From Natrinema amylolyticum (GTDB taxonomy: Archaea > Halobacteriota > Halobacteria > Halobacteriales > Natrialbaceae): DNA of 64,000 nucleotides. Positions 1 to 64,000 of the stretch are shown piece after piece. A program made the position numbers and the translations under genes. Position 1 is the stretch's first letter. The number at the start of each line of letters is the position of its first letter. The notes beneath the pieces are model-generated. The model saw only the letters and a list, made by a program, of their open reading frames with translations. It had not been told where the DNA came from and made no database searches. Location: NCBI RefSeq assembly GCF_020515625.1, contig NZ_JAIWPJ010000002.1:62001-126000 (forward strand), given 5' to 3'.

Positions 1-380
1 TGGGATTCAACGCCCACGCCGCCAACGTCGTCGGCGCGGCCTTCCTCGCGACGGGCCAGGACGAGGCCCAGGTCGTGGAAGCGGCGAACACGATCACCAC
101 GATGGACGCCCGCGAGCGCGAGGACGGTACCACCGACCTCTACGCCAGCGTCTCGCTGGCCTCGCTCGAGGTGGGCACCGTCGGCGGCGGGACGAAGCTC
201 CCGACGCAATCCGAAGCGCTCGACGTTCTCGGTATTCGGGGCGGCGGCGACCCGCCGGGCTCGAACGCCGACGCGCTCGCCGAGATCATCGCCGTCGGTG
301 CGCTCGCCGGCGAACTCTCCCTGCTCGGCGCGCTCTCCTCGCGGCACCTCGCGAGCGCACACGAGGATCTGGGCCGGTAG
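1..380 (+). CDS. hmgA: HMG-CoA reductase, C-terminal part (cut by window edge)
   Basis: This is the last ~125 residues of 3-hydroxy-3-methylglutaryl-CoA reductase, the NADPH-dependent enzyme that makes mevalonate for archaeal isoprenoid lipids. The reading frame starts at base 3. It shows the conserved class I C-terminal features: the [18 protein letters not shown] stretch, a [15 protein letters not shown] segment, and near the end the [13 protein letters not shown] segment carrying the catalytic-loop histidine. The protein stops at 378-380. The start and most of the catalytic domain lie outside the window, so integrity and promoter cannot be judged. Identification is secure because these motifs are specific to this family. 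Confidence 0.95.
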
Positions 381-509
381 CTCCGTCGATCCCCTCTCTC
401 GGACCGCTCTCTGCAGTTCGGTTTCTCTCGTCGGACCCCTCGAGCGCCCTCCGAAAGCGGCCGACCGGCGTCTCGGTGGTGAGAATCTGTCCGCCGGAAA
501 CGCGACCGG

Positions 510-875
510 TTAGCTCTCCGCCGGTGGCTCCCCGGAGTCGTCGCTGCGGCGGCGTTTCGTTCTGATCGCGATGTACCCGCCAGAGAGGACGAGCAGTGCC
601 AACCCGAGCGCGACGTGGACGCCCGTTGAGCCGAGCAGGACGAGCAGCCAACCGACGGCACCGCCCCCGTGTCCGAGCGTGAGATCGTACTGCCCGACGC
701 TCGCGTGGATCACCGCGAGAACGGCGAACGTCGCCGCGAGGATCCACGTCGCTCCGACGGAGGCGTCGATTCCGACGATCGTCTCGCTGACGACGGTTCC
801 GTAACCCAGCAACCCGACTGCGACCACCAGTCCCGCGCCGACGACGGGCTCCTGGAGGTCGACCGTCTCTGCCAT
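510..875 (-). CDS. small haloarchaeal membrane protein of unknown function
   Basis: A 121-residue protein with three to four hydrophobic helices (about residues 10-30, 42-60 and 72-100) and a short basic then acidic C-terminal tail (TKRRRSDDSGEP). It starts MAETVDLQEP and no catalytic motif is visible. It follows the zinc-ribbon gene at 928-1452 on the same strand after a 52-base gap, so the two may be co-transcribed. The layout is that of an integral membrane protein with a cytoplasmic C-terminus. I do not recognise the family and assign no function. Confidence 0.7.
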   Translation of the reverse strand: MAETVDLQEPVVGAGLVVAVGLLGYGTVVSETIVGIDASVGATWILAATFAVLAVIHASVGQYDLTLGHGGGAVGWLLVLLGSTGVHVALGLALLVLSGGYIAIRTKRRRSDDSGEPPAES

Positions 876-927
876 ACCCTACGGAGCCGTCGAGACGGGA
901 TAGCCGTGGCGATACGGCCCCGACGGT

Positions 928-1452
928 CTACAACAGCCGGTAGCGACCCCGGCTCTCGCTGACGACCCCGCGCCGCGTCAGTTTCTCGAGCGCGTCCCTG
1001 ACGTACTCGGCCGAGACGCCGCGCTCGCCGGCGTACTCGACGACCTCGTCTTCCGTGGGCTCCTCGAGGGCTTCCAGTGCCCTCTCGACGATCTCCCGCT
1101 TGCTCCCGCTGCGGCTCGGCCCGCGCGGATTGCGGTCGCCGGCCGCCTCGACTTCGTCGACGTCCAGCCCGGACTCCGAGAGGTACTCGTCGTCGTCGAC
1201 GACCCCGTCGGCGACCTCGTCCTCTAAGGCGGCGAAGGAGTCCAGTTCGGCGAAGGCCTCGCCCTCGCCCTGCCGGTTCGCCAGCATCGAGGCGCGCACG
1301 TCGCGGGCGTGAGCGGCGTCGTCGGTCTCGACGAACTTCTTGCGCTTCTCGTAGGCCTTCCGCGAGCCACAGCGGGGACACTGGGTCGTCTCGGAGCGCC
1401 CCTCGATGATCCAGAGGTTCGAACACGCGCTACAGCCGACGACGGCGTACAT
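928..1452 (-). CDS. zinc-ribbon plus winged-helix protein (DUF5817-like)
   Basis: A 174-residue protein starting MYAVVGCSACSNLW. The N-terminal zinc ribbon has two CxxC knuckles (CSAC near residue 7 and CPRC near residue 25) followed by a basic patch (KAYEKRKKF). The middle is acidic, and the last ~60 residues look like a small winged helix (EIVERALEALEEPTEDEVVE, then EKLTRRGVV). The ribbon-plus-helix layout suggests nucleic-acid binding or a transcription-associated role, which is inference. I chose the ATG at 1452 over an in-frame ATG ten codons upstream because the zinc ribbon begins directly there. Haloarchaeal relatives are, I believe, labelled DUF5817. Confidence 0.8.
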   Translation of the reverse strand: MYAVVGCSACSNLWIIEGRSETTQCPRCGSRKAYEKRKKFVETDDAAHARDVRASMLANRQGEGEAFAELDSFAALEDEVADGVVDDDEYLSESGLDVDEVEAAGDRNPRGPSRSGSKREIVERALEALEEPTEDEVVEYAGERGVSAEYVRDALEKLTRRGVVSESRGRYRLL

Positions 1453-1557
1453 GTCTCGGAGTGGCCCCTCGCGGTAGTTCAAGGTTCGGCAAGCGCGGCG
1501 AAAGTAGTCGGGTGCCGTGACACCGCCAGAGCGGCGACCGGAAACGGAGAGAGCGGC

Positions 1558-1890
1558 TCAGTGTGCCGACACGTCAGAGAGGACGTTCAGACAGTAGACG
1601 CCAGTGAGGATGAGCCCCATCCCGGCCACGGCCGCCCCGTCGAGGCGCTCGTCGAACGCGAGCACGCCGATCGCCGCGACGCCGATGATGCCGAGCGTGG
1701 CCCACGTCGCGTAGACGATGCCGACCGGCAGGTCCTCGAGCGTCAGCGAGAGGAGATAGAAGGCGAGGCCGTAGCCGACGACGACGCCGAGACTGGGTAG
1801 CGGCCGCGAGAACCCGTCGGAGAGTTTGAGCGCCGTCGTTCCGAACAACTCCGACAGGATCGCGCCACCGAGGATCACGTACGGGTTCAT
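1558..1890 (-). CDS. small multidrug resistance (SMR) transporter
   Basis: A 110-residue four-helix protein of the EmrE/QacE family, which exchanges protons for lipophilic cations or guanidinium-type substrates as an antiparallel dimer. The essential membrane glutamate is exactly at residue 14 (ILSELFG), and the substrate-site Tyr60 and Trp63 (YATWATLG) fall at the same positions as in EmrE. Length is typical. An AT-rich stretch just upstream (1893-1925) separates it from the divergent cupin gene. Many haloarchaea carry SMR genes as tandem pairs; here it is single, so it may work as a homodimer. The substrate cannot be told from sequence. Confidence 0.92.
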   Translation of the reverse strand: MNPYVILGGAILSELFGTTALKLSDGFSRPLPSLGVVVGYGLAFYLLSLTLEDLPVGIVYATWATLGIIGVAAIGVLAFDERLDGAAVAGMGLILTGVYCLNVLSDVSAH

Positions 1891-2020
1891 ACGACTTCTT
1901 TATATTAGAAAATTAATTAGTTTTTCGGACTGTCGTCGAACCTGATGAGATACCCCGCGACGACTGAGCGCCACCGCCGGTATCCGCGGAATTATGTGCC
2001 GCGTCGTCGTTTCGTCGCGT

Positions 2021-2362
2021 ATGGAACGCGTTTCGCTTTCGGATCTCGAGCCGTCGGAAGCCGCCGACGGCGTCCACCTGGCGCTGATGGCAGGGACCGA
2101 CTCGATGAACGTCCAGCACTTCGAGATCGAGCCCGGCGCGGTAGTCGACGAGCACAGTCACCCTCACGAGCAGACTGGCTATATCACGCAGGGCGAGCTG
2201 ACATTCCTCATTGACGATGAGGAGATCGTCTGCGGTCCCGGCGATTCCTATGCGATTCCGGGCGACCAACCCCACGCGGCCGAGAACCGCGGCGAGGAGA
2301 CGGTCCGCGGTGTCGACATCTTTAGCCCGCCCCGGGAGGACCCGAACTGGCAGTCGGAGTAG
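2021..2362 (+). CDS. cupin domain protein
   Basis: A 113-residue single-domain cupin starting MERVSLSDLEP. Cupin motif 1 is visible as the metal-ligand set in VVDEHSHPHEQTGYITQGE (His residues and Glu), and motif 2 follows as GDSYAIPGDQPHAAEN with the last histidine ligand. Such proteins bind a divalent metal in a beta barrel and range from isomerases to dioxygenases or sugar-binding proteins; nothing here narrows the substrate. An in-frame ATG nine codons upstream gives a Cys/Arg-rich extension unlike the family, so the start at 2021 was preferred. It is followed 76 bases later by the NRAMP-like gene, which has its own TATA element. Confidence 0.85.
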   Translation: MERVSLSDLEPSEAADGVHLALMAGTDSMNVQHFEIEPGAVVDEHSHPHEQTGYITQGELTFLIDDEEIVCGPGDSYAIPGDQPHAAENRGEETVRGVDIFSPPREDPNWQSE

Positions 2363-2409
2363 GCTCTCAGAGGGGATTCGATTATCGATCACCGGCGAAT
2401 ACCACGCAG

Positions 2410-2417
2410 TTATATAG
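2410..2417 (+). promoter_or_regulatory. TATA element of the NRAMP-like gene
   Basis: TTATATAG centred about 25 bases before the ATG at 2439. This is the distance expected if transcription starts at or just before the start codon, giving a leaderless mRNA. Confidence 0.6.
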
Positions 2418-2438
2418 TTCAGCTCGCAAGGGGACCCG

Positions 2439-3815
2439 ATGGCAACCGAGTCACGGTCGTCGGACTCGTGGGGTATCGGACGAATGGGATCGTTTCTCGA
2501 GCGACTGGGGCCGACGTGGCTCGCCGGCGCGATCGCGGCGGGGCCGGCGACCATGGCCAGTCTGCTGGTCGCGGGCGCGAGCTTCGGCTACGCCTTACTG
2601 TGGGTGGTCGTCCTCTCGGCCGTCCTCGGCACTGTCGGGCAGTATCTCTCGATGCGGCTGGGGTTGTTCACCGAAGCGGGCATCGTCTCGGTCGTCGACC
2701 GTCACCTCGGCTCGTTCTGGGCCTGGGTGCTCGTCGTCGACGTCGTGCTGGCCGCGGGATTAGCACAGCTCGTCATCATGAAGACGCTGGCGGGCGCGAG
2801 TGCGACGATCGTCGACAGCGCGGGCGTCGGTACCGCGGCACTGACTGACCCACGCCTCTGGGGCGTGATCTGGGCGGTGATCCTCGCTCTGGGGCTCGCG
2901 GGCGGCGGCTATCGCCTCGCGGAGGTTGGCGCGAAGGTCCTCGTCTCGATCGTCGTCGTCGCGTTCGTCGCCTCGGCGTTCGTCGTCCCGATCGATCCGG
3001 CCGCGGCGGCGAGCGGGCTGCGACCCGCGATCCCGGCCGGCGTCGACGGGGCGCTCGTCGCCGCGGGGATCCTCGGTGGCGCGGTCCACATCACGCTGCT
3101 GACCATGCAGAGCTACACGATGCGCGCCCGCGGCTGGACGAGCCGCGACGCGGACATCGCGATGTTCGACGTCGTCAGTTCGATGCTCGTCGCCTTCGGC
3201 GTCTTCAGTCTCGGGGTCTTCCTCGTCGCAGCGAGCATCCTCCCGTCCGCCGGCGTCGATCCGGCGACGATCGATGCCGTCGGAGCCGCGCAGACGCTCG
3301 GTCCGATCGCCGGCGAGTACGCCATGTGGCTGTTCTTCGCCGGCCTGCTGGGCGCGGCGGTCTCGACGCTCGGCGGCAACACCATCGTCCCGCCGTACCT
3401 GCTCGCGGACAAACTCGGCTGGGAGCAGTCCGTCAGCGACGGCCGATACCGGGCCGCGATCGTCGCCGTCGCGCTCGCCTCGGCGATCGGCCCGTTCCTC
3501 GGGGGAACCTTCTTCCAGCTCCTCGTCCTCACGCTGGCGTTCGGGCTCGTCGGCACGCCCTTCGCCATCGCGGTGATCCTCTCCCTGCTGAACGACCCCG
3601 CCGTCGTCCCCGAGACGAACTCGCTGGCCGCTAACGTCGGCGGCCTCGCGCTCTTCGCCGTCGCCGCCGTCCTCGCGGGCGAGTTCGTCCTCGCCGAACT
3701 CGAGACGGTGACCGAGCCGCTCTCGGCGTTCGTCGTCGCCTTTGCGGCGGCGATGGCGCTGGCGATCCTCGGAGTGACCGGAACGGTAGTCCGTAAGCGA
3801 CTCGACGCGCGCTGA
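2439..3815 (+). CDS. NRAMP-superfamily transporter with altered metal site
   Basis: A 458-residue polytopic membrane protein (about 11 helices) aligning with the NRAMP family through LGPTWLAGAI, the AGASFGYALLWVVVLS segment and the loop QYLSMRLGLFTEAGI. Canonical NRAMPs have DPGN in helix 1 and an MPH motif in helix 6. Here helix 1 reads GPAT at the DPGN position, and helix 6 reads GGAVHITLLTMQSY with no methionine-proline pair. The loss of the Asp, Asn and Met ligands argues against Mn2+/Fe2+ transport by the classical mechanism. Divergent NRAMP clades include Mg2+ carriers (NRMT) and apparently non-metal transporters. Family membership is firm; the substrate is open. Confidence 0.85.
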   Translation: MATESRSSDSWGIGRMGSFLERLGPTWLAGAIAAGPATMASLLVAGASFGYALLWVVVLSAVLGTVGQYLSMRLGLFTEAGIVSVVDRHLGSFWAWVLVVDVVLAAGLAQLVIMKTLAGASATIVDSAGVGTAALTDPRLWGVIWAVILALGLAGGGYRLAEVGAKVLVSIVVVAFVASAFVVPIDPAAAASGLRPAIPAGVDGALVAAGILGGAVHITLLTMQSYTMRARGWTSRDADIAMFDVVSSMLVAFGVFSLGVFLVAASILPSAGVDPATIDAVGAAQTLGPIAGEYAMWLFFAGLLGAAVSTLGGNTIVPPYLLADKLGWEQSVSDGRYRAAIVAVALASAIGPFLGGTFFQLLVLTLAFGLVGTPFAIAVILSLLNDPAVVPETNSLAANVGGLALFAVAAVLAGEFVLAELETVTEPLSAFVVAFAAAMALAILGVTGTVVRKRLDAR

Positions 3816-3852
3816 GGTGGCTCGTCGAGGCTGAGGTCACGACGAAGCGGCG

Positions 3853-4011
3853 TCAGCCCAGAATGACGCTGACCAGCGCGAAAAAGAGGAGCACGCCGCC
3901 GGCGGTGACGGCGGCCGAGATCGTCAGCGGCAGGAGGACGCGGGCGGCCGCCTGTACCGTCTCCCTCGTCGATGTGACCGCGTTCGCGGGACCGTGGATG
4001 TCTCGTTCCAT
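3853..4011 (-). CDS. 52-residue single-span membrane protein
   Basis: A short open frame, MERDIHGPANAVTSTRETVQ..., with a soluble N-terminal half followed by one hydrophobic helix (about residues 27-51) ending ...VSVILG. The amphipathic stretch before the helix (TSTRETVQAAARVLLP) and helix length are normal for a small haloarchaeal membrane protein. It lies between the NRAMP-like gene (convergent, 37-base gap) and the HTH gene at 4077-4376 on the same strand. Frame and composition fit real coding sequence. I do not recognise the family. Confidence 0.6.
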   Translation of the reverse strand: MERDIHGPANAVTSTRETVQAAARVLLPLTISAAVTAGGVLLFFALVSVILG

Positions 4012-4076
4012 ACTATCGACGCCCACATACTGGCCCTTGAAACTCAGTCAGACGGCCGACAGACGCCGGCGCGAAC

Positions 4077-4376
4077 TCACTCGCCGTACTCCTTGAGCGC
4101 GTCCCACTCTCGCCGCATCAGTTCGCGGACACCGTGTTTCAGGATCGCCTCTCCCAGCGAGGTCGCTCGGTAGTAGGAATAGAGCCCGTCACTGTCGGGC
4201 TCCGTGCGCTTTCGGTTCTCCACGAGACCGACGTCGACGAGTTCGTCGAGATGGTAGTGAAGCACGTTCGACTCGACCTCGAGGCGGTCGCGCAACTCGC
4301 TGGCGCTCTGAGACCCGGCCTCGACGAGCGCGTTGAGGACGCGAAACCGCGTCTCGTTGCCGATCGAACGCTGCAT
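4077..4376 (-). CDS. ArsR-like winged-helix regulator, possibly 5'-truncated
   Basis: A 99-residue winged-helix protein. It shows an ArsR-type helix pair (MQRSIGNETRFRVLNALVEA), a recognition-helix region (SNVLHYHLDELVDVGLV) and a wing rich in charged residues, ending in a short helical tail. It should bind DNA as a dimer; the effector is unknown. Just before the ATG at 4376 the same frame still reads LEEYLS, which suits the N-terminal helix of this family, but further upstream it becomes Arg-rich and then runs into coding-like sequence of the opposite strand. The gene may therefore have lost its original start and promoter and now begin at an internal methionine. Confidence 0.75.
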   Translation of the reverse strand: MQRSIGNETRFRVLNALVEAGSQSASELRDRLEVESNVLHYHLDELVDVGLVENRKRTEPDSDGLYSYYRATSLGEAILKHGVRELMRREWDALKEYGE

Positions 4377-4492
4377 CGAGAGGTACTCCTCGAGCGAGCA
4401 ACGCCGTCGTCTACGTCGTTCCCGCCGCCGGCGACACCCTCGGCGTCGGTATCGAAGTCGGTTCGGTCCTCGAATCGCTGTTCGACGAGGAC

Positions 4493-4690
4493 ATGGCGAC
4501 CCACCGAGAACGAGTCGCGTTCGCCCACGAGTCGGGCGTCCGAAGCGCGATGATCGCCGCCGTCCGCGACCGCTGGGACGCCCGGATCTACTCGTACGAC
4601 GACCGCGAGGAGCTGTGTCGACAGCTCCGTCTGTTCGTTCGCGATCTCGTTCGTCGGGAGCGGACGGGCGACCTGCCGCGACTCGAGTGA
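4493..4690 (+). CDS. unrecognised protein, probable 3' remnant of a longer gene
   Basis: The first ATG gives 65 residues (MATHRERVAFAHESGVRSAM...), but coding-like sequence in the same frame continues upstream to about 4395 (VVYVVPAAGDTLGVGIEVGS) without any ATG or GTG. Amino-acid composition and third-position GC are those of a real haloarchaeal protein. The absence of a start for the upstream part, and its collision with the 5' end of the opposite-strand HTH gene, suggest a gene that lost its 5' part in a rearrangement. The C-terminal half is a charged helix (REELCRQLRLFVRDLVRRER). I do not recognise the family, and expression is doubtful. Confidence 0.4.
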   Translation: MATHRERVAFAHESGVRSAMIAAVRDRWDARIYSYDDREELCRQLRLFVRDLVRRERTGDLPRLE

Positions 4691-4714
4691 GGGCCGCGAG
4701 CGGTTCGATTCCGA

Positions 4715-5152
4715 TTAGACCAGTGACTTCCGCATCTCGACGTGGGGAATACTGGCCTCCTCGAACTCCTCGCCGCGGCGGTCGTACCCCAGGCTGCGAT
4801 AGAAGCCGGCGGCCCGCGTCTGTGAGTGAAGTTTCAGCGCTTCGAACCCCGCATCGATTGCCCGCCGCTCGAGCGCTTCCATCAGCGCGCGACCGACGCC
4901 CTCCGTTCGGCGGGACTCGAGGACCGCAACGCGTTCGACCTTTCCAACGCCCGCCTCGTACTCGCGCAGTCGCGCCGCGCCGATCGGTTCTCCGTCGTCG
5001 TACGCCACGAAGTGGACGGCGGTCTCGTCGTGGTCGTCGTACTCCAAGTCCTCGTCGACGCCTTGCTCCTCGACGAACACCGTCCGTCGGACCGCGAACG
5101 CGTCGTCGCGCTCTCGATCGGTCTCGGCGACTCGCACCTCGAGATCGTCCAT
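4715..5152 (-). CDS. GNAT family N-acetyltransferase (ElaA-like)
   Basis: A 145-residue acetyltransferase. The acetyl-CoA binding motif A is seen as VERVAVLESRRTEGVGRALM, with the RxxGxG/A core. The N-terminal VRRTVFVEEQGVDEDLEYD segment is typical of the ElaA/YjcF subgroup of small GNATs. The C-terminal LHSQTRAAGFYRSLGYDRRG is the usual GNAT beta-bulge and final strand region. The acceptor cannot be inferred. The gene is on the minus strand downstream of icd, separated by 136 bases. Confidence 0.88.
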   Translation of the reverse strand: MDDLEVRVAETDRERDDAFAVRRTVFVEEQGVDEDLEYDDHDETAVHFVAYDDGEPIGAARLREYEAGVGKVERVAVLESRRTEGVGRALMEALERRAIDAGFEALKLHSQTRAAGFYRSLGYDRRGEEFEEASIPHVEMRKSLV

Positions 5153-5288
5153 CGAGCGAGCGTACGGTCGCCGGTGACGAGTGCGTTACGACACGGCGGC
5201 GCTCGAGACGTGACTCGCCGTCTGCGAGGTATCGAAAATAAAATGCGAGAGTAGATCGCTCCGCGTTCTGACTGCCCGAAAAGCCGGC

Positions 5289-6551
<1,263 letters not shown>

Positions 6552-7166
6552 CTCGTCTGTACGGTTCTTCGACGGGGGTAAAAGGTCTACCATTTCCATC
6601 GCGGGCCGGCAAAAGTTGAACGATACCCAGTCGTTCTATACTCCCGTATTGTAGGTAAAACGGTCAGTTGAACCCCTCCGACCGTTAAAATGCGGTTACT
6701 GCCCCGATATAATAGTTCTCCAAATGACGGGTGCGTTCGCCGTAAAACCGACACTTCTGACTGATACCGAACGCGACCGACCGACCCGCGACTCTCGGGC
6801 GAGCCGCGGTCGCGGAAAACCGCCGGTGATCGCCGCCGCGAGGCCGTAGATCCACCCGCCGGGTGATCGCGTTCGTGCCCGCGTTCTCGCAGCGGCGTCA
6901 CGGCACTCGAGTCGAGATCAGCGTGTCAGCGACGTCGACTCGGATCGATGGCGTCTCTCACGCCGGTCGTTGCTACACGCGCGACGGGTAATAACCCGTG
7001 GCGACCGTTTCACGGATCTCGGTGTCGTTACGCGTCGTTTCTCTCCCGAACGGTCGGTTCGGGGAGGCGTTCGGTCGCCGTTCGACCGTCCCGCCGTCGT
7101 TCGCCGCCGAGAGTTCGACGATCGTCGTGAGGAACATTTATTATTGACGTATCCGTGAGACGAACT
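6552..7166. other. 615-base intergenic region between icd and a zinc-ribbon gene
   Basis: No convincing gene is present: open frames here are Arg/Ser-rich shadows. The icd-proximal part holds the putative icd promoter plus two small inverted repeats: GAACGA-N7-TCGTTC (6618-6636) and AACGGTC-N14-GACCGTT (6659-6686). A TATA-like GATATAATAG lies near 6712. The right end carries the TATA element of the downstream zinc-ribbon gene (7134-7145). The middle (6740-7120) is GC-rich and featureless to me. Confidence 0.5.
7134..7145 (+). promoter_or_regulatory. TATA element of the small zinc-ribbon gene
   Basis: CATTTATTATTG centred about 27 bases before the ATG at 7167, consistent with a leaderless transcript. 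It supports the short downstream frame as a real gene. Confidence 0.6.
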
Positions 7167-7292
7167 ATGTTGCGAGCGCCGCAGTACGCTTCGAGCCGGT
7201 GTCCGCGCTGTGACGTGACGCTGTCGAACGTACAGGGAATCGTCGCCTGTCCGTCGTGTAACTGGGTCAACGGGCAAGAGACGAATCGCTGA
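7167..7292 (+). CDS. 41-residue zinc-ribbon microprotein
   Basis: A very short open frame starting MLRAPQYASSRCPRC. It has two CPxC knuckles (CPRC at residues 12-15 and CPSC at about 29-32) separated by 13 residues, exactly the spacing of a minimal zinc ribbon, and ends WVNGQETNR. A TATA box 27 bases upstream and methionine aminopeptidase 76 bases downstream on the same strand frame it. Haloarchaea encode many such zinc-finger microproteins with roles in adaptation. The particular function is unknown, but the cysteine pattern makes chance unlikely. Confidence 0.8.
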   Translation: MLRAPQYASSRCPRCDVTLSNVQGIVACPSCNWVNGQETNR

Positions 7293-7368
7293 CCGAAGGG
7301 CAGGGACCGGCCGCGTCGGCCGTCGGAGAGACGGAACCTCTTTTTGTCGACCTGTCCAACCCCGAGAC

Positions 7369-8268
7369 ATGGCCGAATCCGAGGTGGACCTCGAGTCCGA
7401 GCAGTACGAGAAACACCGCGAAGCGGGGGAGATCCTCGCGCAGGTACGCGAAGAGACCGCCGAGCGCGTCGAGGTCGGTGCGAGCCACCTCGAGGTCGCC
7501 GAGTGGGCGGAGGACCGCATCCGGGAACTCGGCGGCCAGCCCGCGTTCCCCGTCAACATCTCCGTCGACGAGGAGGCGGCCCACGCGACGCCGTCGATCG
7601 ACGACGAGACGACCTTCGGCGAGGAGATGATCAACCTGGACATCGGCGTCCACGTCGACGGCTGGCTGGCCGACACCGCGATCACCGTCGACCTCTCCGG
7701 CAACCCCGAGCTGGCCGAAGCCTCCGAACAGGCCCTCGAGGCCGCGATCGATATCATCGAGCCCGGGATCGGCACCGGCGAGATCGGTGCCGAGATCGAG
7801 GACGTCATCGACGGCTACGGCTACAACCCCGTCGTCAACCTTACCGGCCACGGGCTGGGTCACTGGGAGCAACACACGACGCCGAACATCCCGAACCGCG
7901 CCGTCTCGCAGGGAACGACCCTCGAGGTCGGCGACGTCGTCGCGATCGAGCCGTTCGCGACCGACGGCGGCGGCAAGGTCTCCGAGGGGGCCAGCGAGGA
8001 AATCTTCTCACTCGAGCGCGAGGGCTCGGTCCGAAACCGGCAGGCCCGAGAGGCCCTCGAGCAGATCACCGAGGAGTTCCGGACGCTGCCGTTCGCGACG
8101 CGGTGGCTCGAGACCGATCGCCCGGAGATGGCGCTGCGCCGCCTCAAACGCAACGACATCGTCCACGGCTATCCGGTGCTCAAGGAAGACGACGGCTATC
8201 TCGTCAGTCAGAAAGAGCACACGATCATCATCACCGAGGACGGCTGCGAAGTAACGACCGAACGGTAA
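7369..8268 (+). CDS. map: type II methionine aminopeptidase
   Basis: A 299-residue archaeal/eukaryal type II enzyme removing N-terminal methionine from nascent proteins. All dinuclear-metal ligands are visible in the pita-bread fold: Asp91 (NLDIGVHVDGW), Asp102 (LADTAITV), His161 (LTGHGLGHW), Glu194 (VAIEPFAT) and the C-terminal Glu283 (QKEHTIII). The substrate-binding histidine is in EEAAHATPS (His72). The type II insertion is present between the last two ligands, containing FATRWLETDR. Length matches other haloarchaeal enzymes, and the start follows a T-rich stretch at 7339-7345. Confidence 0.96.
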   Translation: MAESEVDLESEQYEKHREAGEILAQVREETAERVEVGASHLEVAEWAEDRIRELGGQPAFPVNISVDEEAAHATPSIDDETTFGEEMINLDIGVHVDGWLADTAITVDLSGNPELAEASEQALEAAIDIIEPGIGTGEIGAEIEDVIDGYGYNPVVNLTGHGLGHWEQHTTPNIPNRAVSQGTTLEVGDVVAIEPFATDGGGKVSEGASEEIFSLEREGSVRNRQAREALEQITEEFRTLPFATRWLETDRPEMALRRLKRNDIVHGYPVLKEDDGYLVSQKEHTIIITEDGCEVTTER

Positions 8269-8397
8269 GTCACCGAAATTGGTGATTCGAATCGGTAATA
8301 GATCGGTCGGCCGAGAGCCCGACTCGCGAGTCGAGCGTCGGCCGCGGGAGACCGGGCAACGAGGGCGGTCCGTCGTCCCGATTCAGCGACCGAGGGC

Positions 8398-8598
8398 TTA
8401 CGCGTTGTTCATCCGCTGACTCGAGCGGTTGCCACACCGCTGACACTCGCTCACGCGGTACGGCTCGCGTGAGAACTGCGCGTTTTCCTGCTTGAGGCTC
8501 TCGGTCCTGATCTGGACGGACACCTCGTGGAGAGTTTCCAAATCGCATTCCTCGCAGTGCTCGGTCATCCCGTTGACAGAGTCGTCAGTCGTTGCCAT
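8398..8598 (-). CDS. small zinc beta-ribbon protein (DUF7835-like)
   Basis: A 66-residue protein with two cysteine knuckles, HCEEC near residue 14 and CQRCGN near residue 54, separated by a strand-rich, polar segment (LHEVSVQIRTES). The layout is a one-domain beta ribbon likely binding zinc. A TTTAAGAT-type TATA element on the reverse strand (8624-8632) sits about 30 bases before the ATG. Close relatives are widespread in haloarchaea and, I believe, named DUF7835. Function is unknown. It converges with map, leaving a 129-base gap. Confidence 0.82.
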   Translation of the reverse strand: MATTDDSVNGMTEHCEECDLETLHEVSVQIRTESLKQENAQFSREPYRVSECQRCGNRSSQRMNNA

Positions 8599-8668
8599 TA
8601 CCGGCTTACTTGCAGTAGCCCTATCTTAAACCCACGCTTCATTTTGGTCCGTGAGTCGTCAAAATCGC

Positions 8669-8687
8669 AAGAGGGCGTTACCCTCTT
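8669..8687. other. perfect 7-bp hairpin in intergenic DNA
   Basis: AAGAGGG-CGTTA-CCCTCTT, a perfect 7-base stem with a 5-base loop between two divergent genes (starts at 8598 and 8853). It could be an operator or a structured leader element. No T-run follows it, so a terminator is less likely. Confidence 0.4.
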
Positions 8688-8852
8688 CTCGAGATCGTCT
8701 GAGAGCGTTCGATACCGTTTAGATCCGGTTTTCGTGGCTTTATAGCGAAATTATGAGTCACTTTCCCATGGATTTACGGAATTATTACCGTTAGATCTCG
8801 GCCCGAGTCGGCGGACTGAAACGCTTTAGGGGCACCTCGAGTGGTATCGAAC

Positions 8853-9392
8853 ATGGAGCAGGTGTTCGCACCGTGGCGGATCGAGTGGATCAGACGCGAC
8901 GAAGGAAACCCCGACATCGAGGAGTGCGTCTTCTGTGAACTCCCCGATCTGGGCGACGATCGGGAGAACCTGCTCGTCGCGCGAAGCGAGCACGCGTTCG
9001 TCATGTTGAACAACTATCCGTACAACCCGGGACACGTGATGGTTATTCCTCACACTCATACCGGCGAATACGCGGCTCTCGCGGAGGATGTCCTGCTCGA
9101 TCATGCCTGCTTGAAACAGCGAACGTTTGACGCCCTCGAGGACGCCCTCGAGCCGGACGGTTTCAACGCCGGCTTGAACCTCGGTGACGGGGCCGGCGGC
9201 TCGATCGACGACCACCTCCACACGCATGTCGTCCCGCGGTGGGAGGGCGACACCAATTTCATGCCGGTCCTCAGTGATACTACGGTGATCGTCGAGGCAC
9301 TCGAGGCGACCTACGACCACGTCCACGACGCGTTCGCCGAACAGGAGGGGGCGACGGTCCCCGACGAGGACAGCGCCGTCGTCTTCGAGTAA
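8853..9392 (+). CDS. HIT-family nucleotide hydrolase/transferase
   Basis: A 179-residue histidine-triad protein, starting MEQVFAPWRIEW. The catalytic triad is HLHTHVVPRW, with the nucleophilic middle histidine. An N-terminal CVFC pair together with a later histidine probably binds zinc, as in Ap4A-phosphorylase-like HIT proteins. The IPHTHTGEYAAL segment is the usual first histidine region. HIT proteins act on nucleoside phosphoramidates or dinucleoside polyphosphates; the exact substrate is open. The ATG at 8853 was chosen over a GTG four codons earlier because a CTTTAGG TATA-like element lies ~27 bases upstream of it. Confidence 0.92.
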   Translation: MEQVFAPWRIEWIRRDEGNPDIEECVFCELPDLGDDRENLLVARSEHAFVMLNNYPYNPGHVMVIPHTHTGEYAALAEDVLLDHACLKQRTFDALEDALEPDGFNAGLNLGDGAGGSIDDHLHTHVVPRWEGDTNFMPVLSDTTVIVEALEATYDHVHDAFAEQEGATVPDEDSAVVFE

Positions 9393-9494
9393 CGGCGCGG
9401 ATCTGCGCGACGACGGGACCCCGGCGGCCGATCCGCGCCGCGGGCGCGACTGCCGGCCCAATCCTTGTGCGAGTTCCCGTCGAACGCCGGACGC

Positions 9495-10385
9495 GTGTCC
9501 GAACTGACCCGTCTCGAGGAACTGATCGCGGCGTATCTCTCCCTGCTCGACAACGTCGCGACCTTCCTGCTCACGTTCGCGCTGGTGTACGCGATCGGTC
9601 GGTTCGCCGTCCGGCCGCTCGTCCGCGCCGCGCTGGACTACCGAGATACCGAGCCGACGCTCCAACAGGGGCTCGAGCGCGTGGTGGCCATCGGCGTGAT
9701 CACGGCCGCCGTCGTGGTCGGACTGTCGATTGCTGGTCTGAGTTTCGTCCTCGACCGGGCGGCGATCCTCGTCGCGGCGCTGACGGTCGCGCTCGGTTTC
9801 GCCGCACAGAACGTGGTCGGCAACTTCGTCAGCGGCGCGTTCATCGTCACCGATCCGTCGTTCAACATCGGCGACTGGATCCGGTGGGACGATCAGGAGG
9901 GCGTCATCGAGGACATCAGCTTCCGCTCGACGCGAGTCCGGACGTTCGACAACGAGATCGTCACAGTACCGAACTCGGAGCTGACCGCGAGTGCGGTCAC
10001 CAACGCTGTCCTCAACGATCGGCTCCGGCTGCGGGTTCCGGTCGCGGTCAGCTACGACGACGACCTCGACGCCGTCGCGCGCGTTCTCACCGACGCGGCG
10101 GTCGATCATCCCGAGATCCTCGCCGCTCCGGAGCCGACCGCCCGGATCGCCGCGCTCGGCGATGCGGTCGAGGTTGTCGCGCTGTTCTGGATCGCCGACC
10201 CCGATCGCGGCACCTACGGCCGCATCCGCTCGGAGTACGCCCACGAGATCGTCGACCGACTCGAGCGCGAGGGGATCGACCTCGGCGCGGCGACGCCGCA
10301 GACCCTCGAGGAGGCGATCGGTATCGGCCGGGGTCCGCCGTCGCGGTCGGGAGACGACGGAATCGGCGACGGGAACGGCGGGTGA
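9495..10385 (+). CDS. MscS-type mechanosensitive channel
   Basis: A 296-residue small-conductance mechanosensitive channel. Three N-terminal helices (about residues 20-40, 60-82, 86-108) end in the pore-lining helix GFAAQNVVGNFVSGAF, typical of the MscS glycine/alanine-rich TM3, followed by the beta-domain signature VTDPSFNIGDWIRWDDQEGV and FDNEIVTVPNSEL. The cytoplasmic vestibule domain completes it. It should release solutes on hypo-osmotic shock, which is relevant for a salt-in or osmolyte-using halophile. The start is a GTG (VSELTRLEE); an upstream TTG would add ten unlikely residues. Confidence 0.92.
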   Translation: MSELTRLEELIAAYLSLLDNVATFLLTFALVYAIGRFAVRPLVRAALDYRDTEPTLQQGLERVVAIGVITAAVVVGLSIAGLSFVLDRAAILVAALTVALGFAAQNVVGNFVSGAFIVTDPSFNIGDWIRWDDQEGVIEDISFRSTRVRTFDNEIVTVPNSELTASAVTNAVLNDRLRLRVPVAVSYDDDLDAVARVLTDAAVDHPEILAAPEPTARIAALGDAVEVVALFWIADPDRGTYGRIRSEYAHEIVDRLEREGIDLGAATPQTLEEAIGIGRGPPSRSGDDGIGDGNGG

Positions 10386-10494
10386 TCGCTCGAGTGACGG
10401 TGAGCGGACCGATCCCGGCGGCGGCCGCCGAAACCGGCGAACCGGGACGGTCGACGGGACACTTTTGGTGACTGTTGTCGTGATATAGTGTGTC

Positions 10495-10899
10495 ATGGAC
10501 TACGAAGTGGTTCAGACCGACGACGTACCGATGACCGACCTCTCCGACGTCGACGAGATCCCGCCGGATCTGCGCATCCGCGCGCTCGACGAGTTCTTCG
10601 AGACCGACGCGGTGAACGTCAAGCTCTGGTACTTCGAACCCGGCGAGGAGATCCAGTATCACGCGCATTCGGAACAGGAGGAGCTCTACTACGTCCTCGA
10701 GGGTGAGTTCTCGCTGAAACTCGGCCGCTCGGGCGAGGAGGAGTACGTCGAGGCCGGTCCGGGAACGTTCTGGATCGCCAAACCGGAGGTCGGGCACGGC
10801 CACCGCAACGTCGGCGACGAGGAGGGAGTCGTGCTCGCGATCGGCGCGCCCGCGGTCGAGGATCCGGGACTCGACCCGCACGGTCTCGAGGAAGAGTGA
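10495..10899 (+). CDS. cupin domain protein
   Basis: A 134-residue cupin. Motif 1 is IQYHAHSEQEELYYVLEGE (two His and one Glu metal ligands) and motif 2 is GPGTFWIAKPEVGHGHRN with the last His. A GATATAG sequence lies at ~10481, close to the start. The domain resembles sugar-phosphate isomerase or dioxygenase-like cupins that bind one divalent metal, but no substrate can be assigned. It is unrelated in detail to the cupin at 2021-2362. Confidence 0.86.
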   Translation: MDYEVVQTDDVPMTDLSDVDEIPPDLRIRALDEFFETDAVNVKLWYFEPGEEIQYHAHSEQEELYYVLEGEFSLKLGRSGEEEYVEAGPGTFWIAKPEVGHGHRNVGDEEGVVLAIGAPAVEDPGLDPHGLEEE

Positions 10900-10921
10900 C
10901 ACCGACCCCGGCCCGACGACG

Positions 10922-11158
10922 TTAAGCGTAGGTCGTCTCGAGGTAGTCGAGGATCCGCTCGGACTCGGCCATCGTCACGCCGGACGACTCGTCGACGACG
11001 ACGGGCACCTGTCGCTGGCCCGAGACGCGCTTGACCTCGTCGCGCTTCGAGTGGAGCCCCTCGACCCAGACGCTCTCGTAGTCGATATCCAGTTTCTCGA
11101 GCCGATCTACGACGTGTTCACAGTACGGACAGCCCTCCAGTCGGTAGAGCGTGAGCAT
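10922..11158 (-). CDS. glutaredoxin-like thiol protein
   Basis: A 78-residue glutaredoxin-fold protein starting MLTLYRLEGCPYC. The active site is CPYC (residues 10-13), the cis-proline loop is QVPVVVD, and the C-terminal helix contains ESERILDYLE. Length and motifs match the compact haloarchaeal glutaredoxin/glutathione-S-transferase N-domain family. Haloarchaea use gamma-glutamylcysteine rather than glutathione, so the natural reductant is probably that thiol or a thioredoxin system (inference). It is divergent from a peroxiredoxin-like gene at 11271, suggesting a shared redox theme and a shared 112-base promoter region. Confidence 0.9.
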   Translation of the reverse strand: MLTLYRLEGCPYCEHVVDRLEKLDIDYESVWVEGLHSKRDEVKRVSGQRQVPVVVDESSGVTMAESERILDYLETTYA

Positions 11159-11270
11159 GGGTAGGTATTGTGCGGTATCACTGATAAGGGTACGCCGACG
11201 CCGGCGGCTCGCCGTTGCTCCGTTCAACCGCGAGACGGAGTTTTTTCTATGCGCGCGAGAGTCCACGCGT

Positions 11271-11750
11271 ATGCCACCGACCGAGGGCGAGACCGTGACC
11301 GACTTCGAGGCGCTCCTCTGTGACGGCGAGACGTTCCGCTCGACGCCCCTCTCCGAGGCCCTCGGGGCTCGCGGCGGCGTCGTGGTCTGTACCGGCTTCG
11401 CGTTCAGCGCCATCGCACAGAACTGGTGGAAACACTTCGTTCGCGCCGGCTGGGACGAGTTCGAGGACGTGCCGGTACTCGGCGTGAGCCGCGACGGCCC
11501 CTACGCGCAAAACGAGTTCCTCCGCTGGCTGGATCGGCCGGAATTCCGGTTCTTCGCGGACGTCAACGGCGAGGTCAGCGAATCGCTCGACCTGCTCGCC
11601 GAGCGGTCACACATGGCGAACGTCTCCACGCCGTGGCGCTCCGCGTTCGTCCTCGACTCCGACCGCGAGGTCCGGTACGCCTTCGTCGCGGACGACTGGA
11701 TCTCGCCGCTCCCCCGCGAGGAGATCGAAGCTGCGGTCGAGAACCTCTGA
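11271..11750 (+). CDS. peroxiredoxin/redoxin-like protein
   Basis: A 159-residue thioredoxin-fold protein of the AhpC/redoxin type. The usual PVCT-type peroxidatic loop is seen as VVVCTGFAFSAIAQNWWK, with Cys near residue 44, followed by VLGVSRDGPYAQNEFLRW, which matches the family helix after the active site. WRSAFVLDSDREVRYAFVAD is the characteristic strand pair. No second conserved resolving cysteine is evident, so a 1-Cys mechanism is likely (inference). The 3' end carries a small tandem repeat of the last codons, including the stop (11737-11768). Confidence 0.85.
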   Translation: MPPTEGETVTDFEALLCDGETFRSTPLSEALGARGGVVVCTGFAFSAIAQNWWKHFVRAGWDEFEDVPVLGVSRDGPYAQNEFLRWLDRPEFRFFADVNGEVSESLDLLAERSHMANVSTPWRSAFVLDSDREVRYAFVADDWISPLPREEIEAAVENL

Positions 11751-11837
11751 CTGATCGAGAACCTCTGAGAGTCTCGAGCACGCGGAGTCGGACGCAGAAC
11801 ATGAACACAACGCAGGGACGGCGACGACGGTGATCCG

Positions 11838-13091
11838 TCAGACCGGCTCGCCGAAGGCGTACATCGTCTCGTTGGCCGTCACCTCGAGGTCGACGAAGTC
11901 GCCGGGCGCGATGCCGTGGTCGCTCGCGTTCTGGACGATGATCTGTCGGTAGGCCGAGTCGCGACACTTCACGGAGTCGGCGGTCCCCTCCTCGACGACG
12001 AGACAGTCCTCTCGAGTCTCGCCGACCATGTCGGCGTAGGCCTCGCGGACGATCTCGCGCTTGACCTTGCTCATCTCCTTGGACCGCTCCTTCTTGATCG
12101 TCCCGCCCAGGCCCTTCATCTCGGCGGCGTCCGTGCCGGGTCGCTTCGAGAAGCGGGTGACATTGATCTTCTCGGGCCGGGTCTCGCGCAGTAGCGCCAT
12201 CGACTGTTCGTGGTCGTGCTCCGTTTCGGTGGGGAAGCCGACGATGAAGTCCGTCGACAGCGTCCAGTAGTCGAGGTGGTCGTCGAACGTCTCGACGACC
12301 TCGACGTACTCCTCGACTTGATGCTGGCGGCGCATATCGCCGAGGACGTCGTCGCTGCCCGACTGGACTGGCGCGTGCAGGAAGTCGTACAGCTCCTCGT
12401 TTTCGGCGAAGACGGCCGCGAGTTCCTCGCTGATGCCGTGGACGCCCTTGGGGTTGGCCATCCCGACGCGGACCCGGAAATCGCCCTCGATCTCGCAGAT
12501 CTCCTCGAGCAGCCGGTGGAGCTTGCGCTCGCCCTCGTCCCAGCCGTAGACGCCGGTGTCCTGGCCGGTGATGCGGATCTCCTTCGCGCCGGCGTGGATC
12601 AGCGCGCGCGCTTTCTCGACGTTTTCCTCGATCGACGGAGAGTCGATCTTGCCGGTCGCCTGCTTGGTGATGCAGTACGAGCAGTCGGACATACAGCCCC
12701 GCGCGATCGGGAGGATGCCGACGACGCCGTCGAGGATGGGTTCCGCGTCGGGGGTCGTCGTCGGACACTCGCCGTTGGTGACGGCTTCGGGTACCTCGTC
12801 CCAGTGGAGCACCTGCCCGTCGACGTCGGCCTGCGCGAACTCTTCGCCCTGGGCTAGCGCCATACAGCCCGTGATGAAGAGATCGGCCGTCTCGTCGGCC
12901 AGTTCCTCGGCCCGTCGGAGCATGTTGCGCTCGGTCTTCTCGACGACGGTACAGGTGTTGAGGATGGCGACGTCGGCCTCGTCGGCGGTGTCGACTCGGT
13001 AATGGCCCGCGTCGCGGAGCCGTCGCTCGATCTCGCGGCTCTCCCCGCGATTCGACGTGCAGCCGTAGGTTTCGATGTGATACCGGGCCAT
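11838..13091 (-). CDS. tRNA N6-threonylcarbamoyladenosine methylthiotransferase
   Basis: A 417-residue archaeal/eukaryal-type (CDKAL1-like) radical-SAM methylthiotransferase, which converts t6A to ms2t6A at position 37 of ANN-decoding tRNAs. The N-terminal domain has the three cysteines for the auxiliary 4Fe-4S cluster (TYGCTSN, NTCTVV, TGCMAL). The radical-SAM motif is CMSDCSYC (CxxxCxxC), and a C-terminal TRAM-like domain ends ...DFVDLEVTANETMYAFG. The start MARYHIETYGC was preferred because the longer frame adds 35 Arg-rich residues. All expected motifs are intact. Confidence 0.94.
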   Translation of the reverse strand: MARYHIETYGCTSNRGESREIERRLRDAGHYRVDTADEADVAILNTCTVVEKTERNMLRRAEELADETADLFITGCMALAQGEEFAQADVDGQVLHWDEVPEAVTNGECPTTTPDAEPILDGVVGILPIARGCMSDCSYCITKQATGKIDSPSIEENVEKARALIHAGAKEIRITGQDTGVYGWDEGERKLHRLLEEICEIEGDFRVRVGMANPKGVHGISEELAAVFAENEELYDFLHAPVQSGSDDVLGDMRRQHQVEEYVEVVETFDDHLDYWTLSTDFIVGFPTETEHDHEQSMALLRETRPEKINVTRFSKRPGTDAAEMKGLGGTIKKERSKEMSKVKREIVREAYADMVGETREDCLVVEEGTADSVKCRDSAYRQIIVQNASDHGIAPGDFVDLEVTANETMYAFGEPV

Positions 13092-13205
13092 TCGCTTAGA
13101 CCGTTCTCGGGGCCGGCGACGCAAAAACGCGACGGATCGGGGCCGCCGTCGCAATCGCCGGCAGTGCTCTCGTCGGTCGTCCGCCGGCGGCACCACCTCC
13201 GTCGC

Positions 13206-13556
13206 TCACCGCTCGGCCGCGTCTCCCTCGCCTTCCGCCCCTTCCTCGTCTTCCAGCGCCTCGAGCGCCGCCTCGCCGACGGCGAGGGACCGACGACCGG
13301 TCGGCTCCTGCGTAACGAGGACGCCGGCCGAAAAGTCCGGGTTTCCGTCCTCGTCGTAGATCTCGTCGGGGTTCGTCCCGATTCGGACCGACTCGCGGAC
13401 CGTCAACATCGCCTCTCGGATCGCGTCGTCACGGTCGTCCGCCGCGGCGATATCCAAATAGTCGATCGACTCGTCGCGATCCGACAGTCGCTCGAGGACG
13501 GGATCGACGTGCTCCGCCGCGGTCTCCGCGTTGTATATATAACTTCGAATGCGCAT
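13206..13556 (-). CDS. conserved haloarchaeal hypothetical protein
   Basis: A 116-residue soluble acidic protein: MRIRSYIYNAETAAEHVDPV..., then a mixed alpha/beta domain and an acidic Glu/Ala-rich tail. The order strand, helix, strand (IDYLDIAAADDRDDAIREAM) looks like a small thioredoxin-like or ferredoxin-like fold, but no cysteines are present. The final AGVLVTQEPTGRRSLAVGEA segment could be a beta hairpin plus helix. It lies between the methylthiotransferase and a tail-anchored protein on the same strand. I do not recognise a characterised homologue. Confidence 0.72.
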   Translation of the reverse strand: MRIRSYIYNAETAAEHVDPVLERLSDRDESIDYLDIAAADDRDDAIREAMLTVRESVRIGTNPDEIYDEDGNPDFSAGVLVTQEPTGRRSLAVGEAALEALEDEEGAEGEGDAAER

Positions 13557-13618
13557 GGGGTTCCTCCGGTCGGCCGTTCGACGTGGGTACAGTACTCGAG
13601 TCGTCCGGTCGCGGTTCG

Positions 13619-14002
13619 TCAGACGGTGACCGTGAGCAGTCGTACGAGGACGAGCACCATGGCGATCACACCCAGAACGACGAACAGCGCGTTCTCGAGG
13701 GTCGGATCGCCGGGCTCGATCGGCGTCGAACTGGCTTCGGGCGCGTAGTCGTCCGCCTCGTCATCATCGCTCGCTGACGCGTCGTCGCTCGAGTCGGAGA
13801 GATCGAGCGGGATTCGGTCCCGGTCGTCGTCGCGATCGCCGTCCGTGTCGCCGTCGATCGTCGGTCGATCGGCCGCGCCCCACTCGTCGCTCGACTCGAC
13901 GCCGTTCGGTCCGTCTCTCGTTCCGGCATCCGGCTCCGTCCCCGAGGGATCGCTCCGTCGGTCGTCAGTGGTGTCGTCGTTCCCGAGGGGATCGTCTGCC
14001 AT
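13619..14002 (-). CDS. acidic disordered protein with C-terminal membrane anchor
   Basis: A 127-residue protein that is almost entirely Asp/Ser/Thr/Arg-rich and predicted disordered up to about residue 100, then has one hydrophobic helix (NALFVVLGVIAMVLVLVRLL) at the extreme C-terminus. This tail-anchored layout is typical of a group of haloarchaeal proteins that I think are filed as DUF7312. The start at 14002 drops nine residues of poor context. It sits 65 bases after pyruvate kinase on the same strand, so co-transcription is possible. No enzymatic motif is present. Confidence 0.7.
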   Translation of the reverse strand: MADDPLGNDDTTDDRRSDPSGTEPDAGTRDGPNGVESSDEWGAADRPTIDGDTDGDRDDDRDRIPLDLSDSSDDASASDDDEADDYAPEASSTPIEPGDPTLENALFVVLGVIAMVLVLVRLLTVTV

Positions 14003-14067
14003 ACTCGATCGTAATGGATCCGTCGTCAAAAACCCGTGGTCCCGTCGCGGATCGTCTCGAGGACGAC

Positions 14068-15825
14068 TCAGAGCCGCTCGGTTCGATCGCTGATCTCGCC
14101 GCCGTAGACGACACCGCGCTCGGCGTCGAGGGTGACGACGTCGCCGTCAGCGAGGTCCGCGACGTCCGCGTCGCTGATCATCGGAATCCCGAGTTCGCGC
14201 GCGACGAGGGCCGGATAGCCGGTCATCCCTCGCTCGGCGTTGACGATGCCGGCGATCCGACTCGTATCGCCGGTGAACTCCTCGTCGAAATCGGCGGGGA
14301 GCGCGAGGATCGCGCCGTCGGGAACGTCCGAGAGGTCGCCGTCCGAGACGCGGACGACGGGGCCGGTCGCCCGCCCCTCGACGACGACCTGACCGGTCGT
14401 CAGCGCGTCCGCGGCGACGTGGACCTTCAGCATGTTCGTGGTGTTCGCCCCCTCGAGATCGGTCATCATGCCACAGAGGACGACGACGGTATCCCCGCTC
14501 TGGGCGACGCCGGCGTCCAGTGCCGCCTGCACGGCCTTCTCGACGACGGCGTCGGCACCCTGATCAGAGACGGGCGCGTACAGCGGCGTCACGCCCCAGG
14601 TCAGCGCGAGCTGGCGGCGCACGGTCTGACTCGGTGTCGAGGCGACGACCGGGACGCCCGGCCGGTACTTCGCCGTCTTCAACGCGGTGTAGCCGGACTC
14701 CGTCGCGGCGACGACCGCGTCCGCACCGATGTCCCGCGCCAGGAACCGCGCCGAGCGCGCCAGCGCGTCCGTCCGCGCCTCGCCCGACGCCGGGACCCGC
14801 TGCTCGAGCAACTCGGCGTATTCGTCGGAGCCTTCGACCTCTCGGACGATTCTGTCCATGGCGTCGACGACCTCGACGGGGTGGTCCCCGACCGCCGTCT
14901 CGGCCGACAGCATGACCCCGTCGGTGCCGTCGAGGACGGCGTTCGCCACGTCGGAGGCCTCCGCACGCGTGGGCCGGCGGGCGTGGACCATCGAATCGAG
15001 CATCTCCGTCGCCGTGATGACCGGCCGGCCGGCCTCGCGACACTTCCGGATGATTCGCTTCTGAATCATCGGGACGTCCTCCATCGGACACTCGACGCCG
15101 AGGTCACCGCGCGCGACCATCACGCCGTAGGCGGCGTCGATGATCTCGTCCAAGTTCTCGACCGCGCCGGCGCGTTCGATCTTCGCGATGATCGGGATGT
15201 CCGCTCCCTCCTCCTCTAAGACCTCGCCGACCTCGTAGACGTCCTCGGCGTCCCGAACGAAACTCGCCGCGACGAAGTCGACCTCCTTCTCGGCGGCCAA
15301 CTCGAGGTCCCTCCGATCCTTTTCGGTGACGATGTCGAGTTCGAGCTCGACGCCGGGGACGTTGACCCCCTTGCGACCGCCCAGTTCGCCGCCGGTGTCG
15401 ACTCGCGCTCGAACCGCATCGCCGTCGTGCTCGAGAACGGTCGTCTCGATCAACCCGTCGGCGAGCAGGATGCGATCCCCCGGCTCGACGGCGTCGATCG
15501 ACAGCGAGAGGCCGACCGTCTCCGGAGTCGCCTCTTCGCCCTCGACGAACCGGATCTCGGAGCCGGTCTCGAGGGACACCGTCTCGCCCTCGGGCAGCGG
15601 CGCGGTCCGGATCTCCGGGCCCTGCATGTCGAGCATGACGGCGACGGGCTCCGTTCGCTCCTCGTCGACTTCGCGGACGCGGTCGATGACGTCCGCGCGG
15701 TCCTCGTGGCTGCCGTGGCTCGCGTTCAGCCGCGCGACGGACATCCCGGCCGCGGCGAGTTCCCGGATCGTCTCCCGGTCGTTCGAGGCCGGCCCCAGCG
15801 TACAGACGATTTTCGCGTTTCTCAT
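14068..15825 (-). CDS. pyk: pyruvate kinase with C-terminal PEP-utiliser-like domain
   Basis: A 585-residue pyruvate kinase, the last step of glycolysis (PEP + ADP to pyruvate + ATP). Key parts are MLDMQGPEIRTA, the AASFVRD loop, KIERAGAVENLDEI carrying the phosphoryl-transfer lysine, VARGDLGVE and the signature TATEMLDSM. It is about 100 residues longer than E. coli PykF: the end (GMTGYPALVARELGIPMISD) is a mobile phosphohistidine-type domain, but the usual SH pair is GY, so the phosphorylatable histidine is missing, as in the extra C-terminal sequence of Bacillus-type enzymes. A CTTTTAGG TATA-like element (15849-15856, reverse) precedes the start. Confidence 0.95.
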   Translation of the reverse strand: MRNAKIVCTLGPASNDRETIRELAAAGMSVARLNASHGSHEDRADVIDRVREVDEERTEPVAVMLDMQGPEIRTAPLPEGETVSLETGSEIRFVEGEEATPETVGLSLSIDAVEPGDRILLADGLIETTVLEHDGDAVRARVDTGGELGGRKGVNVPGVELELDIVTEKDRRDLELAAEKEVDFVAASFVRDAEDVYEVGEVLEEEGADIPIIAKIERAGAVENLDEIIDAAYGVMVARGDLGVECPMEDVPMIQKRIIRKCREAGRPVITATEMLDSMVHARRPTRAEASDVANAVLDGTDGVMLSAETAVGDHPVEVVDAMDRIVREVEGSDEYAELLEQRVPASGEARTDALARSARFLARDIGADAVVAATESGYTALKTAKYRPGVPVVASTPSQTVRRQLALTWGVTPLYAPVSDQGADAVVEKAVQAALDAGVAQSGDTVVVLCGMMTDLEGANTTNMLKVHVAADALTTGQVVVEGRATGPVVRVSDGDLSDVPDGAILALPADFDEEFTGDTSRIAGIVNAERGMTGYPALVARELGIPMISDADVADLADGDVVTLDAERGVVYGGEISDRTERL

Positions 15826-15958
15826 GTCGGCAGATAGCGCCAGCATTGCCTAAAAGATGGTCACTTACTCGCGCTCGAGTACCCGTCTCGTCCACTCGGT
15901 ATCGGTCCCGTCGTTTGCCACGTCAACCGTTTTCCGCAGACCGCCACTCTACACCGAC

Positions 15959-16246
15959 ATGCCGACCTACGCGACGCTCGTCGACCTCACCGATCGCGAC
16001 GTCCAGAACGCTCAGGAACTCGCGACGATCTGGGGCGAAATCCGGACGGAGTTCGAGGAACACGGCGCTGAACTCCACGACTCCTACGCCGCCCTCGGCG
16101 AGCACGACTTCCTCATCGTGTTCGAGACCGACGACAACGAGGGGGCGTTCAAGTCGGCGCTGACGCTCCACCGACACGGTCTCGAGGGAAAGACGATGGA
16201 GATCGTCGACACGGACGACTTCTCGAACGTCGTCGACGAGATCTGA
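15959..16246 (+). CDS. GYD domain protein
   Basis: A 95-residue ferredoxin-like alpha/beta protein. The conserved GYD-family elements are ATLVDLTDRDVQN at the start, a mid-region TAT-like strand pattern (HDFLIVFETDDNEGAFKSAL) and a C-terminal strand. GYD proteins are small dimeric alpha/beta-barrel proteins of unknown function, found widely in bacteria and archaea. The ATG at 15959 was chosen because the longer frame encodes a low-complexity Ser/Arg extension. It is divergent from pyk with a 133-base gap that must hold both promoters. Confidence 0.85.
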   Translation: MPTYATLVDLTDRDVQNAQELATIWGEIRTEFEEHGAELHDSYAALGEHDFLIVFETDDNEGAFKSALTLHRHGLEGKTMEIVDTDDFSNVVDEI

Positions 16247-16269
16247 CAGGCGCGTAACGCGGGATCGAA

Positions 16270-17034
16270 TCAGTTCGTCGGCGACTCGAGTAGCCCGATG
16301 ACCTGCTCACCGCTGACGACTTCGGGGATGACGACCTCGTCGGCACCGATCTCCCTCGCGACCGACTCGTATATCTCCTCGCCGACGCGAACGATGATTT
16401 CGGGCGCGGAGTCGACGGTCCCACTGACGATCGCGATCTGGATGTTGACGTTGGAGTCGTCGATGCCCGCAACGAGTTTCGACGCGCGGTCGACGCCGGC
16501 GTCTCGCAATACGTCCTCCCGTCTGGCGTCGCCTTCGACGAGCAGGTGCCCGTCCTCTCGCACTCGCTGGGCGGTGTCCTCGTCGTTCTCGACGACGACG
16601 ACAGTTCGCCCGTCGTCCTCGAGGCGGTTCGCGATCGTGCGTCCGAACATCCCGTAGCCGCAGACGATAACGTGATTTTCGGTCTCGGTGAGTCGTCGTT
16701 TCATCGTTGCTCTGGTTACTTCCGTTCGTATCTGGCCCCCGAACGCCGCAGAGAGGACCGTTTCACCGATCCACAGTCCCGACAGGACGAGTCCGACCCG
16801 CACCAGAACCGCGTACGCTTTCGTTGCCCGTTCCGGTCCGTCGTGTTCGGCGAAGTGGAGTTCGATGCTCGTCAGATCGACCAGCCAGAACGTCGCTTCC
16901 ACGAGTTCGACCCCGCCGAGGATCGAGAACCCGAGGACGCCGGCGACCACGACCCCGACGAAGCTTCCGATCGGTGCCAGCGCTCGTCGTAAGATCGGCC
17001 GATCAGTGAGGGCGGAAACGAACGCGGTCCGCAC
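16270..17034 (-). CDS. K+-channel-like protein with RCK domain but no selectivity filter
   Basis: A 254-residue protein with two membrane helices (about residues 22-45 and 74-98) around a pore-loop-like segment, then an RCK/TrkA-N domain with the Rossmann motif VIVCGYGMFGRTIA (122-135) and the acidic end of strand 2 (VVVVENDED). In a K+ channel the loop would carry TVGYGD. Here residues 51-73 read LVDLTSIELHFAEHDG and onward, so the filter is gone although both flanking helices and the RCK are preserved. It may be a non-conducting regulatory subunit, or conduct something else (inference). A TATA element (17057-17066, reverse) sits 27 bases upstream. Confidence 0.85.
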   Translation of the reverse strand: MRTAFVSALTDRPILRRALAPIGSFVGVVVAGVLGFSILGGVELVEATFWLVDLTSIELHFAEHDGPERATKAYAVLVRVGLVLSGLWIGETVLSAAFGGQIRTEVTRATMKRRLTETENHVIVCGYGMFGRTIANRLEDDGRTVVVVENDEDTAQRVREDGHLLVEGDARREDVLRDAGVDRASKLVAGIDDSNVNIQIAIVSGTVDSAPEIIVRVGEEIYESVAREIGADEVVIPEVVSGEQVIGLLESPTN

Positions 17035-17056
17035 GGTCGGTCTTCGGTAACAATCG

Positions 17057-17066
17057 ACATATAGTT
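17057..17066 (-). promoter_or_regulatory. TATA element of the filterless channel gene
   Basis: Reverse-strand AACTATATGT about 27 bases before the start at 17034. This is the standard haloarchaeal leaderless spacing and shows the gene has a recognisable promoter. Confidence 0.5.
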
Positions 17067-17155
17067 GGTTGGTACCGCAACCGGTACCCGAGAGACGTCT
17101 CGCGATGTGCGAAAAATAGTCGTCTGTTTCGAGTCAGCGCTCCAGTCGGTCGGCG

Positions 17156-19279
17156 TTACCGGATCTTCTCGCCGACGGCGGCGTCGCCGTGGGTCGTCAG
17201 CAGGTCCGCCTCCTCACCGGCCGCGAGGATCATCCCATTGGACTCGACGCCGAACAACTCCGCTTTCTCCATGTTCGCGAGCAGGACGCACTTCTCGCCC
17301 GGCAGTTCGTCGAGGTCGTGCAGTTGCTTGATCCCGGCGACTACCTGCCGCGTCTCGAAGCCGATGTCGACCTCGAGGCGCGCGAGGTCGTCCGCGCCCT
17401 CGATCCCCTCGGCCGATTCGATCCGGCCGACGCGGATATCGAGTTCCTGGAAGTCGTCGAAACCGATGCGCTCGTCCGCCAGCGGCTCGAGGTCGTCCGT
17501 GTCTGCCATACCCTCGGATTCGCCGGTGTCGGAGTCGTCGCTTTCGGTTTCGTCCGCGTCCGCCGCTGCCGTCTCGTCATCGTCGTCCGCCGCGGCCGCG
17601 ACGCGCTCCTCGAGCTTTTCGGTGAGGTCCGCGACGCGGTCGTCCTCGATCTTCTCGAAGAGTTCGCCGGGTTCGTCGAAGTTCCGGGGCGGGGCCTCGA
17701 GCGCGTCCTCGAGGTGGGCGTCCGCAACATCGCCGTCCTCGCCGATCTGTGCCCACAGCTCCTGGGCCTTGTCGGGCGTGATCGGCTCGAGGAGGACAGC
17801 GACGGCCTTGGCGATCTGGACGCAGTCGCGGATGACCTGTGCGGCCGCCTCGGGGTCCTCGTCGGTGAGCTTCCAGGGCTCGTTGCGCTGGATGTACTCG
17901 TTGCCGAACTGCGCGAGTCGGGTCGCGGCCTGGCCCACGCCGCGCATGGAGTAGTCGTTGACGTTCTCGCGCACGTCGCCGATGGCGCCCTCGATGCGCT
18001 CTCGGACTTCCTCGGAGACGTCGGCGTCCGGCGTCCCCTCGTAGTTGCGGTAGGCGAAGAGCAGCGAGCGGTACCAGAAGTTCCCCACCGTGCCGACGAG
18101 TTCGCCGTTGACCGTCTCCTGGAAGGCGTCCCAGGAGAAGTCGACATCCTGCTGGAGGCCGCCAGTCGTCGTCAGGTAGTAGCGCAGCAGATCGGGGTGG
18201 AACCCTTCGTCCAGGTACTCCTTGGCCCAGATCGCGCGGTTGCGACTCGTCGAGAGCCCCTTGCCGTTGATCGTGATGAAGCCGGTCGCGGCGATCCCGC
18301 GGGGCTTGTTGTACTCCGCCCCCTCGAGCATGGCGGGCCAGAAGATCGTGTGGTGCTGGATGATGTCCCGGCCGATTATGTGCATAATCTCGCCGTCGCC
18401 CTTCCAGACCTGCTCCCAGTCGTACTCGTCGGTGCCGACGCGCTCGGAGTACTGCTTGGTACTCGAGATGTATTCGATCGGCGCGTCGACCCAAACGTAG
18501 AGGACGAGGTCGTCGCCGCTGTCGTCGGTCTCACCGTTGGGATAATCGATCCCCCAGTCCATGTCCCGCGTGATACACCAGTCCTGCAGGCCGTCTTCGA
18601 TCCACTGCCGGGGCTGGTTGCGCGCGTTCGAGGTGCCCTCGAGGCCGTCCAAGAACTCGGTGAGGAAGTCGGAGAACTCCGAGACCTCGAAGAACTTGTG
18701 GGTCCGCTCGCGGTACTCGGCGGGGTTGCCCGTGATCGTGCTCGTCGGGTCCTCGACCTCACCGGGCTCTAAGTGGCGCTGACAGCCCTCGTCGCACTCG
18801 TCGCCGCGGGCCTTCTCGCCGCAGTAGGGACAGGTCCCCTCGACGTAGCGGTCGGGGAGGTACTGGTCGGCCTCGGGATCGTAGGCGACCTGGATCTCCT
18901 TCTCGTAGATATAGCCCTCGTCGTCCAGTTTCCGGACGATATCCTGGGTCAGCTCAGTGTTCGTCTCGTCGTGGGTGTGGCCGTAGTTGTCGAAGTCGAC
19001 GTTGAACTTCGGGAACGTCTCCTCGTACTGGTCGTGCCACTCGAGGGCGAAGTCCTCGGGATCGACGCCCTGCTGTTCGGCGTTGACAGCGACCGGCGTG
19101 CCGTGCATGTCGGACCCGCAGACGTAGGCCGTCTCCTGGCCCAGGGTCTGCAGTGCGCGATTGAACGCGTCCGCGCCGATATACCCCCGCAGATGACCGA
19201 TATGCAGGTCGCCGTTGGCGTAGGGCAACCCGCAGGTCACGACGGCGGGCTCGTCCGTCGGAAAGTCCTCGTGGCTCAT
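17156..19279 (-). CDS. metG: methionyl-tRNA synthetase
   Basis: A 707-residue class I synthetase charging tRNA-Met. The HIGH motif is LHIGHLRGYIGAD near residue 25, the zinc domain has CPYCGEKARGDECDEGC, and the KMSKS equivalent is KGLSTS. The C-terminal ~100 residues form an OB-fold tRNA-binding domain of the EMAP-II/Trbp111 type (DIRVGRIESAEG ... GEKCVLLANMEKAELFG), joined by an acidic, disordered linker (ETAAADADETESDDSDTGES) that is expanded compared with bacterial proteins, as expected in a halophile. Two start codons three codons apart are possible; MSHEDFPTDE at 19279 was chosen. Confidence 0.96.
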   Translation of the reverse strand: MSHEDFPTDEPAVVTCGLPYANGDLHIGHLRGYIGADAFNRALQTLGQETAYVCGSDMHGTPVAVNAEQQGVDPEDFALEWHDQYEETFPKFNVDFDNYGHTHDETNTELTQDIVRKLDDEGYIYEKEIQVAYDPEADQYLPDRYVEGTCPYCGEKARGDECDEGCQRHLEPGEVEDPTSTITGNPAEYRERTHKFFEVSEFSDFLTEFLDGLEGTSNARNQPRQWIEDGLQDWCITRDMDWGIDYPNGETDDSGDDLVLYVWVDAPIEYISSTKQYSERVGTDEYDWEQVWKGDGEIMHIIGRDIIQHHTIFWPAMLEGAEYNKPRGIAATGFITINGKGLSTSRNRAIWAKEYLDEGFHPDLLRYYLTTTGGLQQDVDFSWDAFQETVNGELVGTVGNFWYRSLLFAYRNYEGTPDADVSEEVRERIEGAIGDVRENVNDYSMRGVGQAATRLAQFGNEYIQRNEPWKLTDEDPEAAAQVIRDCVQIAKAVAVLLEPITPDKAQELWAQIGEDGDVADAHLEDALEAPPRNFDEPGELFEKIEDDRVADLTEKLEERVAAAADDDDETAAADADETESDDSDTGESEGMADTDDLEPLADERIGFDDFQELDIRVGRIESAEGIEGADDLARLEVDIGFETRQVVAGIKQLHDLDELPGEKCVLLANMEKAELFGVESNGMILAAGEEADLLTTHGDAAVGEKIR

Positions 19280-19427
19280 GGTCGTCACGTTGCGCTGCCG
19301 GGCGTAAAACCCGCCGGTTTCGATCGACCGATCGGCGGTCTCCCGTCGCTTGCTCGTCGCGCTTCGATCCGCCTCGAGCGACGACCGGTCGGGAGATCGC
19401 GAATGATCGCTGTAGTCGCGGCTCGCC

Positions 19428-19691
19428 CTACTGCTCCGGTGACTGTATCGGTCGGAGCATCACGGACTCGCCGTCGACGACGGTAACACGGTAGCCGCTG
19501 AAATCGAACGTCACCTCGAGACCGGTTCTACCGGGTGTGCCGGGTCGGGAACCGAACAGTCGGTTCAACGCGTCCGGATCGATCGCCTCGTATAACGGGC
19601 ACAGAGCGGCGGGATCGCAATCCGCTGCCGAACTTACGGCGAGGACGACCGCGATGCTCGCGGGCTCGTCCGCACCAATCTCGTATTCCAC
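19428..19691 (-). CDS. HalOD1 output-domain protein
   Basis: An 87-residue single-domain protein of the haloarchaeal HalOD1 family. The diagnostic part is the LYEAIDPDALNRLF segment, followed by the two-strand GLEVTFDFSGYRVTVVDGE. HalOD1 domains occur alone or at the end of response regulators and sensor proteins and are presumed outputs of haloarchaeal signalling; the molecular activity is unknown. A second copy lies at 38246-38548. The gene has no close partner: metG is 148 bases away and a TrmB-family gene 150 bases away. Confidence 0.85.
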   Translation of the reverse strand: MEYEIGADEPASIAVVLAVSSAADCDPAALCPLYEAIDPDALNRLFGSRPGTPGRTGLEVTFDFSGYRVTVVDGESVMLRPIQSPEQ

Positions 19692-19841
19692 GGCTGCCGT
19701 TGATTCCGCGGCGGAATAAATGTGCGACCTGTGAGAGAGCGGGTGAACGATCGGAGATTCGTCGCGACGCCGAACGGCGGCCGAAACCGTCTCGACGGAA
19801 CCGATCAGTGTGAACGGGACTGACGGGACCGCCCGTCGCTT

Positions 19842-20642
19842 TCACCCGTCGTACTCCTCGCCGACGTTCTCCTTTAATTCGTACGTGAAGACCCGCTCTG
19901 CGAAGGTCGCGAAGCCGTGGTCGACGCCGTCGCTCCACGCCGCCGTTTCGTTCGGCACACCCGGCAGTTCTTCCTCGTGAAGGGCGCTCACCAGTACCGG
20001 CTCTCGATCGACCATGAGAAACCGCCCGAGCCGCGGCGAGTCGGACATGGCAGTGAACCACTCGATCAGGTCGGTAGTGAAGACGGTCGCGTCCATCTCC
20101 GCGCCCTCGATACGCTCGCGGACCGAGTCGGCGACCGTCCCGATGTGAACGTCGACTCCGCGGTCACTGGCCGCGATCAGCGCGTCGAGGGCGTTCTCGT
20201 CTAACAGGTCTTCGTCCAACACGAGGAACACGACCTCGTCGCTCGCATCAGTAACGAGGTCGACAATTCGTCCGGTGACCTGCTCGTGCGTATTGATCGC
20301 CCACACGCCCTGTTGGGCCTCCTTGTACGTCGGCTCTAACTGGTGGAGCGTCCGCTCGGCGGTGTCGAAGTACGAGTCGTACTCCCGGCGGAGGATCTGA
20401 ATCGCCGTATCGATCGACACGCTCTGATACATCCGCGGTTCCGCGTCGTGGACTTCGACCAGTCCCCGTTCCCGAAGCCGATCCATCGTCTCGTACACCC
20501 GCGATCGCGGAATGTCGGCTACCTGTCCGACGTCCTTGGCCGTCCCGTGCGGGAGCTGCGTGAGCGCGACGAAACACCGGGCTTCGTACTCGGTCAACCC
20601 GAGTTCCTCCAGTGCCGCTATCGCTTCCTGTTCCTCTCCCAT
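19842..20642 (-). CDS. TrmB-family transcriptional regulator
   Basis: A 266-residue regulator with a TrmB-type winged helix at the N-terminus (ALEELGLTEYEARCFVALTQ, then RSRVYETMDRLRERGLV) and a C-terminal alpha/beta domain resembling the phospholipase-D-like/TrmB sensor region (VVFLVLDEDLLDENALDALI). In haloarchaea this family controls sugar and central metabolism or gas-vesicle genes. Here the ligand is unknown. The MGEEQEAIAALE start removes an 89-residue Cys/Arg-rich extension. A perfect 9-base dyad upstream (20692-20717) is a candidate autoregulatory operator shared with the divergent DUF7344 gene. Confidence 0.88.
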   Translation of the reverse strand: MGEEQEAIAALEELGLTEYEARCFVALTQLPHGTAKDVGQVADIPRSRVYETMDRLRERGLVEVHDAEPRMYQSVSIDTAIQILRREYDSYFDTAERTLHQLEPTYKEAQQGVWAINTHEQVTGRIVDLVTDASDEVVFLVLDEDLLDENALDALIAASDRGVDVHIGTVADSVRERIEGAEMDATVFTTDLIEWFTAMSDSPRLGRFLMVDREPVLVSALHEEELPGVPNETAAWSDGVDHGFATFAERVFTYELKENVGEEYDG

Positions 20643-20691
20643 ATCGGATAGATGGACCGCAGCGAGTAGTCTCTTTGGCGTGTTATTCCGT

Positions 20692-20717
20692 GAGGAACAC
20701 CGGACGCAGTGTTCCTC
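20692..20717. promoter_or_regulatory. perfect dyad operator candidate between divergent regulators
   Basis: GAGGAACAC-N8-GTGTTCCTC, a perfect 9-base inverted repeat with an 8-base spacer. It sits 50 bases upstream of the TrmB-family start (20642) and 120 bases upstream of the DUF7344 gene (20839). Size and spacing fit binding by a dimeric winged-helix protein; known TrmB sites also have short inverted half-sites with a ~7-8 base spacer. Confidence 0.55.
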
Positions 20718-20838
20718 CCGAACTGTCGGACGGGTTAACTGTGTCCGCAGAATACGACAGCCCGTAGAGCAGCAACCGCGCCCGTCCCCTCGCCGGAGAG
20801 TCCGGGGACTGGGCGCTGTGACTCGCTCGGTGAAAGTA

Positions 20839-21189
20839 ATGGAACACGGAACGCATCTACTCACAACGGACGAACAGGCGCTCGATACGACCTTCGATCT
20901 CCTCCGCAATCGACACCGTCGCGACGTCGTCGAAATCCTCGCCGAACGGGAGGCGTCGATACCGCTCCGCGACCTCGCCGCCGCCGTTGGGGCAGTGAAA
21001 CCGGAGCCGGAATCCGGTAGTGTGTCGCCGGACAGAACGCACGAGATCGCCGCCCTGCTGCATCACGTCCACCTGCCGAAACTGGACGACGCCGACGTCA
21101 TCGACTACGATACCGAGACGAGTACCGTCGCTCCCGTTCGAACGGGAGACCTCGTCCCGTTCGTCCGCGCCGTCGACGGCGAACAGTAA
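20839..21189 (+). CDS. DUF7344-type winged-helix protein
   Basis: A 116-residue haloarchaeal protein with a winged-helix fold. The characteristic opening is FDLLRNRHRRDVVEILAE, followed by SIPLRDLAAAVG and, after a variable loop, HEIAALLHHVHLPKLDDADVIDYD, which matches the ...HHVHLPKLD... signature of the DUF7344 domain. It probably acts as a DNA-binding or signalling output protein. It is transcribed divergently from the TrmB-family gene and stops 28 bases before the end of convergent mfnA. The start at 20839 excludes an upstream Cys-rich frame. Confidence 0.85.
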   Translation: MEHGTHLLTTDEQALDTTFDLLRNRHRRDVVEILAEREASIPLRDLAAAVGAVKPEPESGSVSPDRTHEIAALLHHVHLPKLDDADVIDYDTETSTVAPVRTGDLVPFVRAVDGEQ

Positions 21190-21217
21190 TCAGACGGGCG
21201 GTGGATCGGATGTCGAT

Positions 21218-22303
21218 TCAGTCGTCGCTCGCGACCGGCACGCTCGCGCGCACCTCGAGCCGATCGAGATCCCCGATGAAGGAGGCCAGCATCTCGCGGG
21301 TGACGTGGGGCATACAGACGATCCGTAGTTCGCCGGTCGCGGTCCGCGAGATCCGCCAGCCCTCGGCTCGCAGGGCGTCGAACGTCGATCGCGGGACGTC
21401 GGCCGCCACCAGCGGCAACGTGGGTTCGGCGACGTCGTAGCCGCGTTTCTCTAAGGCGTCGGCCAGCCACTCGGCGTTGTTCTGCGAGCGGACGTACTGA
21501 CGGCGGTAGCCGCCGGGCCAGAGCTCTTCCATCGCGGCGACGGCGCTCGCGACGCCGGCGCCCGAACGAGTTCCGGTCAGCGTCGCCTGGGACGTGGACT
21601 CGAGGTAGGGCGTGTCGACGGCGAGTTCGTCGAGCAGGTCGGCCGAGCGGACGAGCAGGCCGCCCGCGGGAACCGCGGCCTGGCCCATCTTGTGGGGGTC
21701 GATCGCCATCGTGTCGACCGCGGCGTGATCGAAGTGCCACTCGTAGTCGGTAAAGGGGAGCACGAAGCCGCCCCAGGCGGCGTCGACGTGGCACATCGCA
21801 CCGGCCGAGTGTGCGATCTCGGCGAGGTCGGGAATCGGATCGACGCGGCCGTATTCGGTCGTCCCGGCGACGCCGACCACCAGCGCGGTGTCGTCGTCGA
21901 CCGAGGCGCGGACGGCCTCGAGATCGGCCCGATGCCGGTCGTCGGTCGGGACGATTCGCAGTTCGACGCCGAGCAGATCGGCCGCCTTCTGGAAACTGAA
22001 GTGGCCGGACTCGGGCATGACGACGTTGGATGTCCGGCCGTCAGTCCGTTCGCGGGCGATCCGGACGGCCTGAATGTTGGCCTCGGTGCCGCCGCTCGTG
22101 ATGTAGCCCGCCGGATCGTTCAAGCCCGCGATGTCGCCCAACAGATCGATCGCGTCGTCCTCGAGCGCCGCGACGTTCGGGTAGGTGCCGGGGTCACCCG
22201 GATTCGTCGCGAGAAACCGCTCGGCCGCGTCGCGCGCCGCCGGGTGGGGTTCCGTACACATCGAGGAGAGGACCCGGTCGAACGCTTGCGGCTCGATTTG
22301 CAT
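21218..22303 (-). CDS. mfnA: L-aspartate/L-tyrosine decarboxylase (MfnA family)
   Basis: A 361-residue PLP-dependent group II decarboxylase. The cofactor lysine is in [16 protein letters not shown], with the PLP-stacking and phosphate-binding parts in [14 protein letters not shown] and [12 protein letters not shown]. In methanogens MfnA makes tyramine for methanofuran; in haloarchaea and Thermococcales the orthologue is thought to decarboxylate aspartate to beta-alanine for coenzyme A, since no bacterial PanD is present (role by family knowledge). Length and motifs are complete. A reverse-strand TATA-like CAAATAAACG (22326-22335) lies 28 bases upstream. Confidence 0.93.
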
Positions 22304-22325
22304 ATCACGTATGTAATCGGTCGTC

Positions 22326-22335
22326 CGTTTATTTG
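22326..22335 (-). promoter_or_regulatory. TATA element of mfnA
   Basis: Reverse-strand CAAATAAACG, centred 28 bases before the mfnA ATG at 22303, consistent with leaderless transcription. Confidence 0.5.
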
Positions 22336-22477
22336 TTGCGTTTGGCGACGTTTCTCGAGACCGTTCGCTCGTCTCGGTTCGTCTCGCCCGGTTCTCGGCC
22401 GAGAGCGGTTACTTCGAACGGAACGGTTCCGGAACGCAAGTCACCCATCGTCGACGGCGGACGCCGGTCGTCTCATG

Positions 22478-22488
22478 GTAATATTGAT
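22478..22488 (+). promoter_or_regulatory. TATA element of the GT2 gene
   Basis: GTAATATTGAT centred about 31 bases upstream of the ATG at 22514. It also argues against longer upstream starts for the glycosyltransferase. Confidence 0.45.
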
Positions 22489-22513
22489 AACACGCCAACT
22501 TGAACCCCCGACA

Positions 22514-23806
22514 ATGATTTCGACAGTCCCTCGAGCCGTCGAACACGGGGCCACCGTCGTCGGTGTACTCACCCTGTTGGCGTTCGGGTTCACGCAGGGA
22601 CGAGAGATCCAACAGTACTCGCTCGACTTGCTCGTCGTGTCCGTCCAGGTCGTGTTCCTCGACGCGCTGTCGTCGATGGCCGTGTTCACCGGCTTCGTGG
22701 CGATCACCGGCCTGTTGCTGGTCCGCGAGGTGTGGTCGTCCCGGGACGCCATCGAATCGGTGACCGACGGCCCGCGGCTGACCGCCGTCGTCCCGGTCTA
22801 CCGCGATCACGACGTGATGGCCGAAAGCGTCGAGAGCCTCTGTGAGAGCGCGTACGAAAACCTCGAGATCGTCGTCGTCGCCGAACCGAACGACGCGGCG
22901 ACGCTCGAGCGGGCCCGCGAACTCGCGAACGCCCACGACCGAGTCGAGTGTCTGGTCAACGGGAATCCGGGATCGAAAGCGGGCGCGATCAACTACGCGG
23001 TGCGCGAGACCGACGCCGAATACGTCGCGGTCTTCGACGCCGACGAGTCGATCACGCCCGAGTTCCTGCCGCGGGCGATGGGCGCGTTGCTCGACGGCGC
23101 GGACGTCTTTCAGGGTCGCCGGATTCCGCGACCGACCGGCGTCATCGAGACGGTCGCCTACTGCGAGCGGGTCGTCTTCCACGCGAGCTACAAGCTGGTC
23201 GAACTCTCCGGTTTCGCGAACTGCCGGAGCTCGTCGACGGTGCTGACTCGCGATGCGTTCGAGCGCGTCGGCGGCTACGATGACATGCTCACCGAAGACC
23301 TCGACTTCGCGCACGGCTGCTATCGCGAGGGCCTCGACGTGAGACAGGCCCGCCAGTGTACGAACACGATGGAAGCGCCCCACACCCTGTACGACCTCTG
23401 GGGACAGCGCAAGCGCTGGCGCGTCGGCCAGATCGAGGTCCTCCACGCGACCCTCCTCGAGCTGTTGAACGGAGACGTCGATCGCCGCGGGCTCGTCTCG
23501 ATCGGCCGGATGTGCTCGAGCCTGCTCGGCTGCCTGTTCACGCTCGCGCTCACCTCGAAGCTCCTCCTGTTGCTCGTTCTGGGTATCGAATCGGCGTTCC
23601 TGATCCTCGCGGCGATTCTCGTCGCGACGATCGGCCTCGTCGCGTGGCGCGATACCAGCGACGGCCGGATCGACGGCCTTAGCTGGAGCGTCGTCCTCGC
23701 GCCGCTGCTCTACCCCGCCTTCGGCGTCCTGATGCTCAAATCGCTGCTCGAGTACGGGCTCTCCTGGGACGGTACCTGGTATCACGTCGAGAAAACGGGT
23801 TCGTGA
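22514..23806 (+). CDS. membrane-bound processive family 2 glycosyltransferase
   Basis: A 430-residue GT2 enzyme. Two N-terminal helices (about residues 10-28 and 45-75) precede the GT-A domain (VVPVYRDHD nucleotide-sugar start, DADES metal motif, TEDLDF catalytic base and the QRKRWRVGQ product-binding motif), and three to four helices follow. The D, DxD, ED and QxxRW set is that of processive synthases such as cellulose or hyaluronan synthase and the haloarchaeal exopolysaccharide glycosyltransferases. It should extend a polysaccharide at the cytoplasmic face and export it. No other glycan genes lie nearby, so the donor sugar is unknown. Confidence 0.92.
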   Translation: MISTVPRAVEHGATVVGVLTLLAFGFTQGREIQQYSLDLLVVSVQVVFLDALSSMAVFTGFVAITGLLLVREVWSSRDAIESVTDGPRLTAVVPVYRDHDVMAESVESLCESAYENLEIVVVAEPNDAATLERARELANAHDRVECLVNGNPGSKAGAINYAVRETDAEYVAVFDADESITPEFLPRAMGALLDGADVFQGRRIPRPTGVIETVAYCERVVFHASYKLVELSGFANCRSSSTVLTRDAFERVGGYDDMLTEDLDFAHGCYREGLDVRQARQCTNTMEAPHTLYDLWGQRKRWRVGQIEVLHATLLELLNGDVDRRGLVSIGRMCSSLLGCLFTLALTSKLLLLLVLGIESAFLILAAILVATIGLVAWRDTSDGRIDGLSWSVVLAPLLYPAFGVLMLKSLLEYGLSWDGTWYHVEKTGS

Positions 23807-23862
23807 CTGCGGGATAGATTCGGTTCTCGAGCGTTTCTCCGGTTTCCAGTACTATGTGACAG

Positions 23863-23889
23863 CCGCCCGGACGACCCACCGTCGGGCGG
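23863..23889 (+). terminator. hairpin downstream of the GT2 gene
   Basis: A nine-pair stem with one bulged G (left arm 23863-23872, right arm 23881-23889, loop 23873-23880), 56 bases after the glycosyltransferase stop. It has no strong U-run after it, so termination by this structure is only a suggestion. Confidence 0.3.
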
Positions 23890-24003
23890 GAATGACGGGG
23901 GCTTTCAGGGCGTTCTCGACTGTACACTGATGACTCCCGATGCGATCCACCTACGCTAGATGGAAAGCGTGCCTTCAAGTCCGACGCCGCGCAACGGCCA
24001 CCC

Positions 24004-25257
24004 ATGAACCCAGGCGACCGCGTCCGCGTGGACCGCGCGGACCGCACGTACGAAGGCGTGTTGCTCCCCTCGAGCACGGACGAGCAGCTCGTGGTGAAAC
24101 TCGAGGGCGGGTACAACGTCGGCGTCGACCGGGAGCGAGCCGACGTGGAGGTCCTCGCGGAGGACGTCTACGAGATCGACGGCACCGACTCGACGGGGGC
24201 CGACGAGGCGGGCTCGGAGATCGAGTTCGACGACGACCTGCCGACGATTTCGCTGATCTCGACCGGCGGGACGATCGCCTCGACGGTCGACTACCGCACC
24301 GGCGCGGTGACGGCGCAGTTCGACGCCGAGGACGTCCTGCGTGCGGTGCCGGATCTCGCGGGTCGCGCGAACTACCGCGGTCGCGTCGTCGCGAACATCC
24401 TGTCGGAGAACATGGAGCCGCCGATCTGGCGGGACCTCGCCGACGCGGTCCGCGAGGAGATCGCGGCCGGTGCCGACGGCGTCGTCGTCATGCACGGCAC
24501 CGACACGATGCAGTACTCCGCCTCGGTGCTCTCCTTTATGCTCGAGACGCCGGTTCCGATCGTCTTCACCGGCTCCCAGCGCTCGGCCGATCGGCCGTCC
24601 TCGGACAATGTCATGAACGCGGTCTCGGCCGTCGAGGCCGCCAAGAGCGACTGCGCCGAGGTGCTGGTCTGCATGCACGCAACCGAGTCGGACGACCGCT
24701 GTGCCCTCCATCGGGGCACCCGCGTGCGGAAGAATCATACCTCGCGACGGGACGCTTTCGAGACCGTCGGCGCGGAGCCGCTGGGCGAGGTCGACTACGA
24801 GACCGAGGAGGTCAGCTTCCGGCGTGACTACCGCCAGCGAGACGAAACCGAACTCGAGCTCTCCCCGGACCTCGAGAGCGACGTGGAACTCCTCAAATTC
24901 ACGCCCGGAATGGACCCCGAATTCCTCGACGTCGTCGAGGGCTCTGCAGGCCTGATCATCGAGGGGACGGGCCTCGGACACGTTCACACCGACCTCATCC
25001 CGCGAATCGGGGAGCTGATCGAGGACGGGACGACGGTCGTCATGACGAGTCAATGTCTCGAGGGCCGGGTCTGCGACCGGGTCTACGATACGGGTCGGGA
25101 CCTGCTCGAGGCGGGCGTCGTCGAGGCCGGCGACACGCTGCCGGGAACGGCCAAGGTCAAGCTGATGTGGGCGCTCGAAAACAGCGAAGACGTCGAGGAG
25201 GCGATGGGGACCTCGCTGGCCGGTGAGATTCAGGAGCGGTCGGTTCCCTGGGAATAG
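24004..25257 (+). CDS. gatD: Glu-tRNA(Gln) amidotransferase subunit D
   Basis: A 417-residue GatD, the asparaginase-like subunit that releases ammonia from glutamine or asparagine for the archaeal GatDE amidotransferase making Gln-tRNA(Gln). The N-terminal ~75 residues form the SH3-like barrel of GatD. The asparaginase active site is intact: LISTGGTIAST with the first catalytic Thr, VVMHGTDTMQYS with the second Thr-Asp pair, and the later Lys in a CMHATESDD-adjacent region. gatE is not in this window. The start at MNPGDRVRV fits the family length. Confidence 0.95.
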   Translation: MNPGDRVRVDRADRTYEGVLLPSSTDEQLVVKLEGGYNVGVDRERADVEVLAEDVYEIDGTDSTGADEAGSEIEFDDDLPTISLISTGGTIASTVDYRTGAVTAQFDAEDVLRAVPDLAGRANYRGRVVANILSENMEPPIWRDLADAVREEIAAGADGVVVMHGTDTMQYSASVLSFMLETPVPIVFTGSQRSADRPSSDNVMNAVSAVEAAKSDCAEVLVCMHATESDDRCALHRGTRVRKNHTSRRDAFETVGAEPLGEVDYETEEVSFRRDYRQRDETELELSPDLESDVELLKFTPGMDPEFLDVVEGSAGLIIEGTGLGHVHTDLIPRIGELIEDGTTVVMTSQCLEGRVCDRVYDTGRDLLEAGVVEAGDTLPGTAKVKLMWALENSEDVEEAMGTSLAGEIQERSVPWE

Positions 25258-25368
25258 ATCGGATTCGCTCCGGTACCGGCGGGTGCGTCCCGAGTATTCG
25301 GTTCCGCTGTGAGATCGGTGAACTGGTTGGCTCGTAACAACTTTTGCTCGGCCGACGAATATGACGAT

Positions 25369-25569
25369 ATGGTTATTTCGACCGAATCGGTTTGGGAAGA
25401 GCTCACCGACGAATTCGTGCAGGAATACCGAGATGCCGTCGTGTACGCCGATTTAGAGCAAGAAACGATCCTCCACGAGGGGGACCTTCGGATACTCGCG
25501 AACGGGTGGGTGAAACTGCCGACCGGTCGCCTCCTCTCTCCCGACGCGGTACACCATATCGATACCTGA
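25369..25569 (+). CDS. short haloarchaeal protein of unknown function
   Basis: A 66-residue acidic soluble protein, MVISTESVWEELTDEFVQEY..., with two helices followed by strands (TILHEGDLRILANGWVKLPTG). An AACTTTTGC TATA-like element at 25340-25348 lies 25 bases before the ATG, supporting this start over a longer one. No known motif is present. It is a stand-alone gene between gatD and a GNAT gene on the same strand. Confidence 0.65.
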   Translation: MVISTESVWEELTDEFVQEYRDAVVYADLEQETILHEGDLRILANGWVKLPTGRLLSPDAVHHIDT

Positions 25570-25641
25570 ATTCTCGGTTCCGCTCGATCCTGCGAAGTTC
25601 TTTCCCGGACGACGGCGTGAGGTGTCACTGTTCGACCGACG

Positions 25642-26604
25642 ATGTCATCCGATTCAGACGCCGATCCCACCATCGAGATCCGCCGCGCCACCCACGACGA
25701 TTACGAGGCCGTCGCCGACTTCACCGGCGACATCTGGCCCGAGCGCGGTGGCGACTACATCCCGCGGATCTACCACGACTGGCTCGAGGACGAGCCGGGG
25801 CAGGGCACGAAGACTTTCCTCGCCGAGATCGACGGCGAGGCCGCGGGGATCGTCCAGGGCGTCCTGCTCTCGCCCGACGAGGCCTGGTTTCAGGGGATGC
25901 GCGTCGCGGCCGACTACCGCCGGCAGGGCGTGAGCCACCGGCTGAACGAGGCGACCTTCGAGTGGGCTCGCGAGCAGGGAGCGACCGTCGGCCGCGTGAT
26001 GGTCTTCTCGTGGAACGCGGCCTCGCTCGGTGCGGCGCGGGCGAGCGGCTTCGAGCCGCTCACCGAGTTCCGATTCGCGCATCCCGACCCCGATCCGGAC
26101 GCCGAGGGTCCCCACGCGGTCTCGAGCGATCCCGCGGCCGCGTGGCGCTACTGGACGCACAGCGACGCTCGCAGTCACCTCGCCGGACTCGGGCTCGCAC
26201 CCGAAGAGTCGTGGGCCGTCCGGGAACTCACGCGCGACGACGTCGAACGCCTCGCCTACGAGACGGCCGTCTTCGCGGTCGAGAACGACGACGGACTCGC
26301 GGGAACGGCCTACCGATCGCGGACGTACGACCGCGAGGTCGAGGACGACGACCCGGACGACTCGAGCGCCGACCAGACGACGACCGAGACGTGGGCCGAA
26401 TACGGCGTCGGCGCGTGGGCGGATGCCGACGCCGCCCGGTCGCTGTTCGCCGCGATCGCTCGCGACGCGGCCGACTGCGGTGCCGACGAGACGCGCGTCC
26501 TGATTCCCGAAACCCCCCGCCACGTCAGCGACGCGCCCTACGCGGGGGCCGGTATCTCGGACGAGCCGGACTTCGTGCTGGGAATCGACCTCTCGGGCTA
26601 CTGA
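25642..26604 (+). CDS. GNAT family acetyltransferase, two-part
   Basis: A 320-residue protein. The N-terminal ~150 residues are a standard GNAT domain with motif A seen as MRVAADYRRQGVSHRLNEAT (the RRxGV acetyl-CoA loop) and WNAASLGAARASGFEPL in the C-terminal strand. The remaining ~160 residues look like a second, degenerate GNAT half: the RYWTHSDARSHLAGLGL segment and the final beta/alpha part lack the RxxGxG loop. Two-GNAT proteins often have one catalytic and one structural domain. The substrate is unknown. It converges with the HtpX-like gene, leaving only 4 bases. Confidence 0.85.
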   Translation: MSSDSDADPTIEIRRATHDDYEAVADFTGDIWPERGGDYIPRIYHDWLEDEPGQGTKTFLAEIDGEAAGIVQGVLLSPDEAWFQGMRVAADYRRQGVSHRLNEATFEWAREQGATVGRVMVFSWNAASLGAARASGFEPLTEFRFAHPDPDPDAEGPHAVSSDPAAAWRYWTHSDARSHLAGLGLAPEESWAVRELTRDDVERLAYETAVFAVENDDGLAGTAYRSRTYDREVEDDDPDDSSADQTTTETWAEYGVGAWADADAARSLFAAIARDAADCGADETRVLIPETPRHVSDAPYAGAGISDEPDFVLGIDLSGY

Positions 26605-26608
26605 CGCC

Positions 26609-27529
26609 CTACTCCGACGCCAGCCGCCGCAACCGCTCGAGGCGGCGCTCCGTGGCGGGGTGGGTCGCGAAGAGGCCGCCACCGCCGTCGCGCTCCGGGT
26701 CCAGCGCCGGGAGCACCGACATCGCGTCGACGGAGCGGGCGTGCTTCCGGAGGTCCGCGGGCGGTCGCTCCGGTGTCGCCCCGTCGAGGCGCTCGAGCGC
26801 CGACGCGAGCGCGCCGGGGTCGCCGGTCGCGGCGACGGCCGCCCGGTCGGCGGCGAACTCCCGCCCGCGGGAGAACAGCCCGACGCCGAGGGCCGAACTG
26901 CCGACCAGAAGCCGGCCGACGGCGAGCCAGGGGAGGTCGCGCGGGTCGAACTCGTCTTCCTCGCGAAACATCTCGTAGAACTCCTCTGACGCGACCAGCG
27001 GGACGAGCATCCACGTCATCAACCGCTGGTCGCCGTTCGAGAGGTGGGCGAGTTCGTGCGCGATGACGGCCTCGAGTTCCGCGTCGGAGAGGGTCTCGAG
27101 GAGGCCGTCGGAAACGACGACGATCGGCTCGCCGCCGTACGACAGCGTACACGCGATCGGCGTCGTCGCGGGGTGGTGTCGCAGTTTCGGCATCGGCAGC
27201 CCGAACGTGGCCGCGATTCTGCGGGTCGCCGCGCCGACGCGCCCGTTCTCTGCCAGATCGATCGGGTCCGTGTTCCGGAGGAGTTGCCGTCGACTGGTGC
27301 GGATCGCTTTGCGAACGCCGGCCATCCACACGACGAACGAGAGGATCGTCCCAACCGCGAACGCGACGGTGATCGTTCCGAGTCCGGGCTCGGTCACTTG
27401 ATCGATCGCCATGATCGCAAAGACGGCGACGATGACGCCGACGGTCGCCGCGAGCGCCAGTCCGAGTCCGACGAGCGTCCCGAGACCGATCACGCTCGCC
27501 CCGATCGCGCGCGCTCCGAGGCTGAGCAT
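26609..27529 (-). CDS. HtpX-like M48 membrane metalloprotease
   Basis: A 306-residue membrane zinc protease of family M48. Two N-terminal helices (about residues 10-34 and 40-65) precede the catalytic domain with HELAH in AVIAHELAHLSNGD. The downstream Glu ligand is in REFAADRAAVAATGDPGALA, the usual E-x3-D family pattern. It probably degrades misfolded membrane proteins. A second, different M48 gene lies at 55256-56344. The start at MLSLGARAIG is preferred to an ATG five codons upstream. SAMP is 122 bases upstream on the same strand. Confidence 0.92.
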   Translation of the reverse strand: MLSLGARAIGASVIGLGTLVGLGLALAATVGVIVAVFAIMAIDQVTEPGLGTITVAFAVGTILSFVVWMAGVRKAIRTSRRQLLRNTDPIDLAENGRVGAATRRIAATFGLPMPKLRHHPATTPIACTLSYGGEPIVVVSDGLLETLSDAELEAVIAHELAHLSNGDQRLMTWMLVPLVASEEFYEMFREEDEFDPRDLPWLAVGRLLVGSSALGVGLFSRGREFAADRAAVAATGDPGALASALERLDGATPERPPADLRKHARSVDAMSVLPALDPERDGGGGLFATHPATERRLERLRRLASE

Positions 27530-27651
27530 CGTTCGTAGTCGCACGAGCGCCCGTTTCGAGCGGATACCAGTAAACGATTCGAATAGTATCCTCGAGAATC
27601 ACGTCACCGTTCGTCTGGGTCGAGCGAAGGGTTACTCGGCCGATTCAGACG

Positions 27652-27933
27652 TTACCCACCGCTGACGGGCGGGAACAGCGCCAACTCGTCGCCGTCCTCG
27701 AGCTCCGTCTCCATCCCTTCCTCTTCGACCAGGACGTTCGTTCCGTTCCGAAGCACGTTGATCTGCGATCGCAACTCGCCGTCCTCGAGCACGCGGTCCT
27801 CGAGTTCGGGCGCCTCGTCGAGCAGCGCCTCGAAGGCGTCCCCGACGGTGTCGCCGGCTGCGGCGTCGACGGTCACGTGTTTGTCGCCCGCGCGCTCGGC
27901 GAGGTCGGCGAACAGTTTCCACTCCGTGGGCAT
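27652..27933 (-). CDS. ubiquitin-like SAMP/MoaD-family protein
   Basis: A 93-residue beta-grasp protein that ends in PPVSGG. The C-terminal diglycine is the residue pair activated by UbaA for protein conjugation (sampylation) or sulfur transfer (molybdopterin, thiolated tRNA). The fold is seen in the ELEDGDELALFPP strand-turn region that precedes the tail. The MPTEWKLFADLAE start was chosen over an ATG nine codons earlier. Whether it corresponds to the SAMP1 or another paralogue cannot be told without alignment. It lies next to, but on the same strand as, the membrane TrkA-like pair. Confidence 0.9.
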   Translation of the reverse strand: MPTEWKLFADLAERAGDKHVTVDAAAGDTVGDAFEALLDEAPELEDRVLEDGELRSQINVLRNGTNVLVEEEGMETELEDGDELALFPPVSGG

Positions 27934-27964
27934 ACGTGGCGCTATCGGTGCCGAGGGCAAGTAG

Positions 27965-29236
27965 CTACCGCTCCTGTGTCCGTTCCCGCTCCCGCCCCGG
28001 TTCTCGATCGGCGTCCGCGTCCACGTCCGGATTCCGGTCCGATTCCTCGCTTCGCTCCGCCGCTTGGACCAGCGTCCGCTCAGTCACTCGGCGAAGCGCC
28101 TCCGGGCGACCGAGCACGTAGGCGACGTCCCCGGCGGCGAGTCGCACGTCGCCGGCCGGCAGCGGCAGCCGCTCGTCGCCGTCGTCGGCCTCGTCAGTCT
28201 CGCGCTCGAGCGCGAGCACTAAGACCGGCAGCGAATCGATCGGCACGTCGACGAGCGGGTCGTCCGACGCGACCGAGACGGTCGTGACCGTCTCGTCGGC
28301 CGCTCGGAGCAGGGAGACGAGGTCTCGCTCGGCGTCCGGGCTGCCCGGCAACGTCACGAGCCGATAGCCGCGCCCGGGCTCGAGGTCGCGGGCGTCGTCG
28401 GCGTCAAGGGCGACGGTCGTAGTGTCGTCGGCGGTCGCCCGCAGTTCGCCGCCGGCGACCCGTCGAGCGATACCCCCCTCGTCGTCGCGCGCCCAGATTC
28501 GGACCGCGTCGCCCGGACTGGCGTCGGCCGCGGGGTCGCCGGTCAGGGCGACAGCGACGGTCCCCGGCGCGAGCGTCGGCCCGATCCCCGCCGGTCGACT
28601 CCCGACGGCGAGGTACTCCACCGTCCCGCCTGCGGTGAGGTCGACGTCGACGTGTCCGATTCCGAAGTCGCGCTCGAGGCGAGCGATCAGCCGCTCGCGC
28701 AGCTCCTCGACGGTGAGCCGACGCGGGAAGAGGAACGTCTGGCCCGCGAGTTCGGTCTTGACCGACTCGTCGACGGCGTCGTAGCCGTCGATGTCGCCGA
28801 TCTCGTCGGGCAGTTCGACGCTGACGACGCGGCCGGCCGAGCGAACGAGCTGCGTGACCTCGGTGATCGTCCGCGGGGTCGCGACCATGAACACGTCCAG
28901 CGCGAGGTAATCCCCGAGCCGTCGCCCCGCGTCGGCGGCGATCGCACTGGCGACGAACGCGGCAATGGTGAAGACGGCAGTGGTCGGCTCGGTCAGCCCG
29001 GTGTTACCGATGATCGCCTGTGACAGTGTGCTCTGGGTGTTCAACCAGATCGCGACGATGGCGACGCCGACGAGGACCGCGACGCCCTCCGGGATTTCGT
29101 CGGCGCTGTACCAGCGGTAGAGAAACGCCACGCTTGCTCCCGCGCCGGCCGCGAGCGCTGCGAAGCCGAGGATCCGGGCGACGGCTTCGAAGAGCGTTTC
29201 GGTGGGGACGAGCTGGGCGACGACGGGATCGATCAC
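27965..29236 (-). CDS. membrane TrkA-like protein (second of a paralogous pair)
   Basis: A 423-residue protein with three N-terminal membrane helices (about residues 16-42, 50-72, 85-110) and a long cytoplasmic part with a LFPRRLTVEELRERLIARLE helix and two TrkA-C-like modules, the last ending in GDVAYVLGRPEALRRV. The GTVEYLAVGSRPAGIGPTLA stretch corresponds to a region in the upstream neighbour 29289-30563, so the two are diverged paralogues. TrkA-C domains bind nucleotides or c-di-AMP in K+ transport systems; haloarchaeal copies are usually labelled potassium transporter TrkA. No pore sequence is visible, so transport itself is not shown. Start is GTG. Confidence 0.75.
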   Translation of the reverse strand: MIDPVVAQLVPTETLFEAVARILGFAALAAGAGASVAFLYRWYSADEIPEGVAVLVGVAIVAIWLNTQSTLSQAIIGNTGLTEPTTAVFTIAAFVASAIAADAGRRLGDYLALDVFMVATPRTITEVTQLVRSAGRVVSVELPDEIGDIDGYDAVDESVKTELAGQTFLFPRRLTVEELRERLIARLERDFGIGHVDVDLTAGGTVEYLAVGSRPAGIGPTLAPGTVAVALTGDPAADASPGDAVRIWARDDEGGIARRVAGGELRATADDTTTVALDADDARDLEPGRGYRLVTLPGSPDAERDLVSLLRAADETVTTVSVASDDPLVDVPIDSLPVLVLALERETDEADDGDERLPLPAGDVRLAAGDVAYVLGRPEALRRVTERTLVQAAERSEESDRNPDVDADADREPGRERERTQER

Positions 29237-29288
29237 GCGCGATCACCGCCGTCGGTGGGACTGCCGTCTCCGGCGCGGTGCCGGCCGT

Positions 29289-30563
29289 TCATCGCGCGAT
29301 CGCCTCCGCGAACGCCTCGGTCGCGTCGTCCGGCCCCGCGACGAACGCCTCGTCGCCGGCCTCGAGTCGCCGTTCGATGCCGGGGCCGAACACCCAGCCG
29401 TGGCGACGGCCGCTCGTCTCGCTGCCGTGCCGTCGCACCGCGAGGACCGTCACGTTCGCCGGCGACTCGGTCGTCTCGAGGCCGGCGGTCTCGTCCGCAC
29501 CGGTCGCCCCGACGGTGAATCGGCGGATAGCGTACCCCTCGCGTTTGACCAGCGCGAGCGCCTCGAACTCGCGGCTCGTTCCGCGAGACCGCACGACGAG
29601 ACGCGGCGACTCGACCTCGAGGATCGGTTTCACGTCCCGCCGCGCAACGGCGACGGTCACGCGGCCCGGGCCGCCGGCGGTCGACGTATTCGGCTTCGGA
29701 TCGGCGATCGCGGGTTCGGTGTCTTCCCCGCCGTCGGTCGCCACCGCTTCGTCCGGTGTGTCGGACGCAGCGGCTGCGGCGCGTTCGTCGTCGATATCGC
29801 TCCGGGCGCTCAGGACCGTCCCGGTAATCGATCGCTCGCCGGCCCGGACGGTCACCTCGTCGCCTCGGTCGACCCCCGTAGGAACGAGCGTCGCGATCGA
29901 GACGGCGCGCTGGCCCGCCGGTACGCGTCGCGAGAGGCTGCCGGACGGCGGTGCCGCGACGATCGTCGCTCGCGCCTGTTCGTCGATCGCGACGTCGACG
30001 TCCGCGAGGTCGTGGTCCGTCCGTAGCCGTTCCTCGAGCCGGGCCTCGAGTTCCGAGAGGGGGAGATCGGCCGGCAGTTGCCACGAGCCGGCCTTCAGTG
30101 ACTCCCGGAGGTCGGGCGAGAGCGGCGGGTACCCCTCCATGTCGCGGACCTCGCCGGTCGGGCGGACCGTGACCTGACCGACCGAGCCGACGAGTTCGAC
30201 GACGTCGGCCGAGAGGGTCCGCTGTCGGAGGCGGGTAAAGGAGAGCCGGCGGGGGAGTTCCGCCCCGAGCTTGTCGCCCTGACTGTGCGCGTAGAGCGCG
30301 AGCATGAGGACGATCAGCACGGCGACCAGCAGTCGCGGTGACTGAGCGATCGTCGGTTCGACGAGGCCGAGCAGTCCGCCCTGGACGCTGGCGATCGAGA
30401 GCGCGAGAACGACCACACCGAACCCGGGCAGCGTGACGCCGGTGAAGTACCGCACGAGAAAGCCCAGCGAACCGGCGACGAACGCGGGGACGATACCGGT
30501 CAGGAGCCCGAGATAGAGCCCGAGCAGCACTTCGATCAGCAGGTCGACCGGAAGCGATTGCAT
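29289..30563 (-). CDS. membrane TrkA-like protein (first of a paralogous pair)
   Basis: A 424-residue protein with four N-terminal helices (from about residues 7-100, ending LYAHSQGDKLG) followed by a cytoplasmic domain. It shares with the downstream gene the sequence LPRRL...SELEARLEERL and a TrkA-C-type ending (WVFGPGIERRLEAGDEAFVAG). An acidic, Ala/Asp-rich linker (ERAAAAASDTPDEAVATDGG) separates the two parts. Gene order and 52-base spacing suggest one operon and a heteromeric membrane complex, possibly regulating K+ flux; this is inference. The start is the ATG at 30563. Confidence 0.75.
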   Translation of the reverse strand: MQSLPVDLLIEVLLGLYLGLLTGIVPAFVAGSLGFLVRYFTGVTLPGFGVVVLALSIASVQGGLLGLVEPTIAQSPRLLVAVLIVLMLALYAHSQGDKLGAELPRRLSFTRLRQRTLSADVVELVGSVGQVTVRPTGEVRDMEGYPPLSPDLRESLKAGSWQLPADLPLSELEARLEERLRTDHDLADVDVAIDEQARATIVAAPPSGSLSRRVPAGQRAVSIATLVPTGVDRGDEVTVRAGERSITGTVLSARSDIDDERAAAAASDTPDEAVATDGGEDTEPAIADPKPNTSTAGGPGRVTVAVARRDVKPILEVESPRLVVRSRGTSREFEALALVKREGYAIRRFTVGATGADETAGLETTESPANVTVLAVRRHGSETSGRRHGWVFGPGIERRLEAGDEAFVAGPDDATEAFAEAIAR

Positions 30564-30691
30564 TGTGGGACGGTGGGCCGGACTCGTTAAATCAGCACCG
30601 ACACGGGCATCGACGACCGGCGTCTCCGCCGGTCCGGATAGTCCGATCGGTCCGAATACGGGTTTTTGCGCGCTCGAGCCGTAGGGATCGC

Positions 30692-30922
30692 ATGCGCATT
30701 CGGATCCAGTACTACGACCTGGTCCTCATCGGGATCCTGTGTAGTTTGCTCCTGGGCGTCACTGTCGGCCGTCCCGCGCGAGCGATCGTCACCCGCGCCG
30801 ACGATTACGACGCGGTCGTGATGGGGAGTCACGGCGGTGATATGATCGGTCGGTTATTCGTCGGCGACGTCGCCAGGACCGTGTTCGAGCGCTCGCCCGT
30901 TCCGGTGACCGTCGTCCGCTGA
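30692..30922 (+). CDS. chimeric gene: small membrane protein head fused to UspA tail
   Basis: A 76-residue frame. Residues 1-27 (MRIRIQYYDLVLIGILCSLL...) look like the start of a small haloarchaeal membrane protein with one helix. From about residue 27 on (GRPARAIVTRADDYDAVVMG ... VFERSPVPVTVVR) it is the C-terminal third of a universal stress protein, including the GSHGG and final VPVTVV elements but without the N-terminal strands or the full nucleotide site. The simplest reading is an in-frame fusion created by a deletion between two neighbouring genes. Whether it is expressed or functional is unknown. Confidence 0.6.
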   Translation: MRIRIQYYDLVLIGILCSLLLGVTVGRPARAIVTRADDYDAVVMGSHGGDMIGRLFVGDVARTVFERSPVPVTVVR

Positions 30923-31006
30923 TCGGGTTCGATGACTGATACGACGCCCGTTTCGGACGGAATCGAGACGGAGACGTTTAACTAACACCGCCGCCCAGCG
31001 GTGTGT

Positions 31007-32194
31007 ATGGCTGACGACCGGTCGCTTCGAGCGCGACTCCCGGAGAACTGGCGGCGAGTGCTCACCACTCGAGCGGCCGTCGTCCTCGTCTTGCTCGTCG
31101 CACTGCTCTCGGTCGCCACCGCGGTCGTCAACATCGGGACGAACGCCGTCGGCGGCCCGCTCGCCGAATACGTTCCCGGAGCCGTCCAGAGTGCTGCCGC
31201 CTTCACGGGTGCGCTCACCGGGTTCATGATGGTCGGCAGCGCGCTCGCGCTCCGGCGCGGCCTTCGGACGGGCTGGTGGGCGACCCTGTTCTTGCTCCCC
31301 TTGACCGCGGCACAGGGGCTCCTCCAGTCGAGTCCGTACTCGCTCCCGCTGGTCGTCCTCTCGATCGTTTCGATACCGATACTGCTGCTCACCCGCAAGC
31401 GGTTCGACAAACCGCTCTCCCTGTCGACGACGCAGATCGCGGCCGGCGCGTCGCTCGTCGGCGTCCAGCTGTACGGCACCATCGGCGGCTACGCCCTCCG
31501 GGAGCACTTCGACGGCATCAGAACGATCCTCGACGCCTTCTACTTCACGCTGATCACCTCGAGTACGGTCGGCTACGGCGACGTGACGCCGCGGCCGGAG
31601 TCGGTTCAGGGGATACTGTTTACGATGTCGGTGCTCGTCCTAGGCGTCGCCAGTTTCGGTATTGCCATCGGGGCGCTCGTCGGCCCGGCCATCCAGGCCA
31701 GAATCTCAAAAACACTCGGAAAGATGAGCGAATCACAACTCCAACTCCTCGACGAGCACATCCTCGTGCTCGGCTACGGCGAACTGACGGAACCGATCGT
31801 CGACGAACTCGCGGATCACGGCCGGGAGTTCGTCGTCGTCACCAGCGACCGCGAGGCCGCAACGGCGCTCACCGATCGCGGCATCTCGGTCGTCAAGGGC
31901 GACCCGAGCGACGAAGAACCGCTCCGCCGCGCGAAGATCGACCGCTCGGCCGCGATCCTCGTCGCCACGAACCACGACGCCGAGGACGCGCTGACCGTCC
32001 TCACTGCCCGCGAACTCGCCCCGAACACGCGGATCGTCGCCGCCGCAACCGACCGCGAGAACACGAAGAAACTCGAGCGCGCCGGCGCGGACGCCGTGAT
32101 CAGCCCGTCGATGCTCGGCGGCCACCTGCTCGTGCGGTCGGCGCTCGGCAGCGACGAGAGCGGGTTGATCGACCGGATCCTCGAGCGCGAGTGA
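31007..32194 (+). CDS. K+ channel with RCK (TrkA-N) domain
   Basis: A 395-residue potassium channel. Four N-terminal helices (residues ~22-130) precede the pore domain, where the filter is intact as TVGYGD (187-192) between TM helices at ~145-162 and ~200-225. The RCK domain follows with the nucleotide-binding motif LVLGYGELTEPIVDEL and ends in a TrkA-like SPSMLGGHLLVRSAL tail. The ATG at 31007 is preceded by GTGTGT. This is the normal counterpart of the filterless protein at 16270-17034. Haloarchaea keep molar intracellular K+, so such channels balance turgor. Confidence 0.92.
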   Translation: MADDRSLRARLPENWRRVLTTRAAVVLVLLVALLSVATAVVNIGTNAVGGPLAEYVPGAVQSAAAFTGALTGFMMVGSALALRRGLRTGWWATLFLLPLTAAQGLLQSSPYSLPLVVLSIVSIPILLLTRKRFDKPLSLSTTQIAAGASLVGVQLYGTIGGYALREHFDGIRTILDAFYFTLITSSTVGYGDVTPRPESVQGILFTMSVLVLGVASFGIAIGALVGPAIQARISKTLGKMSESQLQLLDEHILVLGYGELTEPIVDELADHGREFVVVTSDREAATALTDRGISVVKGDPSDEEPLRRAKIDRSAAILVATNHDAEDALTVLTARELAPNTRIVAAATDRENTKKLERAGADAVISPSMLGGHLLVRSALGSDESGLIDRILERE

Positions 32195-32573
32195 GATCCC
32201 CGAGGAGTGCGTCGAACGAGTTTCGATCGGCTCGAATTGGAAGGGACACGCTCAGTGCAGCTGATCTACGTCTCACTTCGGACTCGTCGATGACATGCGA
32301 TGGCGCGCTGTCGGCCGACCGAGCGATAGTGAGGTCGGCCGCCGATACTGCGCGAGGGATGAGCGAGCGACTGTAGGGAGCGAGCGAATCGGCTGGGGAG
32401 GACGTGGCGATTCCATGCCGCCACGATAGCAGGACGCTTGCTATCACCGGTAGTGTTCGGGCCAGGGTATCGATGTGGGCTCCTCTATCTCCGAAATCCG
32501 AGCTTTCTATTCGCAGACTTACGTACCGAATTGAGATATCACCTTCCACATCTATTCACATCACTTATCATTG
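32195..32573. other. 379-base convergent intergenic region with two stem-loops
   Basis: No gene is supported here, between the K+ channel and the HPP-USP gene (convergent). The centre carries two adjacent perfect stem-loops (see 32403-32445) preceded by GAGCGAATCGGCTGGGGAGG, a string I associate with recurrent haloarchaeal intergenic sequence (recollection, unverified). The last ~110 bases are AT-richer and otherwise featureless. Confidence 0.5.
32403..32445. repeat. two adjacent perfect stem-loops, possible dispersed element
   Basis: CGTGGCG-N9-CGCCACG (32403-32425) is followed immediately, sharing one base, by GATAGCA-N7-TGCTATC (32425-32445). Two perfect 7-base stems in 43 bases are unlikely by chance. 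Candidates are a bidirectional terminator between convergent genes or a member of a dispersed repeat family. Confidence 0.45.
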
Positions 32574-34001
32574 TTAGCGACGTCGGCCGCGGTGAACGAT
32601 CGCCACGTCGGCCTCGAGATCGCTGAGTTTCCGGAACGTCGGCGGGGAGACGAACCGCGAGGCGGCCGACCGATCGGTGCTCGAGCCCACGAAACAGACG
32701 TCGTACCGGGGGGCGGCCCGACTGAGATAGGATTCGACCGAGGCGGTGGCGACGTGCGTCTCGAAGCGCCCCGAGAACGCGTCGACGAGATCGGCGAGCG
32801 TGCTCTCGGCCGATCGCCGTCGCGATTCGCTGTCGATACAGGTACAGACGCCGACCGTGCGCCCGGCCTCGGTCACCCGGATCGCGAAGTCGAGCATCGC
32901 GCGAGCGGTGTCGCCGGCACCGCGGACCGCCACGAGGCTGTCCCGCCACCGCCGTCGCGGAGCGCCGTTCGAACGGAACGCGATCACGTCGATCTCGCTG
33001 TCGAACAGCCCGGTGATGAACGACGAGAGCCCGCCGCGCTCGCGTTCGGCGTACGGCGTGACGATGAGATCGCAGTTCTGCTGGCGCGCGGTCTGGAGGG
33101 TGAGGCCGGCCGAGAGTCCACTGTCGGCCGCGACCACGACCTCGCAGGGAACGTCGTACGCCGTCTCGAGATCGGCCGCGAGCGACTCGAGGCGGCGAGC
33201 GGCGTCGCTGGCCGCGCGTTCGGTGGGGTCCGTCGCCGTCTCCTCGTCGCTCTCGGCGGACTCCTCGTGGGTCTGCTCGGCCTCGTCCTCGTCGACGACG
33301 TCGAAGAGGACTACCTTCCCGGCCTCGTGGGCACCGGCGATCGACGCGGCGAAGCGGGCGACCGTCTCCTCGCCGTCGCCCATCGGAACGAGCACGTGAT
33401 CGTCCCCGCTCGTCGTCCCGTAGAGATACCGCGCACGTTTCTCGTAGAAGCGATCCCGCCAGAGGACGAACGCGCTCGCGACGAACGCGCTCGAGACGAC
33501 GATGCCCAGGACGTAGGCCAGTTGCGCGTTCCCGGTGACGAGCACGAGCAGGGCGGTGGAGAACGCCGTCGGTACCTCGAGGTCGAGCGCCCAGGTGCAG
33601 ACGCCGGTGAAGAAGACGGCGAGGGCGGCCCCGGACGCGCTGGCTCCGCCGCCGTCCAGGCCGATCGCGGCCGCGAGCGCGAACGCGAGCCACCCGCAAC
33701 ACGCCCCGGCGGTCATCCCGCCGACGAACTTCCACGGCGTGGCGTACTTGCCCTCCGGATCGGCGAACAGCGTGTACGTTCCGGACGCGAGCGGCGGGAA
33801 CAGCAGGAACGAGATCGCCGCCGTCATATTCGCCAGCCACGTCACCGCGGCGATCAACAGGGGGACGAAGACGAGCACCGAGACGTGCAGGAGGTTCCCC
33901 GTGTGCTCGAGCCATCGGACGAACGCGTCGAGTTCGCGTCGCTCCAGCCGACGGAGTCGCCTTGCGAGTGCGCGAAAGTGTGCGCGCACCTGCTCGAGCA
34001 T
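32574..34001 (-). CDS. HPP-family membrane protein fused to USP domains
   Basis: A 475-residue protein. Residues ~30-170 contain four to five helices in an HPP-type arrangement (FPPLASGTYTLFADPEGKYA, then PWKFVGGMTAGACCGWLAFA). The rest carries two USP-like alpha/beta domains: the first begins VLVPMGDGEETVARFAASI, the second SLVAVRGAGDTARAMLDFAI and ends VAIVHRGRRR. A low-complexity acidic stretch (DEDEAEQTHEESAESDEETA) interrupts the first. HPP proteins include nitrite transporters in plastids and cyanobacteria; the USP part is presumably a nucleotide-sensing regulator. The start at 34001 avoids a Ser/Arg-rich upstream frame of 111 codons. Confidence 0.82.
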   Translation of the reverse strand: MLEQVRAHFRALARRLRRLERRELDAFVRWLEHTGNLLHVSVLVFVPLLIAAVTWLANMTAAISFLLFPPLASGTYTLFADPEGKYATPWKFVGGMTAGACCGWLAFALAAAIGLDGGGASASGAALAVFFTGVCTWALDLEVPTAFSTALLVLVTGNAQLAYVLGIVVSSAFVASAFVLWRDRFYEKRARYLYGTTSGDDHVLVPMGDGEETVARFAASIAGAHEAGKVVLFDVVDEDEAEQTHEESAESDEETATDPTERAASDAARRLESLAADLETAYDVPCEVVVAADSGLSAGLTLQTARQQNCDLIVTPYAERERGGLSSFITGLFDSEIDVIAFRSNGAPRRRWRDSLVAVRGAGDTARAMLDFAIRVTEAGRTVGVCTCIDSESRRRSAESTLADLVDAFSGRFETHVATASVESYLSRAAPRYDVCFVGSSTDRSAASRFVSPPTFRKLSDLEADVAIVHRGRRR

Positions 34002-34102
34002 GGGGTTTCGTTGTTCCCGGAGCGACCAAAACTGTTCGGCTTCGCTCGAGAGGAATAGCCGAAGGCGTCGGCACGTACGTGTGCGGGTCGAGCACAACTC
34101 GA

Positions 34103-34318
34103 CTATTGACTCCGTCTCCAGTCCTCCGGTAGACGCCGCCAGAGTGGCATAAATATACCATAGAACGACCCTACGACGACGATGACTGCTATTACAGCTA
34201 ACTCTGCGCCTGTCATTTGTAGAACATCGAAAGCGAAACGGAGGACAACGAGGACTCCGAGTCCCCAGATGGCAAGGGCTACCCGGTGCTTCAGGGACAG
34301 ACCCGATTCCGGAAACAT
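34103..34318 (-). CDS. 71-residue two-helix membrane protein
   Basis: A small protein: basic N-terminus (MFPESGLSLKHR), two hydrophobic helices (about residues 12-32 and 36-54) and a basic tail (LWRRLPEDWRRSQ). Codon use fits the neighbours. An AAATTTAGG TATA-like element on the reverse strand (34345-34355) lies ~32 bases upstream. It precedes the HPP-USP gene on the same strand (101-base gap). I do not recognise the family. Confidence 0.65.
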   Translation of the reverse strand: MFPESGLSLKHRVALAIWGLGVLVVLRFAFDVLQMTGAELAVIAVIVVVGSFYGIFMPLWRRLPEDWRRSQ

Positions 34319-34495
34319 ATATTGATACGCTCACTCCACGACCCTAAATTTTGGCGAGATAGTACTGGTGTTTCATAACGCCCCTCAGGCGTATCCGTTC
34401 AAAATGCGTTTCGCTCGGTCTAATGGCTGCACTTATCGTTGGATCCCGATCGAACCGTGCGGACGGGTTCTGATCACTGACACCGTGCAGTCCGG

Positions 34496-35131
34496 CTACT
34501 CCGGAGCCCCCTCGAGAATGTCGACCCCGTTCGAGGCCCCGATCCGCTCGGCGCCGGCCTCGAGCATGGCGACGGCATCCTCGTAGCTGCCGATCCCGCC
34601 GCTGGCCTTGACGGGAAGGAAGTCGCTCATGAGTTCGACGTCATCGATCGTGGCGCCGCCGTCCGCGAATCCGGTCGCGGTCTTGACCATCGCGGCGTCG
34701 GCCGCGACGGCGGCCTCGCAGGCGCGTCGTTTCTCGGCGTCGGTCAGCAGCGGGGCCTCGATGATCACCTTGACGGGGATCGGGACGGCGGCGACCAGTT
34801 CCTCGAGTTCGGCTTTGATCGCGTCGTCCTCGCCCGCTTTCAGCCGACCGACGTTGATCACGACGTCGAGTTCGTCCGCGCCGTCTTGCCAGGCGGCGAC
34901 CCCTTCCGTCCGTTTCGCGTCGGGAGCGTGCTGCCCGTGGGGGAACCCGATCACCGTCGCGAGGGTGACGTCGGGGGCGTACTCGGTCGCCAGTTCGACC
35001 GCGTACGGCGGGATACAGGCGTTCATGCCGTATTCGTCGGCCTCGTCGAGGACGGTTCGAACGTCGTCCGGCGTCGTCTCGGGGCCGAGAACCGTGTGAT
35101 CGATCAGGGGGGCGAGTTCGCTGCGGTCCAT
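34496..35131 (-). CDS. deoC: deoxyribose-phosphate aldolase
   Basis: A 211-residue class I aldolase that splits 2-deoxyribose-5-phosphate to acetaldehyde and glyceraldehyde-3-phosphate, in deoxynucleoside catabolism. The Schiff-base lysine is in [13 protein letters not shown], the second catalytic lysine in [15 protein letters not shown], and the active-site Asp in the [14 protein letters not shown] segment. Length and motifs match archaeal DeoC. It is divergent from ribose-1,5-bisphosphate isomerase 72 bases away, and a nucleoside phosphorylase lies at 38663, so the region is a nucleoside-degradation neighbourhood. Confidence 0.95.
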
Positions 35132-35203
35132 ACGCGGAGCGACTCGGCGGACGGGGAAAAAGCCGCCCGGTCACTTTTTGCTTGGGACATGAAATCACTT
35201 ACC

Positions 35204-36205
35204 ATGGGTGATGTCGATCCCTGCATCGTGCCGGCCGTCGAAGCCACTGCCGACGATATCGCCGCGATGGAGATCCGCGGCGCGGCGACGATCGCCGACG
35301 CGGCCGCGGCGGCGCTCGCGACCCAAGCCGACCGCTCCGCGGCCGAGAGCCCGGCGGCGTTCCGACGCCAACTGCGGGCCGCTGCCAGAACGCTCTACGA
35401 GACGCGGCCCACCGCTGTCAGTCTCCCGAACGCCCTCCGATACGTGCTCCGAGGAATGGACGGCGAGACCGTCGCCGACCTCCGGGCGTCGACCATCGCC
35501 CGCGCCGAGACCTTCCGTCACGATCTCGAGCGAGCCCAAGAGACGCTCGGCGAGATCGGCGCGAACCGGCTCCGGGACGGCGACGTCGTGCTGACCCACT
35601 GTCACTCGACGGACGCGCTCGCCTGCATCGAGGCCGCCCTCGAGGCGGGCAAGGAGGTCGAAGCGATCGTCAAGGAGACCCGGCCCCGCAAGCAGGGACA
35701 CATCACGGCGCGTCGGCTCCGCGAGCGGGGGGTTCCGGTGACGCTGATCGTGGACAGCGCGGCCCGTCGGTATCTGGACGGGGCGGATCACGTGCTAGTG
35801 GGGGCCGACAGCATCGCGGCCGACGGCAGCGTGATCAACAAGATCGGGACGAGCGGTCTCGCGGTCAACGCCCGCGAGCGGGGCGTTCCGGTGATGGTCG
35901 CGGCCCAGACGATCAAACTGCACCCGGACACGATGACGGGCCACACCGTCGAGATCGAACTGCGCGACGAGCGCGAGGTGCTCTCCGACGAGGACCGAGC
36001 GACGATCGCCGGCGGTGGTGGCGAGGACGGCGACGAATCCACCGAAGACGACGAACTACGTGTCGACAACCCCGCCTTCGACGTGACGCCGGCGCGGTAC
36101 GTCGACGCGATCGTCACCGAGCGCGGCCAGTTCCCGCCGGAGAGCATCGTGACACTCATGCGAGAACTCTTCGGCGAGACGACCGACGAACCGTGGGCGG
36201 TCTGA
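35204..36205 (+). CDS. ribose-1,5-bisphosphate isomerase
   Basis: A 333-residue enzyme of the eIF2B/MtnA superfamily converting ribose-1,5-bisphosphate to ribulose-1,5-bisphosphate. The catalytic cysteine is in VLTHCHSTDALACIEA and the catalytic Asp in LVGADSIAADGSVINKIGT, the features that separate R15P isomerase from eIF2B-alpha. An insertion rich in Gly/Glu/Asp (GGGGEDGDESTEDDE) is a haloarchaeal addition. It belongs to the archaeal pentose bisphosphate pathway linking nucleosides to RuBP. Two starts are possible (35189 and 35204); the second fits a T-rich element at 35174-35178 better. Confidence 0.93.
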   Translation: MGDVDPCIVPAVEATADDIAAMEIRGAATIADAAAAALATQADRSAAESPAAFRRQLRAAARTLYETRPTAVSLPNALRYVLRGMDGETVADLRASTIARAETFRHDLERAQETLGEIGANRLRDGDVVLTHCHSTDALACIEAALEAGKEVEAIVKETRPRKQGHITARRLRERGVPVTLIVDSAARRYLDGADHVLVGADSIAADGSVINKIGTSGLAVNARERGVPVMVAAQTIKLHPDTMTGHTVEIELRDEREVLSDEDRATIAGGGGEDGDESTEDDELRVDNPAFDVTPARYVDAIVTERGQFPPESIVTLMRELFGETTDEPWAV

Positions 36206-36321
36206 GCCGCCGGCTCTCGGTCACGTACCCCTCATTCGCCGCCAATAGCGAGCGATCGTTTCACTGGTCCGAATATTCGATGATCGGAAAGTGTTAGTTA
36301 CTGGTGTGAGCTATTGGCTCT

Positions 36322-37143
36322 ATGGTATTACCCGAGGGGTTCGTCGTCCCGCCCTGGTACCTGTTGGTACCGGTCATCGTCATCCTCGGCAGCGTCGTCG
36401 CGCTGTTGTGGGCGCTCGAGCCGCCGGTGACCGATCGAACGGTCATCGCGTTCGCCCCGTGGATGATGTTCGGTGCGACTCTCCACGTTCTCTACAAGCT
36501 GGCCGCGTTCCCGCCGAGTATCGAGTCGCTGTTTACCGCACCGATGGTATACGGGGTGACGGCGATCGTCGCGGGGGCCGTCTGGATCGTCGCCGTCTTC
36601 CTCCACGTCGGCGGGCTCCAGCGAACGATCTCCCGGTTCGTCGGAATCGCCGGAACGGCGTTTTTCACCGTTTTCGCCTTCTTTGCGATCTTTCTCAGCG
36701 CCGAGACCGGGACTATCACGCCGTTCTGGCCGGTCATCGCCGTCGTCGTCGCCGGCATCGTCACCGCGGTCGCCTGGGTCACACTGAGTCTCTGGTTCAC
36801 CGACGTCGCGGCGACCACGGGCGCGACGGGGGCGCTCGTCGTCTTCGGGCACACGTTAGACGGCGTCACGACCGCGATCGGCTACGACGTCCTCGCAGCC
36901 AGTGAGGACGTGCCGCTCTCTCTGTTGCTCCTCGAGGCCGGCGAGGCGCTGCCGACCGCCGAGTACATCGGTGCCGGCTGGCTGTTCGTCCTCGTCAAGG
37001 TCGCCCTCGCGATGGTCATCCTCGGTCTCTTCCGCGAGTACGTCGAGGAACAGCCCCAGCAGGCCCGGACGGTCCTCGCGTTGGTCGCCGCGGTCGGCCT
37101 CGGGCCGGCCGTCCACAACACGCTGCTGTTCACCGTCGGCTGA
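36322..37143 (+). CDS. DUF63 family membrane protein
   Basis: A 273-residue protein with seven or so helices covering nearly its whole length (VPVIVILGSVVALLWALEPP, then a DVAATTGATGALVVFGHTLDG motif, and a final GLGPAVHNTLLFTVG). The conserved polar run GHTLDGVTT in the middle, and a matching polar NTL at the end, are typical of DUF63, an archaeal-only family. Function is unknown. It lies between R15P isomerase and the PfkB kinase on the same strand, but with no overlap, so a link with nucleoside metabolism is only positional. Confidence 0.85.
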   Translation: MVLPEGFVVPPWYLLVPVIVILGSVVALLWALEPPVTDRTVIAFAPWMMFGATLHVLYKLAAFPPSIESLFTAPMVYGVTAIVAGAVWIVAVFLHVGGLQRTISRFVGIAGTAFFTVFAFFAIFLSAETGTITPFWPVIAVVVAGIVTAVAWVTLSLWFTDVAATTGATGALVVFGHTLDGVTTAIGYDVLAASEDVPLSLLLLEAGEALPTAEYIGAGWLFVLVKVALAMVILGLFREYVEEQPQQARTVLALVAAVGLGPAVHNTLLFTVG

Positions 37144-37220
37144 GCCGCGAGTTCCCGCGACCGGACGCCCCGCCGTCACCTAGATTTTTGCCGCTCGAGG
37201 CCGTCTTCCCGGAGCATCGA

Positions 37221-38105
37221 ATGGATTCGGTCACGGTACTCGCTGCCGGCCACGTCAACTGGGACGTGACCCTCCGCGTCGACAGGTTCCCCGAACCCGA
37301 CGGCGAGGCGTCGATCCGATCGCAGCGTCAGTCCGGCGGCGGCAGCGCCGCCAACGTCGCCGCCGCGCTCGCCGGGCTCGAGGTCGAGACCGGGCTGATC
37401 GGCAGCGTCGGGGACGACGATCACGGGCTGCTCGCCCGTCGCGAACTCGAGGCCGCGGGCGTCTCGCTGTCCGGCGTGCGCGTGGTCGAGGGGGCCGAAA
37501 CGGCCGTCAAGTACCTCCTTGTCGACGAGACGGGCGAGGTCGCGATACTCGGCAACGACGGGGTCAACGAGGCGGTCACGCCCGACGGGATCGAGTCGGA
37601 GCGGGTTCGAGCGGCCGATCACGTTCACCTCACGGGGCAACGGCCCGAGACGGCCGCTGCGATCGCACGGATCGCGAGCGACGCGGGGATTTCCGTCAGT
37701 TTCGACCCCGGCCGTCGACTCGGGGACCGAGAGTACGACGAGGCGCTCGCGCTCGCGGATATCGTTTTCGTGACCGACCGGGAAGCGACGGGGCTGTTCG
37801 GGGACGATCGGACCGACGCGATCGACGACGGGATCGTCGTCGTCACCTGCGGAGCCGACGGCGCGGAAGCGTACGCGCCGGACCGGACCGTCGTTCACGC
37901 GGGGTTCGACGTCGACCCCGTCGACACCGCCGGTGCGGGCGACGCCTTCGCCGCCGGCTTTCTCGCGACGTGGCTCGAGGGAGGCGATATCGACCGCGCG
38001 CTCGCGTATGGAAACGCCTGCGGTGCGCTGACCGCGGGCCGAGACGGCGCACGGAGCGCGCCGACGATCGCGGCGGTCGAGGACGTTCTCGCACGCCGAG
38101 CGTGA
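37221..38105 (+). CDS. PfkB-family sugar/nucleoside kinase
   Basis: A 294-residue ribokinase-type kinase. The first PfkB signature is GGGSAANVAAALAGLEVETG and the second, with the catalytic Asp and the anion hole, is DTAGAGDAFAAGFLATW. The substrate could be ribose, a nucleoside or ribose-1-phosphate. Its place beside R15P isomerase, deoC and a nucleoside phosphorylase makes the ribose-1-phosphate kinase role attractive, since that enzyme in the pentose bisphosphate pathway is itself a PfkB protein; this is inference. The start MDSVTVLAAGHVNWD was chosen over an ATG-less upstream extension. Confidence 0.88.
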   Translation: MDSVTVLAAGHVNWDVTLRVDRFPEPDGEASIRSQRQSGGGSAANVAAALAGLEVETGLIGSVGDDDHGLLARRELEAAGVSLSGVRVVEGAETAVKYLLVDETGEVAILGNDGVNEAVTPDGIESERVRAADHVHLTGQRPETAAAIARIASDAGISVSFDPGRRLGDREYDEALALADIVFVTDREATGLFGDDRTDAIDDGIVVVTCGADGAEAYAPDRTVVHAGFDVDPVDTAGAGDAFAAGFLATWLEGGDIDRALAYGNACGALTAGRDGARSAPTIAAVEDVLARRA

Positions 38106-38110
38106 CCGGT

Positions 38111-38135
38111 GAGTTCATATGGGTCTCGTGAACTC
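38111..38135 (+). terminator. inverted repeat just after the PfkB stop
   Basis: GAGTTCA-N11-TGAACTC, a perfect 7-base stem 5 bases downstream of the PfkB stop codon. No T-run follows, so it may be a processing or regulatory element instead of a terminator. Confidence 0.3.
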
Positions 38136-38220
38136 GCGACTGGTCCGCAGTCCTGCGATTCTCACCGGGTGTCGTCTGACGGTAGTTATATGCGTGGGGA
38201 CGTTGGCCACTCGAGTAGAT

Positions 38221-38238
38221 AGTCACGATCTCGTGACT
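38221..38238. promoter_or_regulatory. perfect 18-bp dyad before HalOD1 gene
   Basis: AGTCACGA-TC-TCGTGACT, a perfect 8-base inverted repeat with a 2-base spacer, 8 bases upstream of the ATG at 38246. A TATA-like GTTATATGC (38183-38191) lies ~30 bases before it, so the dyad probably covers the transcription start or a short leader. It is a candidate repressor operator. Confidence 0.45.
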
Positions 38239-38245
38239 GAGAGAC

Positions 38246-38548
38246 ATGACGGAAGGAAGGGTAAACGACTCGCACGGATGCGGTCTCAGACGGCCGGTCC
38301 GATACGAGCGACAAGCAGATGAACCGCCGAGTATCGCCGCTGCGATGGCACTGGCCCAGTATTTCGGTGACGATATCACTGGGACCAGTACGCAGCTCTA
38401 CGATTACATCGATCCGGACGCACTCGACAGCCTCTTCGCCGAGACGAACCGCGGCAATGACCGGGCGACGGGGCTAGTCGAGTTCGAGATCGATGACGCG
38501 GTGGTCACGATCCGACCCGAGCGCGTCGACGTCCGTCCGACCGACTGA
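38246..38548 (+). CDS. HalOD1 output-domain protein
   Basis: A 100-residue protein whose last ~70 residues are the HalOD1 domain, recognised by the YDYIDPDALDSLFAE segment and the VEFEIDDAVVTIRPE strand pair. The first ~30 residues are polar and unlike the family. It is the second HalOD1 gene in the window (compare 19428-19691). It is preceded by a perfect dyad. Its position between the PfkB kinase and the nucleoside phosphorylase suggests, but does not prove, a regulatory role there. Confidence 0.85.
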   Translation: MTEGRVNDSHGCGLRRPVRYERQADEPPSIAAAMALAQYFGDDITGTSTQLYDYIDPDALDSLFAETNRGNDRATGLVEFEIDDAVVTIRPERVDVRPTD

Positions 38549-38662
38549 CGGTCGGCGGTCGGGTCGTCGGTCCGACGCGGGGGACGGGATGGCGTCGAGG
38601 ATCGCCGGACGAGTCGGTCGCTCCTCGAACCTTTTTTCTCACCGCCCGCGGAATCCGCTGGT

Positions 38663-39391
38663 ATGGCGACGCAGCCACACTTGTTGGTCGACGACGGTGA
38701 CCTGACGGATATCGCGCTCATTCCGGGCGATCCCGGACGGGTCGACCGCATCGCTGACCACTGCGACGAGTCGGAGACAATCACACAGAACCGAGAGTAC
38801 AAGATCGTTAACGCCGCCTACGAGGGCCGTGAGCTGACGATCTGTTCGACCGGGATCGGCTGTCCTTCCGCCGCGATCGCGATCGAAGAGATGGCTAACG
38901 TCGGCGTCGAGACGTTCGTCCGCGTCGGGACGACCGGGGCGCTCCAGTCGGGAATCGAGATCGGCGACATGATCGTCGCGACCGGCGCGGCGAAAAACGA
39001 GGGGACGACCAAGCGCTACGAGGCCGCCGAGTACCCCGCCGTGCCGGACTACGACGTGCTGTCGGCGTTAGTCGACGCCGCCGAGGCGAACGACGAGGCC
39101 GTCCACGTCGGTCCGATCGCCTCCGACGACGCCTACTACGCCGAGACCGACGAGGCCGTCGACGACTGGGAGGCCGCCGGCATGCTCGCCGTCGAGATGG
39201 AGGCCGCCGCCGTCTTCTCGCTGGCCCGCCGCAAGGGCCTGCGCGCCGGCGCGATCTGTACCGTCGACGGCAACCTGGTCGAAGGCACGCAGAAGGGAAC
39301 CGACACCGAAGACGACGAACTCCCCGAGAAGGCCAAGAACAACGTCGGCCGCGCGATCGACCTCTCGCTCGAGGCCGCGACCCAGCTGTAG
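38663..39391 (+). CDS. nucleoside (uridine-type) phosphorylase
   Basis: A 242-residue NP-I family phosphorylase cleaving a nucleoside with phosphate to base and ribose-1-phosphate. Visible motifs are the phosphate loop IALIPGDPGRVDRIA, the family GTTGALQSGIEIGDMIVA segment and the ribose-binding EMEAAAVFSLAR. The IPGDPGRV opening and overall length resemble UdP; specificity (uridine, guanosine or other) needs assay. Product ribose-1-phosphate would feed the kinase and isomerase encoded upstream. A CCTTTTTTC TATA-like element (38628-38636) lies ~31 bases before the start. Confidence 0.92.
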   Translation: MATQPHLLVDDGDLTDIALIPGDPGRVDRIADHCDESETITQNREYKIVNAAYEGRELTICSTGIGCPSAAIAIEEMANVGVETFVRVGTTGALQSGIEIGDMIVATGAAKNEGTTKRYEAAEYPAVPDYDVLSALVDAAEANDEAVHVGPIASDDAYYAETDEAVDDWEAAGMLAVEMEAAAVFSLARRKGLRAGAICTVDGNLVEGTQKGTDTEDDELPEKAKNNVGRAIDLSLEAATQL

Positions 39392-39463
39392 CGGTTCGAC
39401 ACGACCCGGCCGTCGCGGTTAGACGCGACCCGATCCGACCGTCGGGGGTCGAGCGACGGCCCG

Positions 39464-41767
39464 TTACTCCTCGTCTCTCGAGCGACCGAACAGCCGTTCG
39501 CGTAGCGATCGATCGGTCGGTCGCTCGGCGAGCAGCACGGAGCACTCGAGGTCGTCGACGACGTCGAAGACGAGCGAGCCCCGGATGAGTCGGGAGAGGA
39601 GGCCGCGTTCGGTCGCGCCGATGATCACGAGCGTCTCGTCGGCGGCCTCGCGGGCGATCGCGCTCTCGACGTCGCCGGAGGTGTCGACCGTCAGCACGGC
39701 GTCCCCGATGTCGTGATCGGCGGCCCACTCAGTGAGGAACGCCTCGCCGGCCTCACGCTCGCTCTCGTCGTCGACGACGTGGAGCAGGTCGATCGAGGCC
39801 CCCGTCGCCGAGCGCAGCGCGCTCGCGATTTCGGCGCTGAGTTCCGAGTCCGGGCCCCCGGCGGTCGGCAGGAGGATCCGGCTGGGATCGTAGCCCCGGT
39901 CTTTCAACACGAGGACGTCACACGGGAGGTCGTGGGCGAGTTCGTCGAGCGGTTGCTCGGCGCGACCGGCGGCCCATGGCCGGTCCTCGCCCCACCCCAT
40001 CACGACCTGATCGGCGTCGTGCTCGCGGGCGGCGTCGAACACCTCCTCGAACGAGCGGTGAGAGACGATCGTCGTCGTCTCGATCGGCGCGTCGTACTCC
40101 GCCGCGTGTTCGCGCGCCTGCTCGAGCAGTTTCGCGGACTCGGCGTCGATCCGCTCGAGCTGTTCGGCACCGCGCTCGAGCGGCGTCTGGTCGGGGACCT
40201 GTACGACGTGGACCGCGTGGACGACGCCGTCCCGTTCGGCGGCGAGCGTACTGGCGAACTCGATCAGGTGTCGCTCGGTCCGGGGGTTGGCCAGCGGGAC
40301 CAGCACGCGGTACTCGCCCGAACCGTCTGGTCTGGCCGCACTGGCCGCCGAGACTGCGACGTCCGGCATCTCCTCGGCGCGCTCGAGGATGTACTGGCCG
40401 AGGACGCCCTGTCGCGGCGTCCTCGAGCGCGCGTACAGCGCGTACCACACGACCGCGACGGCGACGAAGGCGAGGCTCAATCCGATCTCGATCGGATCCA
40501 TGAAGCCGATGAGCCCGAAGGAGAGCACCGCGCCGAGGATCGGCGTCACCGGATAGAACGGCACTCGGAAGTCTGGGTCGTAGTCGGGCACGTCCGCCTG
40601 CCGGAACGCGATCAGCGCGAGATTCATCAGGCCGTAGACGATCAGGTGGAGCACGCTCGCCGCCTTGGCCAGGATCTCGAGGTCCTGCCCGAGCGCGACG
40701 ATGAACACGATGATGACGCTGCCGGTCAGCAGGATCGAACGGTACGGAGTCGCGTACGTGGGGTGGATCTCGTTGAGCCTGTCGGTGACGATCTTGTCGC
40801 GGCCCATCGCGAAGTTGATGCGGGCGGACGAGAGGATCGACGCGTTGGCGCTCGAGGCCGTCGCGAGCATCGCCGCAAGCGAGATCAGCGTCACGCCGAC
40901 CGCGTCGAGGACGGGGATCCCGGCGAACGTGATTTCGGCGACCTGCGAAACGGGGACGCTGTCGTCCAGCGCGCTCCAGGGGACGATGCCGACCATCGTC
41001 CCGACGAGGATCGCGTAGATCAGCGTCACGACGGCAACGCTGCCGATGACGGCGATCGGCAGATTTCGACCGGGATCTTTCAACTCCTCCGCGACGGTCG
41101 CGATCTTCGCGTAGCCGAGGAAGGAGACGAAGACGAGGGCGGTTCCGGGGAGGACCGCGCCGTACCCCTGATCGGTCGGCGCGAAGCCGTCGGTCGTCAG
41201 CGTCCCCCAGTCGAAGTGAAGGAAGCCGGTCGCGGCGAACACGGTGAGAATGCCGAGCAGGACCGTGACGATGACAGTCTGGACGCCACCGGTCTCCTTC
41301 GCGCCCACGTAGTTGACGCCGACGAACAGCAGTCCGGCGATCAGCGCGCCGAGTTGGATGTCTGAAACCGCGAACAGGCCGGCCTCGAGCGTCGGCAGGG
41401 CGAGCATCGTCCCGGCCAGCAGATCGGTGAGATAGCCACCGAAGCCGATACAGTAAAACGCCGAGGCGAAGGCCAACCCCATCCAGTCACCCATGCCGGA
41501 GATCGAACCGAACAGCGGGCCGAGGCCCCGGTTGACGTAGTAGTAGCCGCCCCCGGCTTTCGGCATCGCCGTCCCGAGTTCGCTCACCGCGAGGGCGTTG
41601 ACCATCGCGATCGCGCCGCCGATGACGAACGAGACGACGACGATCGGACCGGCCTCCTGAGCGGCAGCGCCGGGGAGGACGAAGATACCCGCGCCGATCA
41701 TCGTCCCCATCCCGATCGCGAGCGCGGACAGCAGCCCCAGGTCCTTGGCGAGTTCGTCGTCACTCAT
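39464..41767 (-). CDS. APC-superfamily amino-acid permease with two C-terminal USP domains
   Basis: A 767-residue protein. The first ~460 residues form a 12-helix amino-acid/polyamine permease (GLLSALAIGMGTMIGAGIFV start, GYAKIATVAEELKDPGRNLP in the middle). Residues ~470-620 and ~625-760 are two USP domains (RVLVPLANPRTERHLIEFA; RILLPTAGGPDSELSAEI, ending ATERGLLSRLIRGS). The first USP domain has lost the glycine pattern of the ATP site; the second retains a partial one. Such APC-USP fusions are common in haloarchaea and presumably sense nucleotide state. The ATG overlaps the end of the upstream USP gene by 8 bases. Confidence 0.9.
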   Translation of the reverse strand: MSDDELAKDLGLLSALAIGMGTMIGAGIFVLPGAAAQEAGPIVVVSFVIGGAIAMVNALAVSELGTAMPKAGGGYYYVNRGLGPLFGSISGMGDWMGLAFASAFYCIGFGGYLTDLLAGTMLALPTLEAGLFAVSDIQLGALIAGLLFVGVNYVGAKETGGVQTVIVTVLLGILTVFAATGFLHFDWGTLTTDGFAPTDQGYGAVLPGTALVFVSFLGYAKIATVAEELKDPGRNLPIAVIGSVAVVTLIYAILVGTMVGIVPWSALDDSVPVSQVAEITFAGIPVLDAVGVTLISLAAMLATASSANASILSSARINFAMGRDKIVTDRLNEIHPTYATPYRSILLTGSVIIVFIVALGQDLEILAKAASVLHLIVYGLMNLALIAFRQADVPDYDPDFRVPFYPVTPILGAVLSFGLIGFMDPIEIGLSLAFVAVAVVWYALYARSRTPRQGVLGQYILERAEEMPDVAVSAASAARPDGSGEYRVLVPLANPRTERHLIEFASTLAAERDGVVHAVHVVQVPDQTPLERGAEQLERIDAESAKLLEQAREHAAEYDAPIETTTIVSHRSFEEVFDAAREHDADQVVMGWGEDRPWAAGRAEQPLDELAHDLPCDVLVLKDRGYDPSRILLPTAGGPDSELSAEIASALRSATGASIDLLHVVDDESEREAGEAFLTEWAADHDIGDAVLTVDTSGDVESAIAREAADETLVIIGATERGLLSRLIRGSLVFDVVDDLECSVLLAERPTDRSLRERLFGRSRDEE

Positions 41768-42200
41768 CGGTATCCCCCGGCGGAAGGACGAGCAGCGGTC
41801 GATCGGTGTTCGAGAGCAATTTCTGTGCGACGTCCCCGGAGAGTAACTTCTTCCACCGGCTCGCGCCGCGGGGAGTGAAGACGATCGACGTCGCGTCGAG
41901 CCGCCGGGCGTGTTCCAGTATCGCCGTCGCGACGTCGGTCCCGTACAGGATTTCGGTCTCGAGGACGACGGGTTCGTCGGCCAGTTCGGTTTCGACGCGT
42001 TCGAAGATGCGTTCGGCACGTTCTTCTCGCTGTTCGACGCCGGCTTTGTCGGGAGCGCCACCGGCTTTCTCGATGACGTGGACGACGTGCACTGCTGATT
42101 CGTGGTCGGTGATCTCTCGCAGGATCGCCTGCGACGTGTTCTCGGCGTCTCGCTCGCTCGCGATCGGGACGAGGACCGTCTCGAAGAGGGAGCTAGCCAT
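41760..42200 (-). CDS. universal stress protein
   Basis: A 146-residue UspA-family protein with the standard strand-helix alternation, starting TVLVPIASERDAENTSQAIL and ending in the VAQKLLSNTDRPLLVLPP USP terminus. The nucleotide-loop region reads VFTPRGASRWKKLLSGD, so the G-x2-G-x9-G(S/T) pattern is only partly kept. Its stop overlaps the permease start by 8 bases and its start overlaps a possible leader ORF, indicating translational coupling. It is likely a regulatory partner of the permease. Confidence 0.9.
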   Translation of the reverse strand: MASSLFETVLVPIASERDAENTSQAILREITDHESAVHVVHVIEKAGGAPDKAGVEQREERAERIFERVETELADEPVVLETEILYGTDVATAILEHARRLDATSIVFTPRGASRWKKLLSGDVAQKLLSNTDRPLLVLPPGDTDE

Positions 42201-42303
42201 CGGCCCGCCCTCCGTTTCGATCGACCCCGAACGAGTCCTCTCCTGCGGATAGCGCCGTCCCTCCCGAAATCGCCGCTCCCACTGCGAACTGATACGCGCT
42301 CAT
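42193..42303 (-). CDS. possible 36-codon leader ORF of the permease operon
   Basis: A short frame, MSAYQFAVGAAISGGTALSA..., ending with a stop whose TAG overlaps the ATG of the USP gene region (8-base overlap, 42193-42200). A reverse-strand TATTTTATG (42328-42336) is ~30 bases upstream of this ATG, so the mRNA of the usp-permease operon should begin at or just before it. On a leaderless message this ORF would be translated first and hand ribosomes to usp. Composition is acceptable, but the peptide has no known family, so the call is tentative. Confidence 0.45.
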   Translation of the reverse strand: MSAYQFAVGAAISGGTALSAGEDSFGVDRNGGRADG

Positions 42304-42327
42304 CAGTCCGACCCTTCCCCCGAAGAA

Positions 42328-42336
42328 GCATAAAAT
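42328..42336 (-). promoter_or_regulatory. TATA element of the usp-permease operon
   Basis: Reverse-strand TATTTTATG, ~30 bases before the leader ATG (42303) and ~130 before the usp ATG (42200). Confidence 0.5.
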
Positions 42337-42359
42337 ACTCGATCGGATTACTGATAGCT

Positions 42360-42396
42360 TAATTTCGAAGAGATATATTGCGCATTACTGAAATTA
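42360..42396. promoter_or_regulatory. spaced inverted repeat in the Lrp/permease divergent region
   Basis: TAATTTC (42360-42366) and GAAATTA (42390-42396) form perfect 7-base half-sites spaced 23 bases in AT-rich DNA between the divergent promoters. Lrp/AsnC regulators commonly bind such AT-rich repeats. Confidence 0.35.
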
Positions 42397-42429
42397 GACA
42401 TTTTTCTTATAGTTGGGCGAATCAGCGCA

Positions 42430-42438
42430 GCATATAGC
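42430..42438 (+). promoter_or_regulatory. TATA element of the Lrp/AsnC gene
   Basis: GCATATAGC centred 27 bases before the ATG at 42461. It rules out longer upstream starts. Confidence 0.6.
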
Positions 42439-42460
42439 GGAGGACGCGCTACCATCCGGT

Positions 42461-43219
42461 ATGGACGCCCGACTCGACGAGATCGATCGACGAATCATCT
42501 ACGCGCTGATGGACGACGCTCGAACCATCTCGGCCCCGACGATCGCGGAGGAAGTGAACGTCTCTCCCGGAACGGTTCGAAACCGGATCGCACAACTCGA
42601 GGACAACGGCGTGATAACCGGCTATCACGCGAACATCGATTTCGAACGAGCGGAGGGCCATCTCACGAACCTCTTCATGTGCAACGCTCCCGTCTCCGAG
42701 CGCGAATCGATCGCGCAACAGGCGCAGATAATCCCCGGCGTGATCAACATCCGAGAGTTGCTGACCGGCCGCCGGAACCTGCACGTGCTCGCGGTCGGGA
42801 CCGACACCGAGGACCTCCGTCGGATCGCCCGGTCCCTCTCGGACCTCGGGCTCGAGATCGAAGACGAGGTCCTCGTCCAGAACGAAACGACGCAAGCGTA
42901 CGCGCCGTTCGGCCCCGGAAACGAGACACGAGAGGCCATGCTCACGGACTTCATCAGCCTCTCGGGCGACGCCGAGGTCGCCGAGGTAGCGGTCGATCGA
43001 GACGCCCCGATCGCCGGCATGAGTCTCCAGGAAGCGGCCCGTCGCGAAACGTTCACCGACGATACGCTCGTCATCGCGATCGAACGGGACGATACCGTCC
43101 TGACGCCCCACGGCGACACGACGATTCGACCGGACGACATCGTCACGGTCTTCTCCCGCGACGGCGTGACCGAGGAAACGATCACGAACTTCCGCTCGAG
43201 CGAACCCACCGACACCTGA
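42461..43219 (+). CDS. Lrp/AsnC-type regulator with TrkA-C ligand domain
   Basis: A 252-residue regulator. The N-terminal AsnC helix-turn-helix is LDEIDRRIIYALMDDARTIS through NVSPGTVRNRIAQLEDNGVI. The centre has a RAM-like fold, and the last ~75 residues form a TrkA-C domain (VAVDRDAPIAGMSLQEAARR ... GDTTIRPDDIVTVFSRD). TrkA-C binds small ligands such as nucleotides, so this protein probably couples an intracellular signal to amino-acid transport. It is divergent from the permease-usp operon, its likely target. The ATG is set by the TATA element 27 bases upstream. Confidence 0.9.
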   Translation: MDARLDEIDRRIIYALMDDARTISAPTIAEEVNVSPGTVRNRIAQLEDNGVITGYHANIDFERAEGHLTNLFMCNAPVSERESIAQQAQIIPGVINIRELLTGRRNLHVLAVGTDTEDLRRIARSLSDLGLEIEDEVLVQNETTQAYAPFGPGNETREAMLTDFISLSGDAEVAEVAVDRDAPIAGMSLQEAARRETFTDDTLVIAIERDDTVLTPHGDTTIRPDDIVTVFSRDGVTEETITNFRSSEPTDT

Positions 43220-43256
43220 CGATCGCGCACCGCGAACGGCCGACCGGCGCGGTCCG

Positions 43257-44060
43257 CTACGCCGTGAGCCGCTCGGCCAGCGTCGTCGTCCGGTCGGTCA
43301 GCGTCTCGGTCGTCTCGGAGGCTCCCTGGAGCCGCTCGTTGATCGTCGCGAACAACTGCTCGAACGCGAGCGTGCCGTCGTCCTCCCGCCACGCTGCCGT
43401 CTCGCGAGCCGCGAGTCCGCAGGTCGCACACGTTTCCCCCTCGAGCGGGTCGAAACAGCCCTGACACCGATCGAAGCCGAGCGCGACCGTTTCGTTCAGA
43501 GCGATGACCTCGCGCAGCGTCGATTGCAGGTCGGCCGCGGTGTCGGAAAAGGCCGCGAGCGCCCGTTGAATCGCCGGATCGTACGCGTCGTCGTCGAGCG
43601 CGGCGAGTCGCTCGAGTCGGGCGTCGACGACGGCGACGGCGAGCAGAATGTCGCGTCTGACTCGGCGGTACTCCGACACCGATTCGCCGACGTCGGCGTC
43701 GGTCCCCTCCTCGAGGGCGGACTCGAGGGTCGACGGGAGCGACGTCGCGAGCGACGCGAAGTCGGCGACCGCCGAGATGGTCGTCCCCTGCAGTCGGGTG
43801 GTCTCTCGGACGAGGTGAAACAGCTCGTCGGTCGCGAGCGGGTCCGTCGCCCGCGGAGACTCGAGCGTCGCAAAGCACTCGTCGCAAACCGTAACGAGCG
43901 CGCTCTCGTGAACATCGCCTTCGAGAGGGACGTCGCCGACGGGGTAGGCGCGGAGCGTCGCCGGTTCGTCGTCGCCGCCGTCGGTCCCGCAGTGGCGACA
44001 CGTGAACGCGTCGCGGTCGAAGACGGCCTCTCGGTCGGCGCGCCAGTCGCGTGAAGTCAC
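43257..44060 (-). CDS. zinc-finger protein with HNH-like N-terminal domain
   Basis: A 267-residue protein starting (GTG) TSRDWRADREAVFDRDAF. The N-terminal ~70 residues resemble the HNH zinc fold with paired cysteines FTCRHCG and VTVCDECF but no clear HNH catalytic His-Asn-His, so nuclease activity is doubtful. The middle is helical, and a second zinc module has CQGCFDPLEGETCATCGL near residue 205. The C-terminus is a Thr/Glu-rich coiled-coil-like helix. Haloarchaeal relatives are annotated HNH endonuclease. The function is uncertain. Confidence 0.72.
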   Translation of the reverse strand: MTSRDWRADREAVFDRDAFTCRHCGTDGGDDEPATLRAYPVGDVPLEGDVHESALVTVCDECFATLESPRATDPLATDELFHLVRETTRLQGTTISAVADFASLATSLPSTLESALEEGTDADVGESVSEYRRVRRDILLAVAVVDARLERLAALDDDAYDPAIQRALAAFSDTAADLQSTLREVIALNETVALGFDRCQGCFDPLEGETCATCGLAARETAAWREDDGTLAFEQLFATINERLQGASETTETLTDRTTTLAERLTA

Positions 44061-44130
44061 GGGCGAGCGAAGACAGCGCGGCGACAAAAACGCTCCGACA
44101 GTCCGCGCGGTCGACGCCCGTTGCGATCTC

Positions 44131-44162
44131 GAACGGACGGTCCGTTCCGCTCCCGAACGGAC
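44131..44162. promoter_or_regulatory. perfect dyad with a third half-site upstream of amphi-Trp gene
   Basis: GAACGGAC-G-GTCCGTTC (44131-44147) is a perfect 8-base inverted repeat, and GAACGGAC recurs at 44155-44162, 24 bases after the first copy. The gene start is at 44227 and its TATA-like GAAATATTAAC begins at about 44190, so the element lies just upstream of the core promoter, as for an activator site. Confidence 0.45.
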
Positions 44163-44226
44163 GGCCAGTTGCTATCCCGCACGGGCAGTGCGAAATATTA
44201 ACTCGCAGTCGGCCGTACGCTCCCCT

Positions 44227-44967
44227 ATGAGCGACTCGCCGGACGATACGGACCGACCGGAGGAATCGGACGCGGTCGACGGGGACGAGTTCGAACTCGA
44301 GCGGGCGTACGACCGCGCGGAGCTCGCCGCCGTCTTCCGCGAGTTCGCGACTGCTTTCGAATCCGGGCGGCCAGTCCGCCTGAACGGCGAGGACCGGACC
44401 GTCAGGATCGCCGTCCCGGAGCGCGTCGTCGCCGAGTTCGAGGCCGAGTGCGATTCCGACGCCGAGCCGCCGGTCGGCGAACTGGAGGTCGAACTCGAGT
44501 GGGACGATCCCGACGGCTCGAGCGTTCGCGTCTCCGATCTCGACTCGAGCGCCGAGTCCACCGAGTCGGCCGAGTCTTCCGAGACCGCTTCGGTCGACGA
44601 GTCCGCCGAACGCGGTGCGGAGGCGGACTCGGCGGACGTCGATCCCGCGGCGGCGGTGATGCCCCTCGAAGGAATCGCGGACCGCGGCGACGGCGAGGGC
44701 GAGGACGCCGGCGAGACGGACGAAACGGCGGTGACGGCCGACGAGGAGGCCGACGCGACTGCCGACCGGACGGCCGACTCCGGCCGGACCAGCCGCTTCG
44801 AGGTCTACGAGGACAAGGGCGGTCAGTGGCGCTGGCGGCTCGTCCACTGGAACGGGAACATCGTCGCCGACAGCGGCGAGGGGTACAGCTCGCGATCGAA
44901 CGCCGAACGAGCGGCCCGGAGCGTGATGCGCAGCGCACCGACGGCGAGCATTCAGCGGCTCGAGTAA
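44227..44967 (+). CDS. amphi-Trp domain plus HVO_2922/DUF1508-type protein
   Basis: A 246-residue protein with two known small haloarchaeal domains joined by a long acidic Ser/Glu/Ala linker. The N-terminal amphi-Trp domain has the pattern YDRAELAAVFREFATAFESG and ELEVELEWD strands. The C-terminal ~55 residues match the YegP-like DUF1508/HVO_2922 fold (RFEVYEDKGGQWRWRLVHWN, then the SSRSNAERAARSVM helix). Both domains are of unknown biochemical function; DUF1508 proteins dimerise. The linker (residues ~95-190) is disordered and strongly acidic. A dyad lies upstream. Confidence 0.85.
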   Translation: MSDSPDDTDRPEESDAVDGDEFELERAYDRAELAAVFREFATAFESGRPVRLNGEDRTVRIAVPERVVAEFEAECDSDAEPPVGELEVELEWDDPDGSSVRVSDLDSSAESTESAESSETASVDESAERGAEADSADVDPAAAVMPLEGIADRGDGEGEDAGETDETAVTADEEADATADRTADSGRTSRFEVYEDKGGQWRWRLVHWNGNIVADSGEGYSSRSNAERAARSVMRSAPTASIQRLE

Positions 44968-44991
44968 GCGCGCCGACGGCCCCTCGGCGAA

Positions 44992-45729
44992 CTACGGCCG
45001 AACGTCGTCGGCCTCGAGATCCACGTCGAGCTCCGCGGAGTGGTCGACCCGCTCGTACTCGAGCGCGGGTGTGGTACCGTTCGGGACGGCGTTGTACTCT
45101 CGGAGGAAATCGACGATCCCGCGTTTGCCGCCGAAATCACCGCGGTACTGCCGGAACAGTCGCGGGACCGTCGCGGTGTTTTCCGCGTCGTCGTAGCTGA
45201 CGTTCTCCTCGAGGAACCACTCGATCGCGATATCGAGCTCTTCGTCGACGTCTCGCGGCGAGTAGACCGCGATCGGCGGGCAGTGTTCGAGGCCGTGTCC
45301 CAGCGCGAAGTGGATCCGCGGATCGCACTCCGCGAGGCGGAACCGGCGTTCGAACGAGGAGGGAAACAGCCGCGGGAGGTAGCCGAAACCCCACGGCTGC
45401 TTCGAACTGCGGAGCAGCCCGTGTTCGATATCGTTGAGGCTCAGCCAGACCCCGCTCACGGGGATCTGATCGCGCGCGAAGAACTTCCAGCTGTCGAGGA
45501 GTCCGCCCTCGCCCAGGTCGGGCTCTTCCTCCTCTAACAGCAACTGGGCGTAGGCGTTGTAGCAGTTGAGCCAGAACGAAAGTTTGCTCTCGCGGCTGGC
45601 GAGCGCCCGCTCCAGTTGCGATCGCTCGACCGACGCCAGGTGCTCCCGCAGCGGATCGGCGTCGCCCTCGGTCTTGACCGTATACAGGAGATCGGCCGAG
45701 AGCGAGAGGGGATCGAGCTGAGTCGACAT
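44992..45729 (-). CDS. DUF547 family protein
   Basis: A 245-residue soluble protein with the DUF547 core: SFWLNCYNAYAQLLLEEEEP, then WLSLNDIEHGLLRSSKQPWG and DPRIHFALGHGLEHCPPIAV with the conserved His-Phe-Ala-Leu and Cys. DUF547 proteins are distantly related to papain-like and transglutaminase-like folds, but their activity is not known. Here the conserved cysteine lies in the EHCPP segment. The gene is convergent with 44227-44967 (24-base gap) and divergent from the AI-2E gene. Confidence 0.88.
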   Translation of the reverse strand: MSTQLDPLSLSADLLYTVKTEGDADPLREHLASVERSQLERALASRESKLSFWLNCYNAYAQLLLEEEEPDLGEGGLLDSWKFFARDQIPVSGVWLSLNDIEHGLLRSSKQPWGFGYLPRLFPSSFERRFRLAECDPRIHFALGHGLEHCPPIAVYSPRDVDEELDIAIEWFLEENVSYDDAENTATVPRLFRQYRGDFGGKRGIVDFLREYNAVPNGTTPALEYERVDHSAELDVDLEADDVRP

Positions 45730-45815
45730 TCGGTTCGAAATTCACGAAGCAGACCCTTGAAGCCGTGTGACGGGTACACACGACAGTCCGGAGTGGAGAC
45801 AGGTTCAGGCCGTGG

Positions 45816-45822
45816 TTTTATG
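45816..45822 (+). promoter_or_regulatory. TATA element of the AI-2E gene
   Basis: TTTTATG about 22 bases upstream of the ATG at 45841. Confidence 0.45.
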
Positions 45823-45840
45823 CCGATGTGACCGGAAATA

Positions 45841-46866
45841 ATGGGCGTGAATCTCAGCAAGGGATTTCTTCTCGTCCTCGTCGCCCTCTTTGCGTACCTC
45901 TCGTTACTGCTCGTCCTCCCGTTCTCCCAGTACATCCTCGGTGCGATCCTCATCGCGTACGTCCTCTATCCCGTCCAAGAGCGCCTCGAGCGGCAGGTGT
46001 CGCCGGTGATCGCCGCGGGCGTACTCGTCTTGCTCGCGGTTGCCGGCTTCGTCGTCCCGCTCATCGTCATCGTCGCGGCGGTCGCCAGTGACGCCCGGCG
46101 GCTCCTCGAGCAGGTCAACACCGACTCGCTGGAGATGAGCGAACTCGAGCGGGCGATCGAGGAACAGACCGGACAGAGCGTCGACCTGCCGTCGGTACTC
46201 GCCGACACCGCACAGAATATCGGGTCGGTAGTGCTCGGTCGCTCGACCGAGTGGTTCAGCGCGATCACGCACGTCCTGATCGGACTGGGACTCGCCATCT
46301 TCCTGCTCTACTATCTGCTCAAGGACGGCGACGATCTCCTGGCCTGGATGCGGGACCTGACGCCGCTTCCGGACGACGCGCAGGACGATTTCTACCAGCG
46401 ACTGGACGAGGTCATGTGGGCCGTCCTCGCCGGGCACGTCCTGATCGCGATCATCCAGGGGTCCATCGCCGGACTCGGACTGCTCGCGACCGGTATTCCG
46501 AACGCCGCGTTCTGGACGTTCATCATGATCATCCTCTCGCTGATCCCGTTGATCGGGTCGTTCTTGGTGTGGGGGCCGGCCGTGATCTACCTCTTCCTGA
46601 CCGGCGAGCCGCTGCTCGCCGCGGGACTGCTGGGATACAGCGTGATCGTCGTCGGCCTCTCCGACGACTACCTCCGGCCCGTCATCGTCGATCGCTACGC
46701 CGAACTCAACCCCGCCGTCATCATCCTCGGGGTCCTCGGCGGTGTCTACGCCTTCGGCGTCATGGGGCTGTTCTACGGCCCCGTCGTCCTCGGCGCGCTG
46801 ATCGCGACGCTCTCGGTCATGAACGACCACTACGACCGACTCGAGAACGAACCGGGAATGCAGTAA
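45841..46866 (+). CDS. AI-2E/PerM-family membrane protein
   Basis: A 341-residue protein with seven to eight helices and the family pattern: an N-terminal LLVLPFSQYILGAILIAYVL, a helical cytoplasmic insert (residues ~90-135), then IMIILSLIPLIGSFLVWGPA and the C-terminal IILGVLGGVYAFGVMGLFYG segment. This is the AI-2E family (formerly PerM/UPF0118), which contains quorum-signal exporters, Na+/H+ antiporters and many unknowns. Haloarchaea typically have several. Substrate is unknown. Confidence 0.9.
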   Translation: MGVNLSKGFLLVLVALFAYLSLLLVLPFSQYILGAILIAYVLYPVQERLERQVSPVIAAGVLVLLAVAGFVVPLIVIVAAVASDARRLLEQVNTDSLEMSELERAIEEQTGQSVDLPSVLADTAQNIGSVVLGRSTEWFSAITHVLIGLGLAIFLLYYLLKDGDDLLAWMRDLTPLPDDAQDDFYQRLDEVMWAVLAGHVLIAIIQGSIAGLGLLATGIPNAAFWTFIMIILSLIPLIGSFLVWGPAVIYLFLTGEPLLAAGLLGYSVIVVGLSDDYLRPVIVDRYAELNPAVIILGVLGGVYAFGVMGLFYGPVVLGALIATLSVMNDHYDRLENEPGMQ

Positions 46867-46887
46867 GCAGAAGCGGCGAGTCGCGCC

Positions 46888-47415
46888 CTACTGTGACTCC
46901 CGCGTGCCCGCGAGCAACTCGTCGACAAGCCGCGTGAACCGATCGACGAGTCGGTCCGGCACCGTCGGCGTCACCGTCGTCAGCAGCCGGCCCGTCGCTT
47001 CGGGCTCCGCGAGTTCGAGGATGACTCGGTTTCCCTCGTCGTAGCGCTTCTCGACGAGGCCGTGCTCGACCAGCCGATCGACGTGATACTCGAGCGTGCT
47101 GCGAGCGATGTCGAGGGCGTCGGTGATCGCTCCGGGGCCGGCCGGCTCGTGCTCGATCAGGTAGACGACGATCTCGCGGGCGGTTTCCCGACGGAACAGC
47201 GCCAGTGCGGCCCGTTCCCACTCGTCGTACGTCGGCGGGTAGTAGTGGGTGCGGCCGTAGAACTCCTCGCGGACGAGTCGCCCGTTCTCGCGCAGCCGCC
47301 GGACGTGATACTGGACTTGCCCCGGCGCGAAGTCGGACTCTCTGACGAGTTCGTTGAAGTGGACGCCGGCGTTCGCGCCGATGTGTGCTTGAATCTGTTG
47401 TCGAGTGTCGGTCAT
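46888..47415 (-). CDS. regulator with two tandem winged helices
   Basis: A 175-residue haloarchaeal regulator. Two winged-helix modules are visible: residues 1-60 (QQIQAHIGANAGVHFNELVR then GQVQYHVRRLRENGRLV) and residues 75-135 (REIVVYLIEHEPAGPGAITD then STLEYHVDRLVEHGLVEKRY), followed by a helical tail (VDRFTRLVDELLAG). The same two-wing layout recurs in the regulator at 58663-59280. No ligand domain is visible. A TATATAA-type element at 47470-47476 lies upstream and could serve this gene on the reverse strand. Confidence 0.85.
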   Translation of the reverse strand: MTDTRQQIQAHIGANAGVHFNELVRESDFAPGQVQYHVRRLRENGRLVREEFYGRTHYYPPTYDEWERAALALFRRETAREIVVYLIEHEPAGPGAITDALDIARSTLEYHVDRLVEHGLVEKRYDEGNRVILELAEPEATGRLLTTVTPTVPDRLVDRFTRLVDELLAGTRESQ

Positions 47416-47692
47416 TGCTCTTCCATGGTGGGCCCTACTGGGACGTACCCGTTGCTAGCACCAGGGCGTATATAACGGGTTTCGCGCGTTCCCAACCCTC
47501 GGGAACGTTGGGCACGAGTTCGCAGATGATAACTGCGGCTGACGACGAGCCGCGCTCTCCGAGTATCGTTCGCTCGAGTGTGAGCCCCGGGTTCGCGAGC
47601 GGCGATCGTCCCGAAACCGATACTGGTACGACGCATACGGCTCCAGCGATCCCGGTCGCCGTCGCGAACGCAGCGGTGAAAATGACCCGTCG
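47416..47692. other. 277-base region between a regulator and YbjQ, no gene assigned
   Basis: The left part holds a GTATATAAC promoter-like element (47469-47477) and small repeats (CCCAAC-N10-GTTGGG, 47491-47512). On the minus strand an open stretch without start codon continues in frame directly after the YbjQ stop, down to about 47434. It reads like a hydrophobic leader (VIFTAAFATATGIAGAV) and may be chance in GC-rich DNA. No gene is called. Confidence 0.4.
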
Positions 47693-48028
47693 CTACTCGT
47701 CCGAGCGGCGCGTCTCGACGGCGGTTCCCGAGAGGTTGACCCACAGCATTCCCTCTCCCATCTCCTCGTAATCGAACGTCGCGCCGACGACGGCGTCGGC
47801 ACCCAGCTCCGCCGCCTCGGCCTCGAGGTCGGCGATCGCTTCCGTTCGCCCCTTTTCGATCTTCTTCTCGTAGGAGCCGCTCCGTCCGCCGACGACGTCC
47901 CGGATGCCGGCGGCGATGTCGCTGACGACGTTCGCACCGATGACCGCTTCGCCCGAAATCACTCCGCGATACGCCGTTACCTCTCGTCCCTCGAGACCGT
48001 CCGTCGTCGTGATCGTGACTTCCGTCAT
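47693..48028 (-). CDS. YbjQ/DUF74-type heavy-metal-binding-domain protein
   Basis: A 111-residue protein of the YbjQ (UPF0145, DUF74) family. It has a pentameric beta-sandwich signature: REVTAYRGVISGEAVIGANV near the N-terminus, the EKGRTEAIADLEAEAAELGA helix, and GADAVVGATFDYEEMGEGM. The function is unknown; despite the family label there is no clear metal site here. A reverse-strand TATA (CGTTTATATCG, 48052-48062) is 28 bases upstream, supporting a leaderless start at 48028. Confidence 0.9.
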   Translation of the reverse strand: MTEVTITTTDGLEGREVTAYRGVISGEAVIGANVVSDIAAGIRDVVGGRSGSYEKKIEKGRTEAIADLEAEAAELGADAVVGATFDYEEMGEGMLWVNLSGTAVETRRSDE

Positions 48029-48051
48029 GCACGGTCGCCTACGCTCGAGTA

Positions 48052-48062
48052 CGATATAAACG
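48052..48062 (-). promoter_or_regulatory. TATA element of the YbjQ gene
   Basis: Reverse-strand CGTTTATATCG, 28 bases upstream of the start at 48028. Confidence 0.55.
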
Positions 48063-48163
48063 GTGAGTGGGAGTTACAGTCTCGGCATACCGTGGCTGGA
48101 TATATCTCTGTCCCGTTCAGAGTCGACTCGACCCGCTCGCATCGAAAAAAGCGACCGTTCGGT

Positions 48164-48598
48164 TCAGGCTCGAGCCCGGGTCTGTTCGGGCGTGTCCGCC
48201 TTCCTGTTCGCGTAGGCGTTGTAGGCCGAGAGGGCGGCGACGGCCAGCCCGGAGATCGCGGTCCCGGTCGCGAGTTCGTTGCTCCCCATTTCGATGAAAC
48301 TGGGTGAAACGAGCGCCCACAGGCCGAGCAGGACGGCCAGCGATGCGACGCCGACGCTCGCCAGCCGATCCTTCGACAGCCGGTAGAAGTTGTAGCCGGC
48401 GGTCAGGAAGATCGCCGTCCCGACGAGCGTGTCGTTCCAGATCGCCGCGTCCGTGGACTCGAGGATGAACGGCGAGGCGACGATGTAGAGCCCGATTAGC
48501 GCGACGAGGGCACTCACCCACTGCATCGCGTCCGTGTTCAGGGCATCGTAGTCGGTCCGAGCGTTCCGGCCGGTTTCGGTATTCGGTGTGTCACTCAT
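48164..48598 (-). CDS. SPW-repeat membrane protein
   Basis: A 144-residue protein with four helices arranged as two SPW repeats: ALIGLYIVASPFILESTDAA and LLGLWALVSPSFIEMG are the two copies of the small Ser-Pro turn region (SPF and SPS in place of SPW). The N-terminus is polar with a MQW start of the first helix. SPW proteins have no known function. The C-terminus is basic. The gene stands alone, 135 bases downstream of the YbjQ start region. Confidence 0.82.
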   Translation of the reverse strand: MSDTPNTETGRNARTDYDALNTDAMQWVSALVALIGLYIVASPFILESTDAAIWNDTLVGTAIFLTAGYNFYRLSKDRLASVGVASLAVLLGLWALVSPSFIEMGSNELATGTAISGLAVAALSAYNAYANRKADTPEQTRARA

Positions 48599-48836
48599 GT
48601 TTTCCTCACGTCACGATAGCCCCCTTTCGAGTAAAACGAGCGTGCCTGCACCTGTCGGGACGTCCGGTATTAGCGGTTCTGACCCTGTTATTCCCCCGTC
48701 TCGAGACGAATTTGCCGAGCGGTCAGCGTCGGTCGATCCGGACGGGGCGTCGGTGCGATGGCGATCCGAGTCGTCTCCCGCCGGGAGACACCGAAGCGAA
48801 TAGGTGGACGTCCGCCCGAGTACGGGTATCGATTGC

Positions 48837-49184
48837 ATGGTGCTCGCACTGTCGATCGCCGGCGAGTGGCTGGATCCCCAACTCGCGCCCGTTCTCGTCT
48901 GCGTGATCGCTCTCGCAGTGCTGGGAACGACGGTGTTGTTCGTCGCCGGCGTCGTCGCTTACTCCCGGCGTCGGACGCTCCGTTATCTGCTGATCACGGT
49001 CGTCCTCGGCGTGCTCGTCGTCCGCTCGGTGACCGGGCTGGGAACCGTCCTCGGACTCGTCCCGATGACGGTCCACCATCTCGTCGAGCATGGCTTCGAC
49101 TTCCTGATCGCGGTGATCGTCCTCTATGCGGTCTACCGGAGCGGACCGACGAGCGACGGGTTCGATACCGAATCGGACGACTAG
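48837..49184 (+). CDS. small membrane protein (DUF7471-like)
   Basis: A 115-residue protein with three helices (about residues 18-40, 50-68 and 84-100) and an acidic C-terminal tail. It contains the polar motif VPMTVHHLVEHGFDFLIAVI at the third helix, with three histidines near the membrane, which might bind a metal. I think relatives are filed as DUF7471. The start at 48837 (MVLALSIAGEWL) was taken because the longer frame is not helical. It precedes moxR by 81 bases on the same strand, but moxR has its own TATA. Confidence 0.7.
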   Translation: MVLALSIAGEWLDPQLAPVLVCVIALAVLGTTVLFVAGVVAYSRRRTLRYLLITVVLGVLVVRSVTGLGTVLGLVPMTVHHLVEHGFDFLIAVIVLYAVYRSGPTSDGFDTESDD

Positions 49185-49233
49185 CTCGCCCGCTCGAGCG
49201 CTGCGCTCCCTCTCGATCGTGTCGGACGTCGTG

Positions 49234-49242
49234 AGATATAAG
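49234..49242 (+). promoter_or_regulatory. TATA element of the MoxR gene
   Basis: AGATATAAG centred 28 bases before the ATG at 49266, the usual leaderless distance. Confidence 0.6.
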
Positions 49243-49265
49243 TTCACGGAGGGGCCGCTATCGGT

Positions 49266-50231
49266 ATGTCAGTCCCCGACGCCGCGGCGACGACGGAGGC
49301 CGTCGTCGACGAGATCCTCTCCGCAGTCGTGGCCGATCGAACCGTCCTCGAGGAAGTCACCGCCGGCGTGCTCGCCCGCGGACACGTGTTGCTCGAGGAC
49401 GTGCCCGGAACGGGCAAGACGCTCACCGCGCGCTCGTTCGCGACCGCGCTCGGCCTCGAGTTCTCCCGGATCCAGTTCACGCCGGACCTGATGCCCGCCG
49501 ATATCACCGGCTCGTACGTCTTCGAGGAGGAGACCGGCGAGTTCCACTTCACCCCGGGCCCGGTGTTCGCGAACGTCGTGCTCGCCGACGAGATCAACCG
49601 CGCGCCGCCGAAGACCCAGTCCGCGCTGCTGGAAGCGATGGAAGAGGGACAGGTGACCGTCGACGGCGAGACCCACGACCTCCCCGACCCCTTCGTCGTC
49701 ATCGCGACGCAGAACCCGGTCGAGCAGGAGGGTACCTTCGAACTGCCGGAAGCCCAGCGCGACCGATTCATGGTGAAGACGTCGCTCGGCTATCCCGACG
49801 CCGAGGGAACGCGCGAGTTGATCGACCGCCGGGCGGACCGCGATCGCCCGGACCCGACCGTCGAACCGGTCGTCGATCGCGAGCGAGTGCTCGAACTTCA
49901 GGCCGTTCCCGAAGAGATCACCGTCGAGGGCCCGGTCCGCGACTACATCGGCGAGCTCTGTCGGACCACTCGGACCGACGGCCGCGTCGACGTCGGCGTC
50001 TCGCCCCGCGGCGTCCAGCGACTGTTCGAGGTCAGCCGCGCCCGTGCCGCCCTCGAGGGCCGCGAGTACGTCGTCCCGGAAGACGTCAAACGGATCGCCG
50101 GCCCCGCGCTCGCCCATCGGCTCGTGTTGACCCCGGAAGCGAGCGTCGACGGGGTCTCCCGGCGCGCGGTCATCGACGCCGTCCTCGAGACGTGTGACGT
50201 CCCGGCAATGGAGCCGCCGTCAGCGGACTAA
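49266..50231 (+). CDS. MoxR-family AAA+ ATPase
   Basis: A 321-residue MoxR/RavA-type AAA+ protein. Walker A is EDVPGTGKT, Walker B and its neighbour VVLADEINRAPPKTQSALLE, sensor-1 IATQNP, and the arginine-finger region EAQRDRFMVK. The C-terminal lid domain follows (YVVPEDVKRIAGPALAHRLV). MoxR ATPases act as chaperones that mature DUF58/VWA-type partners. Those partners lie immediately downstream in convergent orientation (50220-56344); the 3' ends of this gene and the first one overlap by 12 bases. It has its own TATA. Confidence 0.95.
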   Translation: MSVPDAAATTEAVVDEILSAVVADRTVLEEVTAGVLARGHVLLEDVPGTGKTLTARSFATALGLEFSRIQFTPDLMPADITGSYVFEEETGEFHFTPGPVFANVVLADEINRAPPKTQSALLEAMEEGQVTVDGETHDLPDPFVVIATQNPVEQEGTFELPEAQRDRFMVKTSLGYPDAEGTRELIDRRADRDRPDPTVEPVVDRERVLELQAVPEEITVEGPVRDYIGELCRTTRTDGRVDVGVSPRGVQRLFEVSRARAALEGREYVVPEDVKRIAGPALAHRLVLTPEASVDGVSRRAVIDAVLETCDVPAMEPPSAD

Positions 50232-51602
50232 CGCCCACGTTCCGACGACGACTGCGGCCACGGCAACGACCACGCCCGCGGTCGCCGGCACTGACAGCGT
50301 CGGCGCGAGCACCGTCGCCCCCGCCAGCCCGAGCGCCGCGACGGGGACGCCGACGGCCGCGACGCCGCCGCTCCAGCCGAGTCGCACGAGCTGTGGCCGG
50401 CGGGACGCCTCGGCGCCGATCTCGCTGGCCAGCGTCCGCCCGTAGCGACCGACGTCGTACGCGAACAGCGCGGCCGCGATCGGGACGAACGTCGCCGCGC
50501 CCGCCCGGACCGTCTCGAGGCCGAGCGTCACGGTATCGACGCTCGCACCGCTGACGATACCGCCCGCGGCGAGCGCGGCGGCGACCGCGGTGGCGGGACT
50601 CGGCGCCTCGTCCCGTCCGACTGCGCCCTCGTAGAGCCAGGCCGCCAGCCAGCCGATGCCGAGCACGACGGCCGTCGCACCGAACAGCGTCGCGACGAGC
50701 ATCGTCTCGGTCCCCCCGACGCCGATCGCTATCGCGAACGGCAGTCCCACTCCCGGAATCGAGCCTGCGACGACCGCGACGGCGGCGTTCCGTCGGTTGC
50801 TTCGCTGTACCCACGCGCCTCGGACGGCGACCGCCACCGCGGCGACGACGAGAGCCGCCCCGGTCACGGCCGCGAGCAGTCCGCGGACCGCGACGCTGTC
50901 GGTAACCGCTTCGAGGACGGGCTCGAGCGCCGGGACGAGCGAGGAGAGCACCAGCAGTACCGACAGCCCGACGACCGCGAGCGCGGCCGCGAACCCGGCG
51001 AGCTTCGCGAGCGCGGTTCTGCTCGCGACGTACGAGTCGTACCTCGAGGGGACGGTAATCGCCGCGGGCGGGACCACGAAGAGGGCACACGCGACCGCGA
51101 CGGGGGTGACGACGAGTGCGACGAGCAGTCCGGAGACGCCGTCGCCGGTGAGCCACAGGGCCGCGACAAGTACCGCCCGCGTCCCGCCCGCCGAATCGAT
51201 GCCGAGCGCGAGTAGTGTACCCCCGCCGGCGAGGACCGCCGAACAGAGTGCGGCCCCGCCCGTTCGCATGAGCGCCGTCGGCGTCGGCTGACCGAGGACG
51301 GCACCGCAGACGGCGACACCGAGACCCACTCCGATGGCGGCCGAGAGACTCGCCACCGGCGCGCCCGCGAGGCCGACGACCGCGACGCCGGCGAGGACGG
51401 CGACCGGCAACAGCGCGGCCCCGATCGCGACGCGCCGGTACGACCCGCCGACGGCTCCGATTGCCGCCGCGAGACCGAATCCGACGGGGACGCCGACTGC
51501 GACCATCGGCTCGCGGACGGCCAACGCGGTCGCGCCGACCAGAGCGGCGATCGCGATCCCCCATCCGACGGTCGTCGGAACCCGGTCGTCCGGGACGCTC
51601 AT
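50220..51602 (-). CDS. polytopic membrane protein of the MoxR cluster (DUF7519-like)
   Basis: A 460-residue protein with about 12 hydrophobic helices in a loosely repeated layout and few conserved polar residues. Helices are rich in Gly and Ala (LVGATALAVREPMVAVGVPV, for example), and short charged loops contain RYDSYVASRT and GRYGRTLASEIGAEASRRPQ. It is the last gene of the operon, starting with an ATGA overlap to the DUF58 gene. Relatives always accompany haloarchaeal MoxR/DUF58 clusters; I believe they are called DUF7519. It may be the membrane base of the complex (inference). Confidence 0.8.
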   Translation of the reverse strand: MSVPDDRVPTTVGWGIAIAALVGATALAVREPMVAVGVPVGFGLAAAIGAVGGSYRRVAIGAALLPVAVLAGVAVVGLAGAPVASLSAAIGVGLGVAVCGAVLGQPTPTALMRTGGAALCSAVLAGGGTLLALGIDSAGGTRAVLVAALWLTGDGVSGLLVALVVTPVAVACALFVVPPAAITVPSRYDSYVASRTALAKLAGFAAALAVVGLSVLLVLSSLVPALEPVLEAVTDSVAVRGLLAAVTGAALVVAAVAVAVRGAWVQRSNRRNAAVAVVAGSIPGVGLPFAIAIGVGGTETMLVATLFGATAVVLGIGWLAAWLYEGAVGRDEAPSPATAVAAALAAGGIVSGASVDTVTLGLETVRAGAATFVPIAAALFAYDVGRYGRTLASEIGAEASRRPQLVRLGWSGGVAAVGVPVAALGLAGATVLAPTLSVPATAGVVVAVAAVVVGTWALVR

Positions 51603-52948
51603 CGGGTCGCCACCTCCCCGACGGCGTCGCGGAGTAACACGCCGAGCGATCGCTCTCGATTCCAATCCAGGACGCGAGCCCCGGTCGCACGGGCGCGAGC
51701 GAGGCGCGTCCCCCGCTCGAGGGCCGTCAGTCGCGTCGCGACGTCGTCGGCGTCGGCGGTGACGTCGGGAGAGACGACGCGAACGGCGTACCCTCGCGCC
51801 CGGAGCGCCTCGACGAGCTCGAGGGGCTCGTCGTCGACGAACGAGGAGAAGAGGTACACCTGCGCCTCGCCGGGAAGCGTCCGGGAGAGCGCCGCGGTCG
51901 GATCGTCCGTCTGCGTCCGGGTGTACGACCCGTGATCGGAGTCCGTCTGCGTCTGCATCGCGTCCAGCAGCGCCGTCGCTTCCCGCCTCGTCGCGGGACC
52001 GGTTCCCGGCGCGACGCTCGTCAGCCGCTGGTCGTGGATACCGACGATGCCGGTCGGATGGCCCGCGGCTACCAGCGTCTCGAACGTCCGCTCGGCGGCG
52101 TCGGCCGAGCGCTCGAGCGCGGGCACCCCGTCGGTCGTCGCCGCGTGGAACTGATTCGGCCGCGCGTCGACGATACAGACGATCCGCGTCGCTCGCTCGG
52201 CGCGGTACTCGACGGTCGCCAGCTCTCGCGTGCCGGCGTACCGCCGCCAGTCGATCGAGCGCACCGGATCGCCCGGCTCATACTCGCGGACGGCGTAGAA
52301 CTCGAGGCCGCTGCCGCCCTCGTCGGTCGGGACCTCGCCCGCGTAGTCGTTCGTCCCGTCGCCGAGCCCCACCGTCTCGACGGCGGACGAACAGCGGATC
52401 GCGTCGTCGCCGTCGACGCTCGCCGTCCAGGTCTCGGCGACCGTGCCCGTGATATCGCGCGTTCGCACCGTTGCGTCGCCGAACGCGTGCTCGCCGCGCC
52501 GGAGTTCGACCTCGTACTCGAGAGTCGTCTCCGCGAGGGGCTCGAGCGTCTCGCAGGCGCGCGGCGAGCCGGAGACGACCGGCAGCGCGTCGGGAACGCC
52601 GTCGACGACGCGCAGATCGACGAGCGTCTCCGAGCCAGCGTTTCGGACGGTCGTCCGCACGGTCGCGGTGTCCCCGGGGTCGCCGGCTATCGCCCCTGCG
52701 TCGGATCGAGACGTCTCGTCAGTACCGACTGCCTCGCTCGAGGCGTCGTGAACCACAACGCGGCGGTGGACGCGCACCATCGCCGACTGATCGCTTCCCA
52801 GGACAGCCGCGGCGACGTACCACAGCGGGAGGGTGGCGGCGGCGACGAGGAGTTGACTCCCCACGGCGATGCCCAGTCCAGCGAAGGCGAGCGTCGCGGC
52901 GACGGCCCAGTCGCTGTCCGCGACCCGTTCGACGGTCCGTCCGGTCAT
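51599..52948 (-). CDS. DUF58 family protein
   Basis: A 449-residue protein with two N-terminal membrane helices, a beta-rich segment with a TVRTTVRNAGSETLVDLRVV Ig-like core, the DUF58 signature VREYEPGDPVRSIDWRRYAG, and a von Willebrand-like C-terminal alpha/beta region (TRIVCIVDARPNQF with a metal-site-like Asp). DUF58 proteins are usual clients of MoxR ATPases. The start codon is in an ATGA overlap with the upstream gene and the stop is in an ATGA overlap with the downstream gene, so translation should be coupled. Confidence 0.9.
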   Translation of the reverse strand: MTGRTVERVADSDWAVAATLAFAGLGIAVGSQLLVAAATLPLWYVAAAVLGSDQSAMVRVHRRVVVHDASSEAVGTDETSRSDAGAIAGDPGDTATVRTTVRNAGSETLVDLRVVDGVPDALPVVSGSPRACETLEPLAETTLEYEVELRRGEHAFGDATVRTRDITGTVAETWTASVDGDDAIRCSSAVETVGLGDGTNDYAGEVPTDEGGSGLEFYAVREYEPGDPVRSIDWRRYAGTRELATVEYRAERATRIVCIVDARPNQFHAATTDGVPALERSADAAERTFETLVAAGHPTGIVGIHDQRLTSVAPGTGPATRREATALLDAMQTQTDSDHGSYTRTQTDDPTAALSRTLPGEAQVYLFSSFVDDEPLELVEALRARGYAVRVVSPDVTADADDVATRLTALERGTRLARARATGARVLDWNRERSLGVLLRDAVGEVATR

Positions 52949-53619
52949 CGGTCCACCCCCTCGCTCCGGGCCGTGCCGTCGTCGAGCGCCTCGATCGCCG
53001 CGAGCGTGCGACGGACGCGGCGGTGATACGCCGCCCCGGGGTCGACCGCGGCGCGCAGCCGTTCGCGGGGCGGCTGCGTGAGGTCCTCGGCGAGGAACGC
53101 GGCGGCGACCGGATCGTCGGTCCACGTCCCCGCCAGAATGGCCTCGCGGGCCGCGTCGGTCGCGAGTCCGCGTTTCGTCGTGACGACGCGGACCGCACCG
53201 TCGACGAGCCGTCGGCGAACGGCCGCGGCCGACTCGTTCCGACGACAGCGATACCGGCCGCCCCCGGCGGCGAGGAGGTCCCACTCCGTCTCGCGGCCGA
53301 CCGACTGCTCTGCGTCGGTGTCTCCCGCTTCAGGCGGCGGCCCCTCGAGCAACTGCGAGCCGTCCGATCGGTCGGCGGTCCACGCCCACCAGCACGCGCC
53401 CACGGCGATCGCGGCTCCGAGTACCGGAAACAGCGTCGCGAACGGATACAGTATCACGGTAAGCGGTCGCACGGACGGCAGGAAGCCGCCGAGGATCACC
53501 GCTCCGATCGCCAGGAGGGCACCGGCACCGACCACTGCCGTCGCGACTCCCTCCGAATCGAGGGCCTCGAGTCGCCGCATCAGTCGCTGCCACGGTCCCG
53601 GTGACGAGCGGCGACTCAT
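52945..53619 (-). CDS. membrane protein of the MoxR cluster (DUF7269-like)
   Basis: A 224-residue protein. It has a basic N-terminus (MSRRSSPGPWQRLMRRLEAL), two helices (about residues 26-48 and 52-78) and a cytoplasmic C-terminal domain with RRNESAAAVRRRLVDGAVRV and AAYHRRVRRTLAAIEALDDG. It sits between DUF4129 and DUF58 with 4-base ATGA overlaps on both sides. I believe the family is DUF7269, restricted to haloarchaea and found only in this cluster. Function unknown. Confidence 0.82.
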   Translation of the reverse strand: MSRRSSPGPWQRLMRRLEALDSEGVATAVVGAGALLAIGAVILGGFLPSVRPLTVILYPFATLFPVLGAAIAVGACWWAWTADRSDGSQLLEGPPPEAGDTDAEQSVGRETEWDLLAAGGGRYRCRRNESAAAVRRRLVDGAVRVVTTKRGLATDAAREAILAGTWTDDPVAAAFLAEDLTQPPRERLRAAVDPGAAYHRRVRRTLAAIEALDDGTARSEGVDR

Positions 53620-55259
53620 TCCGAACCCTCCTCGTCCGGATCGTGGTCGAGCAGGTCCCGAACCGTCGCTCGCGCCGCCGCCACTCGGTCCGGGGAGGCC
53701 TCGCGGCCGCCGTACTCGACGTCGCGAACGATCGCGACCAACCGTCGCACGTTCTCCGCCGGGAACCCGGCGGCGAGCGCGTCGCGAGCCACCTCGCCGG
53801 GAGTCACCGTCTCGCGGTCGTCCACCTCGAGTCGGTCGAGGAACGCGTGCCACGCCGCGCGGATCTCCGCGCGAGGCCCGCGGGGAGTGAGCGGTTCGGC
53901 CGCGAGGTCGGGGCCGTCGTCCACGGAATCGCTCGGCTCGTCGGACTCGTCGTCGCCCGTTCCGAACACGGCCGCGAGCACCGATCCGTCGCTGCCGCTC
54001 GACGACCGGCCGAGCGAACCCAGCGAGCCCAGCGACGGGAGGGTCACGAACGCGCGGCCGACCGAGGGGAGGGACAGACCGAGCGACGGGAATCCGCGAC
54101 CGGCCCCGCCGAATTCGAGGCGCGGCAGCGAGATCGTCGGGAGCTGTATCGACGGCCAACTGAACTCGCCGATCCCGCCGAAGAGCCCGCCGAGCGCGTC
54201 GGCGAGGGCCTCGAGGACGTCCGCGAGCGCGACGAACAGACCGGTCGCTCCGGTTCCGCGCCGTCGCTCGCGGTTCGCGACCAGCCGGAGGTATGTCGCG
54301 ACGCCGCCGATGACGAAGCCGGGCACGAACACGACGACCGCCGTCAGCCGGAGATAGAGGTTTCCGACGGTCGCCGACGCGCGCTCTTCGCCGACCTCGA
54401 CCGTGACGGTCGCCTCGTCGCCGATCGGCAGCCAGATGTGGGTCCGCCCCTCGTCGCCGGTCGTCTTCGTCCCGCCGCTCTCGAGGGAGACCGTCGCGTC
54501 CGAAACTCCCTCTCCGCCAGCGGAGACCTGGACGGGAGCGGGCGAGCCGGGGAACAAGAGCGGTGAGATGAACTCGACCGTCGGTTCGGCGACGTCGACG
54601 GTCCGGTCGCCAGTCACTGGGCCGCGCTCGACGTGTAGCTCGACCGGGCCGGCGGTCTCCGGCATCGTCACCGCCGCTTCGCCGTCTTCGTCCGTCGTCG
54701 CGACGGCCTCCCCGTCGAGGGTCACCGTCGCGTCGGTCACCGGCGACTCTCCGACCGTCGCCGAGATGTCGAGATCTCGGGCCGGTGCCGCCCCGCCGCT
54801 GGTCTCGATCGTCGCGCCGGTCGGCACGTCGAACGTCCGCGAGCGGTTCACTTCGTGGATCGCGACGGTCATCTCCTCGGCGTACGGGACAGTGATCTCG
54901 CTCCTGCCGAACGTTCCGGCTTCCGTGACGTTTTCGCCGTTCACTGCGATCGTTTTGGTACTGAAGTGGCCGATAGGGCCGATATCGACGGTCACCTCGT
55001 TCCCTGGCTCGATCGCTCCCTCGATTTCGATATCGTGATCGTCCGTCGGCGGCGAATCAGTCGTCTCGTCGTCGACTTCCGCCGGCGTCGCGTTGAACTC
55101 CGGCCGGTCGTCGATCGACTCCCAGTCGCCGGCGACCGGCTCCCCGCCGCCGTCACCGGGACCGTCGAGTCGCGGATCCGCCGCGGGAAGGGCGCTCGCG
55201 ATCGCGAGCAGACAGCACAGGCAACCGATCACGAACAGGAGCCGACGCGTTCCGGTCAC
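53616..55259 (-). CDS. DUF4129 protein with signal peptide and Ig-like domains
   Basis: A 547-residue protein. It starts GTG with a signal or anchor helix (RRLLFVIGCLCCLLAIASAL), followed by ~230 residues of extracellular beta-sandwich repeats (ATVTLDGEAVATTDEDGEAA is one), a TM helix (about residues 302-322), a long low-complexity loop, and a C-terminal DUF4129 domain: EIRAAWHAFLDRLEVDDRET, then the TPGEVARDALAAGFPAENV segment. DUF4129 often accompanies transglutaminase-like domains, but none is present here. It overlaps HtpX by GTGA and the next gene by ATGA. Confidence 0.88.
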   Translation of the reverse strand: MTGTRRLLFVIGCLCCLLAIASALPAADPRLDGPGDGGGEPVAGDWESIDDRPEFNATPAEVDDETTDSPPTDDHDIEIEGAIEPGNEVTVDIGPIGHFSTKTIAVNGENVTEAGTFGRSEITVPYAEEMTVAIHEVNRSRTFDVPTGATIETSGGAAPARDLDISATVGESPVTDATVTLDGEAVATTDEDGEAAVTMPETAGPVELHVERGPVTGDRTVDVAEPTVEFISPLLFPGSPAPVQVSAGGEGVSDATVSLESGGTKTTGDEGRTHIWLPIGDEATVTVEVGEERASATVGNLYLRLTAVVVFVPGFVIGGVATYLRLVANRERRRGTGATGLFVALADVLEALADALGGLFGGIGEFSWPSIQLPTISLPRLEFGGAGRGFPSLGLSLPSVGRAFVTLPSLGSLGSLGRSSSGSDGSVLAAVFGTGDDESDEPSDSVDDGPDLAAEPLTPRGPRAEIRAAWHAFLDRLEVDDRETVTPGEVARDALAAGFPAENVRRLVAIVRDVEYGGREASPDRVAAARATVRDLLDHDPDEEGSE

Positions 55260-56344
55260 GCTCGCCCCTCCAGTTCGGCCGCCGTCTCGTACAGTCGTTG
55301 CACGCGGGCGTCGACGGGCGGGTGGGTCGCGGAGCCGTCGCCGCCGACCGGTCCCGACGGCGTGGTGGCCTCGAGCCACGAGGTCACCCGCTCCCGGCGA
55401 CGCGCGTCGGTCGTCGGCCGTCGGATCCGAGGTAATGACGTCGTGTCCTCGCCCGTCACGGGATCGTTCGGGACGATACACAGGGCGCGGGTCTTGGCCG
55501 TCCGGAGGTCCGTCTCCGGCGTCCCGGCCGTCTCGGCGAGGGTCACCAGCGCGCTCGCGAGGGCCATCGGGTTTCCGGTGATCCGGGCGGCCGCGGCGTC
55601 CGCGGCGAACTCCCGGGTCTGCGAGAGCGTTCGCGTCGCCCAGTCGGCGATGGCGGGGAACACCCACAGGATGGGCGCGACGAAGACGTAGGTCAGCGCG
55701 ACCAGCGGGAGAAACCAGTACAGCGCGACCCGACCGCCGTCCGATAGCTCGCGGGGATCGACCAGCGCGCGCCGCGCGAGCCGCGCCGCGTGATACGCTC
55801 GATCGGCGACCTCGAGGAACAGCGTCGTGATCGTCATCAGCGTCACGTCCCGGTTGGCGACGTGGGCGATCTCGTGGGCCAGTACCGCCTCGAGCTCGTC
55901 GGCGTCGAGGGACTCGACCAACCCCGTCGTGACGACGATCGTCGCGTCGGTGAGCCGGCCGACGGTGTAACAGCTTGCCGTCTCGTCGGCGACGACGCGG
56001 ACGTCGGGCTCCGGGATGTCGGTTCGCATCGCCAGCTGTCGCACCGTTCGAGCGACGGCGTGGTCCTCGTCACCGGTACTGCCGTGGGTTCCGGCGAGAA
56101 CGCGTTGATAGCCGTAATACGTCTGTGCCACGAGGAAGCCGCCGATCAACGCCAGCGCTGTGAGGCGCGATACCGGCAACCGGACGAGGTCGAACTCGGC
56201 GGCTCCGTGCCGGAGGTAGACGATCGTGCCGCCGACGACTCCCGGTAACAGGACGCCGTAGGCCCACAGCAGCGCGAGGACGAACGCGGCCGTGATCGCG
56301 ACGAACACGCCGAGGACGGCACCGATCCGCAGGCGAAGGTTCAT
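55256..56344 (-). CDS. HtpX-like M48 metalloprotease, first gene of the MoxR-linked operon
   Basis: A 362-residue M48 protease with two N-terminal helices (about residues 8-45 and 58-80), HEIAH in EAVLAHEIAHVANRDVTLMT, a second helix pair after the catalytic domain, and the EFAADAAAARITGNPMALA segment carrying the third ligand. It heads a five-gene operon through GTGA, so proteolysis may belong to the MoxR complex's maturation or quality control (inference). It is distinct from the HtpX-like protein at 26609-27529, which is shorter and elsewhere. Confidence 0.93.
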   Translation of the reverse strand: MNLRLRIGAVLGVFVAITAAFVLALLWAYGVLLPGVVGGTIVYLRHGAAEFDLVRLPVSRLTALALIGGFLVAQTYYGYQRVLAGTHGSTGDEDHAVARTVRQLAMRTDIPEPDVRVVADETASCYTVGRLTDATIVVTTGLVESLDADELEAVLAHEIAHVANRDVTLMTITTLFLEVADRAYHAARLARRALVDPRELSDGGRVALYWFLPLVALTYVFVAPILWVFPAIADWATRTLSQTREFAADAAAARITGNPMALASALVTLAETAGTPETDLRTAKTRALCIVPNDPVTGEDTTSLPRIRRPTTDARRRERVTSWLEATTPSGPVGGDGSATHPPVDARVQRLYETAAELEGRA

Positions 56345-56583
56345 GGAGGGCGCTCAGTCGAATTCTCGTCTCTGGGACCAAAAATTTTCCCCGAACGTTT
56401 CGGTCTGGTATCGAGTTTCGGTCACAGTTCGGCCACAGTCGTTCGTCGCCCTCGAGCGCCGCTGTCGACGACTTTCGGTCGATCGACCCCGGTTACTGCC
56501 GCCGGAGACTCCGCGGGACGGGGAAGAGTGGCGGACCAGTCGTCTTCGGGTTCCCGATCGAACCGCGCAGTGGCGCTGACAAA

Positions 56584-56594
56584 CATTTAATTCG
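56584..56594 (+). promoter_or_regulatory. TATA element of the NfeD gene
   Basis: CATTTAATTCG centred 27 bases before the ATG at 56616. Confidence 0.6.
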
Positions 56595-56615
56595 CGCGAG
56601 ACTATAGCTCTACGT

Positions 56616-57230
56616 ATGGTCGAATCCCTCGTAGGGAACGTGCCGCTCTTGCTCTTGGTAGTAGGTCTCGTGTTAATGGTACTCGAGGCCATCTCGCCGG
56701 GAGCGCACCTCATCGTCATCGGGATCGCCCTGGTCGGTGCGGGGTTGATCGGCGTGCTCTTCCCGCCGGCGGCGAACGTGCTCGTGCTGGCAGGGCTGAC
56801 GCTCGCGATCGGTGCCGCTGCAGCCTACGTCTACCGCGAGTTCGACTTCTACGGCGGGAAGGGGACCGCCCGCACGACGGACTCGGACTCGCTGTCCGGC
56901 GCGACGGGCTACGTCACCGAGACGGTCACTACCCGTAGCGGCGAAGTCAAACTCGACGAGGGCGGCTTCGCCCCGTACTACAGCGCGCGGACGACCAGCG
57001 GAACGATCGAGGAGGGCGAGGAGGTCATCGTCATCGATCCCGGCGGCGGGAACGTCCTCACGGTCGAATCCGTCGGTGCGATCGGCGAGGACGAAATCGA
57101 TCGCGCGCTCGCGCGTGACGAGGCTTCGTCGTCCGAGCAGGACGATCGAGAGGCCGCGGACGGCGGTGAATCGATGCCCGAAACCGAATCCGAGTCGGAG
57201 ACCGAAACGGAAACCGAGAAATCTGGCTGA
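56616..57230 (+). CDS. NfeD-family membrane protein
   Basis: A 204-residue short NfeD. Two to three helices (residues ~8-70, with LMVLEAISPGAHLIVIGIAL) are followed by an OB-fold domain (GYVTETVTTRSGEVKLDEGG ... GEEVIVIDPGGGNVLTVESV) and an acidic tail. NfeD partners SPFH/stomatin proteins: the stomatin gene lies 72 bases downstream on the same strand. Together they likely organise membrane microdomains. The N-terminal serine-protease region seen in long NfeDs is absent. Confidence 0.92.
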   Translation: MVESLVGNVPLLLLVVGLVLMVLEAISPGAHLIVIGIALVGAGLIGVLFPPAANVLVLAGLTLAIGAAAAYVYREFDFYGGKGTARTTDSDSLSGATGYVTETVTTRSGEVKLDEGGFAPYYSARTTSGTIEEGEEVIVIDPGGGNVLTVESVGAIGEDEIDRALARDEASSSEQDDREAADGGESMPETESESETETETEKSG

Positions 57231-57302
57231 ACCGTGCGATCCCTCCTCACATGTTGATGAAATAAGGGAACGCTTTTCTCCCCGCCGCCGTAACCTCGAA
57301 AT

Positions 57303-58481
57303 ATGATCGCCCAACTGTTCCCGATGCAAACCACCGGCGGTGCTCTGCTACTCGTCGGTGCGCTCGTCCTCGTCGTGGTCGTCGCCGCGCTCCTCAGCGC
57401 GATCGAGATCGTCGACGCCTACGAGAAACGCGCCCTGACCGTCTTCGGGGAGTACCGCAAACTCCTCGAGCCGGGGATCAACTTCGTCCCGCCGTTCGTC
57501 TCGAACACGTACGCGTTCGATATGCGGACGCAGACGCTAGACGTCCCCCGGCAGGAAGCGATCACCCGCGACAACTCGCCGGTGACCGCTGACGCCGTCG
57601 TCTACATCAAGGTGATGGACGCCAAGAAGGCGTTCCTGCAGGTCGACGACTACAAGAAGGCCGTCTCGAACCTCGCCCAGACGACCCTGCGCGCCGTGCT
57701 GGGCGACATGGAACTCGACGACACACTGAACAAGCGCCAGGAGATCAACGCACGCATCCGCGAGGAACTCGACGAACCCACCGACGAGTGGGGGATCCGC
57801 GTCGAGAGCGTCGAGGTCCGCGAGGTCAACCCCTCGAAGGACGTCCAGCGCGCGATGGAGCAACAGACCTCCGCCGAGCGGAAACGCCGTGCCATGATTC
57901 TCGAGGCCCAAGGTGAACGCCGCAGCGCCGTCGAGAAGGCGGAAGGTGACAAACAGAGCGAGATCATCCGCGCACAGGGTGAAAAGCAGAGCCAGATCCT
58001 GGAAGCGCAGGGTGACGCGATCTCGACCGTCCTGCGCGCGCGCTCCGCGGAATCGATGGGCGAACGCGCCGTCATCGACAAGGGCATGGAGACGCTGGCC
58101 GATATCGGCCAGGGCGAGTCGACGACGTTCGTCATGCCCCAAGAGCTCACCTCGCTGGTCGGGCGCTACGGCAAGCACCTCTCTGGTAGCGACGTCAAGG
58201 AGAACGGTCACGAACTCGAGAGCCGCGACTTCGACGACGAGACGCGCGAACTGATCGGACTAGACGACATCGCCGAGATCATCGGCGAGATCGATCAGGA
58301 AGCGGACATGGACGTCGAAGCGATGGAGCAGGAGGCCCAGGCGATCAAGGAAGGGAAGGACCCGGCGGAGATCTCGGATCCCGACGAAGTCATCGAGGAG
58401 ATGGATCAGGACTTCCAGAGCCAGGCCGACGGCGGCACCGAGATGTCGGTCGACGAGGACGAACCCTCCACGAGCGACTGA
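57303..58481 (+). CDS. SPFH/stomatin-family protein
   Basis: A 392-residue SPFH protein with one N-terminal membrane helix (residues ~12-36) followed by the SPFH domain (EKRALTVFGEYRKLLEPGIN, then FDMRTQTLDVPRQEAITRDN and VKTLRAVLG-like ATLRAVLGDMELD). The Glu/Ala-rich coiled coil (QTSAERKRRAMILEAQGERR and AQGEKQSQILEAQGD) drives oligomerisation. The C-terminus is acidic and helical, longer than in typical stomatins. It follows NfeD and precedes a winged-helix regulator, all on the same strand. Confidence 0.95.
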   Translation: MIAQLFPMQTTGGALLLVGALVLVVVVAALLSAIEIVDAYEKRALTVFGEYRKLLEPGINFVPPFVSNTYAFDMRTQTLDVPRQEAITRDNSPVTADAVVYIKVMDAKKAFLQVDDYKKAVSNLAQTTLRAVLGDMELDDTLNKRQEINARIREELDEPTDEWGIRVESVEVREVNPSKDVQRAMEQQTSAERKRRAMILEAQGERRSAVEKAEGDKQSEIIRAQGEKQSQILEAQGDAISTVLRARSAESMGERAVIDKGMETLADIGQGESTTFVMPQELTSLVGRYGKHLSGSDVKENGHELESRDFDDETRELIGLDDIAEIIGEIDQEADMDVEAMEQEAQAIKEGKDPAEISDPDEVIEEMDQDFQSQADGGTEMSVDEDEPSTSD

Positions 58482-58580
58482 TCGGTCGTCAGGGGACGTC
58501 CCGTCGTCCATCGCACCGTCGTCCGAATTTGTTTTTCTGAACGACGGCCAGTAGCTGCTCGGACTCGGTGCTAGTTATTG

Positions 58581-58598
58581 TATTACTAACCAGTAATA
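58581..58598. promoter_or_regulatory. dyad TATTACT-N4-AGTAATA upstream of the winged-helix gene
   Basis: Perfect 7-base inverted repeat with a 4-base spacer (AACC), 65 bases upstream of the ATG at 58663. The core TTACT-N4-AGTAA recurs just after the same gene (59288-59301). Confidence 0.6.
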
Positions 58599-58662
58599 TT
58601 CGGTGAACAAAGCGGAGCGAAACCTGTTTTACGGGTGGCCCCCTTGTGGGCGGTAGGTAGTT

Positions 58663-59280
58663 ATGACAAAGCCCGACGGGGTCGACGACGACAAACGAGC
58701 GACCCTGCGCCGATTCGCCGCCCTCGGTGCTGCCTCCCCGCTGGTCGGACGCGCCGACGCAGCGGCGGCTGATACGGGCGAAAGCGACGCGCGAGACGCC
58801 ATCGCGGGCTATCTCTCGACGACGCCCGGCGCACACTTCTCGAAGATCCGGGATGACCTGCAACTCGGGACTGGCGAGACCCAACACCACTTGCGTCGAC
58901 TCGAGGACGTCGACGCGATCGAGCGCTATCGCGACGGCGACTACAAGCGATTCGTCACCGCCGGCCGCTTCGACGAGTTCGAGAAGCGAGCCCTGGGGTA
59001 CCTCCGTCGGGAGACGCCTCGCGGCATGCTGATCGAACTCCTCCTGAACTCCGAGGCCACCGCCGGCGATCTCGCCGACGCGCTCGACGTCTCGCCGCCG
59101 ACGGTGAGCAAGTACGCCGGCGAACTCGAGGAGGCCGGACTACTCTCGCGGACGGATGGCTACGCGGTCGAACGGCCCGAGACGGTGCTGGTCCTCGTGG
59201 TCCGCCACGCGGATTCCTTCGGCGATCGGGCCCGAGCGCTCGCTCGAGACGCGGATCAGTTCCTCACGTACCAGGGCTAA
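58663..59280 (+). CDS. tandem winged-helix regulator with a Tat-like N-terminus
   Basis: A 205-residue protein. The first ~40 residues contain RRFAALGAASPLVGRADA, which resembles a twin-arginine signal peptide (RRF followed by a short hydrophobic run). Then come two winged-helix modules (HFSKIRDDLQLGTGETQHHL and AGDLADALDVSPPTVSKYAG), as in the regulator at 46888-47415. A DNA-binding protein should not be exported, so the RR stretch is probably a membrane-association or remnant feature; relatives in other haloarchaea should be checked. The gene is bracketed by two copies of the same dyad, suggesting autoregulation. Confidence 0.82.
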   Translation: MTKPDGVDDDKRATLRRFAALGAASPLVGRADAAAADTGESDARDAIAGYLSTTPGAHFSKIRDDLQLGTGETQHHLRRLEDVDAIERYRDGDYKRFVTAGRFDEFEKRALGYLRRETPRGMLIELLLNSEATAGDLADALDVSPPTVSKYAGELEEAGLLSRTDGYAVERPETVLVLVVRHADSFGDRARALARDADQFLTYQG

Positions 59281-59287
59281 GAGACTA

Positions 59288-59301
59288 TTACTCGGCAGTA
59301 A
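59288..59301. promoter_or_regulatory. second copy of the TTACT-N4-AGTAA dyad
   Basis: TTACT-CGGC-AGTAA, 7 bases after the stop codon of the winged-helix gene, with the same half-sites and spacer length as 58583-58596. A further half-site, TATTACT, lies at 59307-59313. It is in front of the stop of the convergent HAD gene. Confidence 0.5.
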
Positions 59302-59316
59302 GTACGTATTACTCCG

Positions 59317-59982
59317 TCACGACGAGTCGGTCGACGCGACGAGCGACGGCAATTCGGTCAGCGACTCGAGTTCGTGCGTCGCATTCGGCGGCCGCTCCAG
59401 ATCGCGGTTGTGCGGCCGTCGGAGGAAGGCGGTCTCGAGGCCGGCCGCTCGCCCGGCCGTCACGTCTTTCGGGGAGTCGCCGACGTAGAGACCGTCGGTA
59501 ACGCCGAGGCGGTCGAGCACGTCGTCGATGTAATACGGGTCGGGCTTGCGTCGCTCGTAGCCCTCGAACGTGGGGTCTCGCCCGCGAACGACGTCGAAGT
59601 CGAACCCGACGTAGTCGGCGACGAACTCGGCCGTTTCGTGCCTGTTGTTAGTCACGAGGCCGATCGTCGTCCGCTCGCCGAGGTCGCGAATCGCGTCGAT
59701 ATCGTCGTAGGTGCCGCGCTCTCCCGATCGGAGCCGGTCGTGAGTGCCGCTCGAGGCGTAGGTCTCCTTCAGTTCCCAGAACCGCGCGGGATCGACCCCG
59801 AGCGCGCGACAGTGCTCCCTGATCCGTTCCCGATCGTGATCGTTGAAATCGCGACGTTGATTTGGCGTCGGCTCGGCTCCCAGATCGGCGAGCGCCGCGT
59901 CGGCGGCGTCGGCGTACACCTGCGGGTCGGTCCGCGGCCCCTCGAGAATGACCCCGTCCATGTCGAACAGTACCGTCGTCAT
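59317..59982 (-). CDS. HAD-superfamily phosphatase
   Basis: A 221-residue HAD hydrolase starting MTTVLFDMDGVIL. Motif I is FDMDGVIL (nucleophile Asp8), motif II is TIGLVTNN, motif III is the YERRKPDPYY lysine, and motif IV is VGDSPKDVTAG. The helical cap is of the small C1 type (DRERIREHCRALGVDPARFW), as in phosphoglycolate phosphatase-like enzymes. The substrate is unassigned; a sugar phosphate is likely. The start at 59982 removes a 61-residue non-HAD extension. The gene converges with the winged-helix gene. Confidence 0.92.
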   Translation of the reverse strand: MTTVLFDMDGVILEGPRTDPQVYADAADAALADLGAEPTPNQRRDFNDHDRERIREHCRALGVDPARFWELKETYASSGTHDRLRSGERGTYDDIDAIRDLGERTTIGLVTNNRHETAEFVADYVGFDFDVVRGRDPTFEGYERRKPDPYYIDDVLDRLGVTDGLYVGDSPKDVTAGRAAGLETAFLRRPHNRDLERPPNATHELESLTELPSLVASTDSS

Positions 59983-60097
59983 GTCCCGATACTGGGCGCT
60001 CGTCCCAAAAGAGGGTTCGGCGTCGCGACGGCCGTCGCTGGTCGCTCGTGACGATCGGTAAAATACGAAAAGAACGCACTGAGTCGCCGTCGTGAGC

Positions 60098-60331
60098 CTA
60101 AATATCGACTTTCCAGGTCGTACTCGAGGAGTAACCCCATTTTTCGATCTCGACGTCGTAGTCACCGTCCTGGAGTGCGGTGATGTTCGAGCCGACCTCC
60201 TTCGCCGTCATGCCGAGCTCCTTGCCGATGAGGCGGGATTTGAAGTACGTCTTCGTCGCCGCGTTGTTTCGGAGGTACTCCAGAATCCGCTGTTGTTTGC
60301 TCGTGAGGTCGGGGGCCATTGCAGTGCTCAT
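60098..60331 (-). CDS. DUF7123-like winged-helix protein
   Basis: A 77-residue protein: SKQQRILEYLRNNAATKTYFK followed by SRLIGKELGMTAKEVGSNIT, a two-helix plus recognition-helix pattern of a small winged-helix domain, and a C-terminal strand region with WGYSSSTTW. Close relatives are conserved across haloarchaea (I believe DUF7123). A DNA- or RNA-binding role is likely. The start at 60331 was chosen since the longer frame adds 80 residues without homology. A 17-base direct repeat lies upstream (60366, 60446). Confidence 0.78.
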   Translation of the reverse strand: MSTAMAPDLTSKQQRILEYLRNNAATKTYFKSRLIGKELGMTAKEVGSNITALQDGDYDVEIEKWGYSSSTTWKVDI

Positions 60332-60365
60332 ACACGACCGGATGACAGGAACGCCCTTAGGGGGT

Positions 60366-60382
60366 TTGGTACGCGCGGTTAA
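60366..60382. repeat. 17-bp direct repeat, copy 1
   Basis: TTGGTACGCGCGGTTAA, repeated at 60446-60462 with one mismatch (G to C), exactly 80 bases apart. Both copies lie in the upstream region of the DUF7123-like gene (start 60331, minus strand), so it may be a regulatory site pair. Confidence 0.5.
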
Positions 60383-60445
60383 CCCGCTGCCGTCGTGCGG
60401 TTTGATCCGAGAGTAAGAGACCAATAACCGACCGGAAAGGTTTCG

Positions 60446-60462
60446 TTGGTACGCCCGGTTAA
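60446..60462. repeat. 17-bp direct repeat, copy 2
   Basis: TTGGTACGCCCGGTTAA, the partner of 60366-60382. It runs directly into TATATATC, a strong TATA-like element, giving a possible distal promoter for the DUF7123-like gene with a leader of about 100 bases. Confidence 0.5.
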
Positions 60463-60563
60463 TATATATCGTTTCGTGAGTATCGTTTGTTCGTGATCGT
60501 TTCCGGCCGAGGGGATTCGGTCGCCGGGTTCGGACGACGGCGATCCGTCGCCGTGATCGACAG

Positions 60564-61088
60564 TCACTCATCGATGTCGTAATACTCTGTTAGGAAGGGA
60601 CCGAACGAACAGGCAACCGCCTCGCCGAGCGCTCTCGGTCGATCGGTCAGTCCGTTCGTGAACACGCCCACCGCGCCCTGTGCCTCGGCGAGGTCCTCGG
60701 TCCCGAGGAGACCGTCCATCACCGATCCCAGCTCCGCTCCGTCCGCGAGCCGCTCCGCGACGGCCTCGGGGAGCCGAAGCGTCGGCCCGCCGCCGCGCTC
60801 TATCCGATCGCCGTCGGTCACGGCGCACCACATGATCAGGGAGAGGCCCGTCGTCCCCTCGAGTCGAGCGACCCCGCCCTCGAGGCCGACGCCGTACTCC
60901 GCGTCGGTCGCCGCGAGCGCCCGCCGGGCGCGGTTCTCCGCACCGGTGACGGTCTCCTCGATCGACCGCGGTTGTTCGTCGACGCCGGAGTCGACGTCGA
61001 CGGCAGTCACGGTCGGTTCGTAGCGGTCGAGCGTGCGTTCGACGGCGGCGATCTTGGCCGGGTTCGTACTACCGACTGCGAGGTCCAT
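60564..61088 (-). CDS. inosine/xanthosine triphosphatase (DUF84, YjjX family)
   Basis: A 174-residue house-cleaning NTPase that removes non-canonical ITP/XTP from nucleotide pools. The family pattern GSTNPAKIAAVERTLDRYEP at the N-terminus is the nucleotide-binding loop, and the GVGLEGGVARLEG and AEAQGAVGVFTNGLTDR segments are the metal and active-site parts. Length is typical. The gene is oriented with the DUF7123-like gene 232 bases downstream. Confidence 0.92.
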   Translation of the reverse strand: MDLAVGSTNPAKIAAVERTLDRYEPTVTAVDVDSGVDEQPRSIEETVTGAENRARRALAATDAEYGVGLEGGVARLEGTTGLSLIMWCAVTDGDRIERGGGPTLRLPEAVAERLADGAELGSVMDGLLGTEDLAEAQGAVGVFTNGLTDRPRALGEAVACSFGPFLTEYYDIDE

Positions 61089-61307
61089 AGCGGCCGTTCG
61101 ATCGGGACCGGTTTGGTGGCTGTGTTTCCGACTGACTCCCCAGCTTTAATGTTTCTATCTATCATGCCCTTTCGCCCGAATTACCGGTTTTCGCGGGATG
61201 TGTGACCGAGATTCCGAAACCCTTAACCCTCGAGTCTCTGAACGTGGGAGGTAACGGAACCGTCCGGGCTTTTGCGATCGGTTCGGCCGGGCAGCAATCG
61301 CCATCGT

Positions 61308-62288
61308 ATGACTAACGCACCATCGAACACGAGAGTACGACGTAGCGAACCCGAAACGAACGAACAGGAGACCGAAAGCGAGGAGCAGGATCTGGCCTGT
61401 CCCGAGTGTGCCGGCAACCTCGTCGTCGACGACGAGCACGGCGAGACCGTCTGTGAGGACTGCGGACTGGTCGTCGAAGAGGACTCGGTCGACCGCGGCC
61501 CAGAGTGGCGCGCGTTCGACGCCGCCGAGAAGAACGAGAAGTCCCGCGTGGGCGCACCCACGACGAACACGATGCACGACAAGGGACTCTCGACCAACAT
61601 CGACTGGCGCAACAAGGACGCCTACGGGAACTCCCTCGGATCGCGCCAGCGCGAGAAGATGCAGCGCCTGCGCAAGTGGAACGAGCGCTTCCGAACCCGT
61701 GACTCCAAGGAGCGGAACCTGAAGCAAGCGCTCGGCGAGATCGACCGGATGGCCTCCGCGCTGGGCCTCCCGACGAACGTCCGCGAGACCGCCAGCGTCA
61801 TCTACCGGCGCGCGCTCGACGAGGACCTCCTCCCGGGCCGTTCCATTGAGGGCGTCTCGACGGCCTGCGTCTACGCCGCCGCCCGTCAGGCCGGCGTCCC
61901 CCGAAGTCTCGACGAGATCGCGGACGTCTCCCGCGTCGAGAAGAACGAGATCGCACGCACCTACCGCTACGTGGTCCGCGAACTCGGCCTCGAGGTCCAG
62001 CCCGCCGACCCCGAGAGCTACGTCCCCCGCTTCGCCTCCGGACTCGAGCTCTCCGACGAGGCCGAGCACCGCGCGCGAAGCCTGCTCCAGAACGCCAAGG
62101 AGAAGGGCGTCCACTCCGGCAAGTCCCCGGTCGGCCTCGCGGCCGCCGCGGTCTACGCCGCCGCACTGCTGACCAACGAGAAGACCACGCAGGCCGCCGT
62201 CTCCGACGTCGCCGACATCTCCGAAGTCACCATCCGAAACCGCTACCACGAGCTCCTCGAGGCCGAGGAGACCATCGGGATGGCGTAA
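61308..62288 (+). CDS. tfb: transcription initiation factor TFB
   Basis: A 326-residue archaeal TFIIB homologue. The N-terminal zinc ribbon has CPECAGNLV and CEDCGLVVEED, the B-finger/reader region is RGPEWRAFDAAE, and two cyclin-like repeats follow (KQALGEIDRMASALGLPTNV ... ASVIYRRALDEDLLPGRSIEG and the second from SYVPRFASGLELSDEAEHRA). It recruits RNA polymerase at TATA/BRE promoters. Haloarchaea usually have several TFBs with different targets; which one this is cannot be told from sequence alone. The start at 61308 excludes 12 Arg-rich upstream residues. Confidence 0.95.
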   Translation: MTNAPSNTRVRRSEPETNEQETESEEQDLACPECAGNLVVDDEHGETVCEDCGLVVEEDSVDRGPEWRAFDAAEKNEKSRVGAPTTNTMHDKGLSTNIDWRNKDAYGNSLGSRQREKMQRLRKWNERFRTRDSKERNLKQALGEIDRMASALGLPTNVRETASVIYRRALDEDLLPGRSIEGVSTACVYAAARQAGVPRSLDEIADVSRVEKNEIARTYRYVVRELGLEVQPADPESYVPRFASGLELSDEAEHRARSLLQNAKEKGVHSGKSPVGLAAAAVYAAALLTNEKTTQAAVSDVADISEVTIRNRYHELLEAEETIGMA

Positions 62289-63257
62289 CGAACGCGTCTC
62301 GGACCGCGACCGCTCGCTGTTTTCCGCCGTTCGATCGACATCAGGCCGATACTCGTCGTTTCCGTTCTCGCGTTACGACCGACCGAGTCTCCGTGTAGTC
62401 GGTCTCACGATCGGTGTTGTGGCAGCCACGGCTACTCGCGAGTCGGATTCGGCGTCATCGCTGGCTGTCAGAGAGCGACCGATGCGTGACTCGTTCCGAC
62501 ACCTTGGATGGGGAGACCGTTCTCTCGTCGCGAGCGACGGATTTTCACTGCCGAAATAATAGATACTATATCTGGTATATCCCTGGTATACTCATATATA
62601 TCTCATTTAGTTACAGTGCGATATCGAGAACGGGAGATCTACCACTCCGAGTAGATACGTCGTTTAGGGACTAAAGCGGATGTCTGACTCTCGACACCAC
62701 ATAAATTTCTAATATTTTTACTATAATAAAAACACACTCGTTTACAAAAATGCCATTTTAATACTAAATGACTAGATAATCGGCTATATATTTCCGAGAA
62801 GAGTCGCCATACGGGATGTTAAATGGACGTTCTAACCTGTAGTTCGATATGCTTGGCTAAAACATATTATTCCATCTATTATCTACTTTCTTATCTAGTC
62901 CGCGGATTTTCCCCCTCTCGATCGGGGGAGAGATGGCCTAACGCGACGTGATCGACTCCCTGGAACGCACCTTCGGCCGCGCCCTGAACACTGCGGCAAC
63001 GTGCCCGCGGGCGCGACGGATTCGTAACTGACCCTCGGATCAAGATGCGTTCAGAGGTCGAACACGTCGATCCCCGTCCGTTCGTCCAACTGATGCGTGA
63101 GAGAGGAGCAATTAACATTGTCCTTCGCCGGTCTCGAGTTGTCCCTCGCATCCCGCGGCCTGGTCGCAGGGTTCGGAAATGTCTCCCCGTCGAGTCGGGG
63201 TCTCAGATCCGTTCCGAAGTGTTTAGATGATCGCTCGGTGAACCGTGAGTCCCGGTG
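62289..63257. other. 969-base gene-poor region with an AT-rich core
   Basis: No gene is supported here between tfb and an MFS gene. The first ~260 bases are ordinary GC-rich DNA. About 62555-62905 is strikingly AT-rich, with runs such as CATAAATTTC and TATATATC, an 8-base direct repeat CTGGTATA (62572 and 62583, period 11) and no reading frame of haloarchaeal character. From ~62910 the composition returns to normal, with a CCCCC-N7-GGGGG-like stem near 62911-62928 and an unassigned frame 62953-63030. Candidate explanations are decayed mobile DNA, an untranslated RNA locus or an unusually long regulatory region. Confidence 0.45.
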
Positions 63258-64000
63258 ATGGATTGGCAGTACCGCGAGACGGTGTTAGCCGTCTGTACGT
63301 TCGCGCTCTTCGTAACGGTGTTCGGTCGAGTAGCGGTTAGCCCGGTCGTTCCCGAGATCGCAGCCGAGTTCGGGCTCTCGAACGCGCTGATCGGTGCCGC
63401 ACTGACGGGAATGTGGTTGGCCTACGCGCTCACTCAGTTCCCGAGCGGTGTTCTCGCCGATCGGTACGGCGAGCGCGTGATCATTCTCACGTCGATCTGT
63501 GGAACCGGACTCACCGCGCTCGTGATCGCGGGCGCGCCCGGGTTCGGCGTCTTCGTGCTCGGAACCGTGCTGCTCGGGGCCGTCGCCGGACTCCATTACA
63601 GCGTCGCGACGGCCCTACTGACGCGGATCTACGACGATATCGGAACCGCGATCGGTGTTCACAACGCCGGTGCGCCGTTGGCCGGCCTGGTCACGCCGGT
63701 CGCCGTCTCGTGGGTCGCCGTCCGTCACGGATGGCGCCTCGCCGTCTCGCTCACCCTCATCGTCGCGCTTCCGATCGTTGCCCTCGCTCTCCGGCGCGTC
63801 CGCCCGACCGAGCCCCGTCGCCCCGAGCGATCGCTACGCGAGCAGTTCGCCCCGGAACCGATCCTGCGAGTGCTTTCCCGTCCGACGGTCGTCTTCACCG
63901 GCGTCATTGCGATCGTCGCAGAGTTCACGTGGCAGGCGATGGCGTCGTTCCTTCCAACGTTTTTCACCCAGTACCACGGCTACTCGACGACGGTAGCGGG
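63258..64000 (+). CDS. major facilitator superfamily transporter, N-terminal part
   Basis: An MFS protein cut off by the window edge after ~247 residues. The first six-helix half is clear: GRVAVSPVVPEIAAEFGLSN and the loop-2/3 signature FPSGVLADRYGERVIIL, which matches the MFS D-R-x-G-x-R motif. Helices continue to LSLTLIVALPIVALALRR-like sequence, then a cytoplasmic loop (VRPTEPRRPERSLREQFAPE) and helix 7 begins. The start ATG at 63258 follows GTTTAGATG ~38 bases upstream. The substrate is unknown. Confidence 0.88.
   Translation, partial: MDWQYRETVLAVCTFALFVTVFGRVAVSPVVPEIAAEFGLSNALIGAALTGMWLAYALTQFPSGVLADRYGERVIILTSICGTGLTALVIAGAPGFGVFVLGTVLLGAVAGLHYSVATALLTRIYDDIGTAIGVHNAGAPLAGLVTPVAVSWVAVRHGWRLAVSLTLIVALPIVALALRRVRPTEPRRPERSLREQFAPEPILRVLSRPTVVFTGVIAIVAEFTWQAMASFLPTFFTQYHGYSTTVA

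Follow-up and report, generated by a model that had tools for sequence, protein, structure and literature searches.

An in-frame chimera of a membrane-protein gene and a universal stress protein gene, probably a young remnant of a decaying haloarchaeal gene pair

The ATP site of universal stress proteins (USPs) is marked by the motif G-2x-G-9x-G-S/T, as given in the available text of two sources (PMC3673472, PMC10791855), and the usual (type 1) USP dimer interface is described in the available part of the first as being formed by strand 5 and helix 4 (PMC3673472). USP domains linked to transporters occur frequently in haloarchaea, according to the accessible text on the subject (PMC12159084; also PMC5992828). 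One composite family of two domains, MnhE-USP, is presented in the accessible text as broadly conserved in Haloarchaea (PMC5992828).

The window analysed here, a stretch of 64,000 nucleotides from Natrinema amylolyticum, contains a short open reading frame (ORF) in which the start of a small membrane protein runs directly into the end of a USP. The ORF is probably a young, non-functional gene remnant of a recurrently decaying gene pair, a reading to which we assign a probability of about 0.83. Among the titles listed by literature searches on haloarchaeal USPs, gene fusion and gene loss, none describes this locus. A membrane-tethered USP of the ordinary type, with TM_HPP and Usp domains, is encoded near the fusion (window 32574-34334, minus strand).

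The fusion and its two parents

The ORF lies on the plus strand at 30692-30922, running for 76 codons (76 aa) from an ATG at 30692 to a stop at 30920-30922. A longer reading of 119 aa is possible from an upstream in-frame TTG; the ATG is taken as the start of the fusion because it aligns with the starts of intact smp genes, smp being a label coined here for a 75-aa haloarchaeal membrane protein with two predicted helices. Residues 23-76 match the Pfam family Usp (PF00582) with E 8.8e-12 and 46.2 bits (cut-off 24), the alignment covering profile positions 86-141 of 141. Residues 1-26 are 65% identical to the N-terminus of a separate 75-aa smp in another genome (G006, locus L021; E 5.6e-8 in the small set of loci searched).

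Since the tail matches PF00582 and the head separately matches smp, the chimera is real. Judged from its sequence, the ORF is the start of smp (codons 1-22) joined to the end of a USP gene (codons 23-76), and the two separate matches bear out a preliminary description of the locus that had proposed an in-frame join of a membrane-protein head to a UspA tail. The head was thought there to span about 27 residues. Its membrane-protein origin stands and its length does not: the smp-derived codons end at about 22, and codons ~22-26 are common to both parents, without a sharp boundary at residue 27. The tail, described as the C-terminal third of a USP, is indeed C-terminal and slightly larger than a third, comprising the last 54 of 139 residues (39%). 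The features of the locus are collected in Table 1.

Table 1. Positions of the fusion, its parts and the flanking genes in the window.
Feature	Position	Strand	Basis
T-run promoter-like element GGGTTTTTGC, from smp	30660..30669	+	T-run at about -29 to -25 from the ATG
smp head, codons 1-22: start and most of the first predicted membrane helix	30692..30757	+	Identity to L021, codon comparison, hydropathy
Seam: 12-nt direct repeat, assigned site of the deletion	30757..30768	+	11/12 nt, smp against usp (G015 as proxy)
usp tail: last 54 USP codons and stop	30758..30922	+	PF00582 match, 89% identity to the tail of the intact usp of G015
Left anchor: TrkA_C-like membrane protein, 424 aa	29289..30563	-	TrkA_C below the Pfam cut-off; in 29/29 genomes of the genus
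Right anchor: potassium-channel protein with TrkA_N, 395 aa	31007..32194	+	Ion_trans_2 and TrkA_N; in 29/29 genomes of the genus

Hydropathy gives intact smp two hydrophobic windows; its end is acidic, and it matches no Pfam or NCBIfam family at cut-off. The fusion contains its N-terminal motif IQYYDLVL and its first helix, and the second helix and acidic C-terminus are absent. The best 17-residue hydropathy window of the fusion (2.60; residues 10-26) is also the sole such window found in it.

Full-length homologues in many genomes, which the preliminary description had named as evidence against a fusion, did not appear. Among the matches listed from searches of 61 and of 392 genomes, only the window's own genome gave a match over residues 1-76; these matches reached about E 2e-10 and 5e-16, respectively, so that a full-length relative of very low similarity might have escaped notice. 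A further search likewise gave no cross-seam match among 13 loci taken from the matches listed. A genuine small protein family with the 76-aa protein as an ordinary member was accordingly rejected as an explanation: the two halves belong to separate, unfused families, no match across the seam occurs among the matches listed or the 13 loci, and the chance that such a family exists is close to nil.

The seam and the deletion

The nearest relative with an intact usp, G015, serves as a proxy for the parental genes; in a tree of the anchor genes it represents a sister lineage of the window's genome, G000 (75% support). Measured against this proxy, the fusion lacks 486 bp, a length divisible by three. 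Its seam coincides with the direct repeat between smp and usp of G015 that ranks first among 86,265 pairs of 12-mers, with agreement at 11 of 12 nt. For G006 and G022, which are less closely related, the corresponding positions match at only 8 of 12 nt and rank in the best 0.9% of pairs. Both copies of the repeat encode V-A-I/V-G in the same codon phase, and the join is therefore in frame without any selection for an open frame. In G000, the seam reads GTC ACT GTC GGC, with ACT at codon 24 where the G015 parents have GCC and GCG. Since ACT occurs in neither parent, at least one change has taken place at the seam between the lineages of G000 and G015.

Upstream of smp, the T-run listed in Table 1 is found also in G015 and G022, and in nearly the same form in G006 and in a remnant in G025. 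It is presumably a promoter, given the usual position of the TATA-like box and the layout of leaderless genes in haloarchaea. A second element, TTTATC, precedes the usp start in G015, G006, G022, G001 and G013 (TTTATT in G027) and is among the sequence lost in the deletion. It is presumably the usp promoter, to judge by the same typical arrangement.

These comparisons point to an ancestor in which smp (75 aa, two predicted helices) stood beside usp (139 aa), between the TrkA_C-like and channel genes. As the comparison shows, a deletion of ~490 bp took out all of smp beyond its head, together with the spacer, the promoter-like element of usp and the first 85 usp codons, and the repeat suggests that this took place by slippage or recombination between short in-phase direct repeats. 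The frame survived by an accident of sequence, the two V-A-I/V-G repeats happening to share a phase. Transcription, if any, would proceed from the inherited smp promoter, and the product, a single membrane helix ahead of a partial USP (strands 4 and 5; helices 3 and 4), would be expected to misfold and be degraded. A deletion between adjacent genes was also the origin favoured in the preliminary description; it gains support from G006 and G022, where the unfused pair occurs in the same order and slot, and from G015, where usp is accompanied by a start-less smp.

The location of the seam at a short repeat, together with the presence of the fusion in a single genome among the matches listed, could be taken to indicate an assembly or sequencing artefact, with reads collapsed at the repeat and the deletion absent from the organism. 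This is extremely unlikely, as ordinary assembly would not be misled by an imperfect repeat of only 12 nt. Moreover, codon 24 matches neither parent proxy, the ORF contains E62R and other private changes, and neighbouring species carry other, independent deletions at the same slot.

Repeated loss of the pair and its possible source

The slot, defined as the gap between the TrkA_C-like and potassium-channel genes, was compared in 29 genomes of the genus, which we take to be Natrinema. Both genes are intact in two of them (G006 and G022), each with a 75-codon smp followed by a 139-codon usp. Seven others have an open usp without an intact smp (G001, G004, G010, G013, G015, G023 and G027); the usp of G023 is four residues short, and in G015 an intact usp stands beside an smp of full length without start codon and YYD motif. 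In total usp is open end to end in 9/29 genomes. It is damaged in five, through the fusion in G000, frameshifts in G003, loss of the start in G011, loss of the N-terminus in G017 and reduction to about the last 25 codons in G025, and no usp ORF occurs in the slot of the remaining 15. Besides these damaged copies, DNA-level scraps were found in colinear places among the 19 slots searched, as smp pieces in G009 and G028 and usp pieces in G016 and G019. Single matches of 11-12 nt in G014 and G018 are within chance, because a reversed control also gave one (weak) match.

Mapped on the tree of the two anchor genes, the losses of an open usp number 11 with the midpoint root and 11-15 over rootings, and at least 9 after grouping and the collapse of nodes below 80%; all these counts assume the smp-usp pair at the root, and transfer back into some species would lower them. 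The deep nodes of the tree are weak (36-47%), and the count is therefore given as a range. From these genome comparisons, the smp-usp slot is decaying across the genus, with repeated and independent losses, and the genus does without the pair in most species. The fusion would be one of many independent routes by which the pair has been lost. Between a new function and a junk fusion, both of which the preliminary description had entertained, the repeated loss at this slot favours the latter.

Two further loci in the genus deserve mention. In G025 (L053, ~1207-1500), a parallel deletion has joined the smp upstream element to about the last 25 usp codons; this remnant has no start codon, and its usp stop is changed to CGA. 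In the potassium-channel gene of G008 (L058), codon 44 of the aligned part is TGA, and the gene may be broken or mis-sequenced.

The state of smp in the slot bears on the idea that only the head of the fusion matters, its single membrane helix still working with the USP tail as passive ballast. The head does retain its ATG and IQYYDLVL motif, along with the element upstream of it. Yet the second predicted helix and the acidic tail of intact smp have both gone, and smp is missing or broken in the slot in 27 of the 29 genomes, though a paralogue of 43-44% identity is present elsewhere in the window's genome. We hold this explanation to be very improbable.

Beyond the genus, 38 of the 62 family genomes with a left-neighbour match were examined. 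None has usp in the slot and one has smp (G074), followed there by a phosphate permease (PHO4); in 34 of the 38 the channel gene lies within ~2 kb of the left neighbour. Outside the genus, on this comparison, the slot is almost always empty. Relatives of smp are present in 250 of 392 genomes of the order (E 0.001 or better). The PHO4 permease adjoins a USP gene, in both orientations, in 23 of the 30 best permease loci (L179-L208; 293 genomes searched), an adjacency which suggests that permease and USP are functionally linked. In G042, from another family, a usp that follows a permease tail is 73% identical to the intact usp of G006. We infer that the likely source of the pair was an smp-permease-usp cluster that lost its permease.

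At the same G042 locus (L164, 3341-3625, minus strand), the first ~34 smp codons are joined, out of frame, to the C-terminal portion of the PHO4 permease. The window's genome has two tandem phosphate permeases, ~48% alike, at L181 (G000:C3:125574 and upstream), and no smp or usp was found within that locus.

Fold, selection and relation to known systems

The fusion keeps strands 4 and 5 and helices 3 and 4 of the USP fold. Strands 1, 2 and most of 3, and helices 1 and 2, are lost with the N-terminal 85 residues, as is the N-terminal Asp. In the AlphaFold model of intact usp, the five strands occupy residues 4-8, 30-37, 82-88, 104-108 and 135-138, and the fusion starts at parent residue 86. That model, built from a similarly shallow alignment, reached a pLDDT of 75.6 with all five strands, against a mean of 41 and no confident fold for the fusion, which was folded with an alignment of USP tails only, its smp-derived head having no aligned relatives. 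A complete five-stranded USP domain takes ~140 residues, and the tail has 54. The ATP-site motif is likewise incomplete: GSHG is followed, nine residues on, by G-D and not G-S/T, and the N-terminal Asp (parent D10) is deleted. The deviation at the end of the motif is shared with the parents, which have G-D or G-N there.

Between G000 and G015, the dN/dS of the tail is 0.20, compared with 0.16-0.41 for pairs of intact copies (one at 0.69), 0.14 for the channel gene and 0.15 for the TrkA_C-like gene. Four replacement and four silent changes were placed on the G000 branch, and three and six, respectively, on the G015 branch. With only eight changes on the G000 branch, a share of 4/8 replacements does not fall significantly short of the neutral share of 73% (P 0.14). 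The single codon of E62R (GAA to AGG) accounts for two of these four replacements; it lies in helix 4 at a position where the other complete tails compared have D or E. The counts fit a young deletion as well as (weak) constraint, and eight changes cannot separate the two. No further decay has affected the fusion ORF, which retains its start, its frame, its stop and the promoter-like element; the smp of its near relative G015 has lost both start and YYD.

This integrity, with a start, a promoter-like element and a preserved frame, and the tail dN/dS of 0.20 are what might be expected of a functional membrane-anchored USP fragment, in which the smp helix would hold at the membrane the piece formed by helix 4 and strand 5, and this piece would pair there with other USPs of the cell or with the neighbouring channel and alter their regulation. 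The part retained corresponds to the usual USP dimer interface in the available text of PMC3673472, and at least 19 other USP-tail matches in the same genome offer possible partners. Joins of USPs to transporters are frequent in haloarchaea as far as the accessible text of PMC12159084 and PMC5992828 describes them, and an HPP-USP protein is encoded nearby. Nevertheless, we regard such a function as improbable. The deletion took away strands 1 and 2, most of strand 3 and the N-terminal portion of the ATP site, no confident fold is predicted, and the membrane USPs described in the available portions of the literature have a whole USP domain. The gene pair has also been lost again and again in the genus, and E62R falls within helix 4, part of the dimer interface. 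A specific version is decidedly improbable: a one-helix anchor with the dimerisation edge of a USP, expressed from the smp promoter in place of the usp promoter, would capture other USPs of the cell at the membrane beside the potassium channel and act as a dominant-negative or tethering subunit. Should the fragment be produced and bind other USPs, this would be a rare instance of a single deletion creating a new membrane-bound regulator.

As a young remnant, the fusion would offer a snapshot of an in-frame chimeric ORF born as a by-product of gene loss. The finding is a modest one, in which the parents, the repeat and the sister states of decay are all visible within one genus. It also cautions that a short fusion ORF may be a young remnant even when it has a start, a promoter-like element and a low dN/dS.

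Among known proteins, the USPs of PF00582 (MJ0577, 1mjh; AF1760, 3loq; TeaD, 3hgm) resemble the tail of the fusion in the G-S-H-G stretch, helix 4 and strand 5, whereas the fusion is without the N-terminal 85 residues and has G-D at the last motif position. With the 75-aa haloarchaeal membrane protein smp it shares the first 22 codons and the upstream T-run, but not the second predicted helix and the acidic tail. A deletion that joins neighbouring genes, as in the fusion, is described for ppe38-71 of Mycobacterium tuberculosis in the available part of PMC7671302; according to the same text, one chimera of that type was detected as protein, whereas the present fusion is a protein predicted from sequence (PMC7671302). 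Haloarchaeal composite genes, including MnhE-USP, also join a membrane part to a USP part (PMC5992828). In contrast to the fusion, which is a fragment seen in a single genome, these composites carry domains and are common to several genomes, as the accessible text describes them (PMC5992828).
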